Shown here: positions 1 to 64,000 of the stretch, piece by piece
Layout of the letters: each line of letters opens with the position of its first letter
Numbering within the stretch: position 1 is the stretch's first letter
Source: Flexibacter flexilis DSM 6793
Lineage (GTDB): Bacteria; Bacteroidota; Bacteroidia; Cytophagales; Flexibacteraceae
Reading direction: 5' to 3'
Length of the DNA stretch: 64,000 nt
Assembly: GCF_900112255.1 (NCBI RefSeq)
Contig: NZ_FOLE01000007.1
Span: forward strand, 186,001-250,000
The notes under the pieces: model-generated
Databases searched by the model: none
What the model was told of the DNA's origin: nothing
What the model saw: only the letters and a program-made list of their open reading frames with translations
Made by a program: the position numbers and the translations under genes

Positions 1-349
1 TATAAGAAACAAGCACTACTTCTGGATTATCGGCGAAGGCTTCTTGTACGCGTGTGAGTTGTGTTGTCATGGTTGGGCAAATGCCTGTGCAGCGCGTAAA
101 AACAAAATCGGCGACATACACTTTGCCTTTCAATATCTTAGAGTCGAATTTTTTACCTTCTTGGTCGGTGAGTGTATTATAATCTGGTACGATGCGAACT
201 TGGCCATTTTCATCTTCCAAGTAGGCTTTTTCACCAGGAAAATTACGAACAAGGTATTGACTGTCAGAACCTTTTTGGAAAAAAATAACAAAGCCTAAAG
301 GCAGCACAAGCAGCACAAACAAGACTGCTATTTTGGTAAATTTATTCAT
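1..349 (-). CDS. SCO1/SenC-family copper chaperone, N-terminal part (cut by window edge)
   Basis: Reading the minus strand from the ATG at 349 gives 116 codons open to the window edge. Residues 5-25 form a single hydrophobic membrane anchor. The downstream part carries the family motif CTGICPTM, whose two cysteines (C-x3-C) bind copper in SCO1/SenC/PrrC proteins; the third ligand, a histidine further on, lies outside the window. SCO proteins deliver copper to the CuA centre of cytochrome oxidase subunit II and sit on the outer face of the inner membrane. Its place at the end of the act-cta block, after subunit IV, fits that job. Only the start is seen, so the length and the C-terminus are unknown. 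Confidence 0.9.
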   Translation of the reverse strand, partial: MNKFTKIAVLFVLLVLPLGFVIFFQKGSDSQYLVRNFPGEKAYLEDENGQVRIVPDYNTLTDQEGKKFDSKILKGKVYVADFVFTRCTGICPTMTTQLTRVQEAFADNPEVVLVSY

Positions 350-365
350 GGTATTAGAGTACAAA

Positions 366-391
366 AGCCTACGACTATAAAGCCGTAGGCT
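366..391 (-). terminator. stem-loop between subunit IV and SCO1
   Basis: The arms AGCCTACG (366-373) and CGTAGGCT (384-391) pair around a short loop. On the minus strand the stem is followed by TTTTG, a short U-run. It may be a weak terminator or a processing/stability hairpin that lowers SCO1 expression relative to the oxidase genes. Confidence 0.5.
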
Positions 392-416
392 AATTTGAAT
401 CAAAATATAAGTTTAA

Positions 417-749
417 TTACATTCTGGCTTCGCCAATCGCAGTACCTTCTACCAACAAAGCTACAATAAGCCAGCAGATGAAGATAAGAGGCAAAAGGAT
501 AGACCAAATCAATACTTTAACCTCGTGGCGCAAGTGCATAAACTCGCCAATAATGTAAAATGCTTTTACGATAGTAAGAGCCAAGAAAATGCTTACGCGT
601 GCCGCTTTATTGTCAAGCGAGAAAGCCACAATAAATTCTACCGCTGTAGCAGCAAGCAAAATCCAGAATGTTTTCCAGATATGCGCTGTGTTTGGTTTTG
701 CGATTTCGCCAGCCGCAGCATGTGCATGGTCGTGTGAATGAGATGCCAT
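417..749 (-). CDS. cytochrome c oxidase subunit IV-type small membrane protein
   Basis: The 110-residue product has a His-rich start (SHSHDHAHAA) and three hydrophobic helices at roughly 26-44, 53-73 and 80-102, with the conserved stretch FMHLRHE between helices two and three. This matches the prokaryotic COX4 / CyoD-like subunit IV family, a small structural subunit of heme-copper oxidases in the inner membrane. It lies 25 bases after the larger subunit III gene and before SCO1, as in other Bacteroidota oxidase clusters. The His-rich N-terminus resembles tails on CtaD and ActF in the same block. Confidence 0.85.
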   Translation of the reverse strand: MASHSHDHAHAAAGEIAKPNTAHIWKTFWILLAATAVEFIVAFSLDNKAARVSIFLALTIVKAFYIIGEFMHLRHEVKVLIWSILLPLIFICWLIVALLVEGTAIGEARM

Positions 750-774
750 ATTGTTCCTGATAGTTTTTTAGTGA

Positions 775-1536
775 TTAAATGAGATAGAAGAAGGTAAATA
801 CGAATACCCAAACTAAATCTACAAAGTGCCAGTAAAGACCAACTTTTTCAACCATTTCGTAGTGTCCGCGACGGTCATATACGCCCATTACCGTGTTGAA
901 GAAAATCAAAACGTTAAGAACAACACCACTGAATACGTGGAAACCATGGAAACCAGTAATAAAGAAGAAGAAGTCAGCGAACAATGGCGGACCGTATTGG
1001 TTCATCACTAAGTTAGCACCAGCAAACAACTGACCGTCCACCAAAGTAGCCGAACCATATTTAGAATGCTCGTTGCCGATGATAAAGTGCGTCCATTCCC
1101 AAGCTTGGCAGCTCAAGAAAGCGATACCACCCAAGATAGTCCACAACATCCATTTTTCTACATCGTGTTGGTCTCTGCGGTGACCAGCTTCTACGGCCAA
1201 CACCATCGTAACACTACTCATGATGAGGATAAAAGTCATGATACCCACGAACACCAACGGCAATTCTACTCCGTGAAAGAATGGTAAACCATTGAATACC
1301 ATGTCAGGCACAGGCCAGTATAGAGCCGAATATTTAAAATCTGCTAAGCTACCTGTAAAGCCAGGGAAGTCGAAGCGAGCCACTCCATAGGAAATAAGGA
1401 AGGCCGAAAATGTAAACGCATCGGAAAGAAGGAAAAACCACATCATCAGCTTGCCGTAGCTTGCTTTGAGCGGCTCTACTCCACCATTCCATAGATTTTT
1501 AGAATCTTTTTCGCTAATAGTTGCTGTTGTAGCCAT
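775..1536 (-). CDS. cytochrome c oxidase subunit III, longer paralogue
   Basis: The 253-residue protein is a multi-helix membrane protein of the heme-copper oxidase subunit III family. Helices begin near residue 29, and the C-terminal GFHGFHVFSG and WHFVDLVWVFVF are the hallmark stretches of the family. Subunit III has no metal and stabilises subunit I and proton uptake. It is followed by subunit IV and preceded by a second, shorter subunit III gene. The extra length lies mostly in a loop near residues 45-85. Bacteroidota clusters commonly carry two subunit III genes; whether both enter the same enzyme is not shown by sequence. Confidence 0.92.
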   Translation of the reverse strand: MATTATISEKDSKNLWNGGVEPLKASYGKLMMWFFLLSDAFTFSAFLISYGVARFDFPGFTGSLADFKYSALYWPVPDMVFNGLPFFHGVELPLVFVGIMTFILIMSSVTMVLAVEAGHRRDQHDVEKWMLWTILGGIAFLSCQAWEWTHFIIGNEHSKYGSATLVDGQLFAGANLVMNQYGPPLFADFFFFITGFHGFHVFSGVVLNVLIFFNTVMGVYDRRGHYEMVEKVGLYWHFVDLVWVFVFTFFYLI

Positions 1537-1590
1537 AATGAAGTGTATGAAATGATTTAATAATGTACAACAAAATACCTGTATGCAATT

Positions 1591-2181
1591 TTATCGGTTT
1601 ATCAGCAAAAAGACAAACAGATAAATCCACAAAACATCAAGAAAGTGCCAATAAGTATTGCATAAGTCAATCGCCAACAAAGATTTAGCGTGAACATTAT
1701 ACCTAAAAGCCTTTACCGTAACGACCAACAAGAAAAGCAGTCCGCCCATCAGGTGCAACGCATGCAAGCCCGAAATCACGTACACAAACGACCCACCAGG
1801 GTTGCTGCCTTGTCCGCCGAAGAATACTTTCATATCTACCAGAGCCACCCAGCCTAACCATTGTGTATAAAGAAACGTAAAGCCCAACACGGTGGTAATC
1901 AGCATTGCCCATTTTACAGTAGCAATGTTATCGCGCTTTGCGGCGTTGAAAGCCCATTGCATCGTAACACTACTCAACAAAAGCACTACTGTACTAATGG
2001 TAAAAATAGGCGGAAAATCTACTACCAACCAATTGCCTTCTGCCCTACGAACCAAATATGCACTTGTTTGTGAAGCAAATATCATAATGATACTTACGAT
2101 AAACAACCACAAAATAAATTTTTTGGGGTTCATGGAAAGGACTGCCTGAGGCTCCTCTGCGATATAATTTTTGTCTGACAT
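1591..2181 (-). CDS. cytochrome c oxidase subunit III, shorter paralogue
   Basis: The 196-residue product has five predicted helices and the family signatures GLHALHLMGG and YWHFLDVLWIYLFV near the C-terminus. It begins right after ctaB (27 bases). At about 200 residues it has the five-helix size typical of bacterial CyoC/CoxC-like subunits. With the neighbouring 253-residue paralogue it forms a pair that diverge strongly outside the signature helices, so this is an old duplication, not a recent one. Confidence 0.92.
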   Translation of the reverse strand: MSDKNYIAEEPQAVLSMNPKKFILWLFIVSIIMIFASQTSAYLVRRAEGNWLVVDFPPIFTISTVVLLLSSVTMQWAFNAAKRDNIATVKWAMLITTVLGFTFLYTQWLGWVALVDMKVFFGGQGSNPGGSFVYVISGLHALHLMGGLLFLLVVTVKAFRYNVHAKSLLAIDLCNTYWHFLDVLWIYLFVFLLINR

Positions 2182-2208
2182 TCTATTTGTTTATTATATT
2201 TTGCTCTG

Positions 2209-3099
2209 TTATAACTTATCCAAAACGAAGGCAATTTGCACGATAGGCAAATACAAAAACGAACCAAACATAATACGCAATGCCGCTTGGCGAGAACATT
2301 CTTTCATGAGATAAAATGTTTGTGCCAAAAACAATGAGCCGCACACCGTTGCAATTACAGCAGAAGTAAAACCTGTCATACCAAATTGCGCAGGCAACAA
2401 GCCCAAAGGCAAAAGGAAAAGCGTATAAATCATTATTTGGAAAGCCGTATTTACATCACGACCGCCACCCGAAGGCAACAATCTAAATCCAGCTTTTTTA
2501 TAGTCTTCGTCTGCTACCCAAGCAATCGCCCAAAAATGCGGGAATTGCCAAATAAATTGTATGCCAAAAAGCACAAGCGGCTCAATAGTAATTTCTCCAG
2601 AATAGGCCACCCAACCAATAAGTGGAGGCAAAGCCCCTGGAATCGCCCCTACGGCCACCGCAAATGGCGTTTTACGCTTTAGCGGAGTATAAACGAAAGC
2701 ATAAAGGATAGAAGATATAATCGTCAGCGCGGCAGTAAGCGTATTGACCCAAACCACCAAAACCAAAACACCCACCACACCAATAATACTGGCAAAAGTA
2801 GCTGCTTCTTCTTTACTCAGACGACCCGTAGGTAACGGACGATTCTGAGTGCGCGTCATGAGTTTATCTAAATCCTTTTCAATAATCTGATTAATAATGT
2901 TAGAAGTACCTGTTACCAAGAAACCACCCAGCATCAAAGCCGAGAGTTTCATAATATCAAGCGTTCCTTTGTTGGCCAAGAGAAACATCATTGCCGCCGA
3001 AAAGACTACTAAGCCCGAAAGGCGTGCTTTGAGTAACTCGAAATAGGCTTTCGCTTTGGCCATTATTGTCAACGAAGCCGTTTGTTCTGCAATCATCAT
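2209..3099 (-). CDS. ctaB: protoheme IX farnesyltransferase (heme O synthase)
   Basis: CtaB/CyoE joins a farnesyl group to heme b to make heme O in the inner membrane. The protein has the UbiA-family signature NIINQIIEKDLDKLMTRTQ (asparagine and the DxxxD magnesium-pyrophosphate site) and a second region WAIAWVADEDYKKAGF, with about nine hydrophobic helices. Start choice: a TTG lies at 3114, but ATG at 3099 (296 residues) is preferred; a further ATG at 3063 is possible because the conserved part begins with AYFELLKARLSG. It precedes ctaA by 56 bases in the transcript order ctaA-ctaB, so both heme A synthesis steps are co-transcribed with the oxidase. Confidence 0.93.
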   Translation of the reverse strand: MMIAEQTASLTIMAKAKAYFELLKARLSGLVVFSAAMMFLLANKGTLDIMKLSALMLGGFLVTGTSNIINQIIEKDLDKLMTRTQNRPLPTGRLSKEEAATFASIIGVVGVLVLVVWVNTLTAALTIISSILYAFVYTPLKRKTPFAVAVGAIPGALPPLIGWVAYSGEITIEPLVLFGIQFIWQFPHFWAIAWVADEDYKKAGFRLLPSGGGRDVNTAFQIMIYTLFLLPLGLLPAQFGMTGFTSAVIATVCGSLFLAQTFYLMKECSRQAALRIMFGSFLYLPIVQIAFVLDKL

Positions 3100-3155
3100 A
3101 AATTTATCGGTCAAAAAAACATTAAGCTGCTAACCTAACTTTAGTGTGTTGAGTG

Positions 3156-4238
3156 TTAAGCAGTTGTTTGCATAGTTTGTGCAACTTCTTTTTGCTGATA
3201 AAAACGTAACAGAACAGCCATTAGTAATTGCAAACCAATCATTATTGTGCTAAGCGTAAGATGCAATGGTTGAGCAAAGGCCGGAATATTAAAATACGCC
3301 ATCACCACACCCGTCACCACCGCCGCAAGGATTATCAACATCAAGCTATTCTGCAATTTGAGCAAAAGGCTATTTTGCATTGAAGCCTGACGTAAGCTAT
3401 ACCACAAATAAACATTCACCAACAAAACCAAAATGGAGAACGAACGATGAATATAAAATACAAGTCCTATTCTGTCCACGATGAGCGTCTGCGGGATTTG
3501 CTCTACTGCTGCACGAATCATATCCACCCCTTCACGTACCTGCGTACCTAACACAATTTGGCTCATAGAAAGTGCCATTACTGTATAGATAAGTCGCTGA
3601 ATTAGTGTAACATTTTTCGGAATATCCGCCACAATAGTTTCTTTTTGAGAGCGAGCAATTACATAAATCAGTAAAGCTACCATCATAATTGCCAAAACCA
3701 TGTGTAAGGTAATCATAAAAGGCAACAGGTTTGTAGAAACTACAATCGAACCGAGCCACGCCTGAAACACCGTAAGCAACACCGCCGCAGCAGAAAGCCA
3801 CGTAATTGTTGGGTCGGTTTGGCGGAAACGGAACGAATAAACCAGCGTTGCCACGATTAAGATTCCGATAGAAGCCCCTAACAAACGATTTACATATTCA
3901 ATCCATGTCTTGACAGGATTAAAAGTAGGTTCGTTGTAAATGGCAGGGTCGTGAGCCACCGCATAACTGAGTTCGGGCAAGCCCAAAACATCCAGATAAC
4001 GAGCTAATTTGAGGTTTTTATCCTTACGCTTGCCAGCATAAATCTCTTTATAGTTTTCGGGCAGTTGGGACTCCTGTGTAGGAGGTACCCACTGTCCGAA
4101 GCATTTAGGCCAGTCGGGACAGCCCATTCCAGAGCCTGTACTACGAACTATCCCGCCTACCATAATTAACAAATAGATAGCAGCAATGGTAAAAATACCA
4201 AATCGGCGAAAGCCAATATTACTGTTTTGATTAGCCAT
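3156..4238 (-). CDS. ctaA: heme A synthase (COX15/CtaA)
   Basis: CtaA oxidises heme O to heme A. The 360-residue protein has eight hydrophobic helices and the conserved histidines expected of heme ligands: RLLGASIGI follows the first external loop, ITLHMVLA in helix four, FYIHRSFSI in helix six and QPLHLTLST in helix eight. The N-terminus GGIVRSTGSGMGCPDWPKCFG is typical, with cysteines in the external loop. Its ATG overlaps the stop of ctaD by eight bases (4231-4238), so translation is probably coupled. The 360-residue length and loop match the longer COX15-like type. Confidence 0.94.
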   Translation of the reverse strand: MANQNSNIGFRRFGIFTIAAIYLLIMVGGIVRSTGSGMGCPDWPKCFGQWVPPTQESQLPENYKEIYAGKRKDKNLKLARYLDVLGLPELSYAVAHDPAIYNEPTFNPVKTWIEYVNRLLGASIGILIVATLVYSFRFRQTDPTITWLSAAAVLLTVFQAWLGSIVVSTNLLPFMITLHMVLAIMMVALLIYVIARSQKETIVADIPKNVTLIQRLIYTVMALSMSQIVLGTQVREGVDMIRAAVEQIPQTLIVDRIGLVFYIHRSFSILVLLVNVYLWYSLRQASMQNSLLLKLQNSLMLIILAAVVTGVVMAYFNIPAFAQPLHLTLSTIMIGLQLLMAVLLRFYQQKEVAQTMQTTA

Positions 4239-6096
4239 TGATTACTAAATCAGCCTCTTGTTCTTTTATCAACTCATTTTCATGAGGAAGATTTGATTCT
4301 CTTGTTTGAGAGAAAGGAACAGTTTGAGGAATAAAGTCTTCCGCAGCACCTGGCTTGCTGTAATCATAAGGCCAACGATAAACGGCAGGAATTTCACCTT
4401 CCCAGTTACCATGTCCTGGCTCGATTGGAGTAGTCCACTCAAGCGTGTTAGAGTTCCAAGGGTTTTGAGGTGCACGACGGCCTTTGAACATACTATAGAA
4501 GAAGTTGAAAGCAAAAATTAATTGTGCGCCAAACGTAATGAAAGCTGCAATACTGATAAATGCGTTCAAATCTGCAAATGTTTTGAAAGCATCAAAGCTT
4601 GTGAACGTATAGTAACGACGTGGGAAACCTGCGATACCAATATAGTGCATTGGGAAGAATACCATATATACACCGATGAAAGTAAACCAGAAGTGAACAT
4701 ATCCTAATTTATCATTCATCATACGGCCAAACATTTTTGGATACCAGTGGTAAATACCAGCCAACATACCGAAGAATGAAGCAGAACCCATTACCAAGTG
4801 GAAGTGAGCTACTACGAAATAAGTATCATGCAATTGAATATCAATCGCTGAGTTACCCAACGCGATACCTGTCAAACCACCAGACACGAACAACGACACC
4901 AAACCAATTGAGAACAACATAGCAGGTGTGAAGATGATGTTACCTCTCCAAAGTGTCGTTAGGTAGTTGAAGGCTTTTACCGCCGAAGGAACCGCAATAA
5001 TCAATGTCAAGAACATGAAGATTGAGCCTAAGAATGGGTTCATACCTGATACGAACATGTGGTGCGCCCATACGATGAACGAAAGCACTGTGATACCAAG
5101 CATAGAGCCAATCATCGCACGGTAACCGAAGATAGGTTTGCGAGCGTTAGTAGATACAACTTCTGAAGTAATACCCAAAGCAGGCAACAACACGATATAT
5201 ACTTCTGGGTGTCCTAAGAACCAGAACAAATGTTGGAATAAAACTGGGCTACCGCCTACGTTTGGAAGAGCTTGACCATTGATATAAATTTCTGACAAGA
5301 AGAAACTTGTACCGAAGCTACGGTCAAAAATCAACAACAAAGCAGCGGAGAAAAGTACAGGGAATGACAAAATACCAATTACAGCAGTAAGGAAAAACGC
5401 CCAAATTGTAAGTGGAAGGCGTGAGAACGTCATACCCTTTGTACGCATGTTGATTACAGTCGAAACGTAGTTGATACTACCCAAAAGTGACGAAGCAATA
5501 AAAATAGCCATTGCAGAAAGCCACATGGTCATACCAAGACCCGAACCTGACATCGCTTGAGGCAAAGCACTCAATGGAGGATAAATTACCCAGCTACCAG
5601 AAGCAGGACCAGTTTCGATAAACAAAGAGATAAGCATAATTACGCTTGAAGCAAAGAATAGCCAGTAAGAAAGCATATTCATAAAGCCCGAAGCCATATC
5701 ACGCGCACCAATTTGCAAAGGAATAAGGAAGTTACTGAACGTACCGCTCAAACCAGCAGTAAGTACGAAGAATACCATGATAGTACCGTGCATTGTTACC
5801 AAAGCAAGGTAGAAACCAGGGTTTAGTTTGCCATCTTCAATCCAGCCGCCAAGCAAAGGCTCAAGGAAGCTCATATCCAAGTTCGGGAAACCCAATTGGA
5901 TACGGAAGAGCATGGACAAAAAGCCACCGATAAATGCCCAAATCAAACCTGTAACAAGGAATTGTTTGGCAATCATTTTATGGTCGGTGCTGAAAATATA
6001 TTTCTCTACGAAATTTTGCTCATGATGGTCGTGTTCGTCATGCCCATGAGCGTGCGAATCGTGATGCACTGAGGTATGTATTTCTGTAACAGACAT
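4231..6096 (-). CDS. ctaD: cytochrome c oxidase subunit I
   Basis: This 621-residue protein is the catalytic subunit that reduces oxygen. It has twelve helices with HPEVY (CuB histidine, A1-family glutamate and the cross-linked tyrosine), WAHHMFVSGM (two CuB histidines) and HDTYFVVAHFHLVMG (heme a and a3 ligands). The HPEVY glutamate marks an A1-type proton-pumping enzyme. The first 25 residues are very His-rich (HHDSHAHGHDEHDHHEQ), and the C-terminal tail is about 60 residues longer than the minimal enzyme. It lies 21 bases after ctaC and overlaps ctaA. The electron donor is probably alternative complex III encoded just upstream. Confidence 0.97.
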   Translation of the reverse strand: MSVTEIHTSVHHDSHAHGHDEHDHHEQNFVEKYIFSTDHKMIAKQFLVTGLIWAFIGGFLSMLFRIQLGFPNLDMSFLEPLLGGWIEDGKLNPGFYLALVTMHGTIMVFFVLTAGLSGTFSNFLIPLQIGARDMASGFMNMLSYWLFFASSVIMLISLFIETGPASGSWVIYPPLSALPQAMSGSGLGMTMWLSAMAIFIASSLLGSINYVSTVINMRTKGMTFSRLPLTIWAFFLTAVIGILSFPVLFSAALLLIFDRSFGTSFFLSEIYINGQALPNVGGSPVLFQHLFWFLGHPEVYIVLLPALGITSEVVSTNARKPIFGYRAMIGSMLGITVLSFIVWAHHMFVSGMNPFLGSIFMFLTLIIAVPSAVKAFNYLTTLWRGNIIFTPAMLFSIGLVSLFVSGGLTGIALGNSAIDIQLHDTYFVVAHFHLVMGSASFFGMLAGIYHWYPKMFGRMMNDKLGYVHFWFTFIGVYMVFFPMHYIGIAGFPRRYYTFTSFDAFKTFADLNAFISIAAFITFGAQLIFAFNFFYSMFKGRRAPQNPWNSNTLEWTTPIEPGHGNWEGEIPAVYRWPYDYSKPGAAEDFIPQTVPFSQTRESNLPHENELIKEQEADLVING

Positions 6097-6117
6097 AATG
6101 AATATAGTTTAAAATGG

Positions 6118-7257
6118 TTAATTTCCTAAAACTGAAGCAGCAGCTTTTACAGTTGAGTCTGCCGCAGGAGCAGCAGCCGTAGCCGAATCAGCAGCAGGAG
6201 CTGCTGGGGCTGGCGGAGCAACAGGGTACATTGCTTGTGCTTTTTCTTTCAATTTAGTTGGCATCAAAGCCATCAAGTCAGGATTTTTCTTCACAAAAGA
6301 TTCTTGCGAAGCAAACCATTTCTCGTATTCTTCTGGTTCGTCCACTACAATTTTGAAACGCATACCGAAGTGGCCGTTTCCGCAAATTTCAGTACAAGCC
6401 AATTCGTAGTTAAATTCTGGGTTACCAGTTTCTGCACGCATATCGCTTGTCGATTTGTCAGGCGTAAACATGAAGTACGTTGGCATACCTGGGACAGCAT
6501 CCATTTTCACACGAAAGTGTGGCATAAATACGCTGTGTAATACGTCGCGTGCGCGAATTTTCAAAAGCACTGATTTACCTTTTGGAAGGTGAATTTCTTG
6601 TGGAAGGAAGTCATCAAGAACAGCCTCGTTAGAAGCGTCTGTGAAATCCATACCCATTTGGTTGGTAGCATCAATAGTACGGAAATTGTGTTTACCCAAT
6701 TTGCCGTCTTTACCTGGGTAGCGAACTAACCAGTTAAATTGTTTGCCCATAATCTCCAAATTTACATCTGCTTTGGCAGGGTCGTAAGTAGTGATTTCAG
6801 ACCAAACTTTCCAGCCCGAAAATACCAACATTGCCAAAACGATAGCAGGGATTACAGTCCAAGCCAACTCCAATTTGTGGTTGTCTGGATAAAAACGTGC
6901 TCTTGCTCCTTCTTTGTATTGATATTTGAAAGAGAAGAAAAATAATAGTACGTGAACTCCCACAAAAGCCACAAGGGTAACACCCATTGTAAGCCAAAAT
7001 AAGAAGTCCGTTTTACGACCATGAATAGAGGCCGCTTCAGGCAAAAAATACTCACGTGCGCTCACATAAGACCATGCAAAAAGAGCAAAGCCCACAAATA
7101 AGAAAACAAAAAGAGCCGCAGCATTTAATTGATTGCTGAGGCCTGCACGTTTCTTATTACTTCCGCGTAGCACATCTACCAAAGATTGTACCCGCATAAG
7201 CAAAAAAGTTATTGCTAACACAAGGATACCTCCAAGGACGAAGATAGTAGTGTTCAT
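6118..7257 (-). CDS. ctaC: cytochrome c oxidase subunit II
   Basis: The 379-residue protein carries the full CuA set: His241 (DVLHSVFMPHF), Cys288, Glu290, Cys292, His296 and Met299 in ACTEICGNGHFGM. There are four hydrophobic stretches (about 3-21, 45-64, 85-109, 132-150), two more than the usual pair, so the N-terminus is extended. There is no C-terminal cytochrome c domain; the tail after residue 340 is a low-complexity Ala/Pro stretch. Lack of a fused heme means electrons must come from a separate cytochrome, fitting direct transfer from the ActE or ActA hemes of the adjacent complex. Confidence 0.95.
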   Translation of the reverse strand: MNTTIFVLGGILVLAITFLLMRVQSLVDVLRGSNKKRAGLSNQLNAAALFVFLFVGFALFAWSYVSAREYFLPEAASIHGRKTDFLFWLTMGVTLVAFVGVHVLLFFFSFKYQYKEGARARFYPDNHKLELAWTVIPAIVLAMLVFSGWKVWSEITTYDPAKADVNLEIMGKQFNWLVRYPGKDGKLGKHNFRTIDATNQMGMDFTDASNEAVLDDFLPQEIHLPKGKSVLLKIRARDVLHSVFMPHFRVKMDAVPGMPTYFMFTPDKSTSDMRAETGNPEFNYELACTEICGNGHFGMRFKIVVDEPEEYEKWFASQESFVKKNPDLMALMPTKLKEKAQAMYPVAPPAPAAPAADSATAAAPAADSTVKAAASVLGN

Positions 7258-7317
7258 AGAAGAATTACGTTTAAATGATTAAATTTTGTGATTTTTGACT
7301 TTAATATAATTAAAATC

Positions 7318-7369
7318 AAACCTTCAAGGCAATCGTTTGGAGAAACTCCGACCAATTGCTTGAAGGTTT
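7318..7369 (-). terminator. long stem-loop between actF and ctaC
   Basis: The arms AAACCTTCAAGGCAAT (7318-7333) and ATTGCTTGAAGGTTT (7355-7369) pair over 15 bases with one bulged base. On the minus strand the stem is followed by GATTTTAATTATATT, A/T-rich but with no clean U-run. It separates the six act genes from the cta genes, so it could be a partial terminator or an RNA processing point that sets the ratio of the two complexes. Confidence 0.6.
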
Positions 7370-7390
7370 GACAATATTACAAAAACTCTA

Positions 7391-8722
7391 TTATGTATCC
7401 AAGTGAATACTTTCTTCGAGCATTGGGTGATTTTTGGCCACCAACGGTGCTTTAGAAATAGTCGTAGAGATTACATAAATGAAAAGACTTGCAAAGAACA
7501 ATATTCCACCGAATTCTACGAAACCAAAACCGCTATGCTCTTTCAACATACCTGGCATCATCATCATGTAGAAATCTAACCAGTGACCGATAAGGATTGC
7601 AATCGCAACGATTTTCAAGAAAATAGTTTTGCGTTTTGCATCGCGCGTCATCAAAGTCAAGAATGGGAACAAGAAGTTGATTACGATATTGAAGAAGAAC
7701 AAACCAGTATAGTGTCCGTTGAAACCATCACGACGCTCAATGAAGTAGATTGCTTCTTCAGGAATGTTCGCGTAGTAGATAAGTAGGAATTGAGCGAACC
7801 ACAAGTAAGTCCAGAATACACTGAACGCAAACATGAATTTACCCAAATCGTGCAAATGGTTTTCGTTGATATGACGCAAATAACCACGTTCTTTCAACAA
7901 AATAGTAGCCAAAGTAATGGTAGCCAAACCAGATACGAACCAGCTTGCGAACATATACCAAGCAAACAACGTGCTGTACCAGTGAGGGTCTATAGACATT
8001 ACCCAGTCCCAAGCCGAAATTGAAGAACTAACCGCGAAGATTACCAAGAATACCGCCGAAAGTGTAATCAATTTATTATAGTGTGAGAAATCACCTTTAG
8101 CAGCATTGTCTTCTTTCAAAGATTCTTTACGAATCAAAGTGAACATCAAATACCAAAGACCGAAGAAAGCAACCATACGGATAAGGTAGAAAGGCGTATT
8201 CAAGAAACCTTTTTTACCGTCCAAAATAGCGTCATATTCTGGGTTAGGCGTTTTACCATCTGCCAAGAATTTTTCGTAAAGGTCGTGGTGTGTCCAGTGG
8301 AACAAGTCGTGGCCACCAACTAAGAAAGTAACCAAAAGAACCACAAAAGTAACAGGCAAGAAAGACGCAAATGCCTCAGGCACACGCTTTAATCCAGCAG
8401 ACCAGCCAGCCCACGCAGCGTATTGGAACGCTACGAAGAACAAACCAATCACAGAAATACCCGTGAAAAACACGCCGTTGAGCCAAAGGTTAGCCCAAAC
8501 ACGTGACATCCAGTTGAAGGCATGGTGGCCACCTTCAGCAGCCGCATGATGACCTTCGGCAGGAGCTGCATGATGCTCTCCTACACCCATAGCCAACATT
8601 ACAATACCCAAAATGAACATTAATAAGCCAACGCCAACTCCGAGAAGGACTCTTTTCTTGCCCTCACTCGAAAATTCATAGCGTTCATCTAAATTGATGT
8701 CGTGGTGGTGATGTGAACCCAT
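7391..8722 (-). CDS. actF: alternative complex III integral membrane subunit ActF
   Basis: This 443-residue, roughly ten-helix membrane protein matches ActF, the second quinol-site-type membrane subunit of alternative complex III, a partial relative of ActC/NrfD. Helices start at residue 27 and the C-terminal half includes FWTYLWFAQFLLIYYANIPEE, a stretch typical of the family. Two His clusters occur: GSHHHHD at residues 2-8 and GEHHAAPAEGHHAAAEGGHHA after the first helix. It follows actE by 41 bases. The subunit helps anchor the complex and may take part in proton movement; the latter is family inference. Confidence 0.92.
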   Translation of the reverse strand: MGSHHHHDINLDERYEFSSEGKKRVLLGVGVGLLMFILGIVMLAMGVGEHHAAPAEGHHAAAEGGHHAFNWMSRVWANLWLNGVFFTGISVIGLFFVAFQYAAWAGWSAGLKRVPEAFASFLPVTFVVLLVTFLVGGHDLFHWTHHDLYEKFLADGKTPNPEYDAILDGKKGFLNTPFYLIRMVAFFGLWYLMFTLIRKESLKEDNAAKGDFSHYNKLITLSAVFLVIFAVSSSISAWDWVMSIDPHWYSTLFAWYMFASWFVSGLATITLATILLKERGYLRHINENHLHDLGKFMFAFSVFWTYLWFAQFLLIYYANIPEEAIYFIERRDGFNGHYTGLFFFNIVINFLFPFLTLMTRDAKRKTIFLKIVAIAILIGHWLDFYMMMMPGMLKEHSGFGFVEFGGILFFASLFIYVISTTISKAPLVAKNHPMLEESIHLDT

Positions 8723-8763
8723 ATTATTACAAATAAGTTAAATCGTTAAATGAGAAACAGTAA

Positions 8764-9399
8764 CTATTGCTTTTGTAGTTGTTGTACGTAAAGCACGATT
8801 TTCCAACGGTCATCTGGAGCGATTTGCGAACCGTGAGGCCACATACGTCCTTTGCCGTGTGTAATAGTGTGGAAAATATGTCCTTCCGAAAGGGTTGCAT
8901 AACGACCAGCGTTGTAGCCAGCAGGCACACCTTTGTACATCGGAGCAACTTTTCCGTCGCCTTTACCTTCCGCACCATGACATGGAGAACAGAAGTTTGT
9001 GAACAACACTTTACCTGCTTCCAAGTTAGCGTCTGTTTTCTCAAGTGGGTTTTTCAACACACGAGCAGCGTAATCAATGCTATCAGCAGGAATGTTATAA
9101 ACCATGATGTCTTTTGCCAATTCTGTACGAGGCGTTCCAGCGAAGAAACGACGAGGTACAGTGCCTTTTACAGGCTTACGCATGTTCATGTGCGAATTCA
9201 TTGGCGCAACATTATAACGGTCAGAGTTATAATCTTCGGTTGAAGAGTCCACGATTTGTGTCATTGGCTCATAAGCAATCGAGTTATACATCTGTGGCGC
9301 AAATTCCAAACCTGGGTCGTTAGGGTCATTTTTGCATGAAGCAAGCAAACCCACAGACAAGGTGGTTGTTACTAACAAGTATTTTTTAATCAAATTCAT
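8764..9399 (-). CDS. actE: alternative complex III monoheme cytochrome c lipoprotein ActE
   Basis: The 211-residue protein begins with a lipoprotein signal (VGLLASC, lipid-modified Cys22). One heme-binding site is present, CSPCH near residue 138, and the likely axial methionine is in GKGRMWPHG close to the C-terminus. ActE receives electrons from the pentaheme subunit and is the probable exit point to cytochrome oxidase. Its position between actD and actF is the conserved order. The N-terminal half before the heme is about 100 residues long and is family-specific. Confidence 0.93.
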   Translation of the reverse strand: MNLIKKYLLVTTTLSVGLLASCKNDPNDPGLEFAPQMYNSIAYEPMTQIVDSSTEDYNSDRYNVAPMNSHMNMRKPVKGTVPRRFFAGTPRTELAKDIMVYNIPADSIDYAARVLKNPLEKTDANLEAGKVLFTNFCSPCHGAEGKGDGKVAPMYKGVPAGYNAGRYATLSEGHIFHTITHGKGRMWPHGSQIAPDDRWKIVLYVQQLQKQ

Positions 9400-9420
9400 C
9401 GGTCAGAAAATTTAATGCCC

Positions 9421-9954
9421 TTATTCAGAAACTTCTTTTAAATGTACTTCTGAAGCACCAGCCGCTTTCAACAAGTCTGCAACTTGGTCGAAGCTGAAGT
9501 TTTTGTTTTTGTCCAAATCAACGGCCAAAACAAATTTGTCATCAGAAGCACGTGCGTCCAATACCATTTTCTTAGAACCAGGTCCTAATTTGCTGGCAAC
9601 AAAGAATGTACCCACCATACCCAAAGCAGCAAAAAGTACTGTTGCTTCAAACGAAATAGGTACGAAATCTGGAGGCGCAACGTGTGGCTTACCACCGATG
9701 TTCATCGGCCAGTCATAGCCCAAAGTCAAAGTTTGCAACAACACGGCACAAGTAGTACCAGTTGCACCAAACATAAAGGCAGCGATAGGCAAACGTGAAC
9801 GTTTGTAACCCAAAGCGTCATCTATACCGTGAATAGGGAAAGGAGAATATACTTCATGCACTTTTACTCCTTCGGCACGTACTTTTCTAACTGCGGCAAT
9901 TGTTACCTCATCGTCATCGTACACGCCTATTACAAATTTTTTTGTAGCTGACAT
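9421..9954 (-). CDS. actD: alternative complex III subunit ActD (DUF3341)
   Basis: The 177-residue protein fits the DUF3341/ActD family: a soluble N-terminal segment with VYSPFPIHGIDDALG, then two membrane helices (about 58-80 and 100-120), then a soluble C-terminal domain. ActD has no cofactor and is a structural part of the complex. The gap to actC is 35 bases. The C-terminal half (FVLAVDLDKNKNFSFDQVADLLKAAGASE) looks like a small ferredoxin-fold domain; this last point is an impression only. Confidence 0.92.
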   Translation of the reverse strand: MSATKKFVIGVYDDDEVTIAAVRKVRAEGVKVHEVYSPFPIHGIDDALGYKRSRLPIAAFMFGATGTTCAVLLQTLTLGYDWPMNIGGKPHVAPPDFVPISFEATVLFAALGMVGTFFVASKLGPGSKKMVLDARASDDKFVLAVDLDKNKNFSFDQVADLLKAAGASEVHLKEVSE

Positions 9955-9989
9955 ATCTGTAAATATTCTTTGTCTAAGGTTTGTAATTA

Positions 9990-11366
9990 TTAATGATGAG
10001 CGTGTTCGCCTGGCTTACGCTCCGACGAGGACTTCACAATCGATTTAACTTCAGCCATGTTGATTACTGGCAAGAACTTCGCAAATAAGAAGAACAAAGT
10101 GAAGAACAAACCGAATGAGAATACATAATCACCAATATCGAAAAGAGTTGGTGAGAACATTGCCCAGCTCGATGGCAAGTAATCGCGGTGCAACGAGGTT
10201 ACGATAATTACGAAACGCTCGAACCACATACCAATATTTACCACGATAGACAAAATAAATGTCAAAGGAATATTTGTACGAACTTTCTTGAACCAGAACA
10301 ATTGAGGAGAAATTACGTTACAAGTCATCATTGACCAGTAAGCCCACCAGTAAGGACCGAACGCACGGTTAATGAACGCATATCTTTCGTACTGAACGCC
10401 TGAATACCAAGCGATAAAGAACTCTGTGATATACGCCACACCTACGATGGAACCTGTAAGCATGATAATTTTGTTCATTGATTCGATGTGCGCCATCGTG
10501 ATGTAGTCTTCCAATTTGAAAGTTACACGCGTAACCAACATAAGGGTAAGTACCATCGCGAAGCCTGAGAAAATCGCACCAGCAACGAAGTAAGGAGGGA
10601 AGATAGTCGTGTGCCAACCAGGGATAACTGATGTAGCAAAGTCCATACTAACGATTGTGTGTACAGAAAGTACAAGAGGTGTAGAAAGGCCAGCCAAAAT
10701 TAAGCTAACTGCCTCATAACGAGACCAATCTTTAGCACCACCATTCCAGCCGAAGCTCAAAAGGCCATAAACAACGCGAGAAACACCAGTCGCACGGTCG
10801 CGGATTGTAGCAAGGTCAGGAATAAGACCAATGAACCAGAATACAACCGAAACAGTAAGATATGTACTAATCGCGAACACGTCCCATACAAGAGGTGAGT
10901 TAAAGTTTACCCACAAAGAACCATAGGTGTTGCCCAGTGGTAAAGCCCAATAAGCCAACCAAGGACGACCCATGTGCAAAAGAATGAAGCTGGCCGCGCA
11001 CAATACCGCGAAAATTGTCATCGCTTCAGCAGCACGGTTGATAGAAGTTCTCCACTTCTGACGGAAAAGCAACAATACCGCAGAAATAAGTGTACCCGCG
11101 TGACCGATACCTACCCACCATACGAAGTTGGTAATATCCCATGCCCAACCTACTGTTTTATTCAGACCCCAAACACCCAAACCTATCCACCAAGTAGATA
11201 GTACGGCGTAAGTGCCAATACCCAATACAATCAACGATAGCGTCAAGGCCAGCATCCACAACTTAGTTGGCTTGCCTTCCACCTGTCTGCAAATATCGTC
11301 GGTTACGTCTTTTATCGTCTTACCCCCGGTTACTAAGGGTTCTCTTACGGGTGAAGTAACTTGCAT
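9990..11366 (-). CDS. actC: alternative complex III quinol-site membrane subunit ActC (NrfD/PsrC family)
   Basis: The 458-residue protein has ten predicted helices and the NrfD/PsrC-family stretches [14 protein letters not shown] and [32 protein letters not shown] (given here as conserved blocks around residues 85-98 and 225-255). ActC holds the menaquinol oxidation site on the outer side of the membrane. The C-terminus ends in GEHAHH, another His-rich tail of this block. It follows actB across a 107-base gap that carries two stem-loops. Confidence 0.95.
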
Positions 11367-11406
11367 ATTTTTATTTTTTTAAAAAAGTTGATATAAAAGA
11401 AGATTC

Positions 11407-11457
11407 TACCTAAGGCATTTGGGGTAGGAGAGTGGCAGATTTGCGCCAACCACTCTC
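11407..11457 (-). promoter_or_regulatory. two stem-loops in the actB-actC gap
   Basis: On the minus strand after the actB stop, GAGAGTGG (11450-11457 complement) pairs with CCACTCTC (11428-11435 complement). A second smaller hairpin follows (CTACC 11407-11411 with GGTAG 11423-11427). An A/T-rich leader then leads to the actC ATG. There is no strong U-run directly after the first stem. These are probably mRNA stability or attenuation structures within the operon. Confidence 0.5.
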
Positions 11458-11473
11458 ATTTCCCAAACTTATG

Positions 11474-14400
11474 TTATGCGTTATTTCTTACTTTAGCCAA
11501 ATAACTAACAGAAGGCTTCACGTTGATTTCAGAGAGCATTTGGTATGCACGCTCTTTTTCTTCGGCTGCCAACGCTAAAGAGATTTTGCTCTTCTCGTCG
11601 TTCATATCACCGAAGATAATCGCTTGTGAAGGACATGACTGAGCACAAGCCACTTGAATCTCTCCATCTACAGGACGGCGACCTTCTTTTTTCGCATTAA
11701 GTTTGCCTTCTTGGATTCTTTGAATACACATAGAGCATTTCTCCATCACACCGCGTGAACGAACTGTTACGTCTGGGTTCAATACCATACGTCCCAAATC
11801 GCTGTTCGCTGGGTTAGTTGGGAATTTATCTGCGTTTTGTGGATAGCTGAACCAGTTGAAACGACGAACTTTGAATGGACAGTTATTTGCGCAATAACGA
11901 GTACCGAAACAACGGTTATATGCCATTTGGTTAAGACCTTCAGTGCTGTGCATTGTAGCCGCTACAGGACATACTGTTTCACATGGAGCATTGTTACAGT
12001 GCTGACACATAACAGGTTGGAACACCACTTGAGGGTTTTCGGCTGCTACTTCCAAGCCTGCGAAGTCTCCAGCAGGAGCATCACTGCTATAGTAACGGTC
12101 GATACGAATCCAGTGCATTTCGCGACGGTTCAACACCTCTTGTTTACCAACTACTGGTACGTTGTTTTCTGCTTGGCAACCAATTACGCAAGAGCCACAA
12201 CCCGTACAAGTATTTAGGTCAATTACAAGACCCCAAGCGTGGTTCGGACGCTCATGTTTGTTCCACAACGAAAGTTCAGTAGCTGGTACTTTACCTTCCG
12301 CAGTAGTAATCATTTGCATATAGCGTGAAGCTGCTGGATCTTTTTTGTATTCGCCTAATGTAGTTTCTTGAATAACTGTTTCGCGGGCCATTACAGTGTG
12401 GTGTGTTTGCACGTGTGCCACATAAGCCACTTCTGTACTTGGTTCAAATGTTGCGCCACCCAAAACAGCATATTGCAACGAACCATTTTTAAGGCTAACT
12501 ACAGGGTAAACATCGAAGCCTACACCAGCAGCTGCTTTACCGCTCACTTTACGGCCATAACCCAAAGCAACAGCAACAGTATTTGCTTCCAAACCTGGTT
12601 GTACCATTACGGCACCCTCAATAGTTTTTCCACCTGCAACTACTTTACCTTTTACGGTTTTGCCTTCAACTACTTTAATGCCATGTTTAGAGGCAAGTGA
12701 TTGAGAAATAACAATGTAGTTATCCCAACAAGCACGCGTAACTGGGTCAGGGAACTCTTGCAACCAAGGGTTATTTGCTTGCGAACCAGAACCCATGCCG
12801 ATTTTTTCGTACACCACTACGTCCATACCCGAAGCATTAGACTTGTATGTTTGGTTTACAGCCGTAGCAGCAGAACCCAAGTCAGCAGAGAATGTAACAG
12901 CAACTGGCGTAGAAGGTGTTACAGTTCCTTTACGGATACTGCGACCCACTTCAAACACGCCATCGTGTAAGCTATAATTCCAGAATTCTTGGAAAGTAAG
13001 ATATTCACTTTGTTGAGTGAATACATTTTTCTTCCAGAAATCTTTCAAATAAGAATAAGCGTCTTTTTTCACGCCAGCCCAAGCCAAAAGGCTTTCTTGT
13101 ACCTGACGAGTTTTGAAAATTGGAGAAATTGTTGGCTGAATAAGGCTATAGAATCCTTTTTTAGGTTCAGCATCGCTCCAAGACTCAAGGAAATGGCTAT
13201 CTGGACAAACGAAATCAACCAAAGAAACATTTTTGCTGCTATCGCTTTCGTCGAAAGTGCTAAATGTTGTTTCGTCTGGACGGTCTGCAAACGATACTTT
13301 CAATCTTACTTTAGGCAAAGCCGCTTTCAATTCGCCACCTTGTGGATAATCGTAAACAGGATTTGCACCATAGAAGAATACAGCAGACACAGAGCCAGCT
13401 TTTACTTCTTCTACGAAAGCAGCCATCGACTCATCATTACCTTGTTTTTGGTAAGAAGGTGTTGACAAATCAATAGTAGTACCGTAGTTACCCAACAAAT
13501 AGTTGATACCATTTACAAGCAACTGAACGTTTGCGTCATTAGAACCAGACACAACCAAAGATTGACCTTTAGCCGCTACAAGTGCTTTAGCAGCAGCATC
13601 CAAGTTCTTTTGGTTCTTAATGCCTGTTAGCTCAAATGTAGGCTGTCCAACAGCAGAAGCCACACTATTATAAAGTGCTGCAACCACCAAACCTTCTTCG
13701 CTTGGGCGAATAGGAGTGCGGAAATCCGCGTTAGCACCTGTAAGTGACATATTCGACTCAAATACATAAAGAGCCGACATATCTTTTTTATCTTTTGCCA
13801 AACGACGGTTTGTCGCAAATTGTGCGCTGTATTCTACTGGAGAAATCCAAGTACCTAAGAAGTCTGCACCAACACTTACGATTACCGAAGCTTTACCAAA
13901 AGCATAAGAAGGAACAGCCTCTACACCAAAAGCAGTTTTATTGGCTTTCGTAATACCGTAAGCAGAAACAGCGTCATATACAACGTGCTTAGTGCTTGGA
14001 TATTTAGCTGTAAATTCAGCAATTACTTGCTTAGTAGAAGGACTAATTACTGAGTGCGAAACCAAACGGATAGCACCACCTGCAGCAGCGATTTCCGAAA
14101 GTTCAGCAGCAATTTTAGCATCTACGTCTTCCCAAGTAGTTGGTTTGCCTTTTGCCAATGGGCCTTTGAAACGAGTTGTATCGTAAAGGCTTAGGACAGA
14201 GGCCTGAACACGGGCAGAAGTACCGCCTTGTGTTACAGAAGAAAGTTTATTGCCTTCAATTTTGATAGGACGGCCTTCGCGTGTTTTAACCAACACACTG
14301 CAATAGTCACCACCATCAACAAAAGACGACGCATACCAGTTGGCTACGGTTGGGTCTATGTCTTCAGGCTTATTTAGATAAGGGATAGCTTTGCGCACAG

Positions 14401-14614
14401 GAGCTTCGCAAGCAGCAAGCGAAACAGCAGCAAGGCTAAAACCCATTAGTTTCAAAAAGTCGCGGCGATGAGTACCCTGATTTTCGAGGTCGTTGCCTGA
14501 GTTTTCGCTGATTGGTAAAAATTCAGGAAACTCTTGCGCGGCATTCTTGACAAACTCTGGCTCGTTAGTCAGTTCTTCTATGCCTCTCCAATATGTTTTA
14601 GTATTTTCAGCCAT
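11474..14614 (-). CDS. actB: alternative complex III iron-sulfur subunit ActB (fused molybdopterin-like and ferredoxin-like)
   Basis: The 1046-residue protein joins a molybdopterin-oxidoreductase-like part (about 70-720) to a four-cluster ferredoxin-like part (about 770-1000). A twin-arginine signal is present (THRRDFLKLMGFSLAA, Arg50-Arg51) ending in a lipobox with Cys69. Cluster ligands are visible as CTGCGSCVIGC, CQHCNNAPCETVC, CFGTRYCANNC and CSMC...CAQSC. In this family the molybdopterin-like part has lost the cofactor. ActB passes electrons from quinol to the ActA hemes and lies on the periplasmic face. Co-translational neighbours actA (72 bases upstream) and actC confirm the call. Confidence 0.96.
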   Translation of the reverse strand: MAENTKTYWRGIEELTNEPEFVKNAAQEFPEFLPISENSGNDLENQGTHRRDFLKLMGFSLAAVSLAACEAPVRKAIPYLNKPEDIDPTVANWYASSFVDGGDYCSVLVKTREGRPIKIEGNKLSSVTQGGTSARVQASVLSLYDTTRFKGPLAKGKPTTWEDVDAKIAAELSEIAAAGGAIRLVSHSVISPSTKQVIAEFTAKYPSTKHVVYDAVSAYGITKANKTAFGVEAVPSYAFGKASVIVSVGADFLGTWISPVEYSAQFATNRRLAKDKKDMSALYVFESNMSLTGANADFRTPIRPSEEGLVVAALYNSVASAVGQPTFELTGIKNQKNLDAAAKALVAAKGQSLVVSGSNDANVQLLVNGINYLLGNYGTTIDLSTPSYQKQGNDESMAAFVEEVKAGSVSAVFFYGANPVYDYPQGGELKAALPKVRLKVSFADRPDETTFSTFDESDSSKNVSLVDFVCPDSHFLESWSDAEPKKGFYSLIQPTISPIFKTRQVQESLLAWAGVKKDAYSYLKDFWKKNVFTQQSEYLTFQEFWNYSLHDGVFEVGRSIRKGTVTPSTPVAVTFSADLGSAATAVNQTYKSNASGMDVVVYEKIGMGSGSQANNPWLQEFPDPVTRACWDNYIVISQSLASKHGIKVVEGKTVKGKVVAGGKTIEGAVMVQPGLEANTVAVALGYGRKVSGKAAAGVGFDVYPVVSLKNGSLQYAVLGGATFEPSTEVAYVAHVQTHHTVMARETVIQETTLGEYKKDPAASRYMQMITTAEGKVPATELSLWNKHERPNHAWGLVIDLNTCTGCGSCVIGCQAENNVPVVGKQEVLNRREMHWIRIDRYYSSDAPAGDFAGLEVAAENPQVVFQPVMCQHCNNAPCETVCPVAATMHSTEGLNQMAYNRCFGTRYCANNCPFKVRRFNWFSYPQNADKFPTNPANSDLGRMVLNPDVTVRSRGVMEKCSMCIQRIQEGKLNAKKEGRRPVDGEIQVACAQSCPSQAIIFGDMNDEKSKISLALAAEEKERAYQMLSEINVKPSVSYLAKVRNNA

Positions 14615-14686
14615 ATTAATTTTATTGTTAGAATCTCATTTACAAAATGCAAGAATATGCGCGACTCGCATCGCGCACTTATATTA

Positions 14687-15943
14687 TTAGTAGTGGCACT
14701 TAGAACATTCCAAACCACCAATGTTTTCAACTTTCATTGGTTCTTTGCTCTTCTTAGCGTGCATTGCCACTAATTTATCGTAGTAAGCATTACCTTCCGC
14801 TTTCACTACTGTTTCGCGGTGGCAATTGATACACCAACCCATTGTCAATGAAGAGTGTTGTTGTACAACTTCCATGTCTTGAATGTTACCATGACAAGTT
14901 TGGCATTCTACACCACCAACTTTCGTGTGTTGTGAGTGATTGAAGTAAGCCAAATCAGGAAGATTGTGAACACGTACCCATTCAATAGGTCTGTTTTTCT
15001 CTACGGCAGAATACAACTTCTTGATTTCAGGAGATTCTGTTTTAATTGAGTTGTGACAGTTCAAACAAATGTTTACAGAAGGAATACTTGCAGATTTTGC
15101 TTTATAAACACCTGTGTGACAGTAGTTACAGTTGATTTCGTACATACCAGCGTGCAACTTGTGCGAGAACGCGATTGGCTGACGTGGTGCATAACCTTGG
15201 TGAATACCAACGCTATATACTTTATCATAACCTGCTTTAGCAATCATTATGAAGAAAACGAAACCAACAGCCGCTTTGAACGCTACGCTACCAAAGAATT
15301 TGTCAAAGCCTAATGTTTGGCTAATCACTTCTTTGTCGTCTTCGTCCAAACCTTCAGTGTTGCTGTTCAAGTATTTGGTAAGAACGCTTACAAGTAAGCC
15401 CAACACTACCAATACTAAGAACAATACGAGCACCAATGCCGCTAATACATAAGTAATAACGCCGTTGTCAGCAGGAGCAGCTTCTTTAGCAGCACCTTCT
15501 GCACCCGCAGCATCTGTTTTTTTCTCCTCTACTTTCGCAGGAGGATTTTTGATGTAGGCGATTACAGCCTTAATTTCATCATCTTTCAAGAAGTCATGGT
15601 TTGGCATGAATTGCTTGTACTTGTCGTACAAACCTTTCGCATACGCATTTCCTCCTTCAATTGTTTTTTGAGGATACTTAATGAAATTAAGTATCGCTGC
15701 TTCAGACGGCCAACGCTTAGTCGCGTCGCGGAGAGCTGGCCCCACTACCACCTCATCGATGGCGTGGCATTGCTTACAGTTGGCATCAAACACTGCAGTC
15801 CCCTTTTCTATCTGGGCTGCATCTGGTGCTTGGGCATAGGCCTGCGTCGAGAGCGCAAGACTTGACACACCAAATACCAAGGCAAGCAAATAGGTTTTGA
15901 ATCGGTTGTAATGGCTACACATTGCTGTCATGGTTTTATTCAT
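14687..15943 (-). CDS. actA: alternative complex III multiheme cytochrome ActA with fused N-terminal monoheme domain
   Basis: From the ATG at 15943 the product has 418 residues. A signal peptide (to about residue 38) is followed by a monoheme cytochrome c domain (CKQCH, 56-60), an Ala/Glu-rich linker, two hydrophobic helices, and a C-terminal part with five more CxxCH sites (CNYCH, CLNCH, CQTCH, CINCH, CSKCH), making six hemes in all. Start choice: a longer frame opens at 15973, but that base lies inside the -7 promoter element, so 15943 is much more likely. ActA is the first gene of the block and its hemes carry electrons from ActB to ActE or the oxidase. Confidence 0.93.
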   Translation of the reverse strand: MNKTMTAMCSHYNRFKTYLLALVFGVSSLALSTQAYAQAPDAAQIEKGTAVFDANCKQCHAIDEVVVGPALRDATKRWPSEAAILNFIKYPQKTIEGGNAYAKGLYDKYKQFMPNHDFLKDDEIKAVIAYIKNPPAKVEEKKTDAAGAEGAAKEAAPADNGVITYVLAALVLVLFLVLVVLGLLVSVLTKYLNSNTEGLDEDDKEVISQTLGFDKFFGSVAFKAAVGFVFFIMIAKAGYDKVYSVGIHQGYAPRQPIAFSHKLHAGMYEINCNYCHTGVYKAKSASIPSVNICLNCHNSIKTESPEIKKLYSAVEKNRPIEWVRVHNLPDLAYFNHSQHTKVGGVECQTCHGNIQDMEVVQQHSSLTMGWCINCHRETVVKAEGNAYYDKLVAMHAKKSKEPMKVENIGGLECSKCHY

Positions 15944-15972
15944 AATATAAAATTTGCTTTTAACAGTGGCCA

Positions 15973-16003
15973 CAAATGTAAGCTGCGATTGCTATTATTC
16001 AAA
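15973..16003 (-). promoter_or_regulatory. promoter of the act-cta respiratory operon
   Basis: On the minus strand TTTG (16003-16000) is followed by exactly 19 bases and TACATTTG (15980-15973). This is the Bacteroidota primary-sigma consensus TTTG-N19-TAnnTTTG. Transcription would start near 15966, giving a 5' leader of about 23 bases before the actA ATG at 15943. Confidence 0.85.
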
Positions 16004-16176
16004 TATCAAAAATCAGGCATTTTCACTTTTTTTAGCAAAAGGAAAAGTTTATTATTTTTATAAATATCTGATAAGCAAACGCTTGCATATTTGGCAAAAT
16101 AGACTCCTCTTATTTAGAATTGTTTTAAATTATACTTTCGGTTGATTTTTGAAATAAAAAATGAACTTTACTAAGT

Positions 16177-16863
16177 CTATGACACTAATTCTTGCAACAA
16201 TTGAGCCATTCCGTTGGTGGCTTTAGCGGCAATTGTGTGCAGTTTTGGCCTGCTTCGAAGCGTCGGAATATGCGGGTCTATCACATAAATTTCGGCCGCC
16301 GAACTTACCTCATCTACCAAGCCTGCGGCTGGATAAACCTGCAAAGACGTGCCCACCACCACCAATATATCAGCTTGTCGGACATAGGCGGCCGCCTCTT
16401 CCAATTTCGGAACGGCCTCTCCAAACCACACAATATGCGGACGCAATTGGCTTCCTTTTTCGCACTTGTCGCCCAGCGAAAGTTCCCAACCGCTGATGTC
16501 ATAAACTAACTTAGGGTCATAGGTGCTGCGCGACTTGAACAGCTCGCCGTGCAAATGCACAACGTGCTTTGAGCCTGCCTTCTCGTGCAAGTTGTCCACA
16601 TTCTGCGTTACAATGGTTACGTCATAATTTTTCTCCAACTCCACACACGCGAAATGAGCGGCGTTAGGCTCTGCCACCAAAGCAGCCTTACGGCGTTGGT
16701 TGTAAAAATCAAGCACCAAAGCAGGGTCTTTGCGCCAAGCCTGCGGCGTTGCTACATCTTCGATGCGATAGCCTTCCCACAGCCCACCAGCATCCCGAAA
16801 CGTAGCCAAACCACTTTCGGCACTAATGCCCGCACCCGTCAGAATCACTATTTTCTTTTTCAT
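16177..16863 (-). CDS. sirtuin-type NAD-dependent protein deacylase, degenerate zinc site
   Basis: The 228-residue protein is a class III (SIRT5/CobB-like) sirtuin: GAGISAESG and FRDAGGLW (NAD binding), TQNVDNLH (86-93), catalytic His105 in VVHLHGE, and Tyr54/Arg57 (FYNQR), the pair that favours acidic acyl groups such as succinyl or malonyl. It removes such acyl groups from lysines using NAD. Only one of the four zinc cysteines remains (Cys134 in DKCEKGSQ); the first CxxC is replaced by RSTYDPK. Such zinc-poor forms occur in Bacteroidota. It lies just downstream of sucD, which makes succinyl-CoA-linked work plausible, but a terminator separates them. Confidence 0.9.
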   Translation of the reverse strand: MKKKIVILTGAGISAESGLATFRDAGGLWEGYRIEDVATPQAWRKDPALVLDFYNQRRKAALVAEPNAAHFACVELEKNYDVTIVTQNVDNLHEKAGSKHVVHLHGELFKSRSTYDPKLVYDISGWELSLGDKCEKGSQLRPHIVWFGEAVPKLEEAAAYVRQADILVVVGTSLQVYPAAGLVDEVSSAAEIYVIDPHIPTLRSRPKLHTIAAKATNGMAQLLQELVS

Positions 16864-16896
16864 TTTTCAGATAGTTAAACTGATTCTGTAAGCGTC

Positions 16897-16942
16897 AAAA
16901 AGCCCCGAAAATCCTTAAAATAAAGTGATTTCGGGGCTTTTT
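16897..16942 (-). terminator. rho-independent terminator after sucD
   Basis: AAAAAGCCCCGAAA (16897-16910) and TTTCGGGGCTTTTT (16929-16942) form a 14-base-pair perfect stem with flanking U-run on the minus strand. It ends sucD transcription just before the sirtuin gene. Confidence 0.9.
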
Positions 16943-16960
16943 GATTTATTTATCCAAGAA

Positions 16961-17842
16961 TTAAACTAATTCTTTTTTCAACACTTTAAGCATGGTTTCG
17001 CCGATGTGTGCAGGAGAATCTACTACGAAAATACCACACTCACGCATGATACGCATTTTAGCAGCAGCCGTGTCATCAGCACCACCGATGATAGCACCCG
17101 CGTGACCCATACGACGGCCAGGAGGCGCTGTTTGGCCAGCTATAAAGCCTACTACAGGTTTTGTACCGTTTTCTTTAATCCAACGAGCCGCTTCCGCTTC
17201 CATGCCACCGCCGATTTCGCCAATCATTACGATGCCTTCAGTTTCTGGGTCGTTCATCAAAAGTTCAACAGCTTCTTTAGTAGTTGTACCAATGATTGGG
17301 TCGCCACCGATACCGATAGCCGTAGATTGTCCCAAACCTACTTTAGAAAGTTGATCAACCGCTTCGTAAGTAAGTGTACCAGATTTTGATACGATACCAA
17401 TTTTACCTTTTTTGAAGATAAAACCAGGCATGATACCTACTTTACATTCTTCAGCAGTCATTACACCTGGGCAGTTAGGGCCAATCAAACGCACGTTTTT
17501 GCCTTTCAAATATTCTTTGGCATAAATCATGTCTTTAGTTGGGATACCTTCTGTAATACAAACGATTACGCCAATACCCGCGTCAGCAGCTTCCATGATA
17601 GCATCAGCAGCAAATGCTGGTGGTACGAAAATGATAGAAACGTCTGCGCCAGTAGCAACAACCGCTTCTTTTACAGTATTGAAAACAGGAAGTTCTAAAT
17701 GCGTAGAACCACCTTTGCCAGGCGTTACACCACCTACTACGTTTGTACCATAATCAACCATTTGGCCTGCATGGAACGAACCTTCAGAGCCTGTGAAGCC
17801 TTGCACAATTACTTTAGAATTTTTATTTACTAAAACGCTCAT
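16961..17842 (-). CDS. sucD: succinate-CoA ligase alpha subunit
   Basis: SucD forms succinyl-CoA synthetase with SucB and makes GTP or ATP in the citric acid cycle. The 293-residue length is standard. A CoA-binding Rossmann domain ([14 protein letters not shown], residues 15-28) is followed by the ligase domain with GPNCPG and the phosphorylated histidine in [10 protein letters not shown] near residue 248. sucB is not adjacent, which is common in this phylum. Transcription comes from its own promoter at 17932-17962. Confidence 0.97.
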
Positions 17843-17931
17843 AATAAATAGTTTATATTTTAAGAAGACATGAGAATGCTACAAAACAGTTGTGAAATAA
17901 ACATAGTAATATTATTTCGGCAACGGTTGCA

Positions 17932-17962
17932 CAAAAATAACAGAATTAAAATCTGTTCCAAA
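17932..17962 (-). promoter_or_regulatory. sucD promoter
   Basis: On the minus strand TTTG (17962-17959), 19 bases, then TATTTTTG (17939-17932), an exact match to TTTG-N19-TAnnTTTG. The leader to the sucD ATG would be about 83 bases. Confidence 0.8.
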
Positions 17963-18054
17963 TGACGAAACGGCCATTTTGTAAAAAAACAACAATTTGC
18001 GTAGGATAAAAAGAAGGTAATATACGTATGCACAATCAAGGAATACGACATAAA

Positions 18055-18082
18055 AAAAGCCCTCTAAATGTAGGGGGCTTTT
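18055..18082 (-). terminator. second terminator hairpin after the duplicated secreted protein gene
   Basis: AAAAGCCCTCT (18055-18065) pairs with AGGGGGCTTTT (18072-18082), with one G-U pair and a U-rich tail on the minus strand. It backs up the weaker hairpin at 18234-18262 and insulates sucD. Confidence 0.8.
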
Positions 18083-18233
18083 CTAGGAATATATAAACAG
18101 GTGTATGAATAAATTTGTGTATTCTAATAGTAGATACGCTCTACAAAAATTAAGTAACCACCCAACTGAAAAAAAAATATAATTTTTTTTGGTTGAGCTA
18201 CTCACACCTATTTAAAATGCTGTATTATAGAAA

Positions 18234-18262
18234 GTAAGGCAAAGAAAAAATCCCTGCCTTAC
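18234..18262 (-). terminator. stem-loop just after the duplicated secreted protein gene
   Basis: GTAAGGCA (18234-18241) pairs with TGCCTTAC (18255-18262); on the minus strand TTTCT follows. Its 13 bases from the stop codon suggest a weak terminator. Confidence 0.6.
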
Positions 18263-18275
18263 ATTTTTTTAATGA

Positions 18276-21077
18276 TTATTCAGCAATAACAATGCGGCGA
18301 GTGCTTACAGCCTTGCCATCAACACTTGTCATTTTCACTACATACAAGCCAGCAGACAAATGCGCTACATTCAATGTGGTAGCACCTTCAATATTTGTTT
18401 GCATTACTACTTGGCCTGCTGCATTGATAAGAGAAACCACTTGTTTAGTAGTTGTTTCTGGCGCAATGTGCAACACCGAAGTAGCTGGACTTGGGTAAAC
18501 TTGCAAGTTTTCTTTGATGCTTGGTTTGGTAGCTACAAGCAATTCAATATCAGCATCGCGACGTGGATACACTTGGTAACCAGCTGTATATGGGTTTGAG
18601 TTATCAAACTGATAAGAAATACCTGTCAATTTGAATGCACCTACAGGGCGAGCCAACGTAACACCAGCATCTGCATCTACACGAATATCCACTGAATCTG
18701 TGGTCGATGCACCTACATAAGCACGAGCCGTAAAGCTGCTTGTTGCTGGGCTTGTCCATGGAGATGCTGCCGTTAGTGTCAAACTTTCAAAATGCACTAA
18801 TTTTGCTTCTGTGGCTTCACTTAACATTGTTACTACTTGTGGCGCGTACAACGGACGAGCTGTTGCCAACACAGATACCGTATCTACTACGATTTCTGTC
18901 AAACCATTGTATTGAGTTACTACGCCATGCGCACGAACAGAATCGCCTTCTGTTACTGTATATGGAGCAGAAGCAAGAGCAGATGATTTAAACACAATAA
19001 CACTACCAGTATAATCAGAAATTGCAAACTCAAGACCCGCTGGGCGGAAGTTTGGAGAATGTACAACACCTGTTACTACTACCGTTTTGTTCAAAGAATC
19101 AGCTACACCGCTTGCATTTACACCACGCAAAGAGCCGATTGTGCGGTAAAGTGAAGGAGCAGCAGTTGAGCCAGACGTACCGTTTGCTGTAATAGTTGCA
19201 GTTGCTGAGGTTGCACCTGTACTTGCGGCTGTCAAGGTTGCTGTAATAGCCCCCGCCACTGTCGGCGCAAATTTTACAAACACTTTACCAGATACGCTAC
19301 CAGAAGCAGGCGTAAACGGTACATTTGCCACAGCCGAGAAATTAGCACTATCTGCCGAAAGTTCTACTCCAGCACTAACACTCACATTTACAACATCTGT
19401 AAGGTTAGAACCTGTTACTTTCACGCCTTTGATAACAGTAGAACCAACTGTTACGTTGCCAAATGCAACGGTAGTTGGTGCTACCACCACAGTTGGCGAA
19501 GAAGCAAGCAACTGAATATCAGCATCGCGACGTGGATACACTTGGTAACCAGCTGTATATGGGTTTGAGTTATCAAACTGATAAGAAATACCTGTCAATT
19601 TGAATGCACCTACAGGGCGAGCCAACGTAACACCAGCATCTGCATCTACACGAATATCCACTGAATCTGTGGTCGATGCACCTACATAAGCACGAGCCGT
19701 AAAGCTGCTTGTTGCTGGGCTTGTCCATGGAGATGCTGCCGTTAGTGTCAAACTTTCAAAATGCACTAATTTTGCTTCTGTGGCTTCACTTAACATCGTT
19801 ACTACTTGTGGCGCGTACAACGGACGAGCTGTTGCCAACACAGATACCGTATCTACTACAATTTCTATCAAACCATTGTATTGAGTTACTACGCCATGCG
19901 CACGAACAGAATCGCCTTCTGTTACTGTATATGGAGCAGAAGCAAGAGCAGATGATTTAAACACAATAACACTACCAGTATAATCAGCAATTGCAAACTC
20001 AAGACCCGCTGGGCGGAAGTTTGGAGAATGTACAATACCTGTTACTACTACCGTTTTGTTCAAAGAATCAGCTACACCGCTTGCATTTACACCACGCAAA
20101 GAGCCGATAGTCCGGTACAATGGATTAGCAGAAGGAGTAACAGCATCAACACCATTAGCTGTAATTGTTGCCATAACATCAGCAGCACCTGTACTTGTAG
20201 CCATAAGCATTGAAGTAACAGAACCTACTGCCGTTGGCGCAAATTTTACGAACACTTTACCAGATACGCTACCAGAAGCAGGCGTAAACGGTACATTTGC
20301 CACAGCCGAGAAATTAACACTATCTGCCGAAAGCTCTACACCAGCACTAACACTCACGTTCACTACGTCTGTAAGGTTAGAGCCTGTTACTTTCACGCCT
20401 TTGATAACAGTAGAACCAACTGTTACGTTGCCAAATGCAACGGTTGCAGGTACAACCATTACCACAGGAACAGGTGTACCTGCTTGTACAAATGCACCAA
20501 ATACACGTACACTATCCACACGCCAAGTACCTGCAGTAGCTTCTGCCGCGTAACCAAACAAGCGAACACCAACGCTATCAGAGATATTAGCAAATGTAGA
20601 ACCTGTAAATTCTGTTTTTTGGTTTATGCGTGTATTCGTATTATCCTCAACTGTAAATTCTTTTACAGCCGTAGCATAGCTATCAAGGCTTGTATAAACA
20701 GCCCATTTGGTGATACCAGTGCCAGAACGTCTTTCATTTAGTACAAGGCTATCCAAACGAAATACATAACCAGCCGCAGGTTTTACCGAAAATTGATAAT
20801 AATCACCATCGTTTTTAGATACATCGGTTGTCCAATCAGAAGAAGTGAATGTACCTACTGAGCCAGGAGAAGCTGGTTTATTAATGCCAGGTCCACGATA
20901 AAAAGCACTAAATGAACCATTGGCAGGTTGCGCATCGGCAGGCCATGAGTCTGTAGAGTTATTATTACCCGCAAAGCCATATCCTCCCAATGGTTGAGCA
21001 ATCGCATCTACTTGCATCAGGCTCACCAATGTAAGAGCCAATGCAACTAATGAAGTTTTTTGAAGAAATTGAAACAT
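18276..21077 (-). CDS. secreted modular protein with internal duplication and type IX sorting domain
   Basis: From the ATG at 21077 the product has 933 residues; the extra 15 codons upstream look non-coding. Order: signal peptide (to about 28); an N-terminal beta-rich domain (about 30-200); an Ig-like domain (VAFGNVTVGSTVIKGVKVTG); an OB-fold-like domain similar to DUF5689 or nuclease-associated OB domains (LYRTIGSLRGVNASGVADSL); then a second Ig-like and OB-like pair nearly identical to the first; and a C-terminal type A type IX secretion domain (ENLQVYPSPATSVLHI ... RRIVIAE). It is probably exported across the outer membrane by type IX secretion and either released or anchored. No catalytic site is recognised. 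A -7 element TAAATTTG lies at 21122-21129. Confidence 0.85.
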   Translation of the reverse strand: MFQFLQKTSLVALALTLVSLMQVDAIAQPLGGYGFAGNNNSTDSWPADAQPANGSFSAFYRGPGINKPASPGSVGTFTSSDWTTDVSKNDGDYYQFSVKPAAGYVFRLDSLVLNERRSGTGITKWAVYTSLDSYATAVKEFTVEDNTNTRINQKTEFTGSTFANISDSVGVRLFGYAAEATAGTWRVDSVRVFGAFVQAGTPVPVVMVVPATVAFGNVTVGSTVIKGVKVTGSNLTDVVNVSVSAGVELSADSVNFSAVANVPFTPASGSVSGKVFVKFAPTAVGSVTSMLMATSTGAADVMATITANGVDAVTPSANPLYRTIGSLRGVNASGVADSLNKTVVVTGIVHSPNFRPAGLEFAIADYTGSVIVFKSSALASAPYTVTEGDSVRAHGVVTQYNGLIEIVVDTVSVLATARPLYAPQVVTMLSEATEAKLVHFESLTLTAASPWTSPATSSFTARAYVGASTTDSVDIRVDADAGVTLARPVGAFKLTGISYQFDNSNPYTAGYQVYPRRDADIQLLASSPTVVVAPTTVAFGNVTVGSTVIKGVKVTGSNLTDVVNVSVSAGVELSADSANFSAVANVPFTPASGSVSGKVFVKFAPTVAGAITATLTAASTGATSATATITANGTSGSTAAPSLYRTIGSLRGVNASGVADSLNKTVVVTGVVHSPNFRPAGLEFAISDYTGSVIVFKSSALASAPYTVTEGDSVRAHGVVTQYNGLTEIVVDTVSVLATARPLYAPQVVTMLSEATEAKLVHFESLTLTAASPWTSPATSSFTARAYVGASTTDSVDIRVDADAGVTLARPVGAFKLTGISYQFDNSNPYTAGYQVYPRRDADIELLVATKPSIKENLQVYPSPATSVLHIAPETTTKQVVSLINAAGQVVMQTNIEGATTLNVAHLSAGLYVVKMTSVDGKAVSTRRIVIAE
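18536..20443 (-). repeat. tandem duplication of about 940 bases inside the secreted protein gene
   Basis: Copy one is about 18536-19471 and copy two about 19505-20443, offset 969-972 bases. By eye the first about 600 bases (18541-19140 against 19510-20109) differ at only about six positions, and the last about 200 are almost identical. A middle stretch of about 120 bases (19141-19260 against 20110-20232) is strongly diverged. Confidence 0.95.
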
Positions 21078-21188
21078 AAAATAATATTTACCGTTTGTAA
21101 ATAATTGATATAGAATTGGCACAAATTTAATAAGAAGGCCAATACGTTACGGCGAGTGCAGATTATTATTTTGTTATTTCTACCAACT

Positions 21189-21220
21189 AAAAAACACAAC
21201 CGTTTCTAGTTGTGTTTTTT
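21189..21220 (-). terminator. rho-independent terminator after hemC
   Basis: AAAAAACACAAC (21189-21200) and GTTGTGTTTTTT (21209-21220) form a 12-base-pair perfect stem with an eight-base loop, 25 bases after the hemC stop. Confidence 0.9.
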
Positions 21221-21244
21221 ACAATATTTAACACTGTAATTATA

Positions 21245-22186
21245 CTAACGTTTTGCTTTTTTAATTTCTTCCAAAACCGCTGCACCACCTGCTGCCAGTA
21301 CAGTTTGCGCCACAGCCACACCCAATTCTGCGGCTTGCAATGGCGTTGTAACCGTATTAAGTTGCTGGTGTTGTATCAATTCTTTGCCATCCAAAGAAAT
21401 TACTCCACCGTGCAACGCAATATTTTCAGCATTTTCCCAACGCGCCAAACCAAAAACAGGCACACTGCAACCGCCTTGCATTCTATTCAAAAAGGCACGT
21501 TCGGCCAACAAGCAAAGTTCCGTAGCAGCATGATTACAGAGGCGGCGAACCGCTTCTTTTTTCTCTGGGGCTAAATTTTTGGCCGATTCAATCGCTACGC
21601 TTCCTTGCCCAACGGCTGGTGTAAATTCTGCCAACGGCAAAAGACGCACGATGCGTTCATCGTATTTCATGCGATGCACGCCCGCAAACGCCAACAAAAG
21701 CGCGTTGCAATGTCCGTCAGCTAATTTTTTGAAACGCGTTTGCAGATTACCGCGAGCTTCAACTAATTGTATATGAGGAAAATAACGGCGCATCATGGCC
21801 ACACGGCGCGTAGAAGATGTCCCCACAACCAACGGTTTAGAAGTGTCTTCCAACGTAAAATCTTTGTCGAAACTCACAACCACATCGTTTACCGTTTCGC
21901 GTTCGGTGAAGGCCAACACTTCAAAATCTTCGTGCAAATCAGATTGCAAATCTTTGGCACTGTGTACGGCAATGTCTATGCTTCCGTCGCGCAACTGGTC
22001 TTCCAATTCTTCCGTAAAAACGCCTTTGCTGCCAATTTTGGCAAGGCTAACGTCCAGAATCTTATCGCCTTTGGTTTCAATAATCACAATCTCGGTTTCA
22101 AGACCGCCCTCGCGCAAAACTTGCTCAATATAATAGGCTTGCCACAAAGCCAATTGGCTTCCGCGCGTGCCGATGCGTATTTTCAT
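21245..22186 (-). CDS. hemC: hydroxymethylbilane synthase (porphobilinogen deaminase)
   Basis: HemC joins four porphobilinogen units into hydroxymethylbilane in heme synthesis. The 313-residue protein (ATG at 22186; a TTG nine bases upstream is less likely) has RIGTRGSQLALWQA at the start, the arginine-rich GTSSTRRVAMMRRYFP, EARGNLQTR, and Cys240 in MQGGCSVPV, which holds the dipyrromethane cofactor. It stands alone, without other hem genes nearby, though it would feed the heme-rich respiratory complexes encoded to its left. Confidence 0.97.
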   Translation of the reverse strand: MKIRIGTRGSQLALWQAYYIEQVLREGGLETEIVIIETKGDKILDVSLAKIGSKGVFTEELEDQLRDGSIDIAVHSAKDLQSDLHEDFEVLAFTERETVNDVVVSFDKDFTLEDTSKPLVVGTSSTRRVAMMRRYFPHIQLVEARGNLQTRFKKLADGHCNALLLAFAGVHRMKYDERIVRLLPLAEFTPAVGQGSVAIESAKNLAPEKKEAVRRLCNHAATELCLLAERAFLNRMQGGCSVPVFGLARWENAENIALHGGVISLDGKELIQHQQLNTVTTPLQAAELGVAVAQTVLAAGGAAVLEEIKKAKR

Positions 22187-22205
22187 TTTTATCAAATATT
22201 TATAA

Positions 22206-22229
22206 AGAAAAAAGAGCCTTCAAGCTCTT
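22206..22229 (-). terminator. rho-independent terminator after clpS
   Basis: AAGAGC (22212-22217) pairs with GCTCTT (22224-22229); the minus strand continues with TTTTTTC. It separates clpS from hemC. Confidence 0.75.
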
Positions 22230-22251
22230 ATAACATTGATTTACAATAAGT

Positions 22252-22527
22252 TTAAAGAACTTCTGCCGAAATTCCACGCTGACAAATAGCATTGCGCATA
22301 GCGGCCAACTCATTAAACTCGCCGTGCTTTACCGTGCATTTACCTTTGTAATGAATCAGAATTGTGCATTGTTCGGCTTGTTCGGGCGTATGCCGACACA
22401 CTTTTATAAGCGTTTCGATGACGTGGTCAAAGGTATTGACATCATCATTAAAAACCACCAAATCATAATTTTCCTCTTCCAGCTCGCCTGTCAGTAGGTC
22501 GTGTTCTTCTTTCCAAATCGGATTCAT
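22252..22527 (-). CDS. clpS: ATP-dependent Clp protease adaptor ClpS
   Basis: ClpS brings N-degron substrates to the ClpA/ClpC unfoldase. The 91-residue protein has the signature VVFNDDVNTFDHVIETL, where the asparagine-aspartate pair contacts the substrate N-terminus, and the C-terminal helix with HYKGKCTVKHGEF. The ATG at 22527 is preferred to a GTG two codons upstream. It is monocistronic: own promoter at 22559-22590 and a terminator on each side. Confidence 0.95.
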   Translation of the reverse strand: MNPIWKEEHDLLTGELEEENYDLVVFNDDVNTFDHVIETLIKVCRHTPEQAEQCTILIHYKGKCTVKHGEFNELAAMRNAICQRGISAEVL

Positions 22528-22558
22528 AGGCACAAAATATGTGAAGATTTACAACACA

Positions 22559-22590
22559 CAAATATACTATCCTTATCAGGCATTTACAAA
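22559..22590 (-). promoter_or_regulatory. clpS promoter
   Basis: Minus strand TTTG (22590-22587), 20 bases, TATATTTG (22566-22559): a good match to the Bacteroidota consensus with a one-base longer spacer. Confidence 0.7.
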
Positions 22591-22593
22591 AAC

Positions 22594-22626
22594 AAAAAGC
22601 CACCTAACAAAAGTTAGATGGCTTTT
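22594..22626 (-). terminator. rho-independent terminator after the OmpA/LysM protein gene
   Basis: AAAAAGCCACCTAAC (22594-22608) and GTTAGATGGCTTTT (22613-22626) form a long stem with a single G-U pair on the minus strand and a short loop. It lies 28 bases after the stop. Confidence 0.85.
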
Positions 22627-22654
22627 CAGACAAAAGAGCAGAAGCTATAATTTA

Positions 22655-25261
22655 TTATTTTTTAACTTTCAAAACCATGCGTTCAAACAGCATATAGCTA
22701 TCCAAGCCGTTAAGTTCTTTTAGTTCTTGTGGTTTCATTCCGAAACGTGTTGCGATTGAGTACATTGTATCGCCTTCGCGCACCACATAAGTAGAACCAT
22801 CAGTAGAGGCCTCTGCATCGCCGTGACGTTTTACTTTCAATTTTTGGCCAACATTGATTTGGTTTGAGTTCAAACCATTCAAATCCATCAACTCATCTAC
22901 GGTCATACCGTACATACGCGAGATAGAGAACAATGTATTTTGTGGCTCAACTGTGTAAAGTTCTTCTCCGTCAGACAATGGGCCAGCCGAACTTGCAGAA
23001 GCACCACCGCTTGTTTTAGAAGATGCACCTTTAAATTTCTTGCTTGATTCTACCATCGAAACAGGAGCAACTACGCCTTCTTCACCAATACGACGCACGC
23101 GCAATGGTTTGTACGCTTGCAACTCATCAGAATCTAGGTTGTTCAAAGCCTTCAACTCATCTGCCGTCATACCAAATTGTTTAGCTACTTGGTTTATAGA
23201 GGCTTTGTTTGGCTGCACCACATAAGCCATCGTTGTTGCTTTGTAGCCTGGGCCACCTACGATATAAAATTCTACGCGGCGATTCAATTGGCGACCTACA
23301 ATATTATTGTTAGAAACCATTGGCTTGCTCGAACCCAAAGCGTTTACCACAAGGCGTGTGTTGTCAAGGCCTTTTTGCGTCAAATAGTTTTTGGCGGCCT
23401 CTCCACGTTGTTGCGAAATTTGTTGGTTCACATCGCTGCTACCTACGTTATCGGTGTTCGCATTGATTTCGATTTGTACCTCTGGGTATTGGTTAGCATA
23501 TTCAAACAAATCATCCAATACTTTGGTAGCCTCTGGGCGCAAATCAGCTTTAGCAAAATCAAAGTAAATATTTTCGAACAATGTAGTAGAAGACTTTTGT
23601 TTAGAGCCTTTTACTTTTACATTTTTAACATTGTATTTACCCTTTTTAGTAACTTTTGCGTTTTTCTCGTCAGCCACAGCCACCGTCAAATCTTGGTCGG
23701 CAGCTAAGTTATCCATACGGAATTTACCATCGTTATTGGTTTCTGTCGTTTTAACCGTTTTACCAGAGCTATCTTGTAAAGCTACAGTTACGTCTGAGGC
23801 AGGTTGCTGTGTATTGGCATCCACCAACGTCCCTTCCACCGAAACGCTTTGATAACCAGCAATTCCCAAAGAATCTTTAGCGATAGCAGCAATAACAGAG
23901 TTTCCTTTCGTTGTAATTTTATACAAATAAATATCGTCTTGGCCTATGCCGCCTTCGCGGTTAGAAGACAAGTAGCCATACTTTTCGCCTAACACAAAGT
24001 AAAAGTCATCACGATTGGAGTTGAATGGCAAACCAGCATTTTGAACTTTAGAGAAAGCCTCACCCGAAGCCATAAACACGTCCAATCCACCAAAACCTTC
24101 GTGGCCGTTAGAGGCGAAGAAAAGTGTGTGTTCTGGTGCGTAGTAGCATGGCGACATATCAATATAAGGCGTGTTTACGGCAGCCAAGTTTACGGCAGTG
24201 CCCCAATTTTCGCCAGTTTTGGCATCTCCGCCGCTTTGCAACACAGAGTACCAAATATCATTCATGCCTTTGCCCCCTGGACGCACCGAAACAAAGAAAA
24301 GCGTATCGCCTAACGCATTAAGCGCAGGTTGTTTGCTCGAATAGCTTGGTGCGTTTACGTTAGCGTTCAAAGCCACAGGTTTTTGCCATTTGCCATCTTT
24401 TTTTACCGAAAGAAAAATTTGGCAAACTTCTCCAGCACAAGAAGTATAATAATATTTTGTTTTATCTTTAGAGAAAACACCAGCACCATCATTTTCGATA
24501 GTGTTCAGGTCGTCAAAGTTATCAGAGGCTTTATTTGGACTCCAAACACCATTGTTCAACACAAAGCGGAAGTTATCGCTAAACACGCCACCCATACGCG
24601 GGTCTTTTTCACCGCCTTTAGCACCAGGGCGAGCAGATGTAAGCACGATAGAGGAGTCATTCTCATAAATAGCAGGTGCGTAATCCGAATAATCCGAGTT
24701 TACAGGACGGCTCAACACTTTAAATTCGTAGTCACGTTGTGGTTTTTTCATTTCGATCAAAGCCACATCACAACCTTTTTGCTCCAACTTTGCGTGTTCT
24801 AACATTACTTTATCCTCGTCGTTGGCAGGCTGGAACGTAGAAGTAAAACCCTCAAAAACAGGCTTAGCTTCTTCGTATTTGCCATTAGTTTTGAGCATGC
24901 TCGCATACCAGAATGAAGACAAAGGAAATTCTTTCGCAGCAGACGAAGTAGCTACTTTGCCGTAGGCCTTTTCTGCTTTATTGTAATCAAAGTACGCACG
25001 ATATGCATCACCTAAGCGATATGCCGCATAAAAATCGTTAGGATCATCTTTGAGGGCTTTATTATAATATTCTGCGGCTAAATAATACTCCTCGTTATCA
25101 TAATATCGGTCGCCAATTTTTGCGCCAGATGATATTTTTCTTTTGGTTTTAGACGCTGCTGTTTTTTTACTCTTACTACCTTTTTTCTGTGCCAATGCAG
25201 GTTGGGCACCTAACATCCCCACTACGCCTAGCACCAAAAATGCGTACAAAAATCGCTTCAT
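22655..25261 (-). CDS. envelope protein with TPR, PD40 repeats, OmpA domain and three LysM-like units
   Basis: From the ATG at 25261 the product has 868 residues. Order: signal peptide (to about 24); TPR-like helices (about 45-140); PD40/beta-propeller strands (about 190-430, for example APAIYENDSSIVLTSARPG); a carboxypeptidase-regulatory-like Ig domain (about 470-540); an OmpA-like peptidoglycan-binding domain (about 565-680, with YFDFAKADLRPEA and NRRVEFYIVG); then three LysM-type units (YVVQPNKASINQVAKQFGM, LYTVEPQNTLFSISRMYGM, YVVREGDTMYSIATRFGM), the first degenerate. The TPR-PD40-OmpA core resembles PorE-like proteins of the type IX secretion envelope. It probably ties an outer-membrane complex to the cell wall. 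The triple LysM end is unusual. Confidence 0.88.
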   Translation of the reverse strand: MKRFLYAFLVLGVVGMLGAQPALAQKKGSKSKKTAASKTKRKISSGAKIGDRYYDNEEYYLAAEYYNKALKDDPNDFYAAYRLGDAYRAYFDYNKAEKAYGKVATSSAAKEFPLSSFWYASMLKTNGKYEEAKPVFEGFTSTFQPANDEDKVMLEHAKLEQKGCDVALIEMKKPQRDYEFKVLSRPVNSDYSDYAPAIYENDSSIVLTSARPGAKGGEKDPRMGGVFSDNFRFVLNNGVWSPNKASDNFDDLNTIENDGAGVFSKDKTKYYYTSCAGEVCQIFLSVKKDGKWQKPVALNANVNAPSYSSKQPALNALGDTLFFVSVRPGGKGMNDIWYSVLQSGGDAKTGENWGTAVNLAAVNTPYIDMSPCYYAPEHTLFFASNGHEGFGGLDVFMASGEAFSKVQNAGLPFNSNRDDFYFVLGEKYGYLSSNREGGIGQDDIYLYKITTKGNSVIAAIAKDSLGIAGYQSVSVEGTLVDANTQQPASDVTVALQDSSGKTVKTTETNNDGKFRMDNLAADQDLTVAVADEKNAKVTKKGKYNVKNVKVKGSKQKSSTTLFENIYFDFAKADLRPEATKVLDDLFEYANQYPEVQIEINANTDNVGSSDVNQQISQQRGEAAKNYLTQKGLDNTRLVVNALGSSKPMVSNNNIVGRQLNRRVEFYIVGGPGYKATTMAYVVQPNKASINQVAKQFGMTADELKALNNLDSDELQAYKPLRVRRIGEEGVVAPVSMVESSKKFKGASSKTSGGASASSAGPLSDGEELYTVEPQNTLFSISRMYGMTVDELMDLNGLNSNQINVGQKLKVKRHGDAEASTDGSTYVVREGDTMYSIATRFGMKPQELKELNGLDSYMLFERMVLKVKK

Positions 25262-25616
25262 AACTCCTTGTTTACTTTTGATAGAACAAAATAAATAGAC
25301 TCCTTTTTTTTGGAGAGCCAAAATTATTCATTTTTCAGATGCAATGTATATTAAAGCATAAATAAATACACATTTTTTTGCAAAATCTTACACCAAGCAT
25401 AAAATATGAAGCTTACACGTATAAAAGAACATTACTATAACCAACTAATTATCAAGAAACAAACCCAAATATCCCATAAAAAAGCACGTTTCCTTTTATA
25501 ACAAAGACTATTCAAGCCTTAATCTGATTCTAACCATGCAGATACTGCAATTGTATGGCATAAAGCATTATATTGCAGCCTTTAGCCAGAATCCGTAGGT
25601 TCTAAATAAAATAGTT
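25262..25616. other. 355-base divergent intergenic region
   Basis: It lies between the OmpA/LysM gene (minus) and the sensor kinase gene (plus). A -7-like TAATTTTG (minus) lies at 25326-25319 without a clear -33 partner. A/T-rich; no open frame, repeat or plus-strand promoter match is clear. Confidence 0.7.
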
Positions 25617-28532
25617 TTGAAACGCACACTTATTGTTATTTGTACCTTATTATTGTTTTATTGTCTGACAGAACGACACACTTTTGCCCAAACACTTACA
25701 TTCAAGCATTATAACCGAGCCTCTGGGCTTTCCAGCGACTATATCTTTAATATTTATCAAGACAGCAAAGGTTATATTTGGTTTGCAACTGACAACGGCG
25801 TATCTCGTTATAATGGACAATATTTTGACCGATACAGCACCAACGAAGGCTTATCGGCCAACTTAGTATATCATGTTTTGGAAGACAACGCAGGGCAAAT
25901 TTGGTTTGGAACATATGAGGGCGGAGCAAGCATTTTGAAAGACGGGAAGATTGCTCAATACACGCGTAAAAATAGCCCACAATGCAACATAACGATTATG
26001 AATATTGCTCAAGACAATCTAGGCAATATTTACCTAAATGGGGACTCTGGAGTGGCCATCTTGCAAACAAATCACCAATGGCTTCGTATCAAAAATGGTA
26101 GCACCACACATAATTCAACCTTACTTAATACTAGCCAACAACAACCCGTACTTGCATCATTGGGCAACGACCTATACGCAATTTATCTTCTTGACAACCA
26201 AAAATATCATATCAAACAGATTTCTAAGCCATCCCACGGAAGCTTTAGCAGTGCCCAATTTTATGCCATATCCCCAAATGAATACTGGGTTCGTTGCCAC
26301 AGTGGCCTGAAAAAAATTAAACTTGTGGGCGATTCATTACAAGTAAAATCAATCTCCAATGAGTGGCTTACAGGGATTGCCATTTTGCCAGACAAATCCA
26401 TTATCACTAGCCCAAATTTGAGCGGAACGCTTCATCATTACAGCCCCGACGGAAAACTGCTGCGCGATTGGAACACAAACTACACACTATCGGCCATCTG
26501 TAGCGACTACGAGGGCAATATCTGGCTTGGGACTTTTGGTAAAGGTGTACTCAAAGTATCTGCGCAACATTTTTTGAATCAACCCGCCGACCAACTCCCG
26601 ATACAAACCATTTGGCAAGATGCCCAGAAGCGTGTTTGGGTTGGTTCGCAAACCAATTTCTGGTTGATGAAAGACACAGCAGTGGCTTGGTATAGCCGCA
26701 ACTCTGACTACTTTCATATTCGCGGCTTCGCACAAAACGCAGATAATCAATACTTTTATGGGACACTAAGCCAAATGTATGGCGGCATTCCTTTTGAGCG
26801 AATGCACGACGACAACTTGGCCATTCCACACCAACGCATAAGCTCTGGCATGTCGGATATATTGCGCCACCCAAACGGCGATATTTGGGTAAGTACTTAC
26901 GGGTCAGGTATTTCTATTTTTGATAAAAACGGAAATAAAAAACAAGTAATTGAACGAAGTAACGGTTTGGTTAGCAATATGATAGAAGGCATGGAGGTTT
27001 GCAGAAACGGAACGGTTTGGGCTTATTCGCGCACCGATGGTTTAAGCAAAATTCAGGGAAACAAGATTGAAAATTTTACTTCCAAAAACGGACTACCTGC
27101 CAACGATGTGGGTTGCGTGTATGGCGATTCTACTACGCACAATTGGGTTTGGATAGGAACGAGCAAAGGAATTATCAAACTTAGCCCCGAAGGAAAAGTA
27201 CAAAAAATAAAGCCCAACAATTTTGAACCAGAAGGCCGCATCATCAACATTTTTACAGACAAATACGGGCAACTCTTTTTCCTTTCCGAACACAGACTTT
27301 ACAAGTGGGAGCAAGGTCAAATCCGCAAAGCAGGTTCGTTTTTACTTTTACCAAAATCAAATATTAGTATCAATACCGCCCACTACGACCCACAGCACAA
27401 CTGGCTATACATTGGCTCAACGGAAGGGCTATATATTTTGTCTTTGGATAATTTTAAATTCAATAACATTCCTCCAAAAGTCTGTATTGAGTCTTTGCAG
27501 GCCAACGAACTGGTTTTTAAAAATCCTAAAAGCACCATCGAACTCAAACATTATCAGCACAATATCAAAATCAATTACGCGGCATTGAGCTTCATAGACG
27601 AGGCGCAAATCCGTTATCGCTACATTTTAAGTTCCGAAGAGCAACCCGACAACGACACAGTTTACACCCAAAACCACAGCATCGAGTTAAGGTCTTTGGC
27701 TTGGGGAAAATACACTTTTTGGGTAGAAGCCATAAACCCCGACGGCGTGGCCTCCGCGCCTAAAGCATTGGTTAAGTTTCGGATACAACCGCCCATTTGG
27801 GCTACATGGTGGTTTCGGTTAATTATCAGCCTGATTTTGGTGGGCATTGTTGGCGGCGTGGTACGCTATTTTTCTAACCGAAAATTAAAGAAAAAATTGG
27901 CGGCTTTAGAGCTGCAACATCGCCTACAAATCGAACGCGAACGCATTTCGCGCGACCTGCACGACAACGTAGGTTCGCAGCTCACCTACATTATTTCAAG
28001 TTTGGATTTGAGCAACCGCAGACCCGACGCAGACATTACGCCCAAAGAAAAACAACGCCTTTCGTCGCTGGCGCAATCGGCTCGCCAAACCATGAGCAAT
28101 TTGCGGGAAGCCATCTGGATTTTACAAAAAGATGCCACCAGTATCGAAGAGTTTACCAACAAGCTCCAACGCTATGTGCAACAACAAATTAGCACACAAC
28201 CACAACTTTCGGCACGCTTTGAATTTGAAATACAAAATTGTCCTGATTTGAGTCCCGTGCAAGCCTTACATTTGTTCCGAATAGGGCAGGAGGCCGTAAA
28301 CAATGCCGTGAAATATGCGGAAGCAACCTTGCTAACCATTCGTTTGGAGCGGGAAGGAAATATACTTTGGTTTAGCATTACCGACAACGGAAAAGGCTTG
28401 CCCGAAGATACTAACCCCGAAGGTTATGGGCTACGCAATATGCGCCAACGCGCCCAAGAAATGAACGGACGTTGCGTGATTCGCAACAACGAAAACGACG
28501 GTACGCTCGTACAAGTAAGTGTACCCCTATAA
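25617..28532 (+). CDS. periplasmic-propeller sensor histidine kinase (LytS/NarX-type kinase core)
   Basis: The 971-residue protein starts with TTG; no in-frame ATG lies near and the signal peptide begins at once. Order: signal peptide (to about 24); two-component-regulator propeller repeats (SKGYIWFATDNGVSRYNG, GQIWFGTYEGG, GNIWLGTFGKG and more) to about 620; a Y_Y_Y domain; one membrane helix near 725-745; HisKA_3 dimerisation region with phospho-His782 (ISRDLHDNVGSQL); and a HATPase domain with N box QEAVNNAVKYAEA and G box GLPEDTNPEGYGLRNM. It senses something outside the inner membrane, likely a polymer breakdown product, and phosphorylates a LuxR-type regulator. No response regulator is next to it, so the partner is elsewhere. 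Confidence 0.92.
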   Translation: MKRTLIVICTLLLFYCLTERHTFAQTLTFKHYNRASGLSSDYIFNIYQDSKGYIWFATDNGVSRYNGQYFDRYSTNEGLSANLVYHVLEDNAGQIWFGTYEGGASILKDGKIAQYTRKNSPQCNITIMNIAQDNLGNIYLNGDSGVAILQTNHQWLRIKNGSTTHNSTLLNTSQQQPVLASLGNDLYAIYLLDNQKYHIKQISKPSHGSFSSAQFYAISPNEYWVRCHSGLKKIKLVGDSLQVKSISNEWLTGIAILPDKSIITSPNLSGTLHHYSPDGKLLRDWNTNYTLSAICSDYEGNIWLGTFGKGVLKVSAQHFLNQPADQLPIQTIWQDAQKRVWVGSQTNFWLMKDTAVAWYSRNSDYFHIRGFAQNADNQYFYGTLSQMYGGIPFERMHDDNLAIPHQRISSGMSDILRHPNGDIWVSTYGSGISIFDKNGNKKQVIERSNGLVSNMIEGMEVCRNGTVWAYSRTDGLSKIQGNKIENFTSKNGLPANDVGCVYGDSTTHNWVWIGTSKGIIKLSPEGKVQKIKPNNFEPEGRIINIFTDKYGQLFFLSEHRLYKWEQGQIRKAGSFLLLPKSNISINTAHYDPQHNWLYIGSTEGLYILSLDNFKFNNIPPKVCIESLQANELVFKNPKSTIELKHYQHNIKINYAALSFIDEAQIRYRYILSSEEQPDNDTVYTQNHSIELRSLAWGKYTFWVEAINPDGVASAPKALVKFRIQPPIWATWWFRLIISLILVGIVGGVVRYFSNRKLKKKLAALELQHRLQIERERISRDLHDNVGSQLTYIISSLDLSNRRPDADITPKEKQRLSSLAQSARQTMSNLREAIWILQKDATSIEEFTNKLQRYVQQQISTQPQLSARFEFEIQNCPDLSPVQALHLFRIGQEAVNNAVKYAEATLLTIRLEREGNILWFSITDNGKGLPEDTNPEGYGLRNMRQRAQEMNGRCVIRNNENDGTLVQVSVPL

Positions 28533-28535
28533 AAA

Positions 28536-28573
28536 CTTTGAGCGGTGTGTACACTGTACACTACCGCTCAAAG
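28536..28573. terminator. long near-perfect inverted repeat between the kinase and the DUF2798 gene
   Basis: CTTTGAGCGGTGTGTAC (28536-28552) pairs with GTACAC-T-ACCGCTCAAAG (28556-28573) over 17 bases with one bulge and a three-base loop. On the minus strand the stem is followed by TTTTT, so it can end the minus genes; on the plus side it sits four bases after the kinase stop with a weak tail. Probably a shared terminator for convergent transcripts. Confidence 0.75.
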
Positions 28574-28772
28574 ATCTTTCAACCAGCTATGGAAAAGAAA
28601 CGCGACTAAATATTAGTGTTTGTTTCTGTTACAAAAGTATAGCATAACGCCACGCTGGCAAAGTACTATTCGACCAACCTATTTGATTCTTCGACAAACA
28701 AGACTATTTCTTGTACAAACAGGAATATAAAGCCTCCCTTTTATGCAAGAAAAGGCTTTTTTGTCCTATAAA

Positions 28773-29015
28773 TTAGCCCCGATTACTCGCAGATTCTTTT
28801 TTCATTACCATTTCTGTAAGGCGCAAAGCCTGCGGAATAATCAGAAATGCCGCCACATACGCAATTGGCAACATGGTAGTCCAAACGCCAAAAAATTTGC
28901 TTACCCAACCGTCCACAAAACCATAATTGCGGCCAATACCCACCAAAGCCATAATAAACGTCATTGGTACAACCACGAAAAATGTACTCACATATCTGAA
29001 GTATTTGCGATTCAT
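28773..29015 (-). CDS. DUF2798-family small membrane protein
   Basis: The 80-residue product has two membrane helices (about 8-28 and 45-63) and matches the small DUF2798 family in size and pattern (VVVPMTFIMALVGIG ... WTTMLPIAYVAAFLIIPQAL). Its function is not known. It is the last gene of the iron locus, about 200 bases after the PepSY gene, so co-regulation is possible but not shown. A basic N-terminus and serine-rich C-terminal tail (KKESASNRG) face the cytoplasm or periplasm. Confidence 0.75.
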   Translation of the reverse strand: MNRKYFRYVSTFFVVVPMTFIMALVGIGRNYGFVDGWVSKFFGVWTTMLPIAYVAAFLIIPQALRLTEMVMKKESASNRG

Positions 29016-29214
29016 AGCGATTTTATATTATTGATTTTAAGACAATTAACTTATTTACACTGGCCTTTCCATCCAAAGCCTGTATTATATGTTTCGATAA
29101 AAAATTAATTTCTACATTAATTCAATATCTACATTTTACCAACAAGAATTGTTCAATTTTAATCATACAAATATCACAGGTTTTCACTTTTTATTGTCGT
29201 GCAATCCACAAGAT

Positions 29215-30375
29215 TTACTTTTTCTTGGATTTATTGGCGCGCGCCCACCAAATCATGAAACCCGTAAGCGGCAAAGATGCACATATCGCACTGGCTACGA
29301 AAGCCAAGATTTTGCCCCAAATCCCCAGAATCGCCCCAACGTGAATATCATAATTGGCCGTTACGAGCTTTTCCCCAAAGTTTTTGTCTTCGTGGCGGCG
29401 TTCTTTGAGCAATTTGCCTGTGTAACGGTCGTATTCCAACGAATGACTGTGATAATAAAGTCCGTCTTTTTGCTGCACATAAACCCCAATGACAGAAGCG
29501 GTGTCTTCGGGAGCTGCTGGCCGAATCTGGAAACCATTGGCCGTGGCGTGGCGTGTACGCGTTGTTTGAGCAGCAATATCTAAAGCATTGACGGCAGTCG
29601 TGGCAGGGTTAAATACGGATTTGGCTGGTGTAAAATCTGGCGGCGTAACCGACAGCGATGCCACCACATACACCAGCATTTGCACCCACTGAAACGCCCA
29701 AACCAAGCCCGTTACGGCCAAAATCGTAGCGATAGAACCCGCATAAAAACCTAACACGTTGTGCAAATCGTAGTTTTTGCGTCGCCATTGGGTCGTATTT
29801 TTCCACTGAAAACCCAAACGTTGTTTGCGTGCCGCTTTATTTTTTGGCCACCAAAGCACCAAACCCGACAGCAGCAACACCACAAACGCAAGTGTTGCGT
29901 AGCCTACAATGGGTTGCCCATAGCGCGTTTCGAGCAACAAACTCCAATGCAACATTTTAACCACATGAAAAAAGTCTGTTTCCTCGTCATAAATCCGCAA
30001 AATCTGGCCTGTATAGGGATTTACATAAATGGCTTTGTAATAAATAATATGGCTGAAATATGTAACGGCCTCTTCGTCTTCTTTGAAGGTATAAAACACC
30101 CAACTTTTGTCGGGGGCGTTGTAAATATTAACCCAAGAAAGTTGCTCTTCTTTGCCAATTTTTTGTTGTGTATTTTCCCACAAAATACTGGTAGGCAACA
30201 TTTTGCCTTCGGGCTGAACGTACATCACGTCTTTGCGCTGCGCGTTGGTTATCTCTTCGCTAAAAGCAAAAATACAACCCGTGATAGCCACCACAAACAC
30301 AATAAGGCCAGAGGCCAGCCCCAACCACAAATGAACCTTTCCTACGATTTTTTTAAACGTGCTTTTATTTTTCAT
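29215..30375 (-). CDS. PepSY-associated transmembrane protein (iron-uptake-linked)
   Basis: From the ATG at 30375 (TTG at 30381 rejected) the product has 386 residues. Four helices: about 16-38, 138-160, 190-215 and 340-370, with a PepSY-like periplasmic part between. Typical motifs are KIVGKVHLWLGLASGL at the first helix, HWSLLL, and the second PepSY-type block ASVIGVYVQQKDGLYYHSHSL. Members near siderophore receptors (PiuB, FpvG-like) are thought to reduce ferric siderophores or help iron release in the periplasm; several histidines at helix ends could bind heme. It follows the TonB receptor with a terminator-like hairpin between. Confidence 0.88.
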   Translation of the reverse strand: MKNKSTFKKIVGKVHLWLGLASGLIVFVVAITGCIFAFSEEITNAQRKDVMYVQPEGKMLPTSILWENTQQKIGKEEQLSWVNIYNAPDKSWVFYTFKEDEEAVTYFSHIIYYKAIYVNPYTGQILRIYDEETDFFHVVKMLHWSLLLETRYGQPIVGYATLAFVVLLLSGLVLWWPKNKAARKQRLGFQWKNTTQWRRKNYDLHNVLGFYAGSIATILAVTGLVWAFQWVQMLVYVVASLSVTPPDFTPAKSVFNPATTAVNALDIAAQTTRTRHATANGFQIRPAAPEDTASVIGVYVQQKDGLYYHSHSLEYDRYTGKLLKERRHEDKNFGEKLVTANYDIHVGAILGIWGKILAFVASAICASLPLTGFMIWWARANKSKKK

Positions 30376-30393
30376 AAACAATTGAAAAACAGA

Positions 30394-30440
30394 AAATTGT
30401 CCCTTGTGCTACTGTTGCCAGCAAGCCAAAGGGACAATTT
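30394..30440 (-). terminator. stem-loop after the TonB receptor gene
   Basis: AAATTGTCCCTT (30394-30405) pairs with AAGGGACAATTT (30429-30440); on the minus strand the stem runs into TTTTCTGTTTTTC. It may end most receptor transcripts and let some read through into the PepSY gene. Confidence 0.8.
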
Positions 30441-30466
30441 ATGGTAAAAGATGATTTTAACTAAAA

Positions 30467-32842
30467 TTAAAACTTATAAGCAAGGCTCAAAGAGAAGCTA
30501 CGCAAGCGTTGCGGCGTAATGGTTGACCAACCCGAATAATATTTTTTGTTAGCCAAATTGTCGGCTTTGAGCGTAAGGCCGAAGCGGTCGGCGTTGTAGC
30601 TCACCGATGCGTTGAGTACCGTGTAGCTTGGCAAATTAAATGTTCCAATGTTAGAACGGTTGAGGGTTGCATACTTGCTGCCATAATTCCCGCCAAAGCC
30701 CAAACCAAAACCTTTCAGGCTGCCTGCGGGAACGGTATAACTTGCCCAAAAATTTGCCAAGTTTTCAGGGCCAGCACTTTCAGGGCGCATCCCAACGTAG
30801 CCGCCAGTTTCATTATCTTTGGTTGTTTCGGCTTCGTTGTGCGAGAAACCAGCCACCAAACTCAAGCCGTCAGCAGGGTTGGCCACAATGCTTGCTTCAA
30901 TGCCTTTGCTTTCTTGTTCAGCTCCTTGCGTTGCATTGTTCAGGTTGGCGGGATCGGTCATTACTTTGTTTTTTACCAAAATATTGTAATAACTCACCGT
31001 TGCCCAAACACGTTGTTGGTAAAGATTCGCTTTTACACCCGCTTCCCATTGATTGGCGTGCTCTGGGTCAAATTTTTTGAGACGTGGATTTGAGCCATCA
31101 ATATCCGAAACTGTTTGTGGCGACACGTTTGAAAAACCGTTCATGTAGTTCGCAAAAACAGACAATTGGTCTTTAATTGGCTGATAAACAATACCAAATT
31201 TTGGGGAAATGGCCGCTTGGTCGTCGTCGGAATTGTGTTTTTCTCCTTCAAAATAATCAAAACGAGCACTTACCATCGCCGAAAGCGCAGGCGTAATGTT
31301 CACCACATCAGCTGCATAAGCACTGTAAGTTTCTTGGTTTATTTCCGAGTTGGCATAGCCTGCCGCTTTCAATACTTCATCTGCTCCCGACTCAGTCAGG
31401 TTGCCTGTACTTGTGCCGCTATTGATATTCACGCTGCCCAACGGTCTCCAGCCTGTGCTATTGTCTTTCACTTGCAGGTGCATATAATCCAAACCCACTA
31501 CTACACGGTTACGCACATTGCCAAGCTGAAAATCGCCTAAGAAATTTTGCTGAATATTTGTCGCATTGGTTTGGCCATTTGCTTTAGAAATAGCACGTGT
31601 AAAATTATTGCCATCGCCCAAATCTCCTAGATACGAATAATATCCATTGGTTTGGGTATTGCTGCGAGAAAGAATACTTTGCGATGTCCATTGCTCCGAC
31701 AATTTATAATGTGCTTGCGCCTGAATGCTGTATGTCGGATTTTTGATAGATAAGTTGTTTGTAGTGAATGAGTTTTTGTAATTTTTCTCAAAAACATCCA
31801 TGCTGTTGTATTTGAGTGGCATGTTACGATTCAAAAACACCATTGGCGCATTGGCCGACTCTTTACTCAAAAGCTCCGTATTGATGTGAAATGTTAGTTT
31901 GTCCGAAGCCTTGTACGCGAATGAAGGTGCTACAAAAAACGATTTGGTAAAACCTGCATCTTGAAAACTGTTGGTGTAATGATACGCCGAATTGATGCGT
32001 AACAATGCTTTTTTAGCCGTGTCCAAAGGCGTATTGATGTCTGCCGTAAGGCGATTGAGGCCATAAGAACCTGTGATATAATTGATTTCGCCTCTGAAAT
32101 TGTCGGTTGGTTTTTTCGTAACCACATTAATCAAACCGCCATACGAAATAAGGCTACTTCCGTAAAGTGCTCCCGACGGGCCTTTTACCACTTCGATAGT
32201 TTCCACGTTGGCGGGATCAAGGCCGCCGTTGTTGATTGCTGCCACGCCATTGGTTAGGGTTGGCTGTACCGAAAAGCCGCGCATAGCATAATATTCTGCA
32301 CCGTCCGTACCGCGACCCGTTGACTCCCACAAACGCATCACGCCTGTTGCATTTTTAAGCGCGTCATTAAGATTAGTAATCACTTGGTCTTTCAGCAATT
32401 CATGTGAAATGCTGTTATACACTTGCGGGTTCTCAATGTTTTTGAGCGGCAACTTGGCAACTGTATTGCTGCTTTCGCGTGTAAACTTGTTGATTTTCTG
32501 TCCTTTAATCAAAATTTCGGAAAGTTGCTGCGCATTTTCGCTCAACACAATGGTAGGTAGCTCGACGGTTTGGCCAGCTTCTACGCTCACAGAAGTTTCT
32601 TTCGTATCTAGGCCAACAAATGAGGCTATGAGCGTATGCACACCCGCAGGTATATTCTTAATTTCAAACTGGCCTTTGCTGCCCACAATGGCACCATGTG
32701 CTGTGCCTTTGATGGCTACGTTCACGAATTGGGCGGCTTTGCCGTCGGTAGTTTGTACCGTTCCTTTGATGTTGCCTGTTTGTGCAATGGCGACGGAAGC
32801 GCACAACAACACAGACAAAATACTGAGTATGAGTTTGTTCAT
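30467..32842 (-). CDS. TonB-dependent siderophore receptor (FhuA/FoxA-like) with carboxypeptidase-D-like leader domain
   Basis: The 791-residue outer-membrane receptor starts with a signal peptide (to 20), then a CarboxypepD_reg-like Ig domain (GNIKGTVQTTDGKAAQFVNV, about 22-105), then the plug (about 120-245, with the TonB-dependent receptor signature VETIEVVKGPSGALYG and GGLINVVTKKP) and a 22-strand barrel ending in SLAYKF, the C-terminal aromatic typical of outer-membrane proteins. The siderophore-receptor subtype is indicated by VMRLWESTGRGTDGAEYYAMRGF. It probably imports a ferric siderophore with TonB-ExbBD energy. Two palindromic operators lie 58 and 94 bases upstream. Confidence 0.93.
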   Translation of the reverse strand: MNKLILSILSVLLCASVAIAQTGNIKGTVQTTDGKAAQFVNVAIKGTAHGAIVGSKGQFEIKNIPAGVHTLIASFVGLDTKETSVSVEAGQTVELPTIVLSENAQQLSEILIKGQKINKFTRESSNTVAKLPLKNIENPQVYNSISHELLKDQVITNLNDALKNATGVMRLWESTGRGTDGAEYYAMRGFSVQPTLTNGVAAINNGGLDPANVETIEVVKGPSGALYGSSLISYGGLINVVTKKPTDNFRGEINYITGSYGLNRLTADINTPLDTAKKALLRINSAYHYTNSFQDAGFTKSFFVAPSFAYKASDKLTFHINTELLSKESANAPMVFLNRNMPLKYNSMDVFEKNYKNSFTTNNLSIKNPTYSIQAQAHYKLSEQWTSQSILSRSNTQTNGYYSYLGDLGDGNNFTRAISKANGQTNATNIQQNFLGDFQLGNVRNRVVVGLDYMHLQVKDNSTGWRPLGSVNINSGTSTGNLTESGADEVLKAAGYANSEINQETYSAYAADVVNITPALSAMVSARFDYFEGEKHNSDDDQAAISPKFGIVYQPIKDQLSVFANYMNGFSNVSPQTVSDIDGSNPRLKKFDPEHANQWEAGVKANLYQQRVWATVSYYNILVKNKVMTDPANLNNATQGAEQESKGIEASIVANPADGLSLVAGFSHNEAETTKDNETGGYVGMRPESAGPENLANFWASYTVPAGSLKGFGLGFGGNYGSKYATLNRSNIGTFNLPSYTVLNASVSYNADRFGLTLKADNLANKKYYSGWSTITPQRLRSFSLSLAYKF

Positions 32843-32899
32843 AATAGAAATATTGATAGTTGGTAAAAGTAATTTCTCAAATCGGCTGCAATATTATTA

Positions 32900-32916
32900 T
32901 TTAGACTAAATCTAAA
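32900..32916. promoter_or_regulatory. palindromic operator 1 of the siderophore receptor
   Basis: TTTAGACTAAATCTAAA is a perfect TTTAGA-N5-TCTAAA inverted repeat. It lies within the likely promoter spacer, so a bound repressor would block RNA polymerase. The form fits a DtxR- or Fur-type metal repressor; which one is inference. Confidence 0.75.
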
Positions 32917-32935
32917 CAAGCAATTTGAAAAGTAT

Positions 32936-32952
32936 TTTAGAATTAGTCTAAA
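32936..32952. promoter_or_regulatory. palindromic operator 2 of the siderophore receptor
   Basis: TTTAGAATTAGTCTAAA repeats the TTTAGA-N5-TCTAAA pattern with a different centre, 36 bases from operator 1 centre to centre, just upstream of the likely -33 element. Confidence 0.75.
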
Positions 32953-33200
32953 TAAATACAAAGACTTAGGAAAATAATTTCAATATAAAAAATCAGGATT
33001 TTATATATAGCCGAAATGTTTGTTGTAACATACAACTCGTGTTTGTAAACAAAGCCTTGTTTGTAAACCATCGGTCATTATGAATAAAAGAAGACTTGAT
33101 TTTGCGGCTTGATTGGTAAAAATCAGGCTTAAAGGGGCATGACGAGGCTACGAGAGAATTTCCCCAAAACACAAAATACCCAAAAAAAGCCACGATTAAA

Positions 33201-34229
33201 TTAAGCCCAAACTTGCGTTCCTTCTGTGCAGTTTTTGCACATTTCAATTTCCGAACGTGAGCGCAAAAGCGTAGTTCTAAAACGTTGATAACCTTCTCCT
33301 TGCCAAATTTCTTTGAAAGATTGCTCCTGCACGCTACCCAAACGATGTTCGGCATCTTTGTCGAAACAGCAAGGCACAACCAACCCGTCCCAAGTGATGA
33401 CGCACGAATGCCACATTTTCCAACAATGATTGAGCAATTGGTTTTTGATGGAAAATGTCCCGTCCGTGTTGGCGCGGTAACGGCTGTATCGGTCTATGCT
33501 CGGAATCAGCGGCGAACCGTTTTCGTAGTCATAAATCTGCGCGGTTTTGAACCCAACGCTATCCACGCCCAATTCTTTGGCCAACTGCTTTACTTCGTCG
33601 ATTTGGTGCTCGTTGGGTTTTACTACCAAAAATTGAAAAACAATATAAGGTTTGGCGGATTTGAGTTCTTTTTTCCAACGAATAATATTGCGCGTTCCTT
33701 CCAACACTTTTTCCAGCTTCCCACCCACGCGGTACGATTGGTAAGTTTCTTGCGTAGTGCCATCGATGGAAATAATGAGGCGATCCAAACCCGATTCCAC
33801 GGTGCGGCGTGCGGCGGCATCAGTCAAAAAATGGCCGTTGGTGGAAGTGGCTGTATAAATTTTTTGGGCGGAAGCATAGCGCACCATTTCCAAAAAATCG
33901 GGGTGCAGATACGGTTCGCCCTGAAAATAAAAAGTCAGGTACAACAACTTATCTTTCAGTTGGTCAATGGTTTGCGTAAACAAATCTTTCGGCAACATTC
34001 CCGTTGGGCGCGAAAAAGACCGCAAGCCGCTGGGGCATTCGGGACAACGCAAATTGCAGGAAGTTGTTGGCTCAAAAGCAATGCTCACAGGCATTCCCCA
34101 GTGTACGGGCTTTTTGCGCCATTTGGCCACAAAATAACTTGCCAACACGCCCAACGCATTGGCGGCGCGTTTCCACGTAATCTTGGAAGCAACATTGAGG
34201 CCGTCTGCCCACGCTGGATTGATATTCAT
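33201..34229 (-). CDS. radical SAM/SPASM domain protein
   Basis: From the ATG at 34229 the product has 342 residues (a GTG at 34271 would add 14). The radical SAM cluster motif is CNLRCPEC (C-x3-C-x2-C) near residue 65, preceded by IAFEPTTS. The C-terminal SPASM-like part has further cysteines: NHCWKMWHSCVITWDG, VPCCFD and MCKNCTEG. Such proteins modify peptides, sugars or cofactors with radical chemistry; the small ITWDGLVVPCCFDKDAEHRLG block is common in the broad SPASM group that includes sugar and peptide enzymes. No precursor peptide or partner gene is adjacent, so the substrate is unknown. Confidence 0.88.
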   Translation of the reverse strand: MNINPAWADGLNVASKITWKRAANALGVLASYFVAKWRKKPVHWGMPVSIAFEPTTSCNLRCPECPSGLRSFSRPTGMLPKDLFTQTIDQLKDKLLYLTFYFQGEPYLHPDFLEMVRYASAQKIYTATSTNGHFLTDAAARRTVESGLDRLIISIDGTTQETYQSYRVGGKLEKVLEGTRNIIRWKKELKSAKPYIVFQFLVVKPNEHQIDEVKQLAKELGVDSVGFKTAQIYDYENGSPLIPSIDRYSRYRANTDGTFSIKNQLLNHCWKMWHSCVITWDGLVVPCCFDKDAEHRLGSVQEQSFKEIWQGEGYQRFRTTLLRSRSEIEMCKNCTEGTQVWA

Positions 34230-34442
34230 TGTTATTGCTGTTTCTGACTTTGATTGCTTTTTCCAAACCACCGAACCAACCCGTTCAGTTCCTGCCCCGA
34301 AGATACGGCCAAATATTTTTACAGAAAGTTTTTAACAAAAAACATCCGTCTTACGTTATTACAAAGCAGATACACATTATTCCCAAAAAATTGGGTAAGT
34401 ATCTGAACAGCAAATAATTCTTTACGAAAAAGATTGCAGATT

Positions 34443-35759
34443 ATGAAAGACCAATCTCGCATACCCACCAACAAAGTAGAACGCGCCACCAAGTTTGTGG
34501 CCACAGGCGTAAAAATCGGTGGAAATTATATAAAACATTATGCAAAAAAAGCGATGAACCCCGACCTCAGTCGCGAGGAGTTGCACAAAGACAATGCCGC
34601 AGACATTTATGAGTCGCTCAGCGAGCTGAAAGGCAGTGCGCTGAAAGTCGCGCAAATGATGAGCATGGACAAAAACCTGTTGCCGAGAGCTTATTCCGAC
34701 AAATTCCAAATGTCGCAATACAGCGCACCGCCTTTGTCGGGGCCCTTGGTTGTCAAGACTTTTCAGGAATATTTTGGCAAATCTCCCGCCGAACTTTACG
34801 ACACTTTCAACCTGAAAGCCAGCAACGCCGCCTCTATCGGCCAAGTGCACGAAGCCACGCTCAAAGGCAAAAAACTGGCCGTCAAAATCCAGTACCCTGG
34901 GGTGGCCAACAGCATTAGCGCGGATTTGAAAATGGTAAAACCCGTAGCCGTGCGGCTCGTCGGTCTCAACGAAGCAGACATTAACCGCTACATGGAAGAG
35001 GTGGAAACCAAGCTATTGGAAGAAACAGATTACGAACTGGAAGTGCGACGCGGCACGGAAATTTCGGAGGCTTGCAGCCAAGCCATTGAAGGGCTGATTT
35101 TTCCCAAATACTACCCCGAACTTTCGAGCAAACGCATTATTACGATGGATTGGCTCGACGGAATGCACCTCAAAGAGTTTTTGGCCACCAACCCAACGCA
35201 AGAAATTCGCAACCGTGTGGGGCAAACGCTTTGGGATTTTTATGAATATCAAATCCATACGTTGCGCCAACTGCACGCCGACCCGCACCCTGGCAATTTT
35301 CTGATACGCCCCGACGGAACAGTCGGAATCATTGATTTTGGTTGTGTGAAAGAAATTCCTGAATGGTTTTATCACAAACATTTTGCCTTGCTCAATCCGC
35401 GCAACTTAGAGGACAAAGACAAAATTTTGCAACTGTTCTATGACTTGCAATTTTTGTATCCGAACGATGAACCGCGCGAAAAGGCGTTGTTTTTTGATAT
35501 TTTTGTAGAAATGTGCAACCTATTAGGCCGACCATTTCACACCGATACGTTTGATTTTGCCGACGACGAGTATTTCAATAGCATTTACGAATACGGCGAA
35601 AACCTCTCGCGCATGAAAGAAATAAAAGAACAAAAAGTGGCACGCGGTTCTAAAGATGCCTTGTACATAAATCGTACATATTTTGGACTTTATTCGATGC
35701 TCAACGAGTTACGCGCAAACATTACAACTCACTCGGTTTTTAAAACCATGACCATTTAA
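34443..35759 (+). CDS. AarF/ABC1/UbiB-family atypical kinase
   Basis: The ATG at 34443 (438 residues) is preferred to a TTG at 34434. Family marks: a K-x-A-Q-type N-terminal motif (LKVAQMMSMD), an Ala-rich nucleotide loop (AASIGQVHEATLKGK), the lysine in LAVKIQYPG, catalytic HADPHPGNF and the metal-binding IIDFGCVKE. UbiB-type proteins support quinone synthesis or lipid homeostasis through ATPase activity. The organism probably uses menaquinone, so the role could be in that pathway or in lipid transport. There is no hydrophobic C-terminal tail. A terminator follows. Confidence 0.9.
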   Translation: MKDQSRIPTNKVERATKFVATGVKIGGNYIKHYAKKAMNPDLSREELHKDNAADIYESLSELKGSALKVAQMMSMDKNLLPRAYSDKFQMSQYSAPPLSGPLVVKTFQEYFGKSPAELYDTFNLKASNAASIGQVHEATLKGKKLAVKIQYPGVANSISADLKMVKPVAVRLVGLNEADINRYMEEVETKLLEETDYELEVRRGTEISEACSQAIEGLIFPKYYPELSSKRIITMDWLDGMHLKEFLATNPTQEIRNRVGQTLWDFYEYQIHTLRQLHADPHPGNFLIRPDGTVGIIDFGCVKEIPEWFYHKHFALLNPRNLEDKDKILQLFYDLQFLYPNDEPREKALFFDIFVEMCNLLGRPFHTDTFDFADDEYFNSIYEYGENLSRMKEIKEQKVARGSKDALYINRTYFGLYSMLNELRANITTHSVFKTMTI

Positions 35760-35781
35760 TAAAAAAACAATATTATCCCCT

Positions 35782-35818
35782 AAAAGCGATGTGTTTTCAG
35801 AAAACGCATCGCTTTTTT
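35782..35818 (+). terminator. rho-independent terminator after the AarF gene
   Basis: AAAAGCGATGTGTTTT (35782-35797) pairs with AAAACGCATCGCTTTT (to 35816) with one mismatch, followed by T residues. Confidence 0.88.
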
Positions 35819-35920
35819 AATATTTCCTTAATGCGCCATTCGTAATTAGAAAACAACCCTTTAAAACTTATATAGTAAGATTTCGTGTATTTTTTGTAGC
35901 AAAAAAAGCATAGAACTTGT

Positions 35921-35928
35921 TACATTTG
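35921..35928 (+). promoter_or_regulatory. -7 promoter element of the 35993-37228 unit
   Basis: TACATTTG matches TAnnTTTG. A TTTG lies at 35893-35896, but the spacer is 24 bases, longer than usual. The leader would be about 58 bases. Confidence 0.5.
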
Positions 35929-35992
35929 AAAAACGTACAGTATATATGTAAAAAACATTTTTTTCTTACCAAAAGAATAAACATTTTATATC

Positions 35993-36235
35993 ATGGCAGC
36001 TTCATCTGTAACATTACCACCCAAAAACCGCCAAGAGTGGCAACAAATGATTTCGGGAGAAATCAACTATCGTTATTCCAACTTTGTACTTCAGATGCAA
36101 CTCACGCAGGTGCAAAAAGACATCAAGAACAAAAAAATAACGATGGATGATGCCGTAGATCGCATTTATGAACTTTGTTCTAAATACGTTTTGGCCGTAC
36201 AAACTGATTTCAAACAAATTTTTAAAACTTGGTAG
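35993..36235 (+). CDS. small hypothetical protein, first gene of an uncharacterised pair
   Basis: The 80-residue protein has no signal peptide or membrane helix. It is charged and mostly helical in appearance (NRQEWQQMISGEINYRYSN, KDIKNKKITMDDAVDRIYEL). I do not recognise the family. It starts at ATG 35993 and ends three bases before the next gene, so the two are probably translated from one message and may act together. Aromatic and hydrophobic residues are spaced as in small regulatory or scaffold proteins, but no function is claimed. Confidence 0.8.
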   Translation: MAASSVTLPPKNRQEWQQMISGEINYRYSNFVLQMQLTQVQKDIKNKKITMDDAVDRIYELCSKYVLAVQTDFKQIFKTW

Positions 36236-36238
36236 GTA

Positions 36239-37228
36239 ATGACAGACAACAAGCTACACACATTAGAATCTACAAAAAAGCTAATCGAAGAAGGACGTTT
36301 GCTTGTAATCGCGGGCGCAGACGTACTTTTGGCTCAACTACCGAAAGGCCAATGGATTGGCGGCTCAAATCCTTATTTGCTTGATGCCGACGGCGGCAAA
36401 CAAACCAACGAACTTTTGTACGTGAAAGATTTCACGCCATTGGCTGTCAGCAGCAAATTTGCCATTTACGACGAAAACAGCATTAGCCAAGTAACCAAAG
36501 ACGGTTTTGACAATGGCATTATTCTTACAATTATGCCAGCTTTTACGCCCGTACATCTAACTTTCGGGTTGCATGCCCCAGAATTTGAAAACCAGTACAT
36601 CAATCCGCTCATGGGTTGGGTGAGTGGTACGGACTTCGACAAAGTAGGGGTAGTGCCTGCCACGACTTACGCAGGCGGCGAACGCTTCACCGACAAAGCC
36701 GTAACATTGCATTTACAACTTCCAGACAATAAAATCGGGCGCATCGAAATCATTAATATCTACGAAGCAGACGAGAGCAGCGACGAGATCGTTTTTGAAG
36801 AAGACGGATTTGCGCACGCCGACTGCCTCGTAAATGGCCAAAAGCAAAATTTGTTTGAGTACATGGAAAGCGGCAACCGTTGGCTTAGTCCTCTCATTAC
36901 CGACTATAGTGGTGCTTCCATTAACATCGGCCTGATTCGCAACGACGCGGCCAAACAAGCCATGTTTGCCGCACCTGTTTTTAAAGATACTGTTTATAAG
37001 CTCGCACAAAAGTCTGCCGAAAATTACCAAAAAGCCTTTTTTGAACAGTTGTCCAAAGATGCCGACAAAGAAATCGTGTATTCTTATAGCTGCTTGTACA
37101 ATTACCTCAACTTTGGTTTGGAAGGCAAACCCATCAAAGGATTTACGGGCGTTTTTACCTACGGAGAAGTTGGTTATCAATTGCTTAATATCACTTTTGT
37201 TTATTTGCTTATTGAGGACAGAGTTTAA
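36239..37228 (+). CDS. uncharacterised cytoplasmic protein, possibly DUF6976/FIST-like
   Basis: The 329-residue protein has no signal peptide. The N-terminal block EGRLLVIAGADVLLAQLP followed by KGQWIGGSNPYLL recalls, from memory, a family annotated as DUF6976. The C-terminus (IKGFTGVFTYGEVGYQLLN) has the G-E-V/I-G layout seen at the end of FIST sensory domains, which bind small ligands. These likenesses are impressions and have not been searched. The gene follows the 80-residue protein by three bases and stands directly before a tRNA promoter. A signalling or ligand-sensing role is possible. Confidence 0.75.
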   Translation: MTDNKLHTLESTKKLIEEGRLLVIAGADVLLAQLPKGQWIGGSNPYLLDADGGKQTNELLYVKDFTPLAVSSKFAIYDENSISQVTKDGFDNGIILTIMPAFTPVHLTFGLHAPEFENQYINPLMGWVSGTDFDKVGVVPATTYAGGERFTDKAVTLHLQLPDNKIGRIEIINIYEADESSDEIVFEEDGFAHADCLVNGQKQNLFEYMESGNRWLSPLITDYSGASINIGLIRNDAAKQAMFAAPVFKDTVYKLAQKSAENYQKAFFEQLSKDADKEIVYSYSCLYNYLNFGLEGKPIKGFTGVFTYGEVGYQLLNITFVYLLIEDRV

Positions 37229-37264
37229 TTTTTTCAATTAAAATAAAAATTTTATCCTTAATTT

Positions 37265-37295
37265 TTTGGCTTAAATAAAAAAAACAATATTTTTG
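37265..37295 (+). promoter_or_regulatory. tRNA promoter
   Basis: TTTG (37265-37268), 19 bases, TATTTTTG (37288-37295): an exact match to the Bacteroidota consensus. The start would be near 37302, 23 bases before the tRNA. Confidence 0.85.
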
Positions 37296-37324
37296 CAGCC
37301 TCAAATCGTGGTACAAGCGATTTC

Positions 37325-37398
37325 GGGCCTATAGCTCAGACGGTTAGAGCACCTGACTCATAATCAGGGGGTCCTTGGTTCGATCCCAAGTGGGCCCA
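37325..37398 (+). tRNA. tRNA with anticodon CAU (elongator Met or Ile2)
   Basis: The acceptor stem GGGCCTA (37325-37331) pairs with TGGGCCC (37391-37397) with one G-U pair. D arm TAGCTCAG...TTAGAGCA, anticodon stem CCTGA/TCAGG with loop CTCATAA (anticodon CAT), T arm CCTTGGTTCGATCCCAAG. The discriminator is A at 37398, and CCA is not encoded. G1-C72 pairing rules out the initiator type. Elongator Met and lysidine-modified Ile2 cannot be told apart with certainty by eye. Confidence 0.95.
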
Positions 37399-37417
37399 CC
37401 CAACAGAAAAGACAATC

Positions 37418-37464
37418 AACAAACGCCTATTAAGTCAAAAAAACTTGGTAGGCGTTTGTTTTTT
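37418..37464 (+). terminator. rho-independent terminator after the tRNA
   Basis: AACAAACGCCTATTAAG (37418-37434) pairs with CTTGGTAGGCGTTTGTT (37444-37460), two G-U pairs, then TTTT. Confidence 0.9.
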
Positions 37465-37602
37465 ATGATTCAAAGGCTTCGGTTATACGCTTCGGCCTAT
37501 CCGACACGTTTTATACATACAAAACCTGCCTATCACAATAAAATTTCATGTAATAAAAATAATTAGTTTGGTTACATTCACTGTTTACCAATAATTGTTG
37601 CG

Positions 37603-37610
37603 TATATTTG
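37603..37610 (+). promoter_or_regulatory. -7 promoter element of the GH3-serine hydrolase gene
   Basis: TATATTTG fits TAnnTTTG; no TTTG is found at the usual 19-base distance. The leader to the ATG at 37710 would be about 93 bases. Confidence 0.5.
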
Positions 37611-37709
37611 CAGCCCTATTTTCATTGCGACTCTATTGTATATTCTGAGTAAGTTTTGGTGTTCACTTGCAGCCTTTTTGCTAAAGGTTTTGCGTATTCT
37701 ATATTGGTC

Positions 37710-40664
37710 ATGTTAAAGAAATGGATCATTGCCAGTGCCATTATCGTAGGATTATCGGCCACACTTCCCGCCCACACGACATCTTCGGGACTGTCGCAAC
37801 ACGAGTGGGTGGACAGTGTCTATAATAGTTTGACCCCGCGCCAACGCTTGGGGCAATTGTTTATGGTGGCGGCCTATTCCAACAAAGATGCAGCGCACAA
37901 ACAAGAATTAAGCAAACTTGTTACCGAATACAACATAGGCGGCCTCATCTTTTTTCAGGGTGGCCCTATGCGACAAGCTCGCATGACCAACGACTTGCAA
38001 GCACAAGCCAAAGTGCCAATGCTTATCGGCATGGACGCGGAATGGGGTTTGGCGATGCGCTTGGACAGTACCATTAGCTTCCCGAGACAAATGACGCTCG
38101 GTGCTATCGCCGACAACGCCTATATTTTCAAAATGGGTGCCGAAATTGCTCGCCAATGCAAACGCATGGGCGTACATGTCAATTTTGCGCCAGTGGTGGA
38201 CGTGAACAGCAACCCGAATAACCCAGTTATCGGCATGCGTTCTTTTGGCGAAAGTAAAGAATTGGTGGCCGCCAAAGGTTCGGCTTATATGCGTGGGTTG
38301 CAAAACTATGGTGTAATGGCCAACGCCAAACACTTCCCTGGGCATGGAGACACCGACGCAGACTCGCATATTTCTTTGCCTGTTATCAAACATTCTAAAG
38401 AACGCCTCGACGAGGTAGAACTTTTCCCATTCAAAAGACTAATCGCTGATAGTGTAAAAAGCATTATGGTTGGGCATTTGCACGTACCCGCTTACGACAA
38501 AGCGAACAACCGCGCCGCTACGCTTTCCAAAAATATCGTTACCAATATTCTCAAAAAACAACTGGGCTTTAAAGGTTTGATTTTTACCGATGCCCTCAAC
38601 ATGAAAGGTGTAAGTAGCTATTACAAACCCGGTGAAGTAGATGTAAAAGCATTGTTGGCTGGCAATGACGTGTTATTATTCGCGGAAGATGTGCCAGAGG
38701 CCATTAACCAAATAGAAAAAGCCGTGAAAGGCCGCGACATTCAGGGGAAAGAAATTGAAAAACGCGTAAAGAAAATTTTGGCGGCCAAATATTGGGCTGG
38801 CCTGAACAAATACCAACCTATTGAGCAAAGCAATCTTTACAAAGATTTGCACATGGCGCAGTCTGAGGCTCTCGTACAAGAACTTTACGGCAAAGCGGTT
38901 ACCATTACCAAAAACGATTACAAATGGTTGCCATTTAAGACTTTAGATACCACACGCTTTACTTCGTTGGCGATTGGTGCAGACAAAACCAACACGTTCC
39001 AAAAGATGTTGAGCAACTATGCGCCTTTTGAACATTTTCATACTACTGGCCGCAGCAAAGATTTTGATACGTTGGCCAGTCGTTTTAAAGGCAAACGCCG
39101 CACGATTATCGTGAGTTTCCATAAAATCAATGGCTCATCGTCCAGAAACTACGGCATCAGCGACACGGCAGTGGCTTTCTTGAAAAAGCTACAAGAAAAA
39201 CACAATGTAGTAGTAGTGGTATTTGGTAACCCATACAGCTTACGCAACTTCAAGGATTTTCCTGCGGTGGTTTGTGCTTATGAAGACAACAAATACACAC
39301 ATGCCGTAACGCCTCAAGTGCTGTTCGGAGCTATCGAATCGGAAGCTACTTTGCCCGTAACCGTTGCGCCTAACATGAAATTAGGAACAGGTTTGCCAAC
39401 TTTAGCCCTGAACCGTTTGCGCTACGGCTACCCCGAAGAAGTACAGATGAATGGCGATATTTTGGCGCGTATTGATAGCCTCGCCAACCTGATTATTAAG
39501 CAAAAAGCTACACCCGGTTGTCAGGTATTAGTGGCCAAAGATGGCGTAGTGGTGTATGATAAATCATTTGGTTATTTGACTTACGACACGACACAAGCCG
39601 CCGTAAGCGACAGCACGATTTATGACATTGCCTCTATTACGAAAGTAGCTTCCACGTTGCAGGCGGTCATGTATTTGTACGAACGTGGCAAGCTGGACAT
39701 TATGGCCAAAGCCTCTGATTATTTGCCTGAGCTGGTAGGCACGAACAAAGAAAGCCTTGTGATTAGTGATATTCTGACGCATCAGGCGGGTTTGCAGCCC
39801 TATATTCCGTATTGGAAAAAAACCATAAAGTCGGTGTCGGTGAGCGAAGTGTATTACTGCAACAGCAAAGACAATTGGTTTACCAACGAAGTTGCCCCCG
39901 GTATTTTTTCGATGAAAACCATGGAAGATTCACTTTGGATATGGACTATCAAATCGGATTTGCTGGAAAAAAACAAACGCGGTGTTTATGATTACAAATA
40001 CAGCGATTTGGGCTTTTACATTATGAAGCGTGTGGCTGAAAAGCTGCTGGATATGCCCATAGACAAGTTTAATGCCCAAACATTTTACGACCCGTTGGGG
40101 TTGGCAACTATGACGTTTAAACCATTGGAAAAATTTCCTGCTACGATGATTGCCCCCACAGAAAAAGATGTGCTGTTCAGAGGTAAACTCATACAAGGTA
40201 CGGTACACGACCAAGGCGCGGCAATGTTTGGGGGTGTGGCTGGTCATGCGGGACTTTTTAGTAACGCGCATGATTTGGCGGTATTGATGCAAATGAATAT
40301 GCAAGCGGGCTATTATGGAGGTATTCAGTATTTTGCGCCGTCGGTGATGCCTGTTTTTACCAAAAAATTCTTTGACCGCAATAGACGCGGGCTGGGTTGG
40401 GACAAACCTTTGCCGCGCGGTGGTGGGCCTGTGTCGAAAATGGCTTCGGCTTCTACGTTCGGACATACAGGTTTTACGGGTACGGCGGCGTGGGCAGACC
40501 CCGACCATGGTTTGGTGTTCATCTTCTTGTCTAATAGGGTATATCCAGATGCCGAAAATGTGAAACTGATTAGCGGCAATATTCGCCCGAAAATTCAAGA
40601 TATTATCTATGAGTCCATTTCGGCCAATTACCCGAACGTAATAGGCAAACACGGAACGAATTAA
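37710..40664 (+). CDS. fused GH3 beta-N-acetylglucosaminidase and beta-lactamase-like serine hydrolase
   Basis: From the ATG at 37710 (a TTG at 37656 is unlikely) the product has 984 residues with a signal peptide (to about 24). The N-terminal half is a NagZ-type GH3 domain with KHFPGHGDTDADSH near residue 206 (the acid/base His-Asp loop) and the nucleophile aspartate in IFTDALNMKG near 293. The C-terminal half (about 600-980) is a class C beta-lactamase/DD-peptidase-like domain with SITK near 641 (nucleophile Ser and Lys), YSD near 763 in place of YxN, and HTG near 917 in place of KTG. It probably works on peptidoglycan fragments in the periplasm or at the outer membrane, with glycan and peptide (or ester) cleavage in one protein. 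Confidence 0.92.
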   Translation: MLKKWIIASAIIVGLSATLPAHTTSSGLSQHEWVDSVYNSLTPRQRLGQLFMVAAYSNKDAAHKQELSKLVTEYNIGGLIFFQGGPMRQARMTNDLQAQAKVPMLIGMDAEWGLAMRLDSTISFPRQMTLGAIADNAYIFKMGAEIARQCKRMGVHVNFAPVVDVNSNPNNPVIGMRSFGESKELVAAKGSAYMRGLQNYGVMANAKHFPGHGDTDADSHISLPVIKHSKERLDEVELFPFKRLIADSVKSIMVGHLHVPAYDKANNRAATLSKNIVTNILKKQLGFKGLIFTDALNMKGVSSYYKPGEVDVKALLAGNDVLLFAEDVPEAINQIEKAVKGRDIQGKEIEKRVKKILAAKYWAGLNKYQPIEQSNLYKDLHMAQSEALVQELYGKAVTITKNDYKWLPFKTLDTTRFTSLAIGADKTNTFQKMLSNYAPFEHFHTTGRSKDFDTLASRFKGKRRTIIVSFHKINGSSSRNYGISDTAVAFLKKLQEKHNVVVVVFGNPYSLRNFKDFPAVVCAYEDNKYTHAVTPQVLFGAIESEATLPVTVAPNMKLGTGLPTLALNRLRYGYPEEVQMNGDILARIDSLANLIIKQKATPGCQVLVAKDGVVVYDKSFGYLTYDTTQAAVSDSTIYDIASITKVASTLQAVMYLYERGKLDIMAKASDYLPELVGTNKESLVISDILTHQAGLQPYIPYWKKTIKSVSVSEVYYCNSKDNWFTNEVAPGIFSMKTMEDSLWIWTIKSDLLEKNKRGVYDYKYSDLGFYIMKRVAEKLLDMPIDKFNAQTFYDPLGLATMTFKPLEKFPATMIAPTEKDVLFRGKLIQGTVHDQGAAMFGGVAGHAGLFSNAHDLAVLMQMNMQAGYYGGIQYFAPSVMPVFTKKFFDRNRRGLGWDKPLPRGGGPVSKMASASTFGHTGFTGTAAWADPDHGLVFIFLSNRVYPDAENVKLISGNIRPKIQDIIYESISANYPNVIGKHGTN

Positions 40665-40671
40665 CCCATAC

Positions 40672-40707
40672 AAAGGCTTCTCTTGCTAAAAGGGAAGCCT
40701 TTTTTTA
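40672..40707 (+). terminator. rho-independent terminator after the GH3 fusion gene
   Basis: AAAGGCTTC (40672-40680) pairs with GAAGCCTTT (40694-40702), followed by TTTTT. Confidence 0.88.
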
Positions 40708-40753
40708 TTAAAGTAACGATTGGATACTGACTGCTGTCCGTATTTAATATTCA

Positions 40754-40788
40754 AACCCCTCCTAAATCCTCCCCAAGGGGAGGACTTT
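40754..40788. repeat. REP-like palindromic element
   Basis: AACCCCTCCTAAATCCTCCC is followed by CAAGGGGAGGACTTTC. The core TCCTCCCC-AA-GGGGAGGA (40767-40784) is an eight-base-pair perfect hairpin. From memory, similar C-rich palindromes are scattered between genes in many Bacteroidota genomes. Only one copy is in this window. Confidence 0.6.
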
Positions 40789-40810
40789 CTACAGAGCAGA
40801 AGTTGAACAA

Positions 40811-40856
40811 AAAAACAACCCCTATGGTCTTTCTCGACACTATAGGGGTTGTTTTT
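40811..40856 (-). terminator. terminator after the gliding-motility C-terminal domain gene
   Basis: AAAAACAACCCCTAT (40811-40825) and ATAGGGGTTGTTTTT (40842-40856) form a 15-base-pair perfect stem with U-runs on both strands. It lies 20 bases after the minus gene's stop and also blocks plus-strand readthrough. Confidence 0.9.
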
Positions 40857-40875
40857 ATTTTATTAGCAAACAGAA

Positions 40876-43494
40876 CTACGGCAATACATCAACCCAACCT
40901 CTATAAGATTTGTTGGTGTATTTGATGGCATAAAAATACGTGCCTGCGGGAACGGGTTTGGCATTCCAAGCAAAATCGCGTTTGGTATCTCGGAAAACTC
41001 TTTTGCCCCAACGATTATAAATTTCAACACTGACGAACTGATTTATACAGTTGTCGGGTGGCAAGTCGGGCAAACGGAATACATCGTTTTTGGTGTCGCC
41101 GTTGGGGGTGGTAACGTTATAGTGCGTAAAATCGCGGTCGGCAGAGTCTTTCACCGTTACAAAAACCGACGAATCCATAACAGACAAATTTGGGCAGCCA
41201 TTGTCCACTAACTCAAACCTGATTTGATAGGGATTGTCGCGTACCAAAGCACAAGTAATTGGCCATTCGAGGGTAGCGGTAAGCTGCCCGCTTTGGCTGC
41301 CATTTTGGGTAAGTGTCGCACCGAGCGCGTCAAAAGAAGTACTATCATCGATCCAACCGCGTATGGTAAGATTATCTCTTTCTCGATCAATGCCCGACAA
41401 GCCAATCGTTACTTTTTGGGTAGGAATGGCCGATACGGAATTGGAAATGCTAATTGCATCATTTACCCTAACATAATCAATCTGTACAGAAGGGGCAGTA
41501 TTCGGAGTGTACAACACATGGAAGGTAATCCAAGTGGTATCCGCTTTGGGGGTTGGGCAACCGTCGTCGGTAACAACAAAAGGAATCGTAAAGAGTGTAT
41601 CGCCTTTGTAGTTACAGGCAGGTGCCCAAATAATATTAGCCGAAACGGGTTGTGTGGCCGAAATAGGAGTAAAGGCAATATTATTTTTCAGGATTAAATC
41701 TGCCGCCTCCAAATAACTCAGTGTGAGTATATTTGTCCCGTTCGGGTCAGTGCCTGTCAAACTAATGGTTTGGGTTTGGCCAGCAATAACAGTAACCGAA
41801 ACATTCTTGTTCGTCATATTATTGACCAAGAGGGTCGGTTGATCATTTGGTTTTTCCTTGACGATCACCACCAGTGTAAGTGTGTCATTGTGTATGGCCA
41901 CACAACTACTATCGGATAAGATAAAATCAAAAATAAAAGGGCTATCAGCCGAAGCCGCGCAATTGGTTTGTAATGAGAAAGTGGAAGCCACGGAGTCTTT
42001 TCGCAAATTTCGGGTAGGTAAAGAAAGCGTACCGTTGGTACTGTTCCATTTTACAATGTTAGAACGCAACACTAAATAATCATTTTCGGTATCTGTGCCC
42101 CGAATATTAGCCGAAAAAGCTTGTCCAGCCGTTACATGAACCGTATCGCGGCGATTGGTTCTTACGGCGTTGCCGCTGGTTTGGAGTTTGAGGGTTGGAG
42201 CGGTATTGGGAGTGGGTTCTATTTTAAATACCAAACGTAGGGTAGTAGATTTGGGGATACTGCAACCGTCGTCGGTGGCCGTAATATCTATTTTGAATAA
42301 AGAGTCGGTCTGGGTGGTAAAGCTACAAGGTCCAAAACAAATGGAAGTCGTAATACTATCTTTCGTTTGCGTAGTAGTACCCGAAGTAGCGGTAAGGCTA
42401 AAAGGATATTGACTTGCCACAAAGTTTACGGGAGTCGCTTTTATTTTCATGGACTGGCTCACGTCCGACCCCAAAGGCATATCTTTAACCGAGAAACTAA
42501 AACAATGACTGTCAGTTGCTTTTATCTCTATAGTATCGCCATTGGTATAAAAACCACCCGTCGCAGGATTCTTGATTTGTACGGAAGGAGAATTATTAGG
42601 CAAACAATCCTTTACAAGCAATTGATAATCACGGCGTACCTGACCAATATAGACACCGTTACGATATTCTTGGCACAAAATCGAAAAGACAAAAAGCCCC
42701 AACGATGTAGGACGCACAGTAAGCAATCCTGTTACGGGATGAATACTTAATGGATTGGGCTGGCTATTCAGGGCATTAGTTGCACTGTATCCGCCAGCCC
42801 AACTTACATTTGAATAAGGGGCGGGATCGGGCGTATTAGGAGCGGGATCTAAAGCAGAACTATACCCATTAAGTGGCGTAATCATGCTATACACCAAAGA
42901 ATCGCCGTCGGGGTCAGACCCTGCAAAACTAAAAGAGAAGTCTTCATTGACACAAGCATAATCGCTAAGAGGCGGAAACAAAGTAGGAGAGGAATTAATA
43001 AAAGCAAGGCCATTTTTGGTTACAGGCGGAAATTCCATATAAAAAACTTGGCCAGCCGCTCCAGAACTCTGAATATTAGTAATGGTATTGTTTCGGCAAC
43101 AACGCTGCCAAATGACGTAGTAACCATCAGCACTGTTATAAGTAGTCGCAGGCAAAGAAATCGTTTTTCGATACTTTAATATTTGTGTACTCAAAGAAGT
43201 GGCATTCGAGGCACATTCGGGGTTTGTATAGGCCACAAAAGGTTCTGCGGCAAGTTTATTAAGCATATGACTTTCCATAAACACATTATCCGACTTGCGA
43301 AAGATAAATACGGTTGCATTGGGGTCTTTTGCTCCCGCACTACCATTAATCGCATCAAAATAGAGATTCATGGTGAGTTGATAACTGCTACCTGTCAGGT
43401 GCACGAGTTCAAACTCTCCACCCACAATATGTGTAGCCCTCGCATTACTCAGCCACCCAAGCAAGAAGAGCAGAATTAGTCCAAGTTTCTTCAT
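40876..43494 (-). CDS. large secreted protein with gliding-motility-associated C-terminal domain
   Basis: From the ATG at 43494 the product has 872 residues: signal peptide (to about 20, LLGWLSNARA), then many Ig/cadherin-like beta domains with repeated patterns such as SGTDPNGTNILTLSY, GTDTENDYLVL and SGIDRERDNLTI, then a C-terminal type B (CHU_C) sorting domain, YNVTTPNGDTKNDVFRLP ... VEIYNRWGKRVF ... GTYFYAIKY. Type IX secretion exports such proteins and the B-type domain leads to surface attachment or release. Opening with THIVGGEFELVHL is typical of large Bacteroidota surface proteins. It is probably an adhesin or matrix protein; its ligand is unknown. Confidence 0.88.
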   Translation of the reverse strand: MKKLGLILLFLLGWLSNARATHIVGGEFELVHLTGSSYQLTMNLYFDAINGSAGAKDPNATVFIFRKSDNVFMESHMLNKLAAEPFVAYTNPECASNATSLSTQILKYRKTISLPATTYNSADGYYVIWQRCCRNNTITNIQSSGAAGQVFYMEFPPVTKNGLAFINSSPTLFPPLSDYACVNEDFSFSFAGSDPDGDSLVYSMITPLNGYSSALDPAPNTPDPAPYSNVSWAGGYSATNALNSQPNPLSIHPVTGLLTVRPTSLGLFVFSILCQEYRNGVYIGQVRRDYQLLVKDCLPNNSPSVQIKNPATGGFYTNGDTIEIKATDSHCFSFSVKDMPLGSDVSQSMKIKATPVNFVASQYPFSLTATSGTTTQTKDSITTSICFGPCSFTTQTDSLFKIDITATDDGCSIPKSTTLRLVFKIEPTPNTAPTLKLQTSGNAVRTNRRDTVHVTAGQAFSANIRGTDTENDYLVLRSNIVKWNSTNGTLSLPTRNLRKDSVASTFSLQTNCAASADSPFIFDFILSDSSCVAIHNDTLTLVVIVKEKPNDQPTLLVNNMTNKNVSVTVIAGQTQTISLTGTDPNGTNILTLSYLEAADLILKNNIAFTPISATQPVSANIIWAPACNYKGDTLFTIPFVVTDDGCPTPKADTTWITFHVLYTPNTAPSVQIDYVRVNDAISISNSVSAIPTQKVTIGLSGIDRERDNLTIRGWIDDSTSFDALGATLTQNGSQSGQLTATLEWPITCALVRDNPYQIRFELVDNGCPNLSVMDSSVFVTVKDSADRDFTHYNVTTPNGDTKNDVFRLPDLPPDNCINQFVSVEIYNRWGKRVFRDTKRDFAWNAKPVPAGTYFYAIKYTNKSYRGWVDVLP

Positions 43495-43564
43495 AAACAA
43501 ATAGATTTAGTATATAGCTTACCTCTAAACGTAGAGGTGGTTTGAAAGAATATAGCCCAATATA

Positions 43565-43936
43565 CTATTTGACTGTTTTTTTTGAAAATATTTGGGTAAA
43601 TAAAAAAAAGGCGATGCCCGCACCAACGCCATCGGCCAAGGCATCCCAAATATCAGCACTGCGCCCAAACGAGGGCTGAATTATTTCTATCAAAATCCCG
43701 AACACCACTGACAGACCTACACTCCAAAAACCGTATTTCTGCGCGTTCATTTTCAAAAAAGCCCAAGCCAACCACCATGTTTGTCCGCCAAACAAAAAGA
43801 TATGTACGAACTTATCCACATTCGGAATAGCCACTAACCAACCAAAACGGGACAAGCCACTGGGCGCGGCCAGCGTCATTCGTAAAACAAAAATAGCCCA
43901 CCCAAAGGCAGGCCACCCATAACGCAATACTTTCAT
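43565..43936 (-). CDS. VanZ-like membrane protein
   Basis: The 123-residue protein has four membrane helices and the VanZ-type signatures DKFVHIFLFGGQTWWLAWAF and GILIEIIQPSFGRSADIWDALADGVG. VanZ-like proteins are widespread and mostly uncharacterised; the founding member contributes to teicoplanin resistance. It sits 13 bases after the polysaccharide deacetylase gene, so it is likely co-transcribed with it and lptC. Some members are thought to alter envelope or polysaccharide components, which fits these neighbours. Confidence 0.88.
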   Translation of the reverse strand: MKVLRYGWPAFGWAIFVLRMTLAAPSGLSRFGWLVAIPNVDKFVHIFLFGGQTWWLAWAFLKMNAQKYGFWSVGLSVVFGILIEIIQPSFGRSADIWDALADGVGAGIAFFLFTQIFSKKTVK

Positions 43937-43949
43937 TTTCAGTAATCAA

Positions 43950-44597
43950 TTATAAAGTTTCAAAACGCCAACCCGCACGCCCAAAGTATTTGAGATAGCG
44001 CGGCAACACGTAACGCAAATTTCGTTCGGCTTTCAGGCTATCATGAAAAACGACAATTGAGCCGCATTGCGTATAACGAATGGCGTTGCGCAAGCATTTT
44101 TCTTCGGACAAGGTTTGGTCAAAATCCGCCGTGAGCACGTCCCACATAATCAGGCGATAATAGGGTTTGAGTGCTTGCGCCTGCAAGTTGGTAAGGCGAC
44201 CATAAGGTGGTCTAAAAAGTTTTTTACCTTGACTAAAATATTGTGGTTCAGAAGCTTGTGCTTCCATTTGTTTTTGACAAGCCTCTATATTTTCCAGATA
44301 AGTTTCTTCTTCCGTTTTCCAGCCGTTGAGGTGGTTAAACGTATGATTGCCAACCTTGTGGCCTTGCGCCAACACACGCCCAAACACGTCTGGGTGTTTT
44401 TCGATGTTGTGCCCGACACAAAAAAACGTAGCTTTTGCCTTGTGTTTGGCCAGTTCTTCCAACACAAAATCCGTTACTTCAGGAATGGGGCCATCGTCAA
44501 AAGTTAAGTAAATAGTTTTGGGTGGAGCAGCGGGTACGTCCCAAGCAAATTCTGGCCAAAAGCGTTTGATCAAAATATTGGTTTTGTGCCAATACAT
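43950..44597 (-). CDS. polysaccharide deacetylase (NodB-type)
   Basis: The ATG at 44597 (215 residues, MYWHKTN) is preferred, since homologues commonly open this way; a longer frame to 44666 exists. NodB domain motifs: LTFDDGP (catalytic base and metal Asp), HKVGNHTFNH (metal histidines, H-x3-H), FRPPYGRLT and IVVFHDS. The enzyme removes acetyl groups from an N-acetylhexosamine polymer such as peptidoglycan or exopolysaccharide. No signal peptide is obvious with this start. It lies between lptC and the VanZ gene. Confidence 0.92.
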   Translation of the reverse strand: MYWHKTNILIKRFWPEFAWDVPAAPPKTIYLTFDDGPIPEVTDFVLEELAKHKAKATFFCVGHNIEKHPDVFGRVLAQGHKVGNHTFNHLNGWKTEEETYLENIEACQKQMEAQASEPQYFSQGKKLFRPPYGRLTNLQAQALKPYYRLIMWDVLTADFDQTLSEEKCLRNAIRYTQCGSIVVFHDSLKAERNLRYVLPRYLKYFGRAGWRFETL

Positions 44598-44684
44598 AAA
44601 ATAAAAACTAAGCGTGTCTAATTTTTCTGAAATAAAAACCCACAGTTTATGCACAACAGCCAACAATGTGGATAACTTTGTGGA

Positions 44685-45218
44685 TTAACGAGAAATAACC
44701 GCCTCAGGCTTGAGGATTTTGTAGCTGCTAAAATCCTGTGCAGCTGTAAGGCCTGTACCCGTCAAAATATCGAGTTGTGTGGTGATTCTCACGAACTTAT
44801 CCGTATAAATACGTTTTTCGATGTGGTTGAATTTAAGCTCTTCACTTTCAAGTTTTTGCTTTTCCACAAAGTTTTCCACAACTACATTTCCTGTGGCAAA
44901 ATAAATACCTGCTTGCTTGTCGTAGCGGGCATAATTGGCCGTTAAATGGGTAGTTTCCACACCTTTTGGGTCAAAAAAATCTATTTCGATACCTTTGTTA
45001 AACTCGCGGTCGCCTGTCTGAAACTCGGTTTGCAACGGAGCTTTCACAATAAGTTTGAGACGCGCCGAATCCGAATACACCGTTTCTACATTTTCGGCAA
45101 TAGCCACAGGCCCCGTATAAATTTTAATTTCATCTAATTGCTTGGTTTTGTGTTCGTTACACGCCCCAAAAGCCACAGCCAACAGCATTACGCCCAGCCC
45201 ACGCCCCAAATAATTCAT
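44685..45218 (-). CDS. lptC: LPS export periplasmic protein LptC
   Basis: LptC passes lipopolysaccharide from LptBFG to LptA. The 177-residue protein has a lipoprotein-type signal (LLAVAFGACNE) rather than a plain membrane anchor, then a beta-jellyroll domain with the repeated pattern YARYDKQAGIYFATGNVVVEN and KRIYTDKFVRITTQ. The C-terminal GTGLTAAQDFSSYKI is typical of Bacteroidota LptC. It opens a run lptC-deacetylase-VanZ. A -7 element lies about 60 bases upstream. Confidence 0.9.
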   Translation of the reverse strand: MNYLGRGLGVMLLAVAFGACNEHKTKQLDEIKIYTGPVAIAENVETVYSDSARLKLIVKAPLQTEFQTGDREFNKGIEIDFFDPKGVETTHLTANYARYDKQAGIYFATGNVVVENFVEKQKLESEELKFNHIEKRIYTDKFVRITTQLDILTGTGLTAAQDFSSYKILKPEAVISR

Positions 45219-45276
45219 GCGATATTTTTTATAAAATGAAATACAATGTCTTAGCAGTAGTCCCGCGAACGGTGGG

Positions 45277-45284
45277 CAAAGTTA
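45277..45284 (-). promoter_or_regulatory. -7 promoter element of lptC
   Basis: On the minus strand TAACTTTG, within GTAACTTTGCCC, fits TAnnTTTG. The nearest upstream TTTG (45311-45308) is 23 bases away. The same sequence occurs before nuoC. Confidence 0.5.
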
Positions 45285-45504
45285 CAACCTTGATGCCAAA
45301 GTTTGCACAAAGGATACATTTTTAATGCTAAAGAATAAGGCTTCAGGCCAAACGCTGCCGCTTATCCGCTAAAAATAGCATTAGTAACATAATAAATTGT
45401 TGGCTACCAAAACTTTTTCGTAAATTTTCCGTTGGTAATAAAAAGGCACAAACAAAGGCCTTCGTTGCCAAAAGGTTTTTTATCAACAACATAAATATTT
45501 GATT

Positions 45505-46155
45505 ATGAGCAAAAAAGCCGCCGCCGCAGAGGAAACTTCCCTACGCGACAAAATCCGTGACAATTACATTGACTTCATACTCACCAACGGCCAACGCCCC
45601 GCTTCGGTGTACGCTTTTGCCAAGCAATTGGGCATTTCGGAGGCTGATTTTTACACAGAATTTGCCACTTTCGAGGCCATCGAAAACAGCGTTTGGGCAG
45701 ATTTGTTTCAGACCACCCTCACGCGCTTGGAAGGCGATGCGCAGTACCAACAATATGGCGCACGCGAAAAACTGCTGGCCTTTTACTTTACTTGGATAGA
45801 AAGTCTCAAAACGCGCCGCAGCTATGTTACGCATTTGCTTGACTCCCAAAACTTGCTTATTACCAAAGATTTAGGTTTCAAAAAACGTTTTGTGGCCTAC
45901 GTGCAGGAAATCGTCAATACAGGCGTAGAAAGCGGCGAAGTACAAAAACGTGCTTTTCTGGCCGACAAATACGCCGATGCGCTTTGGTTGCAACTGCTTT
46001 TTGTGCTAAATTTTTGGGTAAAAGACAATTCTACCAATTTTGAACAAACCGATGCGGCCATCGAAAAAGCAGTAAATCTTTCGTTTGACCTGATGGGACA
46101 CAACGCTTTAGATACGGTTTTCGATTTTGCTAAATTTCTGGTACAGAGTAAATAG
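45505..46155 (+). CDS. TetR-family transcriptional regulator
   Basis: The ATG at 45505 (216 residues) is preferred to the TTG two codons earlier. The N-terminal region TSLRDKIRDNYIDFILTNG ... SVYAFAKQLGISEADFYTEF is a TetR helix-turn-helix; the remaining all-helical part binds an unknown ligand. It lacks the fully typical KxTLYxxF helix, so the DNA site cannot be guessed. It is a single-gene unit with its own terminator, divergent from lptC. Confidence 0.85.
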   Translation: MSKKAAAAEETSLRDKIRDNYIDFILTNGQRPASVYAFAKQLGISEADFYTEFATFEAIENSVWADLFQTTLTRLEGDAQYQQYGAREKLLAFYFTWIESLKTRRSYVTHLLDSQNLLITKDLGFKKRFVAYVQEIVNTGVESGEVQKRAFLADKYADALWLQLLFVLNFWVKDNSTNFEQTDAAIEKAVNLSFDLMGHNALDTVFDFAKFLVQSK

Positions 46156-46193
46156 TATTTTCGTTATAAATTCTCAATAATTCTCCACTATGT

Positions 46194-46227
46194 AAAAAGT
46201 CTGTCGGCAATTTCGGCAGACTTTTTT
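46194..46227 (+). terminator. rho-independent terminator after the TetR gene
   Basis: AAAAAGTCTG (46194-46203) pairs with CAGACTTTTT (46218-46227); T-run follows. Confidence 0.85.
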
Positions 46228-46263
46228 ATTGAGGGAATAATGGCTGTGTTATTGGTTTTTTGC

Positions 46264-46271
46264 TACATTTG
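46264..46271 (+). promoter_or_regulatory. -7 promoter element of trpD
   Basis: TACATTTG fits TAnnTTTG; no TTTG at the usual distance. The leader to trpD would be about 69 bases. Confidence 0.5.
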
Positions 46272-46345
46272 AAACATTCGGTATTTTTATAACAAAGTAT
46301 TTGGCTTTTCTAAAATCTTTACCCTAACCCCCAATAACAAAACTT

Positions 46346-47338
46346 ATGAAAGCTATTCTCAATTATCTTTTTGGATATAAAAGCCTTTCGCGCGAGCAGG
46401 CACAAGACGTACTGACGCGCATGGGGCGTGGCGAGTTCAACGCCTCTCAAATGGCCGCTTTTATGACCGTGTACATGATGCGTAACATTACGGTTGAGGA
46501 ATTGGAAGGTTTCAGAGCCGCCATGCTGGATTTGTGTTTGCCCGTGGAGCTTTCCGAATACGACCCAATGGACGTGTGTGGCACTGGCGGCGACGGCAAA
46601 GACACTTTCAACATTTCCACAACTTCTTCTTTTGTGATTGCTGCCGCAGGCCAACGCGTAGCCAAACACGGCAACTATGGCGTTTCGTCGGCTTGTGGGT
46701 CTTCTACGGTGATGGAATTTTTGGGGCATCAGTTTACCAACGACACGGACAAGTTGCGCCACAACATGGACGAAGCAGGCATTTGCTTTCTACACGCGCC
46801 ACTTTTTCACCCAACCATGAAAAACGTTGCGCCGATTCGGAAAGAATTAGGGGTAAAAACTTTTTTCAATATGCTTGGCCCAATGGTAAATCCTGCCAAG
46901 CCGCGCAAACAATTTGTGGGCGTTTTTAGCTTAGAATTAGCGCGACTATACGCATATTTGTACCAACAAACAGACAAGCAATTCGGGATTGTGTATGGTT
47001 TGGACGGCTACGATGAAATTTCGCTCACAGGCGATTTCAAACTCATTCGCGCCACCGAAGAGCAAATTATTTCGCCCGAATCGTTGGGGTTTGACCTGCT
47101 CAATGCCAATGAGTTGGCGGGCGGGGCTACCGTAAAAGAGTCGGCGGACATTATGCTCAATGTGCTACAAAACAAGGCCACACCCGCCCAAAAAGCGGCA
47201 GTAGAAGCCAATGCGGCGGCGGCACTTTATACGGCATCAGACAAAAACATCTCGTTTGAAGAAGCACTATCGCAAAGCCGCGAGGCACTGGAAAGCGGCA
47301 AGGCTTGGGCTTGTTTTCAAAAAATGATGGCTAACTGA
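46346..47338 (+). CDS. trpD: anthranilate phosphoribosyltransferase
   Basis: TrpD moves the phosphoribosyl group from PRPP to anthranilate in tryptophan synthesis. The 330-residue length is standard. The motifs are all there: DVCGTGGDGKDTFNIST (PRPP binding), KHGNYGVSS, GSSTVMEFLG, FLHAPLFHP and LGPMVNPAKP. It stands apart from other trp genes. Next is a permease gene 13 bases downstream, so they may share a message. Confidence 0.96.
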   Translation: MKAILNYLFGYKSLSREQAQDVLTRMGRGEFNASQMAAFMTVYMMRNITVEELEGFRAAMLDLCLPVELSEYDPMDVCGTGGDGKDTFNISTTSSFVIAAAGQRVAKHGNYGVSSACGSSTVMEFLGHQFTNDTDKLRHNMDEAGICFLHAPLFHPTMKNVAPIRKELGVKTFFNMLGPMVNPAKPRKQFVGVFSLELARLYAYLYQQTDKQFGIVYGLDGYDEISLTGDFKLIRATEEQIISPESLGFDLLNANELAGGATVKESADIMLNVLQNKATPAQKAAVEANAAAALYTASDKNISFEEALSQSREALESGKAWACFQKMMAN

Positions 47339-47351
47339 TATTTTTATTTTA

Positions 47352-48353
47352 TTGAAAATCAAATCATTATATTTTTTTATGCTGCTGGCCGTAGCTACGC
47401 TGGCGGTGCTGTATGTGGGGCTTCATGTCGGAAGTTTTAGTACGGATTTTCGTACGCTTTGGCAGATTGTGCAGCACTACGACAGCACCGACTCGGCACA
47501 ATTGGCCATCATCGAACTGCGGTTGCCGCGTATGCTCATGGCTTTGCTTTCGGGTGGTACGCTGGCTTTGAGCGGCTATTTACTCCAAATTCTTATTAAC
47601 AATCCCCTGACCGATTCTTATACATTGGGCGCATCGTCAGGCGCGTCCTTGGGTATAAACATTGCTTACTTGGGAGCTATTCCCATGAGCTTTGCAGGGC
47701 TTTATTTGCCTATTTTGGCGGCCTTTGTGGGAGCTTTGGGCGTAACACTTTTGGTGGTGGCTATTGCTCGCAATCATCAATCTGTCAGCCAATTACTTTT
47801 GGCAGGTATCACCATTTCGGCCTTGGCCAACTCCTTTATTAGTCTGATTTCTTACCTTTCGGATAGCGATGGAAAAATCCGTAACATTATTTACTGGACA
47901 ATGGGCAGTTTTGAAAATGCGCGTTGGTCGTATCTTCCTTCGTTGGCAATTGCGCTGGCAGTAAGCATTGTTTTATTTATTATTTACCAAAAACATTTGT
48001 TTGTACTCATGCTGGGGCAGAGTAGGGCAGGGCATTTAGGTTTGTCGGTTAGGCAACTACGGCGTATTATTTTAATTTCAGCCACGCTGCTCACAGCCTT
48101 GGCGGTGGCTTTTTCGGGAACGATTGGATTTGTTGGCTTAATTATTCCGCATTTTATACGCAGTTTGTTGGGCGCAAATGGCAAATACAACGCCCTTTGG
48201 GTGGCTTGGACGGGCGGCCTGTTCCTGATGGCCTGCGACGTAATTTCCAGAATGTTATATCCGCCTGCGGGTTTGCCGATTGGCATCATCACTTCCTTTG
48301 TGGGAATACCTTTCTTTGTATATTTGCTGCTGAAAAGGAAAAGTAGTTTCTAA
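47352..48353 (+). CDS. FecCD-type iron/cobalamin ABC transporter permease
   Basis: The start is TTG at 47352 (333 residues); an ATG nine codons in would still keep most of the first helix. There are about nine membrane helices. FecCD/BtuC motifs: RLPRMLMALLSGGTLALSGYLLQ, NPLTDSYTLGASSGASLG and LPIGIITSFVGIPFFVYLLL. Members import ferric siderophores or B12 with a binding protein and ATPase. Neither is adjacent here, so the partners must be elsewhere. The 13-base gap to trpD suggests co-transcription without a functional link. Confidence 0.92.
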   Translation: MKIKSLYFFMLLAVATLAVLYVGLHVGSFSTDFRTLWQIVQHYDSTDSAQLAIIELRLPRMLMALLSGGTLALSGYLLQILINNPLTDSYTLGASSGASLGINIAYLGAIPMSFAGLYLPILAAFVGALGVTLLVVAIARNHQSVSQLLLAGITISALANSFISLISYLSDSDGKIRNIIYWTMGSFENARWSYLPSLAIALAVSIVLFIIYQKHLFVLMLGQSRAGHLGLSVRQLRRIILISATLLTALAVAFSGTIGFVGLIIPHFIRSLLGANGKYNALWVAWTGGLFLMACDVISRMLYPPAGLPIGIITSFVGIPFFVYLLLKRKSSF

Positions 48354-48438
48354 AAAATGGTTGCCGCGAAGCACTGAAAATCAGATTTTTTGTTTTTAGA
48401 TAACATTCCTTTATTACACAAAAAAGAATACAAAAATA

Positions 48439-48858
48439 ATGGTTTACGTTTGCCGAAAAGAGCATTTTAATGCTGCTCACAAATTATATAACCCGAACTG
48501 GTCGGAAGAAAAAAACCGCGAAATGTTCGGCCCTTGCGCCAACCACAACTGGCACGGCCACAACTTTGTACTGACGGTTTACGTAAAAGGCGTACCGCAC
48601 CCAGAAACAGGTTTTGTCATTGATTTAAAAGTACTTAGCAAATTGATTAACGAGTTGGTAATCGAAAAACTCGACCATAAAAACTTAAATATGGACGTGG
48701 ATTTTATGATTGGCAAAATGGCCAGTTGCGAGATTTTGGTAATGGAAATCTGGAAAATATTAGCTCCAGCCATCAGCGCAGCCGCACCAAATGCCCAATT
48801 GCACAAACTAGTGTTGGACGAGACTCCGCGCAATTTTGTGGAATACTACGGCGAATAA
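48439..48858 (+). CDS. 6-pyruvoyltetrahydropterin synthase / 6-carboxytetrahydropterin synthase family protein
   Basis: The 139-residue protein has zinc histidines in HFNAAH and WHGHNF and the catalytic cysteine in GPCANHNWHGH; the acid end is VLDETPRNFVEYYGE. The spacing between Cys and HGH is two residues longer than in E. coli QueD and like mammalian PTPS. It could therefore make 6-carboxytetrahydropterin for queuosine or act in pterin synthesis. No queC or queE is nearby. ATG at 48439; the next gene starts 31 bases downstream. Confidence 0.88.
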   Translation: MVYVCRKEHFNAAHKLYNPNWSEEKNREMFGPCANHNWHGHNFVLTVYVKGVPHPETGFVIDLKVLSKLINELVIEKLDHKNLNMDVDFMIGKMASCEILVMEIWKILAPAISAAAPNAQLHKLVLDETPRNFVEYYGE

Positions 48859-48889
48859 TCAATACACCATCACACAACCCAAACATTAA

Positions 48890-50011
48890 ATGAAATACTA
48901 CATCATTGCAGGCGAACGATCAGGCGATTTGCACGCTTCTAACCTCATCAAAAGCCTTAAACAAGAAGACCCAAACGCACAAGTGCGTGCGTGGGGCGGC
49001 GAACTCTCCGAGCAAGCAGGCGCAGAAATCGCGATGCACTACGAGAAAATGGCTTTTATGGGATTTTTGGAAGTAGTCCAAAACCTAAACACCATCCGAA
49101 AGGCGTTGCAGTTCTGCAAAGATGATATTTTGGCCTACAAACCCGACGTGGTGATTTTGGTGGACTATGCTGGTTTTAACATGAAAGTCGCCAAATTCAC
49201 CAAGTCGCAAGGCATACGCACGTATTATTACATCTCTCCAAAAATCTGGGCTTGGAATCAGGGCAGAGCCAACAACATCAAAAAATATGTGGATAAGATG
49301 TTCGTGATTTTGCCTTTTGAAAAAGATTTTTACAAAAAATTTGACTACGAAGTTGATTATGTGGGCAATCCAATAAACGATTCGGTCGCTGCATTTTCAC
49401 CCAATCCGAATTTTAGGAAAGAAAACGGACTGGACGAACGTCCGATTATTGCCATTTTGCCAGGCAGCCGCAAGCAAGAAATTGAGCAGATGTTGCACTA
49501 CATGGTAAGCATTGTTCCGAGCTTCGGAGATTACCAGTTTGTAGTGGCGGCCGTACCCAATTTTCCCAAAAAATACTACGAACAATTCCGTCGCAACATC
49601 ATTACTATTGTCTATGACCAAACTTATGACCTACTACAAGAAGCTAAAGCTGCGTTAGTTACATCAGGTACGGCGACGTTGGAAACGGCCTTGTTTGAAG
49701 TACCGCAAGTAGTTTGTTACAAAGGAAGTGTCATTACCTATTGGATAGCTCGCAGCCTGATCAAAGTCCGTTTTATTTCTTTAGTAAATCTAATTGCAGA
49801 TAAAGAAGTCGTAAAAGAACTTATTCAAGATGACTTTACCCCGAATAACCTACTTGCCGAGTTAAAAAAATTGCTTAGTGGAAGCCCTGCCAGAACACAG
49901 CAATTAACTGAATACAAAAAAATTAAAGAGACAATAGGGCAGGCTGGCGCATCTGAAAAAACAGCCAAACTGATTATAAAATACTTAAAGGAAAGTGGCG
50001 CGACCAACTGA
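48890..50011 (+). CDS. lpxB: lipid-A-disaccharide synthase
   Basis: LpxB joins lipid X and UDP-2,3-diacylglucosamine to make the lipid A disaccharide at the inner membrane. The 373-residue protein has GERSGDLHASNLI, GEL near the acceptor site, VDYAGFNMKVAKF, YYISPKIWAWNQGR, LPGSRKQEI and the donor-binding SGTATLETALFEVPQVVCYKGS. Length and layout are standard. It is near lptC (3.7 kb away) only loosely. Confidence 0.97.
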   Translation: MKYYIIAGERSGDLHASNLIKSLKQEDPNAQVRAWGGELSEQAGAEIAMHYEKMAFMGFLEVVQNLNTIRKALQFCKDDILAYKPDVVILVDYAGFNMKVAKFTKSQGIRTYYYISPKIWAWNQGRANNIKKYVDKMFVILPFEKDFYKKFDYEVDYVGNPINDSVAAFSPNPNFRKENGLDERPIIAILPGSRKQEIEQMLHYMVSIVPSFGDYQFVVAAVPNFPKKYYEQFRRNIITIVYDQTYDLLQEAKAALVTSGTATLETALFEVPQVVCYKGSVITYWIARSLIKVRFISLVNLIADKEVVKELIQDDFTPNNLLAELKKLLSGSPARTQQLTEYKKIKETIGQAGASEKTAKLIIKYLKESGATN

Positions 50012-50036
50012 TATTGCATTTGAAATACAAATGTAA

Positions 50037-50044
50037 TATATTTG
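50037..50044 (+). promoter_or_regulatory. -7 promoter element of the eight-repeat protein gene
   Basis: TATATTTG fits TAnnTTTG; an imperfect ATTG at 50013-50016 lies 20 bases upstream. The leader would be about 165 bases, A/T-rich. Confidence 0.45.
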
Positions 50045-50215
50045 TACTTTATGTGTCAAAAATAATCTCTTATCAAAGATTAAGACCTAAAAACAGCATT
50101 ACAAGCCAGAAATTTAATATTATTATATATAACCACTTATTTATTTTCGGTCATTTTTTGGAAAAGATGTATTTTCCTGACTATAATTATGCGCTAATTC
50201 TACAAAAGCAGGTAT

Positions 50216-52780
50216 ATGAAACATTATAATTCTACCCAATTTTTCATCATGTTGGCCTTTTCGGGCACGATGCTACTAAGCAATTGGCAGCATGCAGTAG
50301 CCCAACAAAAACCCAACGACCAAAAAAAAACAGCTACACCAGCCACAACACTAGGCAAACCTTCGGGAGCAATTGTAGCTGCTTTTGGGTCTATTAAGAT
50401 AGATAATGGGGCTAAGTTTACAACTAATAAGGATAAAAAAGTAAACTTAATCATCAGCCTCCAACGCCCAGATCCTACACGCTACAAAATGATGGTAAGC
50501 AACGAACCAAGTTTTGCAGGTAAAGACTGGGAGCATTATTTACAAATGAAGCCATGGGTACTTGACGGAGAAGATGGCGTAAAAAATGTTTTCGTGAAGT
50601 TTTTAGACCCAGCGGGTAACGAGTCGGAAGCTATATCATCATCTATTACTTTGGATAGAATACCTCCTTCAGACCTTTCCATTGTCATCAATGAAGATGC
50701 ACAATACTGCATCGACCCCGCCTTGCGTGTAAAGCTCAAAATTAATGCAAAAGATGCCAAAACAATGCGCATCTCTAATAGCCCAAACTTTGCGGGAAAT
50801 CCTAATTTTGAAAATTACTCTCCAAGCAAAGATTTTGTTTTAGCTCCACCTACCCCCCCAGAAGGTCGGAGAACAGTTTATGCACAATTCAAAGATGAGG
50901 CTGGTAATATTTCAGAATCGGTACAAGATACAATTCGTTTAGATATTAAAGAACCATCAATAGGTTCGGTAAAAATTGCTATTGGCAATGGTGTTAAGCA
51001 AGATATAAGCCGACTTGTTTGTAATTCAAAAGACAAAAAAATAACGCTGAATATCAGTTCCGTTGGTGCAACAAAAATGATAGTAGTGCAAGGTTCTGCT
51101 GCACCTCCAGCTCTTGTAGCACCCACAACACCACAAACTGGCACAAACAAAGGCAAAACAACTACGCCTGCTGTTGCTACTAAAAAAGTAGAAGGAGTAG
51201 AAGCATACGCAACTGTAAAAGAAATTACACTTGATGGAGAAGACGGAGAGAAAACAATTCAAGTTTATTTTGGCGACGAGGCAGGCAACCGTACTAAAAT
51301 CCCTGCAATAACCAAAATTATCCTTGATAGACAAGGCCCTACAAATGGTCTTTTAAAAATTGATGATAATAAAGAATATACAATTAACCCACAACACAAA
51401 GTTAATCTGAAGCTAGAAGCCAAAGGCGAGCCATTTCAGATGATGATTAGCAACAAGCCTGATTTTGCAGGTGCTAGTTGGGAGGGTTATACGACGATCA
51501 AAAATCAATGGACATTAGAGGGAGAAGACGGAGAAAAGACAGTCTATGTCAAATTTAAAGATCGTGCAGACAATGAATCTGAGATTTTCTCTGATAAAAT
51601 CATCCAAGATACAAAGCCACCTATCGTTAATAAATTCGTAATAGATAATGATTCTGCTTATACAACTAATCCTGCTGGTAAAGTAAATATTCAGATAGAT
51701 GTTACAGAAGCAGAAACTATGATATTGAGCAATACTCCACTCAACCCATTATCTTACTTAAATCAACCAGCAACCAATAGCGGAGCTTGGAAAAAGTACA
51801 ATACATCCGAATCTAATTATCAATTAGATATGTATGAAGGGGAAAAAACTATTTACGCATTATTTAAAGACAAAGCGGGAAATATAAGCAAACTAGCCTT
51901 CGACAAAATTACATTTGATAAAATAGCGCCAAGCTCACCGAAAATTATCATAGAAGATAATGCGCCTTGGATTATCAATGCAGATAAAAAAGTAAAACTA
52001 ACTCTTTCGGCTGATCAAAGCCCTGCATATGTAATGGTTAGCAATAACGATAAATTCACAGGTGCAAGCTGGGAACATTTTGCTCCAGTAAAAAAAGACT
52101 GGGTACTTGATGGCGAAGACGGTGAAAAAACGGTTTATGTAAAATATAAAGACAAAGCTGGTAACATTTCTGCGGTAGCTAATGCCAAAACTAAAATGGA
52201 CAGAAAAGCACCTACCGAACCGAAGATTATTATTAACAGCGACTCCGTTTATACTCGTTCGATAGAAAAGAAAGTAAACTTAAAAATTTCGGCGAAAGAT
52301 GCCACACAAATGCGTATTAGCCAGAATCCGAGCTTCCCTCCAGGCTTACAAGGCTGGGAAACTTTTATCACAACTAAACCCCTCATATTAGAAGGAGGAG
52401 ACGGAAATAAGTCTGTTTATATTCAGTTCAAAGACCAAGCTGGAAATATCTCTGCTACGGCAAGCGATTCTATTCGCCTTGACCGCACAGCTCCAATCCC
52501 AGGAACTTTGGTAATTGATGACGGCGCAGAGTTTAGCAACAACAAAGAGAAAAAAGTTAATTTAAAATTCTCTGCAAATGGTGCTAAAGAAATGATGATT
52601 TCAGGTTCGGCTGCATTCACTGGAGCTAAATGGGAACCATATTCTCCAACTAAAGCAAATTATGTTTTGGAAGGAAATGAAGATGGTCCTCGTATTATTT
52701 ATGCTAAATTCCGTGATGATGCAGGCAATGTTTCAAACCCTCCTATTCAAGGTAATATCAAATTAAAGCGTAAGTTTTAA
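50216..52780 (+). CDS. secreted protein of eight Ig-like repeats
   Basis: The 854-residue product has a signal peptide (to about 29, NWQHAVAQQK) and eight tandem units of about 95 residues from residue 57 to the end. Each unit has the pattern I-x-I-x(5)-A/Y-T-x-N-x(3)-KVNLKI, MMVSN-x-P-x-FAG-x(2)-WE, and a closing DGEDGEKTVYVKFKDKAGN with LDR-x-AP. The third unit has a roughly 35-residue Pro/Thr/Lys insert. There is no type IX sorting domain at the C-terminus (it ends NIKLKRKF), so it probably stays periplasmic or is exported another way. The pattern fits Ig or fibronectin-like adhesin modules. Function unknown. Confidence 0.85.
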   Translation: MKHYNSTQFFIMLAFSGTMLLSNWQHAVAQQKPNDQKKTATPATTLGKPSGAIVAAFGSIKIDNGAKFTTNKDKKVNLIISLQRPDPTRYKMMVSNEPSFAGKDWEHYLQMKPWVLDGEDGVKNVFVKFLDPAGNESEAISSSITLDRIPPSDLSIVINEDAQYCIDPALRVKLKINAKDAKTMRISNSPNFAGNPNFENYSPSKDFVLAPPTPPEGRRTVYAQFKDEAGNISESVQDTIRLDIKEPSIGSVKIAIGNGVKQDISRLVCNSKDKKITLNISSVGATKMIVVQGSAAPPALVAPTTPQTGTNKGKTTTPAVATKKVEGVEAYATVKEITLDGEDGEKTIQVYFGDEAGNRTKIPAITKIILDRQGPTNGLLKIDDNKEYTINPQHKVNLKLEAKGEPFQMMISNKPDFAGASWEGYTTIKNQWTLEGEDGEKTVYVKFKDRADNESEIFSDKIIQDTKPPIVNKFVIDNDSAYTTNPAGKVNIQIDVTEAETMILSNTPLNPLSYLNQPATNSGAWKKYNTSESNYQLDMYEGEKTIYALFKDKAGNISKLAFDKITFDKIAPSSPKIIIEDNAPWIINADKKVKLTLSADQSPAYVMVSNNDKFTGASWEHFAPVKKDWVLDGEDGEKTVYVKYKDKAGNISAVANAKTKMDRKAPTEPKIIINSDSVYTRSIEKKVNLKISAKDATQMRISQNPSFPPGLQGWETFITTKPLILEGGDGNKSVYIQFKDQAGNISATASDSIRLDRTAPIPGTLVIDDGAEFSNNKEKKVNLKFSANGAKEMMISGSAAFTGAKWEPYSPTKANYVLEGNEDGPRIIYAKFRDDAGNVSNPPIQGNIKLKRKF

Positions 52781-52801
52781 CAAATACAGTAATATTTTCC
52801 G

Positions 52802-52838
52802 AAAGGTGGCTTACATTCGTAGTAAACCACCTTTTTTT
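52802..52838 (+). terminator. rho-independent terminator after the eight-repeat gene
   Basis: AAAGGTGGCTTAC (52802-52814) pairs with GTAAACCACCTTT (52822-52834) with one mismatch, then TTTT. Confidence 0.85.
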
Positions 52839-52923
52839 ATGCTAAAAATTATTTAATTTTAATTTTAATTTAATACATTCGCATAAGATAAACGCATTAT
52901 TGTGTTCTATATAGATATAATGT

Positions 52924-54090
52924 ATGAAATACAAAATATTTACGACCATTTTAATCTTCCTAACCTGCACAACCAATCTTCAGGCACAAAATACAAGTTT
53001 GAGTTTGGCACATGCCTTCATGCAAAAAGGTGAACTGGACAACGCCATGCAAGCTGTTGAAGTAGCAGCAGTTCACCCAGAAACTGCCAATAATCCCAAA
53101 ACTTGGTATTATAAAGGCTGGATTTTGAAAGAGAAATTCAAAAAACAAGGCATGAAAGACGATAATTTTTCTATCAGAAGAACAGGGTCTGAAGCATTTG
53201 CAAAATCTATTAGCTTAGATACAAAAGCAGAATATAAATCTGATTGCGCTAAACTTATCATGTACCTGACAGCCAGTCTCTACAACGAAGGAACGGATAA
53301 TTTTAACGACAAAAAATATAAAGAAGCCATTCCTTTTTTTGATGAGTATATCAAAGAAGTTAGTCTTTTAAGTACCGATTCTCTGGATAATTCAGCGTAT
53401 TTTTATTTGGGATATTCGTACTATCACGAAAAAAATGAGGCGCAAGCCAAAAAGTATTTGGAAAAATGCCGCCAGTTAAAATACCCTGATGCCGTAGTCT
53501 ATGATTTCTTAGGTCATATTTATGACAATGAAAAAAAATCAGCAGAAGCACTCAAAACCTTAGAAGAAGGAACAGCGAAATATCCAAAAGACAAGCCGCT
53601 GGCTATTACACACGTGAACGTGTTAATGAAAAATCAAAAAAACAAGGAAGCCGTAACGCGTATAGAAAAAGCACTACAATCTGACAGTAAAAACTTAGAC
53701 TTATATTTAGTATTGGGCACAGCTTGCGAAAGAGCCTCAGCCAAAGACTCTGTGCAGAAAATGATGTACCTTGAAAAAGCACAAAATGCTTATAAAAAAG
53801 CCTTAGACTTGGATAGCACCAATTTCATGGCTAATTACAACTATGGTATCATCTCTTACAACAAAGGTGTTGATCAAATCAATAACCAAAGCTACGATAT
53901 TGATTTATTAGACTTAGATAAAGTTCTGAATCAGAGTACAGATTTGTTCAAAAAAGCGTTACCATATTTAGAAAGAGCAAGCAGACTCAAGCCCGAAAAT
54001 AAAAATACATTGATGGCCTTAGAAGGTATTTATGTACATATTCAGGCGGAAGACAAACTCGCACAGGTACGAACTAAACTCCAGAAATAA
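52924..54090 (+). CDS. secreted or periplasmic TPR protein
   Basis: The 388-residue protein has a signal peptide (to about 21, CTTNLQAQ) and at least six TPR-like helix pairs: LAHAFMQKGELDNAMQAVEVA, SAYFYLGYSYYHEKNEAQAKKYL, VYDFLGHIYDNEKKSAEALKTLEEG and LYLVLGTACERASAKDSVQ. TPR proteins hold other proteins together. It follows the eight-repeat gene after a terminator, with no promoter match visible. A link to that protein is possible only from position. Confidence 0.85.
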   Translation: MKYKIFTTILIFLTCTTNLQAQNTSLSLAHAFMQKGELDNAMQAVEVAAVHPETANNPKTWYYKGWILKEKFKKQGMKDDNFSIRRTGSEAFAKSISLDTKAEYKSDCAKLIMYLTASLYNEGTDNFNDKKYKEAIPFFDEYIKEVSLLSTDSLDNSAYFYLGYSYYHEKNEAQAKKYLEKCRQLKYPDAVVYDFLGHIYDNEKKSAEALKTLEEGTAKYPKDKPLAITHVNVLMKNQKNKEAVTRIEKALQSDSKNLDLYLVLGTACERASAKDSVQKMMYLEKAQNAYKKALDLDSTNFMANYNYGIISYNKGVDQINNQSYDIDLLDLDKVLNQSTDLFKKALPYLERASRLKPENKNTLMALEGIYVHIQAEDKLAQVRTKLQK

Positions 54091-54110
54091 TATTATTTTA
54101 TAGTATTCTA

Positions 54111-54139
54111 AGAAGTCTAAAATAAGTGACTTCTTTTTT
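54111..54139 (+). terminator. rho-independent terminator after the TPR gene
   Basis: AGAAGTC (54111-54117) pairs with GACTTCT (54128-54134), then TTTTT. Confidence 0.75.
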
Positions 54140-54255
54140 CATGCAAGCAAGAAACTTTTGAATATAAAATTCGTTTCCGTAGTTTTGCATATTCAAACGC
54201 ACTTACTTTAAAAATAGCTTGTTCTATTATTAAGTTTTTTTTACTTGTTTGGAAT

Positions 54256-54876
54256 TTGGAGACTACGGAGAAAATATTGAGAGGCGCAGAGGAACTATTC
54301 ATGCGCTACGGGATTAAGAGTATTACAATGGACGAAATTGCCAAGCATTTGGGAATTTCTAAGAAAACTATATACCAATTTTTTGAGGATAAAGACGAAA
54401 TCGTCTTTATGAGTTGCAAAAAGCATTTGTGTAGCGATGCCGAATGCCTACAAGTTATTAGTAGAGGTGCAGCCAATGCCGTCGAGGAAATCTTTAATTT
54501 ATCCGAATTTCTGAGAAATACCGTTGTGCGAACGCATCCATCGGTTCTGTTCGATTTGCAGAAATACCACAAAAGCTCTTGGGATTTGTATTTATCACAC
54601 AAAGAAACGGTGATAGAAAAATATATTAGCTCCAATATCCGACGCGGTATTGAAGAGGGTTTGTATCGGGCAGAAATCAATGTGTCGATTATCTCACATA
54701 TACGATTGGATATGATTCAGATGGCCTTCAACCCAGACATTTTTCCACCAACACGTTACAACCTCATGGAAGTGCACATGCAGCTGATGGAGCATTTTAT
54801 TTATGGCTTGCTTTCGCCAAAAGGCTATGAAACTTTACAAGAATTAAAAAACAAAGCACGCAATTTGGCCAATTAA
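54256..54876 (+). CDS. TetR-family regulator of a TolC-type gene
   Basis: The 206-residue protein begins with TTG at 54256; the helix-turn-helix starts almost at once (TEKILRGAEELFMRYGIKSI ... IAKHLGISKKTIYQFFEDKDE), so a downstream ATG would destroy it. The rest is an all-helical ligand domain. It sits 82 bases before the TolC gene on the same strand and probably represses it in answer to a toxic compound. Complete TetR-TolC-HlyD-RND clusters are common in Bacteroidota; here the HlyD and RND genes are missing downstream. Confidence 0.9.
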   Translation: METTEKILRGAEELFMRYGIKSITMDEIAKHLGISKKTIYQFFEDKDEIVFMSCKKHLCSDAECLQVISRGAANAVEEIFNLSEFLRNTVVRTHPSVLFDLQKYHKSSWDLYLSHKETVIEKYISSNIRRGIEEGLYRAEINVSIISHIRLDMIQMAFNPDIFPPTRYNLMEVHMQLMEHFIYGLLSPKGYETLQELKNKARNLAN

Positions 54877-54958
54877 CATTCAATTTGCAGGCCTTCGGGT
54901 TGGTTTATTTCCACAAAATCGCCTAATTGCATTTTTTCTAAGAGACAACAATTTTCTA

Positions 54959-56338
54959 ATGAGAGGGATTACTATTTGCTATTTGTTGATGTTTTGGGTT
55001 GGAATAAATTGCGCCCAAGCACAAACGCCGAACACTTATTCTTTAAAAGAAGCGATTGATTTTGCTATAAAAAATAACATGTCGGTGCAGTCTGCCCAAA
55101 CAGATAATGCAATAGCAAAGGCCAAAGTAAAAGAAACTGTCGGCATTGGCTTGCCGCAAATCAACGCAGAAGCTAAAATGACGCATCATTTCCAGTTACA
55201 GCCTAATTTCTTTACGCCTAACAGTCCATTTTTGAATAAAATGGGCGTTCCGTTTACGGTTAATGATGGGGTTGTAACATTCCCAAATATATTTCAGTTA
55301 CAAAATAGCGGTACGGCCACAGCCACACTCAACCAACTTATTTTTGATGGTTCGTATTTGGTGGGATTGAAAGCGGCCAAAACTTATACCGAACTTTCGG
55401 AACGCAACATTACTGCTTCCAAAATTACGGTAGCCGAAAACGTAAGTAAAGCCTATTACAGCGTGTTGGTAGCCGAAGAAAGAAGCCAACTTTTAGACAA
55501 AAATTTGGCACGTCTCGATTCCATGTACAAGCAAACCAAAGCGATGCTAAAAAACGGTTTGGTTGAAAAAATAGACGTGGACAGAATTGAAGTTTCTTTG
55601 AATAATATAAAAATTGAACAGCAAAAAACGGCGCGTTTGGTACAGTTGAGTCGCGAATTATTGGCCTTCCAAATGGGACTTCCGTCTGCAAAAGATTTAG
55701 TGCTTACCGAGAAACTCGACAAAACTAATTTGGATAAAACAGTAGTTGTAAATAATGAAATTGACTACACACAACGTATTGAATTTCAGACAATAAATAC
55801 ACAAAAAGCACTGAATCAGTTAGAACAGCGCAACATCGTGGCGGGCTATTATCCCAAACTTTATGGCTTTGCTTCTTACGGATACGTTACGGCCAATCCT
55901 AAATTTGGGCGTATGTTCGATGTGTCTAACAACTGGTCGGATTACAGCTCGGCAGGTTTAAATTTGCAGATTCCAATTTTTGATGGATTCCAGAAAAAAT
56001 ACAAATATCAGCAATCACGCCTAACCGCCAAAAAATTGGAATTAGGCACGGAGCAACTCAAACAAAGTATCAGTTTGCAAGCCAAACAATCTGAAGCCAA
56101 TTGGCTTAATAGCTTAGAAACGCTTTCCATTCAGCAACGAAATATGGAGCTTGCCCAGCAAGTCGTGAAAGTTACAAAGTCCAAATATCAACAAGGCGTA
56201 GGCTCTAACATTGAAGTTGTAAATGCGGAAACCTCTCTGAAAGAGGCACATACGAATTATTACGGCGCACTGTATGATGCGCTTATTGCCAAAATTGATT
56301 TGGATAAAGCATTAGGCAAACTCTATACGGAGCAATAA
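54959..56338 (+). CDS. TolC-family outer membrane efflux protein
   Basis: The 459-residue protein has a signal peptide (to about 22) and the TolC repeat structure: paired long coiled coils (for example SQLLDKNLARLDSMYKQT and LEQRNIVAGYYPKLYG) with beta-barrel strands. Two similar halves begin EAIDFAIKNNMSV and YKYQQSRLTAKKLELGTEQL. Such proteins form the outer-membrane channel of tripartite pumps. The usual membrane-fusion and RND partner genes do not follow; instead the next gene points the opposite way, one base after the stop. Regulation is probably by the preceding TetR protein. Confidence 0.93.
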   Translation: MRGITICYLLMFWVGINCAQAQTPNTYSLKEAIDFAIKNNMSVQSAQTDNAIAKAKVKETVGIGLPQINAEAKMTHHFQLQPNFFTPNSPFLNKMGVPFTVNDGVVTFPNIFQLQNSGTATATLNQLIFDGSYLVGLKAAKTYTELSERNITASKITVAENVSKAYYSVLVAEERSQLLDKNLARLDSMYKQTKAMLKNGLVEKIDVDRIEVSLNNIKIEQQKTARLVQLSRELLAFQMGLPSAKDLVLTEKLDKTNLDKTVVVNNEIDYTQRIEFQTINTQKALNQLEQRNIVAGYYPKLYGFASYGYVTANPKFGRMFDVSNNWSDYSSAGLNLQIPIFDGFQKKYKYQQSRLTAKKLELGTEQLKQSISLQAKQSEANWLNSLETLSIQQRNMELAQQVVKVTKSKYQQGVGSNIEVVNAETSLKEAHTNYYGALYDALIAKIDLDKALGKLYTEQ

Positions 56339-56339
56339 T

Positions 56340-56999
56340 TTATCGTTTGGCCAGTTCCAAAATATCAGGCACTTCCAACGGCGTATCTTTATCGACTTGG
56401 TAAAGCGTCGCGTTTATCATGGCTTGGCCAAGCTGCTGAAGCGTAGAAACATATTTGCCCAAAAACAATCTCAGGGCAGGAAACAGCCAACCCAAATATT
56501 TATACATAGGCAGTGTATTTTTTAGGCCCGCTGTTGGTTGCAAATAGCCTGGTCTGAAATTATACACTTTTTTAAACGGCAATTTTTTCAAATCATTTTC
56601 CGTGCAGCCTTTCACTCGCGCCCACATTGAGCTACCTTTTTCGCTGCTGTCCGTGCCTGCACCAGAAATATAACTAAATGATATAGAAGGATTTAGTCGT
56701 AAAATGGTTTGTGCAAAATTCAGCGTAAGCGTATGTGTAAGTTTTGTATATTCTGGTTCTTTCATGCCCACAGACGAAACGCCCAAACAAAAAAAGCAAG
56801 CATCGTAACCAACTAAATAAGGTTCGACATCTTTTAAATCAAAAAAATTGGAGTGCAAAACTTCTTTAAGTTTGGGGTGCGTAACGCCACAAGTTTTACG
56901 ACCAACTACCAAAACTTGTTCGATGGCTGGATGTTGTAAACATTCGTGTAGCACGCCTTCGCCTACCATACCCGAGGCACCCGTAATTATAACTTTCAT
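56340..56999 (-). CDS. NAD(P)-binding atypical SDR / epimerase-like protein
   Basis: The ATG at 56999 (219 residues) is chosen because the Rossmann motif MKVIITGASGMVGEGVL begins there; the longer frame adds a hydrophobic stretch without support. SDR features: GASGMVGEG (dinucleotide), FFCLGVSSVGM, and SYISGAGTDSSEKG. The Y-x3-K catalytic pair is not clear. It resembles TIP30/NmrA-like or epimerase-like proteins of unknown substrate. It is a single gene, convergent with the TolC gene with only one base between stops. Confidence 0.85.
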   Translation of the reverse strand: MKVIITGASGMVGEGVLHECLQHPAIEQVLVVGRKTCGVTHPKLKEVLHSNFFDLKDVEPYLVGYDACFFCLGVSSVGMKEPEYTKLTHTLTLNFAQTILRLNPSISFSYISGAGTDSSEKGSSMWARVKGCTENDLKKLPFKKVYNFRPGYLQPTAGLKNTLPMYKYLGWLFPALRLFLGKYVSTLQQLGQAMINATLYQVDKDTPLEVPDILELAKR

Positions 57000-57172
57000 A
57001 GTGTAAAATGTTTTTGATTGATTGATAATCAATAGGTTTAACAAAAATACACTCAAAATAATTGCAATGTGCAAAAAATCAACTTATTTAAAAGTCTTTC
57101 TAAGAGAATGAACTAAAAGCAAGCAAAATGGTGTTTTGTCTATAAAATCTATAAACAACACTATTTTAAATT

Positions 57173-57841
57173 ATGGCTACTGAATATCAAAACGCAATTA
57201 ATCAAAAGCTCAACGAAGTCGTTTCTCATTCTTCACCCGAAGCTCTTACGCAATATGGCCGCCTTGATGGGGAACTTAAAGAGCGCGACATCAAAAATAC
57301 CTGCTTTAAAACAGGCGACTATATTCCCGATTTTAGTTTGCCTGATGCCACAGGCAAGTTACAGAATATCAAAAAGTTACATGATAGACAATGGCTTGTT
57401 TTGACATTTTATCGCGGACAATGGTGCCCGTTTTGTAACATTCAACTTCGTGCTTTGCAAAAACACATCGTTGATATAGAAAATATTCCTGCGCGTTTGG
57501 TAGCCGTTTCGCCACAGTTGCCTGACAAATCGCTTTCGATGGTAGAAAAACATCAACTAAAATACCCTGTGCTCAGCGATGCGGGCAATAAAGTAGGCAA
57601 ACAATTTGGCTTGGTTTATAAAGTCCCCGAATATTTGCAAAAAGTATATGAAAAAGACGGCTTGCATTTGGAATACTACAATGGAAACGGAAATATAGAA
57701 TTGCCACTTCCTGCCACTTACATTATTAACAAAGAAGGCAAAATTGTGTATCACTACGTGGAAGTAAGCCCTTCGGACAGACTAGACCCAGAACTTTTGG
57801 TTGCAGAACTAAAAAAATTGATGGCCAGTCAGCCTGCTTAA
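57173..57841 (+). CDS. peroxiredoxin-like protein (AhpC/TSA, CxxC type)
   Basis: The 222-residue protein has a thioredoxin fold with the active site FYRGQWCPFCN (CxxC) near residue 86, preceded by GDYIPDFSLPDATGKL. The WCPFC form belongs to the AhpC/TSA-like group often annotated as peroxiredoxin-like or thioredoxin-like. It likely reduces a disulfide or peroxide in the cytoplasm; no signal peptide is seen. A long N-terminal part (residues 1-40) precedes the fold. Single-gene unit with a strong terminator. Confidence 0.9.
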   Translation: MATEYQNAINQKLNEVVSHSSPEALTQYGRLDGELKERDIKNTCFKTGDYIPDFSLPDATGKLQNIKKLHDRQWLVLTFYRGQWCPFCNIQLRALQKHIVDIENIPARLVAVSPQLPDKSLSMVEKHQLKYPVLSDAGNKVGKQFGLVYKVPEYLQKVYEKDGLHLEYYNGNGNIELPLPATYIINKEGKIVYHYVEVSPSDRLDPELLVAELKKLMASQPA

Positions 57842-57845
57842 TGAA

Positions 57846-57885
57846 CAAAAAAGGAGTAGCACTAAAAATTGCTACTCCTTTTTTG
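57846..57885. terminator. bidirectional terminator between the peroxiredoxin-like gene and mazG
   Basis: AAAAAAGGAGTAGC (57847-57860) and GCTACTCCTTTTTT (57871-57884) form a 14-base-pair perfect stem with U-runs on both strands, serving both convergent genes. Confidence 0.92.
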
Positions 57886-57892
57886 TTATTGG

Positions 57893-58705
57893 CTATTTTG
57901 AAAACTGTTTTGCTTTTTCCCAATACTCATTCATTTCATCTAATGTCATGGTAGAAAGTTGCTTGCCGTCGGCTTTCGATTCGGTTTCTAAATAACTAAA
58001 ACGCTGAATAAATTTTTTGTTGGTACGCTCTAAGGCTTCTTCGGGGTTTACGTTGATAAAACGCGAATAATTGATAAGAGAAAAAAGCAGGTCGCCAAAT
58101 TCGCCTTCTACTTTTTTGCTGTCCACAATTTCCGCTTTCGTTTCGGCCTGAAACTCGCCGAGTTCTTCTTGCACTTTTTCCCAAACTTGGTCTTTTTCGT
58201 CCCAATCAAAACCCGCGCCTCTGGCTTTTTCCTGAATGCGCATCGCCTTAATCAGGGCGGGCAAAGAACTGGGCACACCAGAAAGCACGCCTTTATTTCC
58301 CTTTTCTTTGAGTTTCAAACTTTCCCAATTTTTCTTTACCTGCTCTTCGGTGTCGGCTTGAGCCTCTCCGTAAATGTGCGGGTGTCGGCTCACCAATTTA
58401 TCGCAAAGGCCATTTAGCACATCAGCAATATCAAAAGTGTTGGTTTCTGAAGCGATACGCGCATAAAAAACTAAATGCAACATAATATCTCCGATTTCTT
58501 TCCGAATTTCGGCAAGGTCATTATTCAAAATCGCATCGCCCAACTCATACGTTTCCTCAATGGTCAGGTGTCGCAAACTTTCCATTGTTTGTTTTTTGTC
58601 CCAAGGACAATTTTCGCGCAACTCGTCCATAATGGTCAGGAGTCTGTCGAAAGCCGCCAATTTTTCGGCGCGACGCGGGTCTGGAGTACTGATGATTTGA
58701 GGCAT
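57893..58705 (-). CDS. mazG: nucleoside triphosphate pyrophosphohydrolase MazG
   Basis: The ATG at 58705 (270 residues) is chosen because the conserved part starts with RRAEKLAAFDRLLTIMDELR; the longer frame overlaps the previous gene. Two MazG domains are present: first ENCPWDKKQT, EETYELGDAI and EIGDIMLHLVFYARI (E-x2-E-x12-E-x2-D metal motif), second EELGEFQAET and EGEFGDLLFSLINYSRF. MazG removes pyrophosphate from non-canonical or mutagenic dNTPs. It is last of the run nuoC-hypothetical-mazG with a seven-base gap. Confidence 0.95.
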   Translation of the reverse strand: MPQIISTPDPRRAEKLAAFDRLLTIMDELRENCPWDKKQTMESLRHLTIEETYELGDAILNNDLAEIRKEIGDIMLHLVFYARIASETNTFDIADVLNGLCDKLVSRHPHIYGEAQADTEEQVKKNWESLKLKEKGNKGVLSGVPSSLPALIKAMRIQEKARGAGFDWDEKDQVWEKVQEELGEFQAETKAEIVDSKKVEGEFGDLLFSLINYSRFINVNPEEALERTNKKFIQRFSYLETESKADGKQLSTMTLDEMNEYWEKAKQFSK

Positions 58706-58712
58706 AATTTTT

Positions 58713-59012
58713 TTATTCGGGCAGTTCCGAATGGTCTGCGTTTTTATATAAATTTCGGTAATACAATCTTTTTTGCTCTCGTTTGAGCATTTCGGTTGCC
58801 AGCAACTCTGGCCAAAGTTCCGAAGGTTGCGTTTTGAAAATTCGCTGCACAATTATTTCACTTACATCAAGTCTATAAAAAATTTGCATGAGCCGCTCCA
58901 ACTCGCCTTGCTGTAACAAAGCTCCGATGCTTTGCGAAAGATGCAAGTGCAATTTTTCCCAATTTTCTTGGTCAATGCGGTCGGGTAGAGGAGAAGGAAG
59001 CAGCGTTTCCAT
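58713..59012 (-). CDS. small hypothetical protein between nuoC and mazG
   Basis: The 99-residue protein starts at ATG 59012, five bases after the nuoC stop. It is predicted to be mainly helical and carries no membrane segment or cofactor motif (LERLMQIFYRLDVSEIIVQ, TEMLKREQKRLYYRN). I do not recognise the family. The tight spacing on both sides makes it a genuine gene and suggests translational coupling with nuoC and mazG. Confidence 0.82.
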   Translation of the reverse strand: METLLPSPLPDRIDQENWEKLHLHLSQSIGALLQQGELERLMQIFYRLDVSEIIVQRIFKTQPSELWPELLATEMLKREQKRLYYRNLYKNADHSELPE

Positions 59013-59017
59013 AAATT

Positions 59018-59503
59018 TTACGATTTTACTTTGATGTCGTGATAAAATTCTTGCGGCTGATAATCTTTGCGAAGCGGAAAACCTTGCCAATCTTCGGGCA
59101 TCAGGATTCGGCGCAAATCAGGGTGATTTTCAAAAACAATGCCTAACAAATCGTAGGCTTCGCGTTCGTGCCAATCTGCCGTACGCCAAACTTGCACCAC
59201 CGACGGCACGTGCGGTTTTTCGCGGGGCAATGTTACTTTCAAAGACAAAAAACGATGCAATGGAATTGAGTACAACTGATAAACGACTTCCATTGTGGCG
59301 GCTTGCGTGCCATTGTCCAAACCAGTCAGGCAACTGAGCGAATCAAAATAAAAATCGGGACTCGTCCGAAGCCACGCGCAAATTTCCACAATCGCCGTAG
59401 GGACAACTTCTACACAAAGCTGATTTTCTGGGAAAATTTGCCAGCGTAACACTTTTTCTCCAAACTGATTTTGAAGCCGCGAAACCATTTCGTCTATATT
59501 CAT
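59018..59503 (-). CDS. nuoC: NADH-quinone oxidoreductase subunit C
   Basis: The ATG at 59503 gives 161 residues. NuoC is a peripheral-arm subunit of complex I. Marks: the C-terminal conserved block [38 protein letters not shown], where W-x-ERE and H-P-DLRRI are signature. It stands without nuoA, nuoB or nuoD in the window, so the complex I genes must be elsewhere or this is a detached copy. A -7 element TAACTTTG lies about 33 bases upstream. Confidence 0.94.
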
Positions 59504-59535
59504 AACACCAAAAGTCTTTGTATCAAAAACTGGGG

Positions 59536-59543
59536 CAAAGTTA
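59536..59543 (-). promoter_or_regulatory. -7 promoter element of nuoC
   Basis: On the minus strand TAACTTTG within GTAACTTTGCCC, the same form as before lptC. The nearest TTTG is 23 bases upstream (59570-59567). Confidence 0.5.
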
Positions 59544-59637
59544 CGGAAAAGCCGTAGGGTTTTCAGCAAAAAAATAGCCGAAAATCTGTATTTGTTTTGT
59601 AGGTTTGTCTATTCAAAAAAGGACAAGAATTTTGAGT

Positions 59638-60066
59638 ATGACAGAGCAAAAACAATATCAATTTCCCAACAAAGGAAAACGTTTTTTTCATTTGGTTTTC
59701 GACGAACTACTTTGCATGGGCATTACTTTCGCAGTTTTCAAATCGCTGCAAATCAATCTTGAGCAAAACGACCCGACAAAGATAGACATCAAAAATACGC
59801 TTATCAGCTACGCCATTTCATTTGTATTTTATACTTTTTTTGAATTAATTTTCAAGAAAACACCTGCCAAATTCATTACGCGCACACACGTAGTCAGCGA
59901 CGACGGCAGCACACCAAGCTTTTTACAAATCGCCACACGCAGTATTTGCCGACTCATTCCACTGGAAGAAATTTCTTTTCTGTTCAATGAGTATCAAGGT
60001 TGGCACGACCGTTTTTCCAACACGGTAGTTATAGAAGACGAAATCTCCGAAAAAATAGAATATTAA
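59638..60066 (+). CDS. RDD-family membrane protein
   Basis: The ATG at 59638 (142 residues) is preferred to a TTG at 59605. RDD motifs: [15 protein letters not shown] (R and D), then [18 protein letters not shown], and a C-terminal [12 protein letters not shown] (D). It has two to three membrane helices. RDD proteins are mostly uncharacterised membrane proteins, some linked to ion or solute transport. It lies 19 bases before pyrD, probably in one message. Confidence 0.88.
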
Positions 60067-60085
60067 CCTTATCCCCAAAAATAAC

Positions 60086-61144
60086 GTGTCTTTGTATTCG
60101 CTCATTCGCCCGATTTTGTTTCGCTTTTCGCCCGAAAAAGCCCATCATCTTACCTTTGGTTTGTTATCCAATTTTTTGGGAAGTGATTTTGCTCGAAAAA
60201 TGGTCAAACAAAATTTGAAAGTAGCGTCGCCAGCTTTGCGGCGCACCATAGCAGGATTAGAGTTTGAAAATCCAGTTGGGTTGGCTGCAGGACTTGACAA
60301 AGATGCCAAACTGACTGACGAGCTGGAAGCCTTGGGCTTCGGCTTTATCGAAATCGGGACACTTACCCCACGACCGCAGGCAGGCAATCCGCAACCGCGT
60401 TTGTTCCGACTTCCAACCGACCAAGCCCTTATCAATCGCATGGGTTTCAACAACGAAGGGGTAGAGGTGGCCGCCCAAAGACTCAAGCAACGAAAAGGCA
60501 AAATAATTATTGGCGGCAACATTGGTAAAAATAAAGATACGCCCAACGAAAACGCCGTAGAAGATTATTTAATCTGTTTTGATGCGCTATATGAAGTGGT
60601 TGATTATTTCGTAGTCAATGTGAGTTCGCCCAACACGCCCAATTTACGCGCGTTGCAAGACAAAGAGCCACTTAAAGCATTACTTGAAACACTCCAACAA
60701 CACAACGAGCAAAAACCCAAAGCCAAACCCATCTTTTTGAAAATCGCACCAGACCTTACCGAAGGCCAATTAGACGACATCGTAGAAATAGTGTTATCCA
60801 CAAAAATAGCAGGCGTAGTAGCCACCAACACGACACTTTCGCGCGAAAACCTACAAACTTCCACTTCAGAAGTGGAAAAAATAGGCAATGGAGGACTTAG
60901 CGGAAAGCCATTAACCCAACATTCGACCGAAATAATCCGTTATTTGCACCAAAAATCAGGCGGAGCGTTTCCAATCGTTGGGGTAGGGGGGGTGATGACC
61001 GCACAAGACGCACTCGACAAGTTAGCCGCAGGAGCAAGTTTAATACAAATTTATACTGGGTTTATTTATAAAGGGCCAGACCTTATCAGAGAAATAAACC
61101 AAGCCATTTTGCAGCAAAGCCAACAAAAAAGCCCGCGTTCTTAA
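60086..61144 (+). CDS. pyrD: dihydroorotate dehydrogenase, class 2 (quinone)
   Basis: The start is GTG at 60086, 19 bases after the RDD gene; no ATG is nearer. The 352-residue protein has the N-terminal amphipathic membrane segment ([19 protein letters not shown]), the FMN-binding [30 protein letters not shown], and the catalytic serine in [11 protein letters not shown], which marks class 2. It oxidises dihydroorotate to orotate and reduces menaquinone at the inner membrane. Confidence 0.96.
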
Positions 61145-61156
61145 AACACGGGCTTT
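61128..61156. terminator. terminator between pyrD and the phosphosulfolactate synthase gene
   Basis: AAAGCCCG (61128-61135) pairs with CGGGCTTT (61149-61156), extended by further pairs on the minus strand. It overlaps the last codons of pyrD and serves the convergent genes. Confidence 0.82.
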
Positions 61157-61180
61157 CATTTTTATCACAAGAAATAGTAA

Positions 61181-61951
61181 TTATTTGCTTTGGTTCAAGA
61201 AATGGTTGAAGGTATCACCGCGCAAACCAAGACGAATTGTTTCCAAAGGAATCACCTCGTGCGGAGCAATATTGCCCAAGTTCACATTTGCACCCAACAA
61301 TTTAATGAAGAAAACTTGTTGCGATTTTTGAGGAGCTTCCCAAATAATTTTTTCAAAAGGCACTTGTGTAAGAATTTCTTCTACTAAGCCTTCGCGCACT
61401 TCGCCGCTCGAACGGAACAAACCAACGTTGCCACCTTCTCTGGCTTCGCCGATTACCTTCCAAGCTCCCGCCTGAAGCTCATCATTCATCAACTTAATCC
61501 ATTTATAAGGTGGGATAATTTTCTCCGCATCCTTAGAGCCTACTTCCGAAAGCACGGTTACTTGCTCAGAAAGCAAACGGATATATTCACATTTTTTGTC
61601 GTGGTCAAGTTCAATAGAACCGTCCGAAACTTCCGCATAAGTCATTTTATACTTATCCAACACACGGCGGTAATCGTCAAATTGATTACGAATAATAAAA
61701 GCCTCGAAAAGTGTTCCACCAAAATAAGTAGGAACGCCAGCTTCGCGGTAAGCAGCTAATTTTGCTTCCAAATTAGGGGTTACGTAGGACGTAGCCCAAC
61801 CCAATTTCATTACATCAATATAACCCGAAGCAATAGACATCAAATCTTCCACTTCTCTAACGCTAAGACCTTTGTCCATAGCCATCGTAACACCGAAAGG
61901 GCGAGGCTTTTCGGTACGTTCGGGTAAGTTATTCAATACGTAATTCTTCAT
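61181..61951 (-). CDS. phosphosulfolactate synthase (ComA family)
   Basis: From the ATG at 61951 (256 residues; the longer frame to 62065 lacks family support) the protein matches ComA: a TIM barrel with GYIDVMKLGWATSYV, PTYFGGTLFEAFI and AREGGNVGLF. ComA adds sulfite to phosphoenolpyruvate to give phosphosulfolactate. In archaea this starts coenzyme M synthesis; in Bacteroidota it may lead instead to cysteate and the sulfonolipid capnine. No other genes of either path are adjacent, so the route is inference. Single-gene unit. Confidence 0.9.
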   Translation of the reverse strand: MKNYVLNNLPERTEKPRPFGVTMAMDKGLSVREVEDLMSIASGYIDVMKLGWATSYVTPNLEAKLAAYREAGVPTYFGGTLFEAFIIRNQFDDYRRVLDKYKMTYAEVSDGSIELDHDKKCEYIRLLSEQVTVLSEVGSKDAEKIIPPYKWIKLMNDELQAGAWKVIGEAREGGNVGLFRSSGEVREGLVEEILTQVPFEKIIWEAPQKSQQVFFIKLLGANVNLGNIAPHEVIPLETIRLGLRGDTFNHFLNQSK

Positions 61952-62200
61952 CGAATCATTTATAGTAAAATACAAGAATAAACTATTAGAGTAGCTACAT
62001 TTTATTTTTGCTATATAAAAATTAAAAGCTACAAAGGTTAAGTGTGCGCTAACAAATGAGGCCACAATTTACAAACAAAATTGCAGTAAATATATTTTCT
62101 TTCTACTATTTTTTTAATTAAAGCGACAAAAAGAAGCCAAAAATAAAAATTTAACAAAAATTAATAGGTTTTTCCGAAAACATAGCAACGCTTTTATTTA

Positions 62201-62208
62201 TACTTTTG
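62201..62208 (+). promoter_or_regulatory. -7 promoter element of ybeY
   Basis: TACTTTTG fits TAnnTTTG; no clear -33 partner. The leader would be about 26 bases. Confidence 0.55.
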
Positions 62209-62240
62209 CAAAACAAATCCAAGACCCACCCAAAGGCAAT

Positions 62241-62681
62241 ATGGCAACAACTAAAATTCATTTTTTTGCGGAGGAAATAGAATTTACACTTCCTCAAAAG
62301 CAAAAGCACCGCGAATGGCTACTAAACTTAGCCAAAGAAGAAGGCTTTCAGGTCAGAGAGCTTAATTATATTTTTTGCGACGATGAGTATTTGCACAAAA
62401 TAAACGTGGAGTATCTTGACCACGACACACTAACCGATATCATTACATTTGATAACTCGGAGGTAAAAGGCAAAATCGAGGGAGACATTTTCATAAGCGT
62501 GGACAGAGTAAAAGAAAATGCAGGGCTTTTTCAGGGGACATTTGAAAACGAAATGAGGCGCATTTTAGCACATGGGCTTCTTCATCTTTGTGGATACAAA
62601 GACAAAAGCGAACAAGAAGAGCAATTAATGCGCCAAAAAGAGAGTCATTATATCGAAAAAATTTCCACGTGGAACACTTGA
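62241..62681 (+). CDS. ybeY: rRNA maturation endoribonuclease YbeY
   Basis: YbeY processes the 16S rRNA end and takes part in ribosome quality control. The 146-residue protein has the family segment TDIITF and the metal site HGLLHLCGYKDK. In E. coli the site is H-x3-H-x5-H; here the third position (after GYK) is Asp in place of His, a variant I recall in Bacteroidota relatives. Length is normal. mnmG follows on the same strand. Confidence 0.94.
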   Translation: MATTKIHFFAEEIEFTLPQKQKHREWLLNLAKEEGFQVRELNYIFCDDEYLHKINVEYLDHDTLTDIITFDNSEVKGKIEGDIFISVDRVKENAGLFQGTFENEMRRILAHGLLHLCGYKDKSEQEEQLMRQKESHYIEKISTWNT

Positions 62682-62761
62682 TTTATGATTTAATATCCAC
62701 GTTTCACAGTACTTGATACGTGAAATTTTAATGATAATCAGCGAAAAAGGCTTTTTTGTAT

Positions 62762-62769
62762 TACCTTTG
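62762..62769 (+). promoter_or_regulatory. -7 promoter element of mnmG
   Basis: TACCTTTG fits TAnnTTTG; no TTTG at 19 bases. The leader to the mnmG ATG would be about 95 bases. Confidence 0.5.
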
Positions 62770-62870
62770 TAGAAAGAAAAGGCGTACAATTAAAGCCTTT
62801 TTTACGTTTATATACTGTAATCATTTTACGGTACCAGTACAATCAGAAACAATTTTCATTTCGCAGATAT

Positions 62871-64000
62871 ATGTTTAAAGAATATGATGTAATTGTGGTA
62901 GGGGCAGGCCACGCGGGTTGTGAAGCCGCAGCCGCAGCCGCTACGATGGGTTCGTCGGTGTTGCTTATCACCATGAACATGAATACAATTGCTCAAATGT
63001 CCTGCAACCCTGCAATGGGTGGCGTGGCCAAAGGGCAAATTGTGAGAGAAATAGATGCTTTGGGCGGGCTTTCTGGAATCATCACGGACAAATCCATGAT
63101 ACAATTCCGTATGCTCAATCTGTCCAAAGGCCCTGCCATGTGGAGTCCACGTGCTCAAAGCGACCGTATGCGCTTTACAGAAGAATGGCGTTTGGCTTTA
63201 GAACGCAACCCAAATGTAGATTTTTGGCAAGAAATGGCCGCAGGTTTGGTGGTCAAAAACAATAAAGTAGTTGGGGTTCGGACGTCAATGGGAATAGAGA
63301 TTTCAGGAAAATCGGTCGTTTTAACTAACGGTACATTCCTGAATGGCGTGATTCATATCGGAGAAAAACAGTTTGGTGGAGGTCGTGCAGCCGAAAAGGC
63401 AGCATCGGGAATCACCGAACAACTTGTTGAATTGGGCTTTGAAAGCGGAAGAATGAAGACAGGAACACCGCCGCGCGTAGATGGGAGAAGCCTGCATTAC
63501 GACCGAATGGAAGAACAATTTGGCGATGAAAACCCTTCTAAGTTCTCTTATTCGGACGAAACAAGCCCGCTAAAGGAGCAAAGAAGTTGCTTTATCACTT
63601 ATACCAATCACCAAGTACATGAGGTTTTGCGTACAGGGTTTGAAAAATCACCGATGTTTGCAGGCCGTATTCAGGGCAGAGGGCCTCGTTATTGCCCTTC
63701 GGTAGAAGATAAAATCAACCGTTTTGCAGACAAAGACCGTCATCAAATCTTCGTAGAACCCGAAGGCTGGAACACAGTAGAGATTTATGTAAATGGATTT
63801 TCGACTTCATTGCCCGAAGATGTGCAGTACAAAGCCCTTCGTTTGATACCAGGTTTTGAAGATGCGCGTATGTTTAGGCCAGGTTATGCCATCGAATACG
63901 ATTATTTTCCGCCGACCCAACTCAAAAATACGTTGGAAACGCACCTTATCGAAAACCTTTATTTCGCTGGGCAAATCAACGGAACGACAGGTTACGAAGA
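62871..64000 (+). CDS. mnmG: tRNA uridine-5-carboxymethylaminomethyl modification enzyme MnmG, N-terminal part
   Basis: From ATG 62871 the frame runs 376 codons to the window edge (full length is usually near 620). Marks: FAD-binding VVGAGHAGCEAA, the MSCNPAMGGVAKGQ block, KTGTPPRVDG, GPRYCPSVEDK and GQINGTTGYE. MnmG with MnmE modifies U34 of several tRNAs. The C-terminal domain lies outside the window. Confidence 0.97.
   Translation, partial: MFKEYDVIVVGAGHAGCEAAAAAATMGSSVLLITMNMNTIAQMSCNPAMGGVAKGQIVREIDALGGLSGIITDKSMIQFRMLNLSKGPAMWSPRAQSDRMRFTEEWRLALERNPNVDFWQEMAAGLVVKNNKVVGVRTSMGIEISGKSVVLTNGTFLNGVIHIGEKQFGGGRAAEKAASGITEQLVELGFESGRMKTGTPPRVDGRSLHYDRMEEQFGDENPSKFSYSDETSPLKEQRSCFITYTNHQVHEVLRTGFEKSPMFAGRIQGRGPRYCPSVEDKINRFADKDRHQIFVEPEGWNTVEIYVNGFSTSLPEDVQYKALRLIPGFEDARMFRPGYAIEYDYFPPTQLKNTLETHLIENLYFAGQINGTTGYE

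Follow-up and report, generated by a model that had tools for sequence, protein, structure and literature searches.

Which regulator reads the two perfect palindromes that lie upstream of a TonB-dependent siderophore receptor gene in Flexibacter flexilis DSM 6793? The window, by which is meant the whole stretch of 64,000 nucleotides that was analysed, contains two exact copies of TTTAGA-N5-TCTAAA on the 5' side of the receptor gene and its PepSY neighbour, 36 bp apart from start to start (Table 1), as an earlier note on this DNA had reported. The PepSY_TM gene follows the receptor gene by 85 bp on the same strand, start codons here and below being first-ATG guesses, so that distances to an ATG are approximate. 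The two genes probably form one operon. The earlier note had described the palindromes as alike in their arms and different in their centres. The likeness of the arms holds, but the centres are not unrelated: the proximal and distal boxes together form a 20-nt inverted repeat with 95% identity, so that the boxes are identical at 16 of 17 positions when read in opposite orientations. The statement that the window has no third copy is likewise true of exact matches, none of which was found in the 64 kb besides the receptor pair, but it fails when one mismatch is allowed, as a third box of this type precedes a respiratory operon.

Table 1. Predicted boxes, promoter elements and genes, with positions in the window unless a locus is named
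Feature	Position	Strand	Remarks
Proximal predicted Fur box	32900..32916	-	Exact match; forward TTTAGACTAAATCTAAA, coding strand TTTAGATTTAGTCTAAA
Distal predicted Fur box	32936..32952	-	Exact match; forward TTTAGAATTAGTCTAAA, coding strand TTTAGACTAATTCTAAA
Predicted -33 element TTG, receptor promoter	32917..32919	-	Layout shared with L173, L186, L020 and L021
Predicted -7 element TAATATTG, receptor promoter	32889..32896	-	One mismatch to TAnnTTTG; orthologues read TAATANNTTTG
TonB-dependent siderophore receptor, 791 aa	30467..32842	-	TIGR01783 above cut-off; Plug and TonB barrel domains
PepSY_TM protein	29215..30381	-	PF03929, E 2e-64
Third Fur-type box (predicted), coding strand TTTAAAACAATTCTAAA	16113..16129	-	Upstream of act operon; one mismatch to motif
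Predicted -33 element TTG, act promoter	16000..16002	-	Strict TTG-N19-TAnnTTTG match
Predicted -7 element TACATTTG, act promoter	15973..15980	-	141 bp downstream of box centre
ActA-like multihaem cytochrome c, first act-operon gene	14687..15943	-	Pfam; operon continues to about 2209
Boxes with one mismatch: before aconitase, in the nuoA–nuoB interval, and before a 4Fe-4S oxidoreductase	L012 1501-1517; L010 1501-1517; L098 2522-2538		Own genome

Promoters of the Bacteroidota use -33 and -7 signals. Such signals have been stated for Riemerella (PMC5609570). A standard sigma-70 scan upstream of the receptor gene returned no promoter because the phylum uses these elements. The predicted receptor promoter, TTG-20-TAATATTG, is of the -33/-7 type, and the proximal box occupies its spacer. 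The earlier note had placed the first palindrome in the spacer of a degenerate promoter; the position in the spacer stands, while the promoter belongs to the Bacteroidota type and not to the type for which the sigma-70 scan was blank. The arrangement TTG-box-TAATANNTTTG is retained at the orthologous receptors named in Table 1. An alternative layout, with two boxes 58–66 bp apart that flank the promoter, was found at receptors of the same genome (L110 and L105) and of relatives (L174, L178, L179 and L181), the promoter between the boxes having been scored in L110 and L105 and judged by eye for L174 and L181. The boxes of L110 (6457 and 6520) and L105 (2589 and 2652) lie exactly 63 bp apart, or about six helical turns, and bracket a strict -33/-7 promoter. 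No box was found upstream of some relatives of the receptor, namely L175, L177 and L182–L184.

The Fur, PerR and Zur boxes of Bacillus subtilis (TGATAATnATTATCA, TTATAATnATTATAA and TCGTAATnATTACGA) are 7-1-7 palindromes that have the same geometry and the same AAT-N-ATT centre as the boxes described here, with an outer half-site of TGAT, TTAT or TCGT where the present boxes have TTAG. A full-text literature search for the palindrome core gave a single match, the Fur protein of Riemerella anatipestifer, whose box ATTTAGAATTATTCTAAAT is backed by a fur deletion and by gel shifts (PMC5609570). Work on the rhuB box of Riemerella has reported metal-dependent binding of Fur with a Kd of 4.3 nM, together with derepression by a factor of more than 20 when fur is mutated (PMC10986502). 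The Riemerella boxes are the same 19-bp palindrome, they also lie 5' of TonB receptors near the start codon (PMC5609570, PMC10986502), and the candidate regulator in F. flexilis, likewise of the FUR family, matches the Riemerella protein in type. In contrast to Riemerella, the present receptor has two boxes in opposite orientations 36 bp apart, one of them exactly in the -33/-7 spacer, and binding to them is predicted. When all window positions were scored with a matrix from the published Riemerella boxes, positions 16112–16130 before the act operon ranked first, the distal receptor box second and the proximal box third; with a matrix from the three gel-shift-backed boxes, the distal receptor box ranked first and 16112–16130 second, just below it.

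The genome encodes a canonical Fur, L016 (PF01475, E 4e-28), the closest solved structures of which are Fur proteins. Identity between L016 and the closest FUR-family protein in each of the five genomes with compared orthologous receptors is 43–79%, and the recognition-helix core ATxYNT is common to all of these proteins. The match to boxes bound in Riemerella, the presence of L016, and a DtxR-type domain that was found only in a permease together assign the boxes to Fur. As judged from sequence, the receptor palindromes are very probably operators of Fe(II)-Fur in its Bacteroidota form, with the core TTAGAAT-N-ATTCTAA, and the earlier proposal of a dimeric metal-responsive repressor site at an iron-uptake gene is supported, with one predicted box inside the promoter.

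A second FUR-family protein, the Zur-like L017, is also encoded, and Fur, Zur and PerR-type proteins all use 7-1-7 palindromes. Binding of the boxes by L017 or by a PerR-like activity in place of Fur is nevertheless very unlikely: the target genes serve the uptake and use of iron, L017 clusters with histidine-rich Zur-like proteins, and in Flavobacterium cucumis, where one FUR-family gene was found and is of the L016 type, the orthologous receptor keeps its boxes. The earlier note had left the choice between a DtxR/IdeR-like and a Fur-like repressor, and the Fur-like half of that choice is the one retained. Operators of DtxR/IdeR and MntR resemble the present boxes in being palindromic and in being bound by metal-dependent dimeric repressors of metal uptake, but their core sequence differs. 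That a repressor of this type owns the receptor sites is highly improbable, as the boxes match experimentally bound Fur boxes and a search of the genome for a soluble DtxR-family repressor found none; the sole DtxR-type domain detected (PF02742) is the C-terminal tail of the metal ABC permease L018. This protein (1495–2802, C3) is an ABC-3 metal permease that carries a C-terminal DtxR-type metal-binding and dimerisation domain; an HTH-like stretch separates the two. A further iron-homeostasis regulator of the Bacteroidota, MliR of Bizionia argentinensis, was set aside as a candidate because it is described as MerR-like and as a putative activator (PMC9478572).

In the 4.25-Mb genome the exact motif occurs four times, against none for a reversed control pattern and an expectation of 0.85 copies under an order-2 Markov model, and all four copies stand 5' of iron-uptake genes. 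No close pair of the exact motif appeared in 10 Mb of sequence simulated with an order-2 Markov model. One-mismatch counts are noisy (33 matches genome-wide versus 54 for the reversed control) and the two-mismatch search of the window is uninformative, so context and conservation were used instead of counts. Several of the one-mismatch matches, inside unrelated genes, are noise. One-mismatch copies precede feoAB (7 bp before feoA), an imelysin gene, DUF6607, a PepSY/DUF2271 operon with an ankyrin gene (Pfam) and a third receptor. Read in context and with Pfam, the loci headed by exact or one-mismatch boxes also include a receptor with HmuY, and imelysin genes are two in number. In L108 (C4:186500–195500), an imelysin, a membrane protein like HTTM/vitamin K-dependent gamma-carboxylase and a TonB receptor have an exact box at their head. 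One-mismatch boxes were also noted at aconitase, nuoA/nuoB and 4Fe-4S oxidoreductase loci (Table 1).

Exact sites were further sampled from 59 relatives, one site per genome. These sites were intergenic in 26 of 29 cases, whereas the reversed control gave 6 of 30 (Fisher p = 6e-8, a value that overstates independence because the sampled genomes are related). Among the genes beside the exact sites are PepSY, imelysin, DUF6607, haem oxygenase, TonB receptors, HemA and ActA. In five relatives (L039, L051, L056, L057 and L058) the exact pattern lies upstream of hemA, which encodes glutamyl-tRNA reductase, and some of the centres of these hemA sites are not Fur-like; upstream of hemA in F. flexilis no good site was found, only a two-mismatch match. 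It is scarcely credible that the receptor repeats are chance palindromes of AT-rich intergenic DNA, for although two-mismatch matches in the window are at shuffle level (8 observed, 5.8 expected), the exact sites of the genome exceed expectation and all precede iron genes, exact sites have a marked intergenic bias relative to the reversed control, and the boxes are kept upstream of orthologues. The genome scan that the earlier note proposed thus gave enrichment before TonB receptors, PepSY genes and other iron genes, both in this genome and in relatives. Its view that the pattern is specific to the receptor gene does not hold, as the motif marks at least eight iron loci and a second operon in the window.

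With Fur as the preferred regulator, control of the receptor may be pictured as follows. In iron-rich conditions, Fur dimers loaded with metal would sit on both boxes; the proximal dimer would lie across the spacer that separates the -33 TTG from the -7 TAATATTG, thereby blocking RNA polymerase, and the distal dimer would strengthen occupancy. When iron is scarce, apo-Fur would depart, and the siderophore receptor and the PepSY membrane protein would be expressed. The same Fur would govern seven or more further iron loci in the genome. What we infer in this scheme is that the organism's own Fur binds and represses, together with any cooperativity of the box pair.

The third Fur-type box of the window precedes the act operon, an alternative complex III/cytochrome oxidase operon identified from Pfam domains of ten genes (including ActD PF11821, NrfD, COX1, COX2 and COX15), which contains ActA, an Fe-S protein, NrfD, ActD, a monohaem cytochrome, COX2, COX1 and COX15. 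A significant Fur-type site was found upstream of ActA in 26 of 30 genomes (loci L142–L171), site p-values being derived from 200 Markov shuffles each with a floor of 0.005. Regions upstream of aconitase, taken largely from the same genomes as a negative control, had a site in 7 of 30 (Fisher p = 1e-6), and the aconitase box of F. flexilis was rejected as a generally conserved site on this count. The neighbouring gene on the 5' side of ActA is not kept among the genomes, which assigns the box to the act operon. In L142–L171 the interval from the box to the act promoter repeatedly contains an element like TGAnnATCA (often CTGATnATCAG), which lies at about 16068–16076 in the window and may be bound by another activator.

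The act box lies so far upstream that steric block of the act promoter is unlikely; the natural reading is activation from a distance or the relief of another repressor. RNA-seq of Elizabethkingia points in the direction expected of activation: the quinol:cytochrome c oxidoreductase cluster, called bc1 in that study, is expressed 4.1–8.6-fold more strongly in iron-rich medium (PMC7221216). To us, its listed subunits look like those of alternative complex III. Quinone-binding subunit 1 of Riemerella drops when iron is lacking and is reduced in a fur mutant, and its iron response persists in that mutant, so Fur is not the sole input (PMC5609570). No paper that links Fur with alternative complex III was found in the literature searched. 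The box could instead be a repressor site of an unseen upstream promoter, or a site for another regulator with a similar motif, and the chances of this fall just short of even. The iron response that outlasts fur loss in Riemerella suits such a reading, as does the greater degeneracy of the act boxes in their left half than in their right. Against it, the consensus of the ActA boxes, TtATTTAnAATnnTTCTAAATtA, is over 19 bp the Fur motif, 22 of the 26 box loci carry a strict TTG-N19/20-TAnnTTTG promoter whose -7 element follows the box centre by 118–162 bp, and the complex III-type genes of Elizabethkingia rise with iron.

Distal, iron-dependent activation of the act operon by Fur is offered tentatively, as a possibility drawn from sequence comparison, and it makes sense physiologically for a complex rich in iron. 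By extension, one Fur might, across the order, give opposite outputs according to box position, a proposal to be held with some reserve: a box in or beside the promoter would repress uptake, and a single box about 120–160 bp upstream of the -7 element would, together with the conserved TGAnnATCA element, place alternative complex III, and through it the main cytochrome chain, under the control of iron-loaded Fur as an activator.

Overall, the receptor boxes are a further case of the known Bacteroidota Fur box, and what is newer is the box before the respiratory operon. An operator that could be called only Fur-like or DtxR-like from a reading of the sequence has now been assigned an identity, and the gain is a transferable Fur motif with two promoter layouts for a lineage in which Fur has been little studied. 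The analysis has also revealed a conserved Fur-type box before alternative complex III. If Fur does activate this complex, the iron regulator would directly ration the iron-rich respiratory chain.
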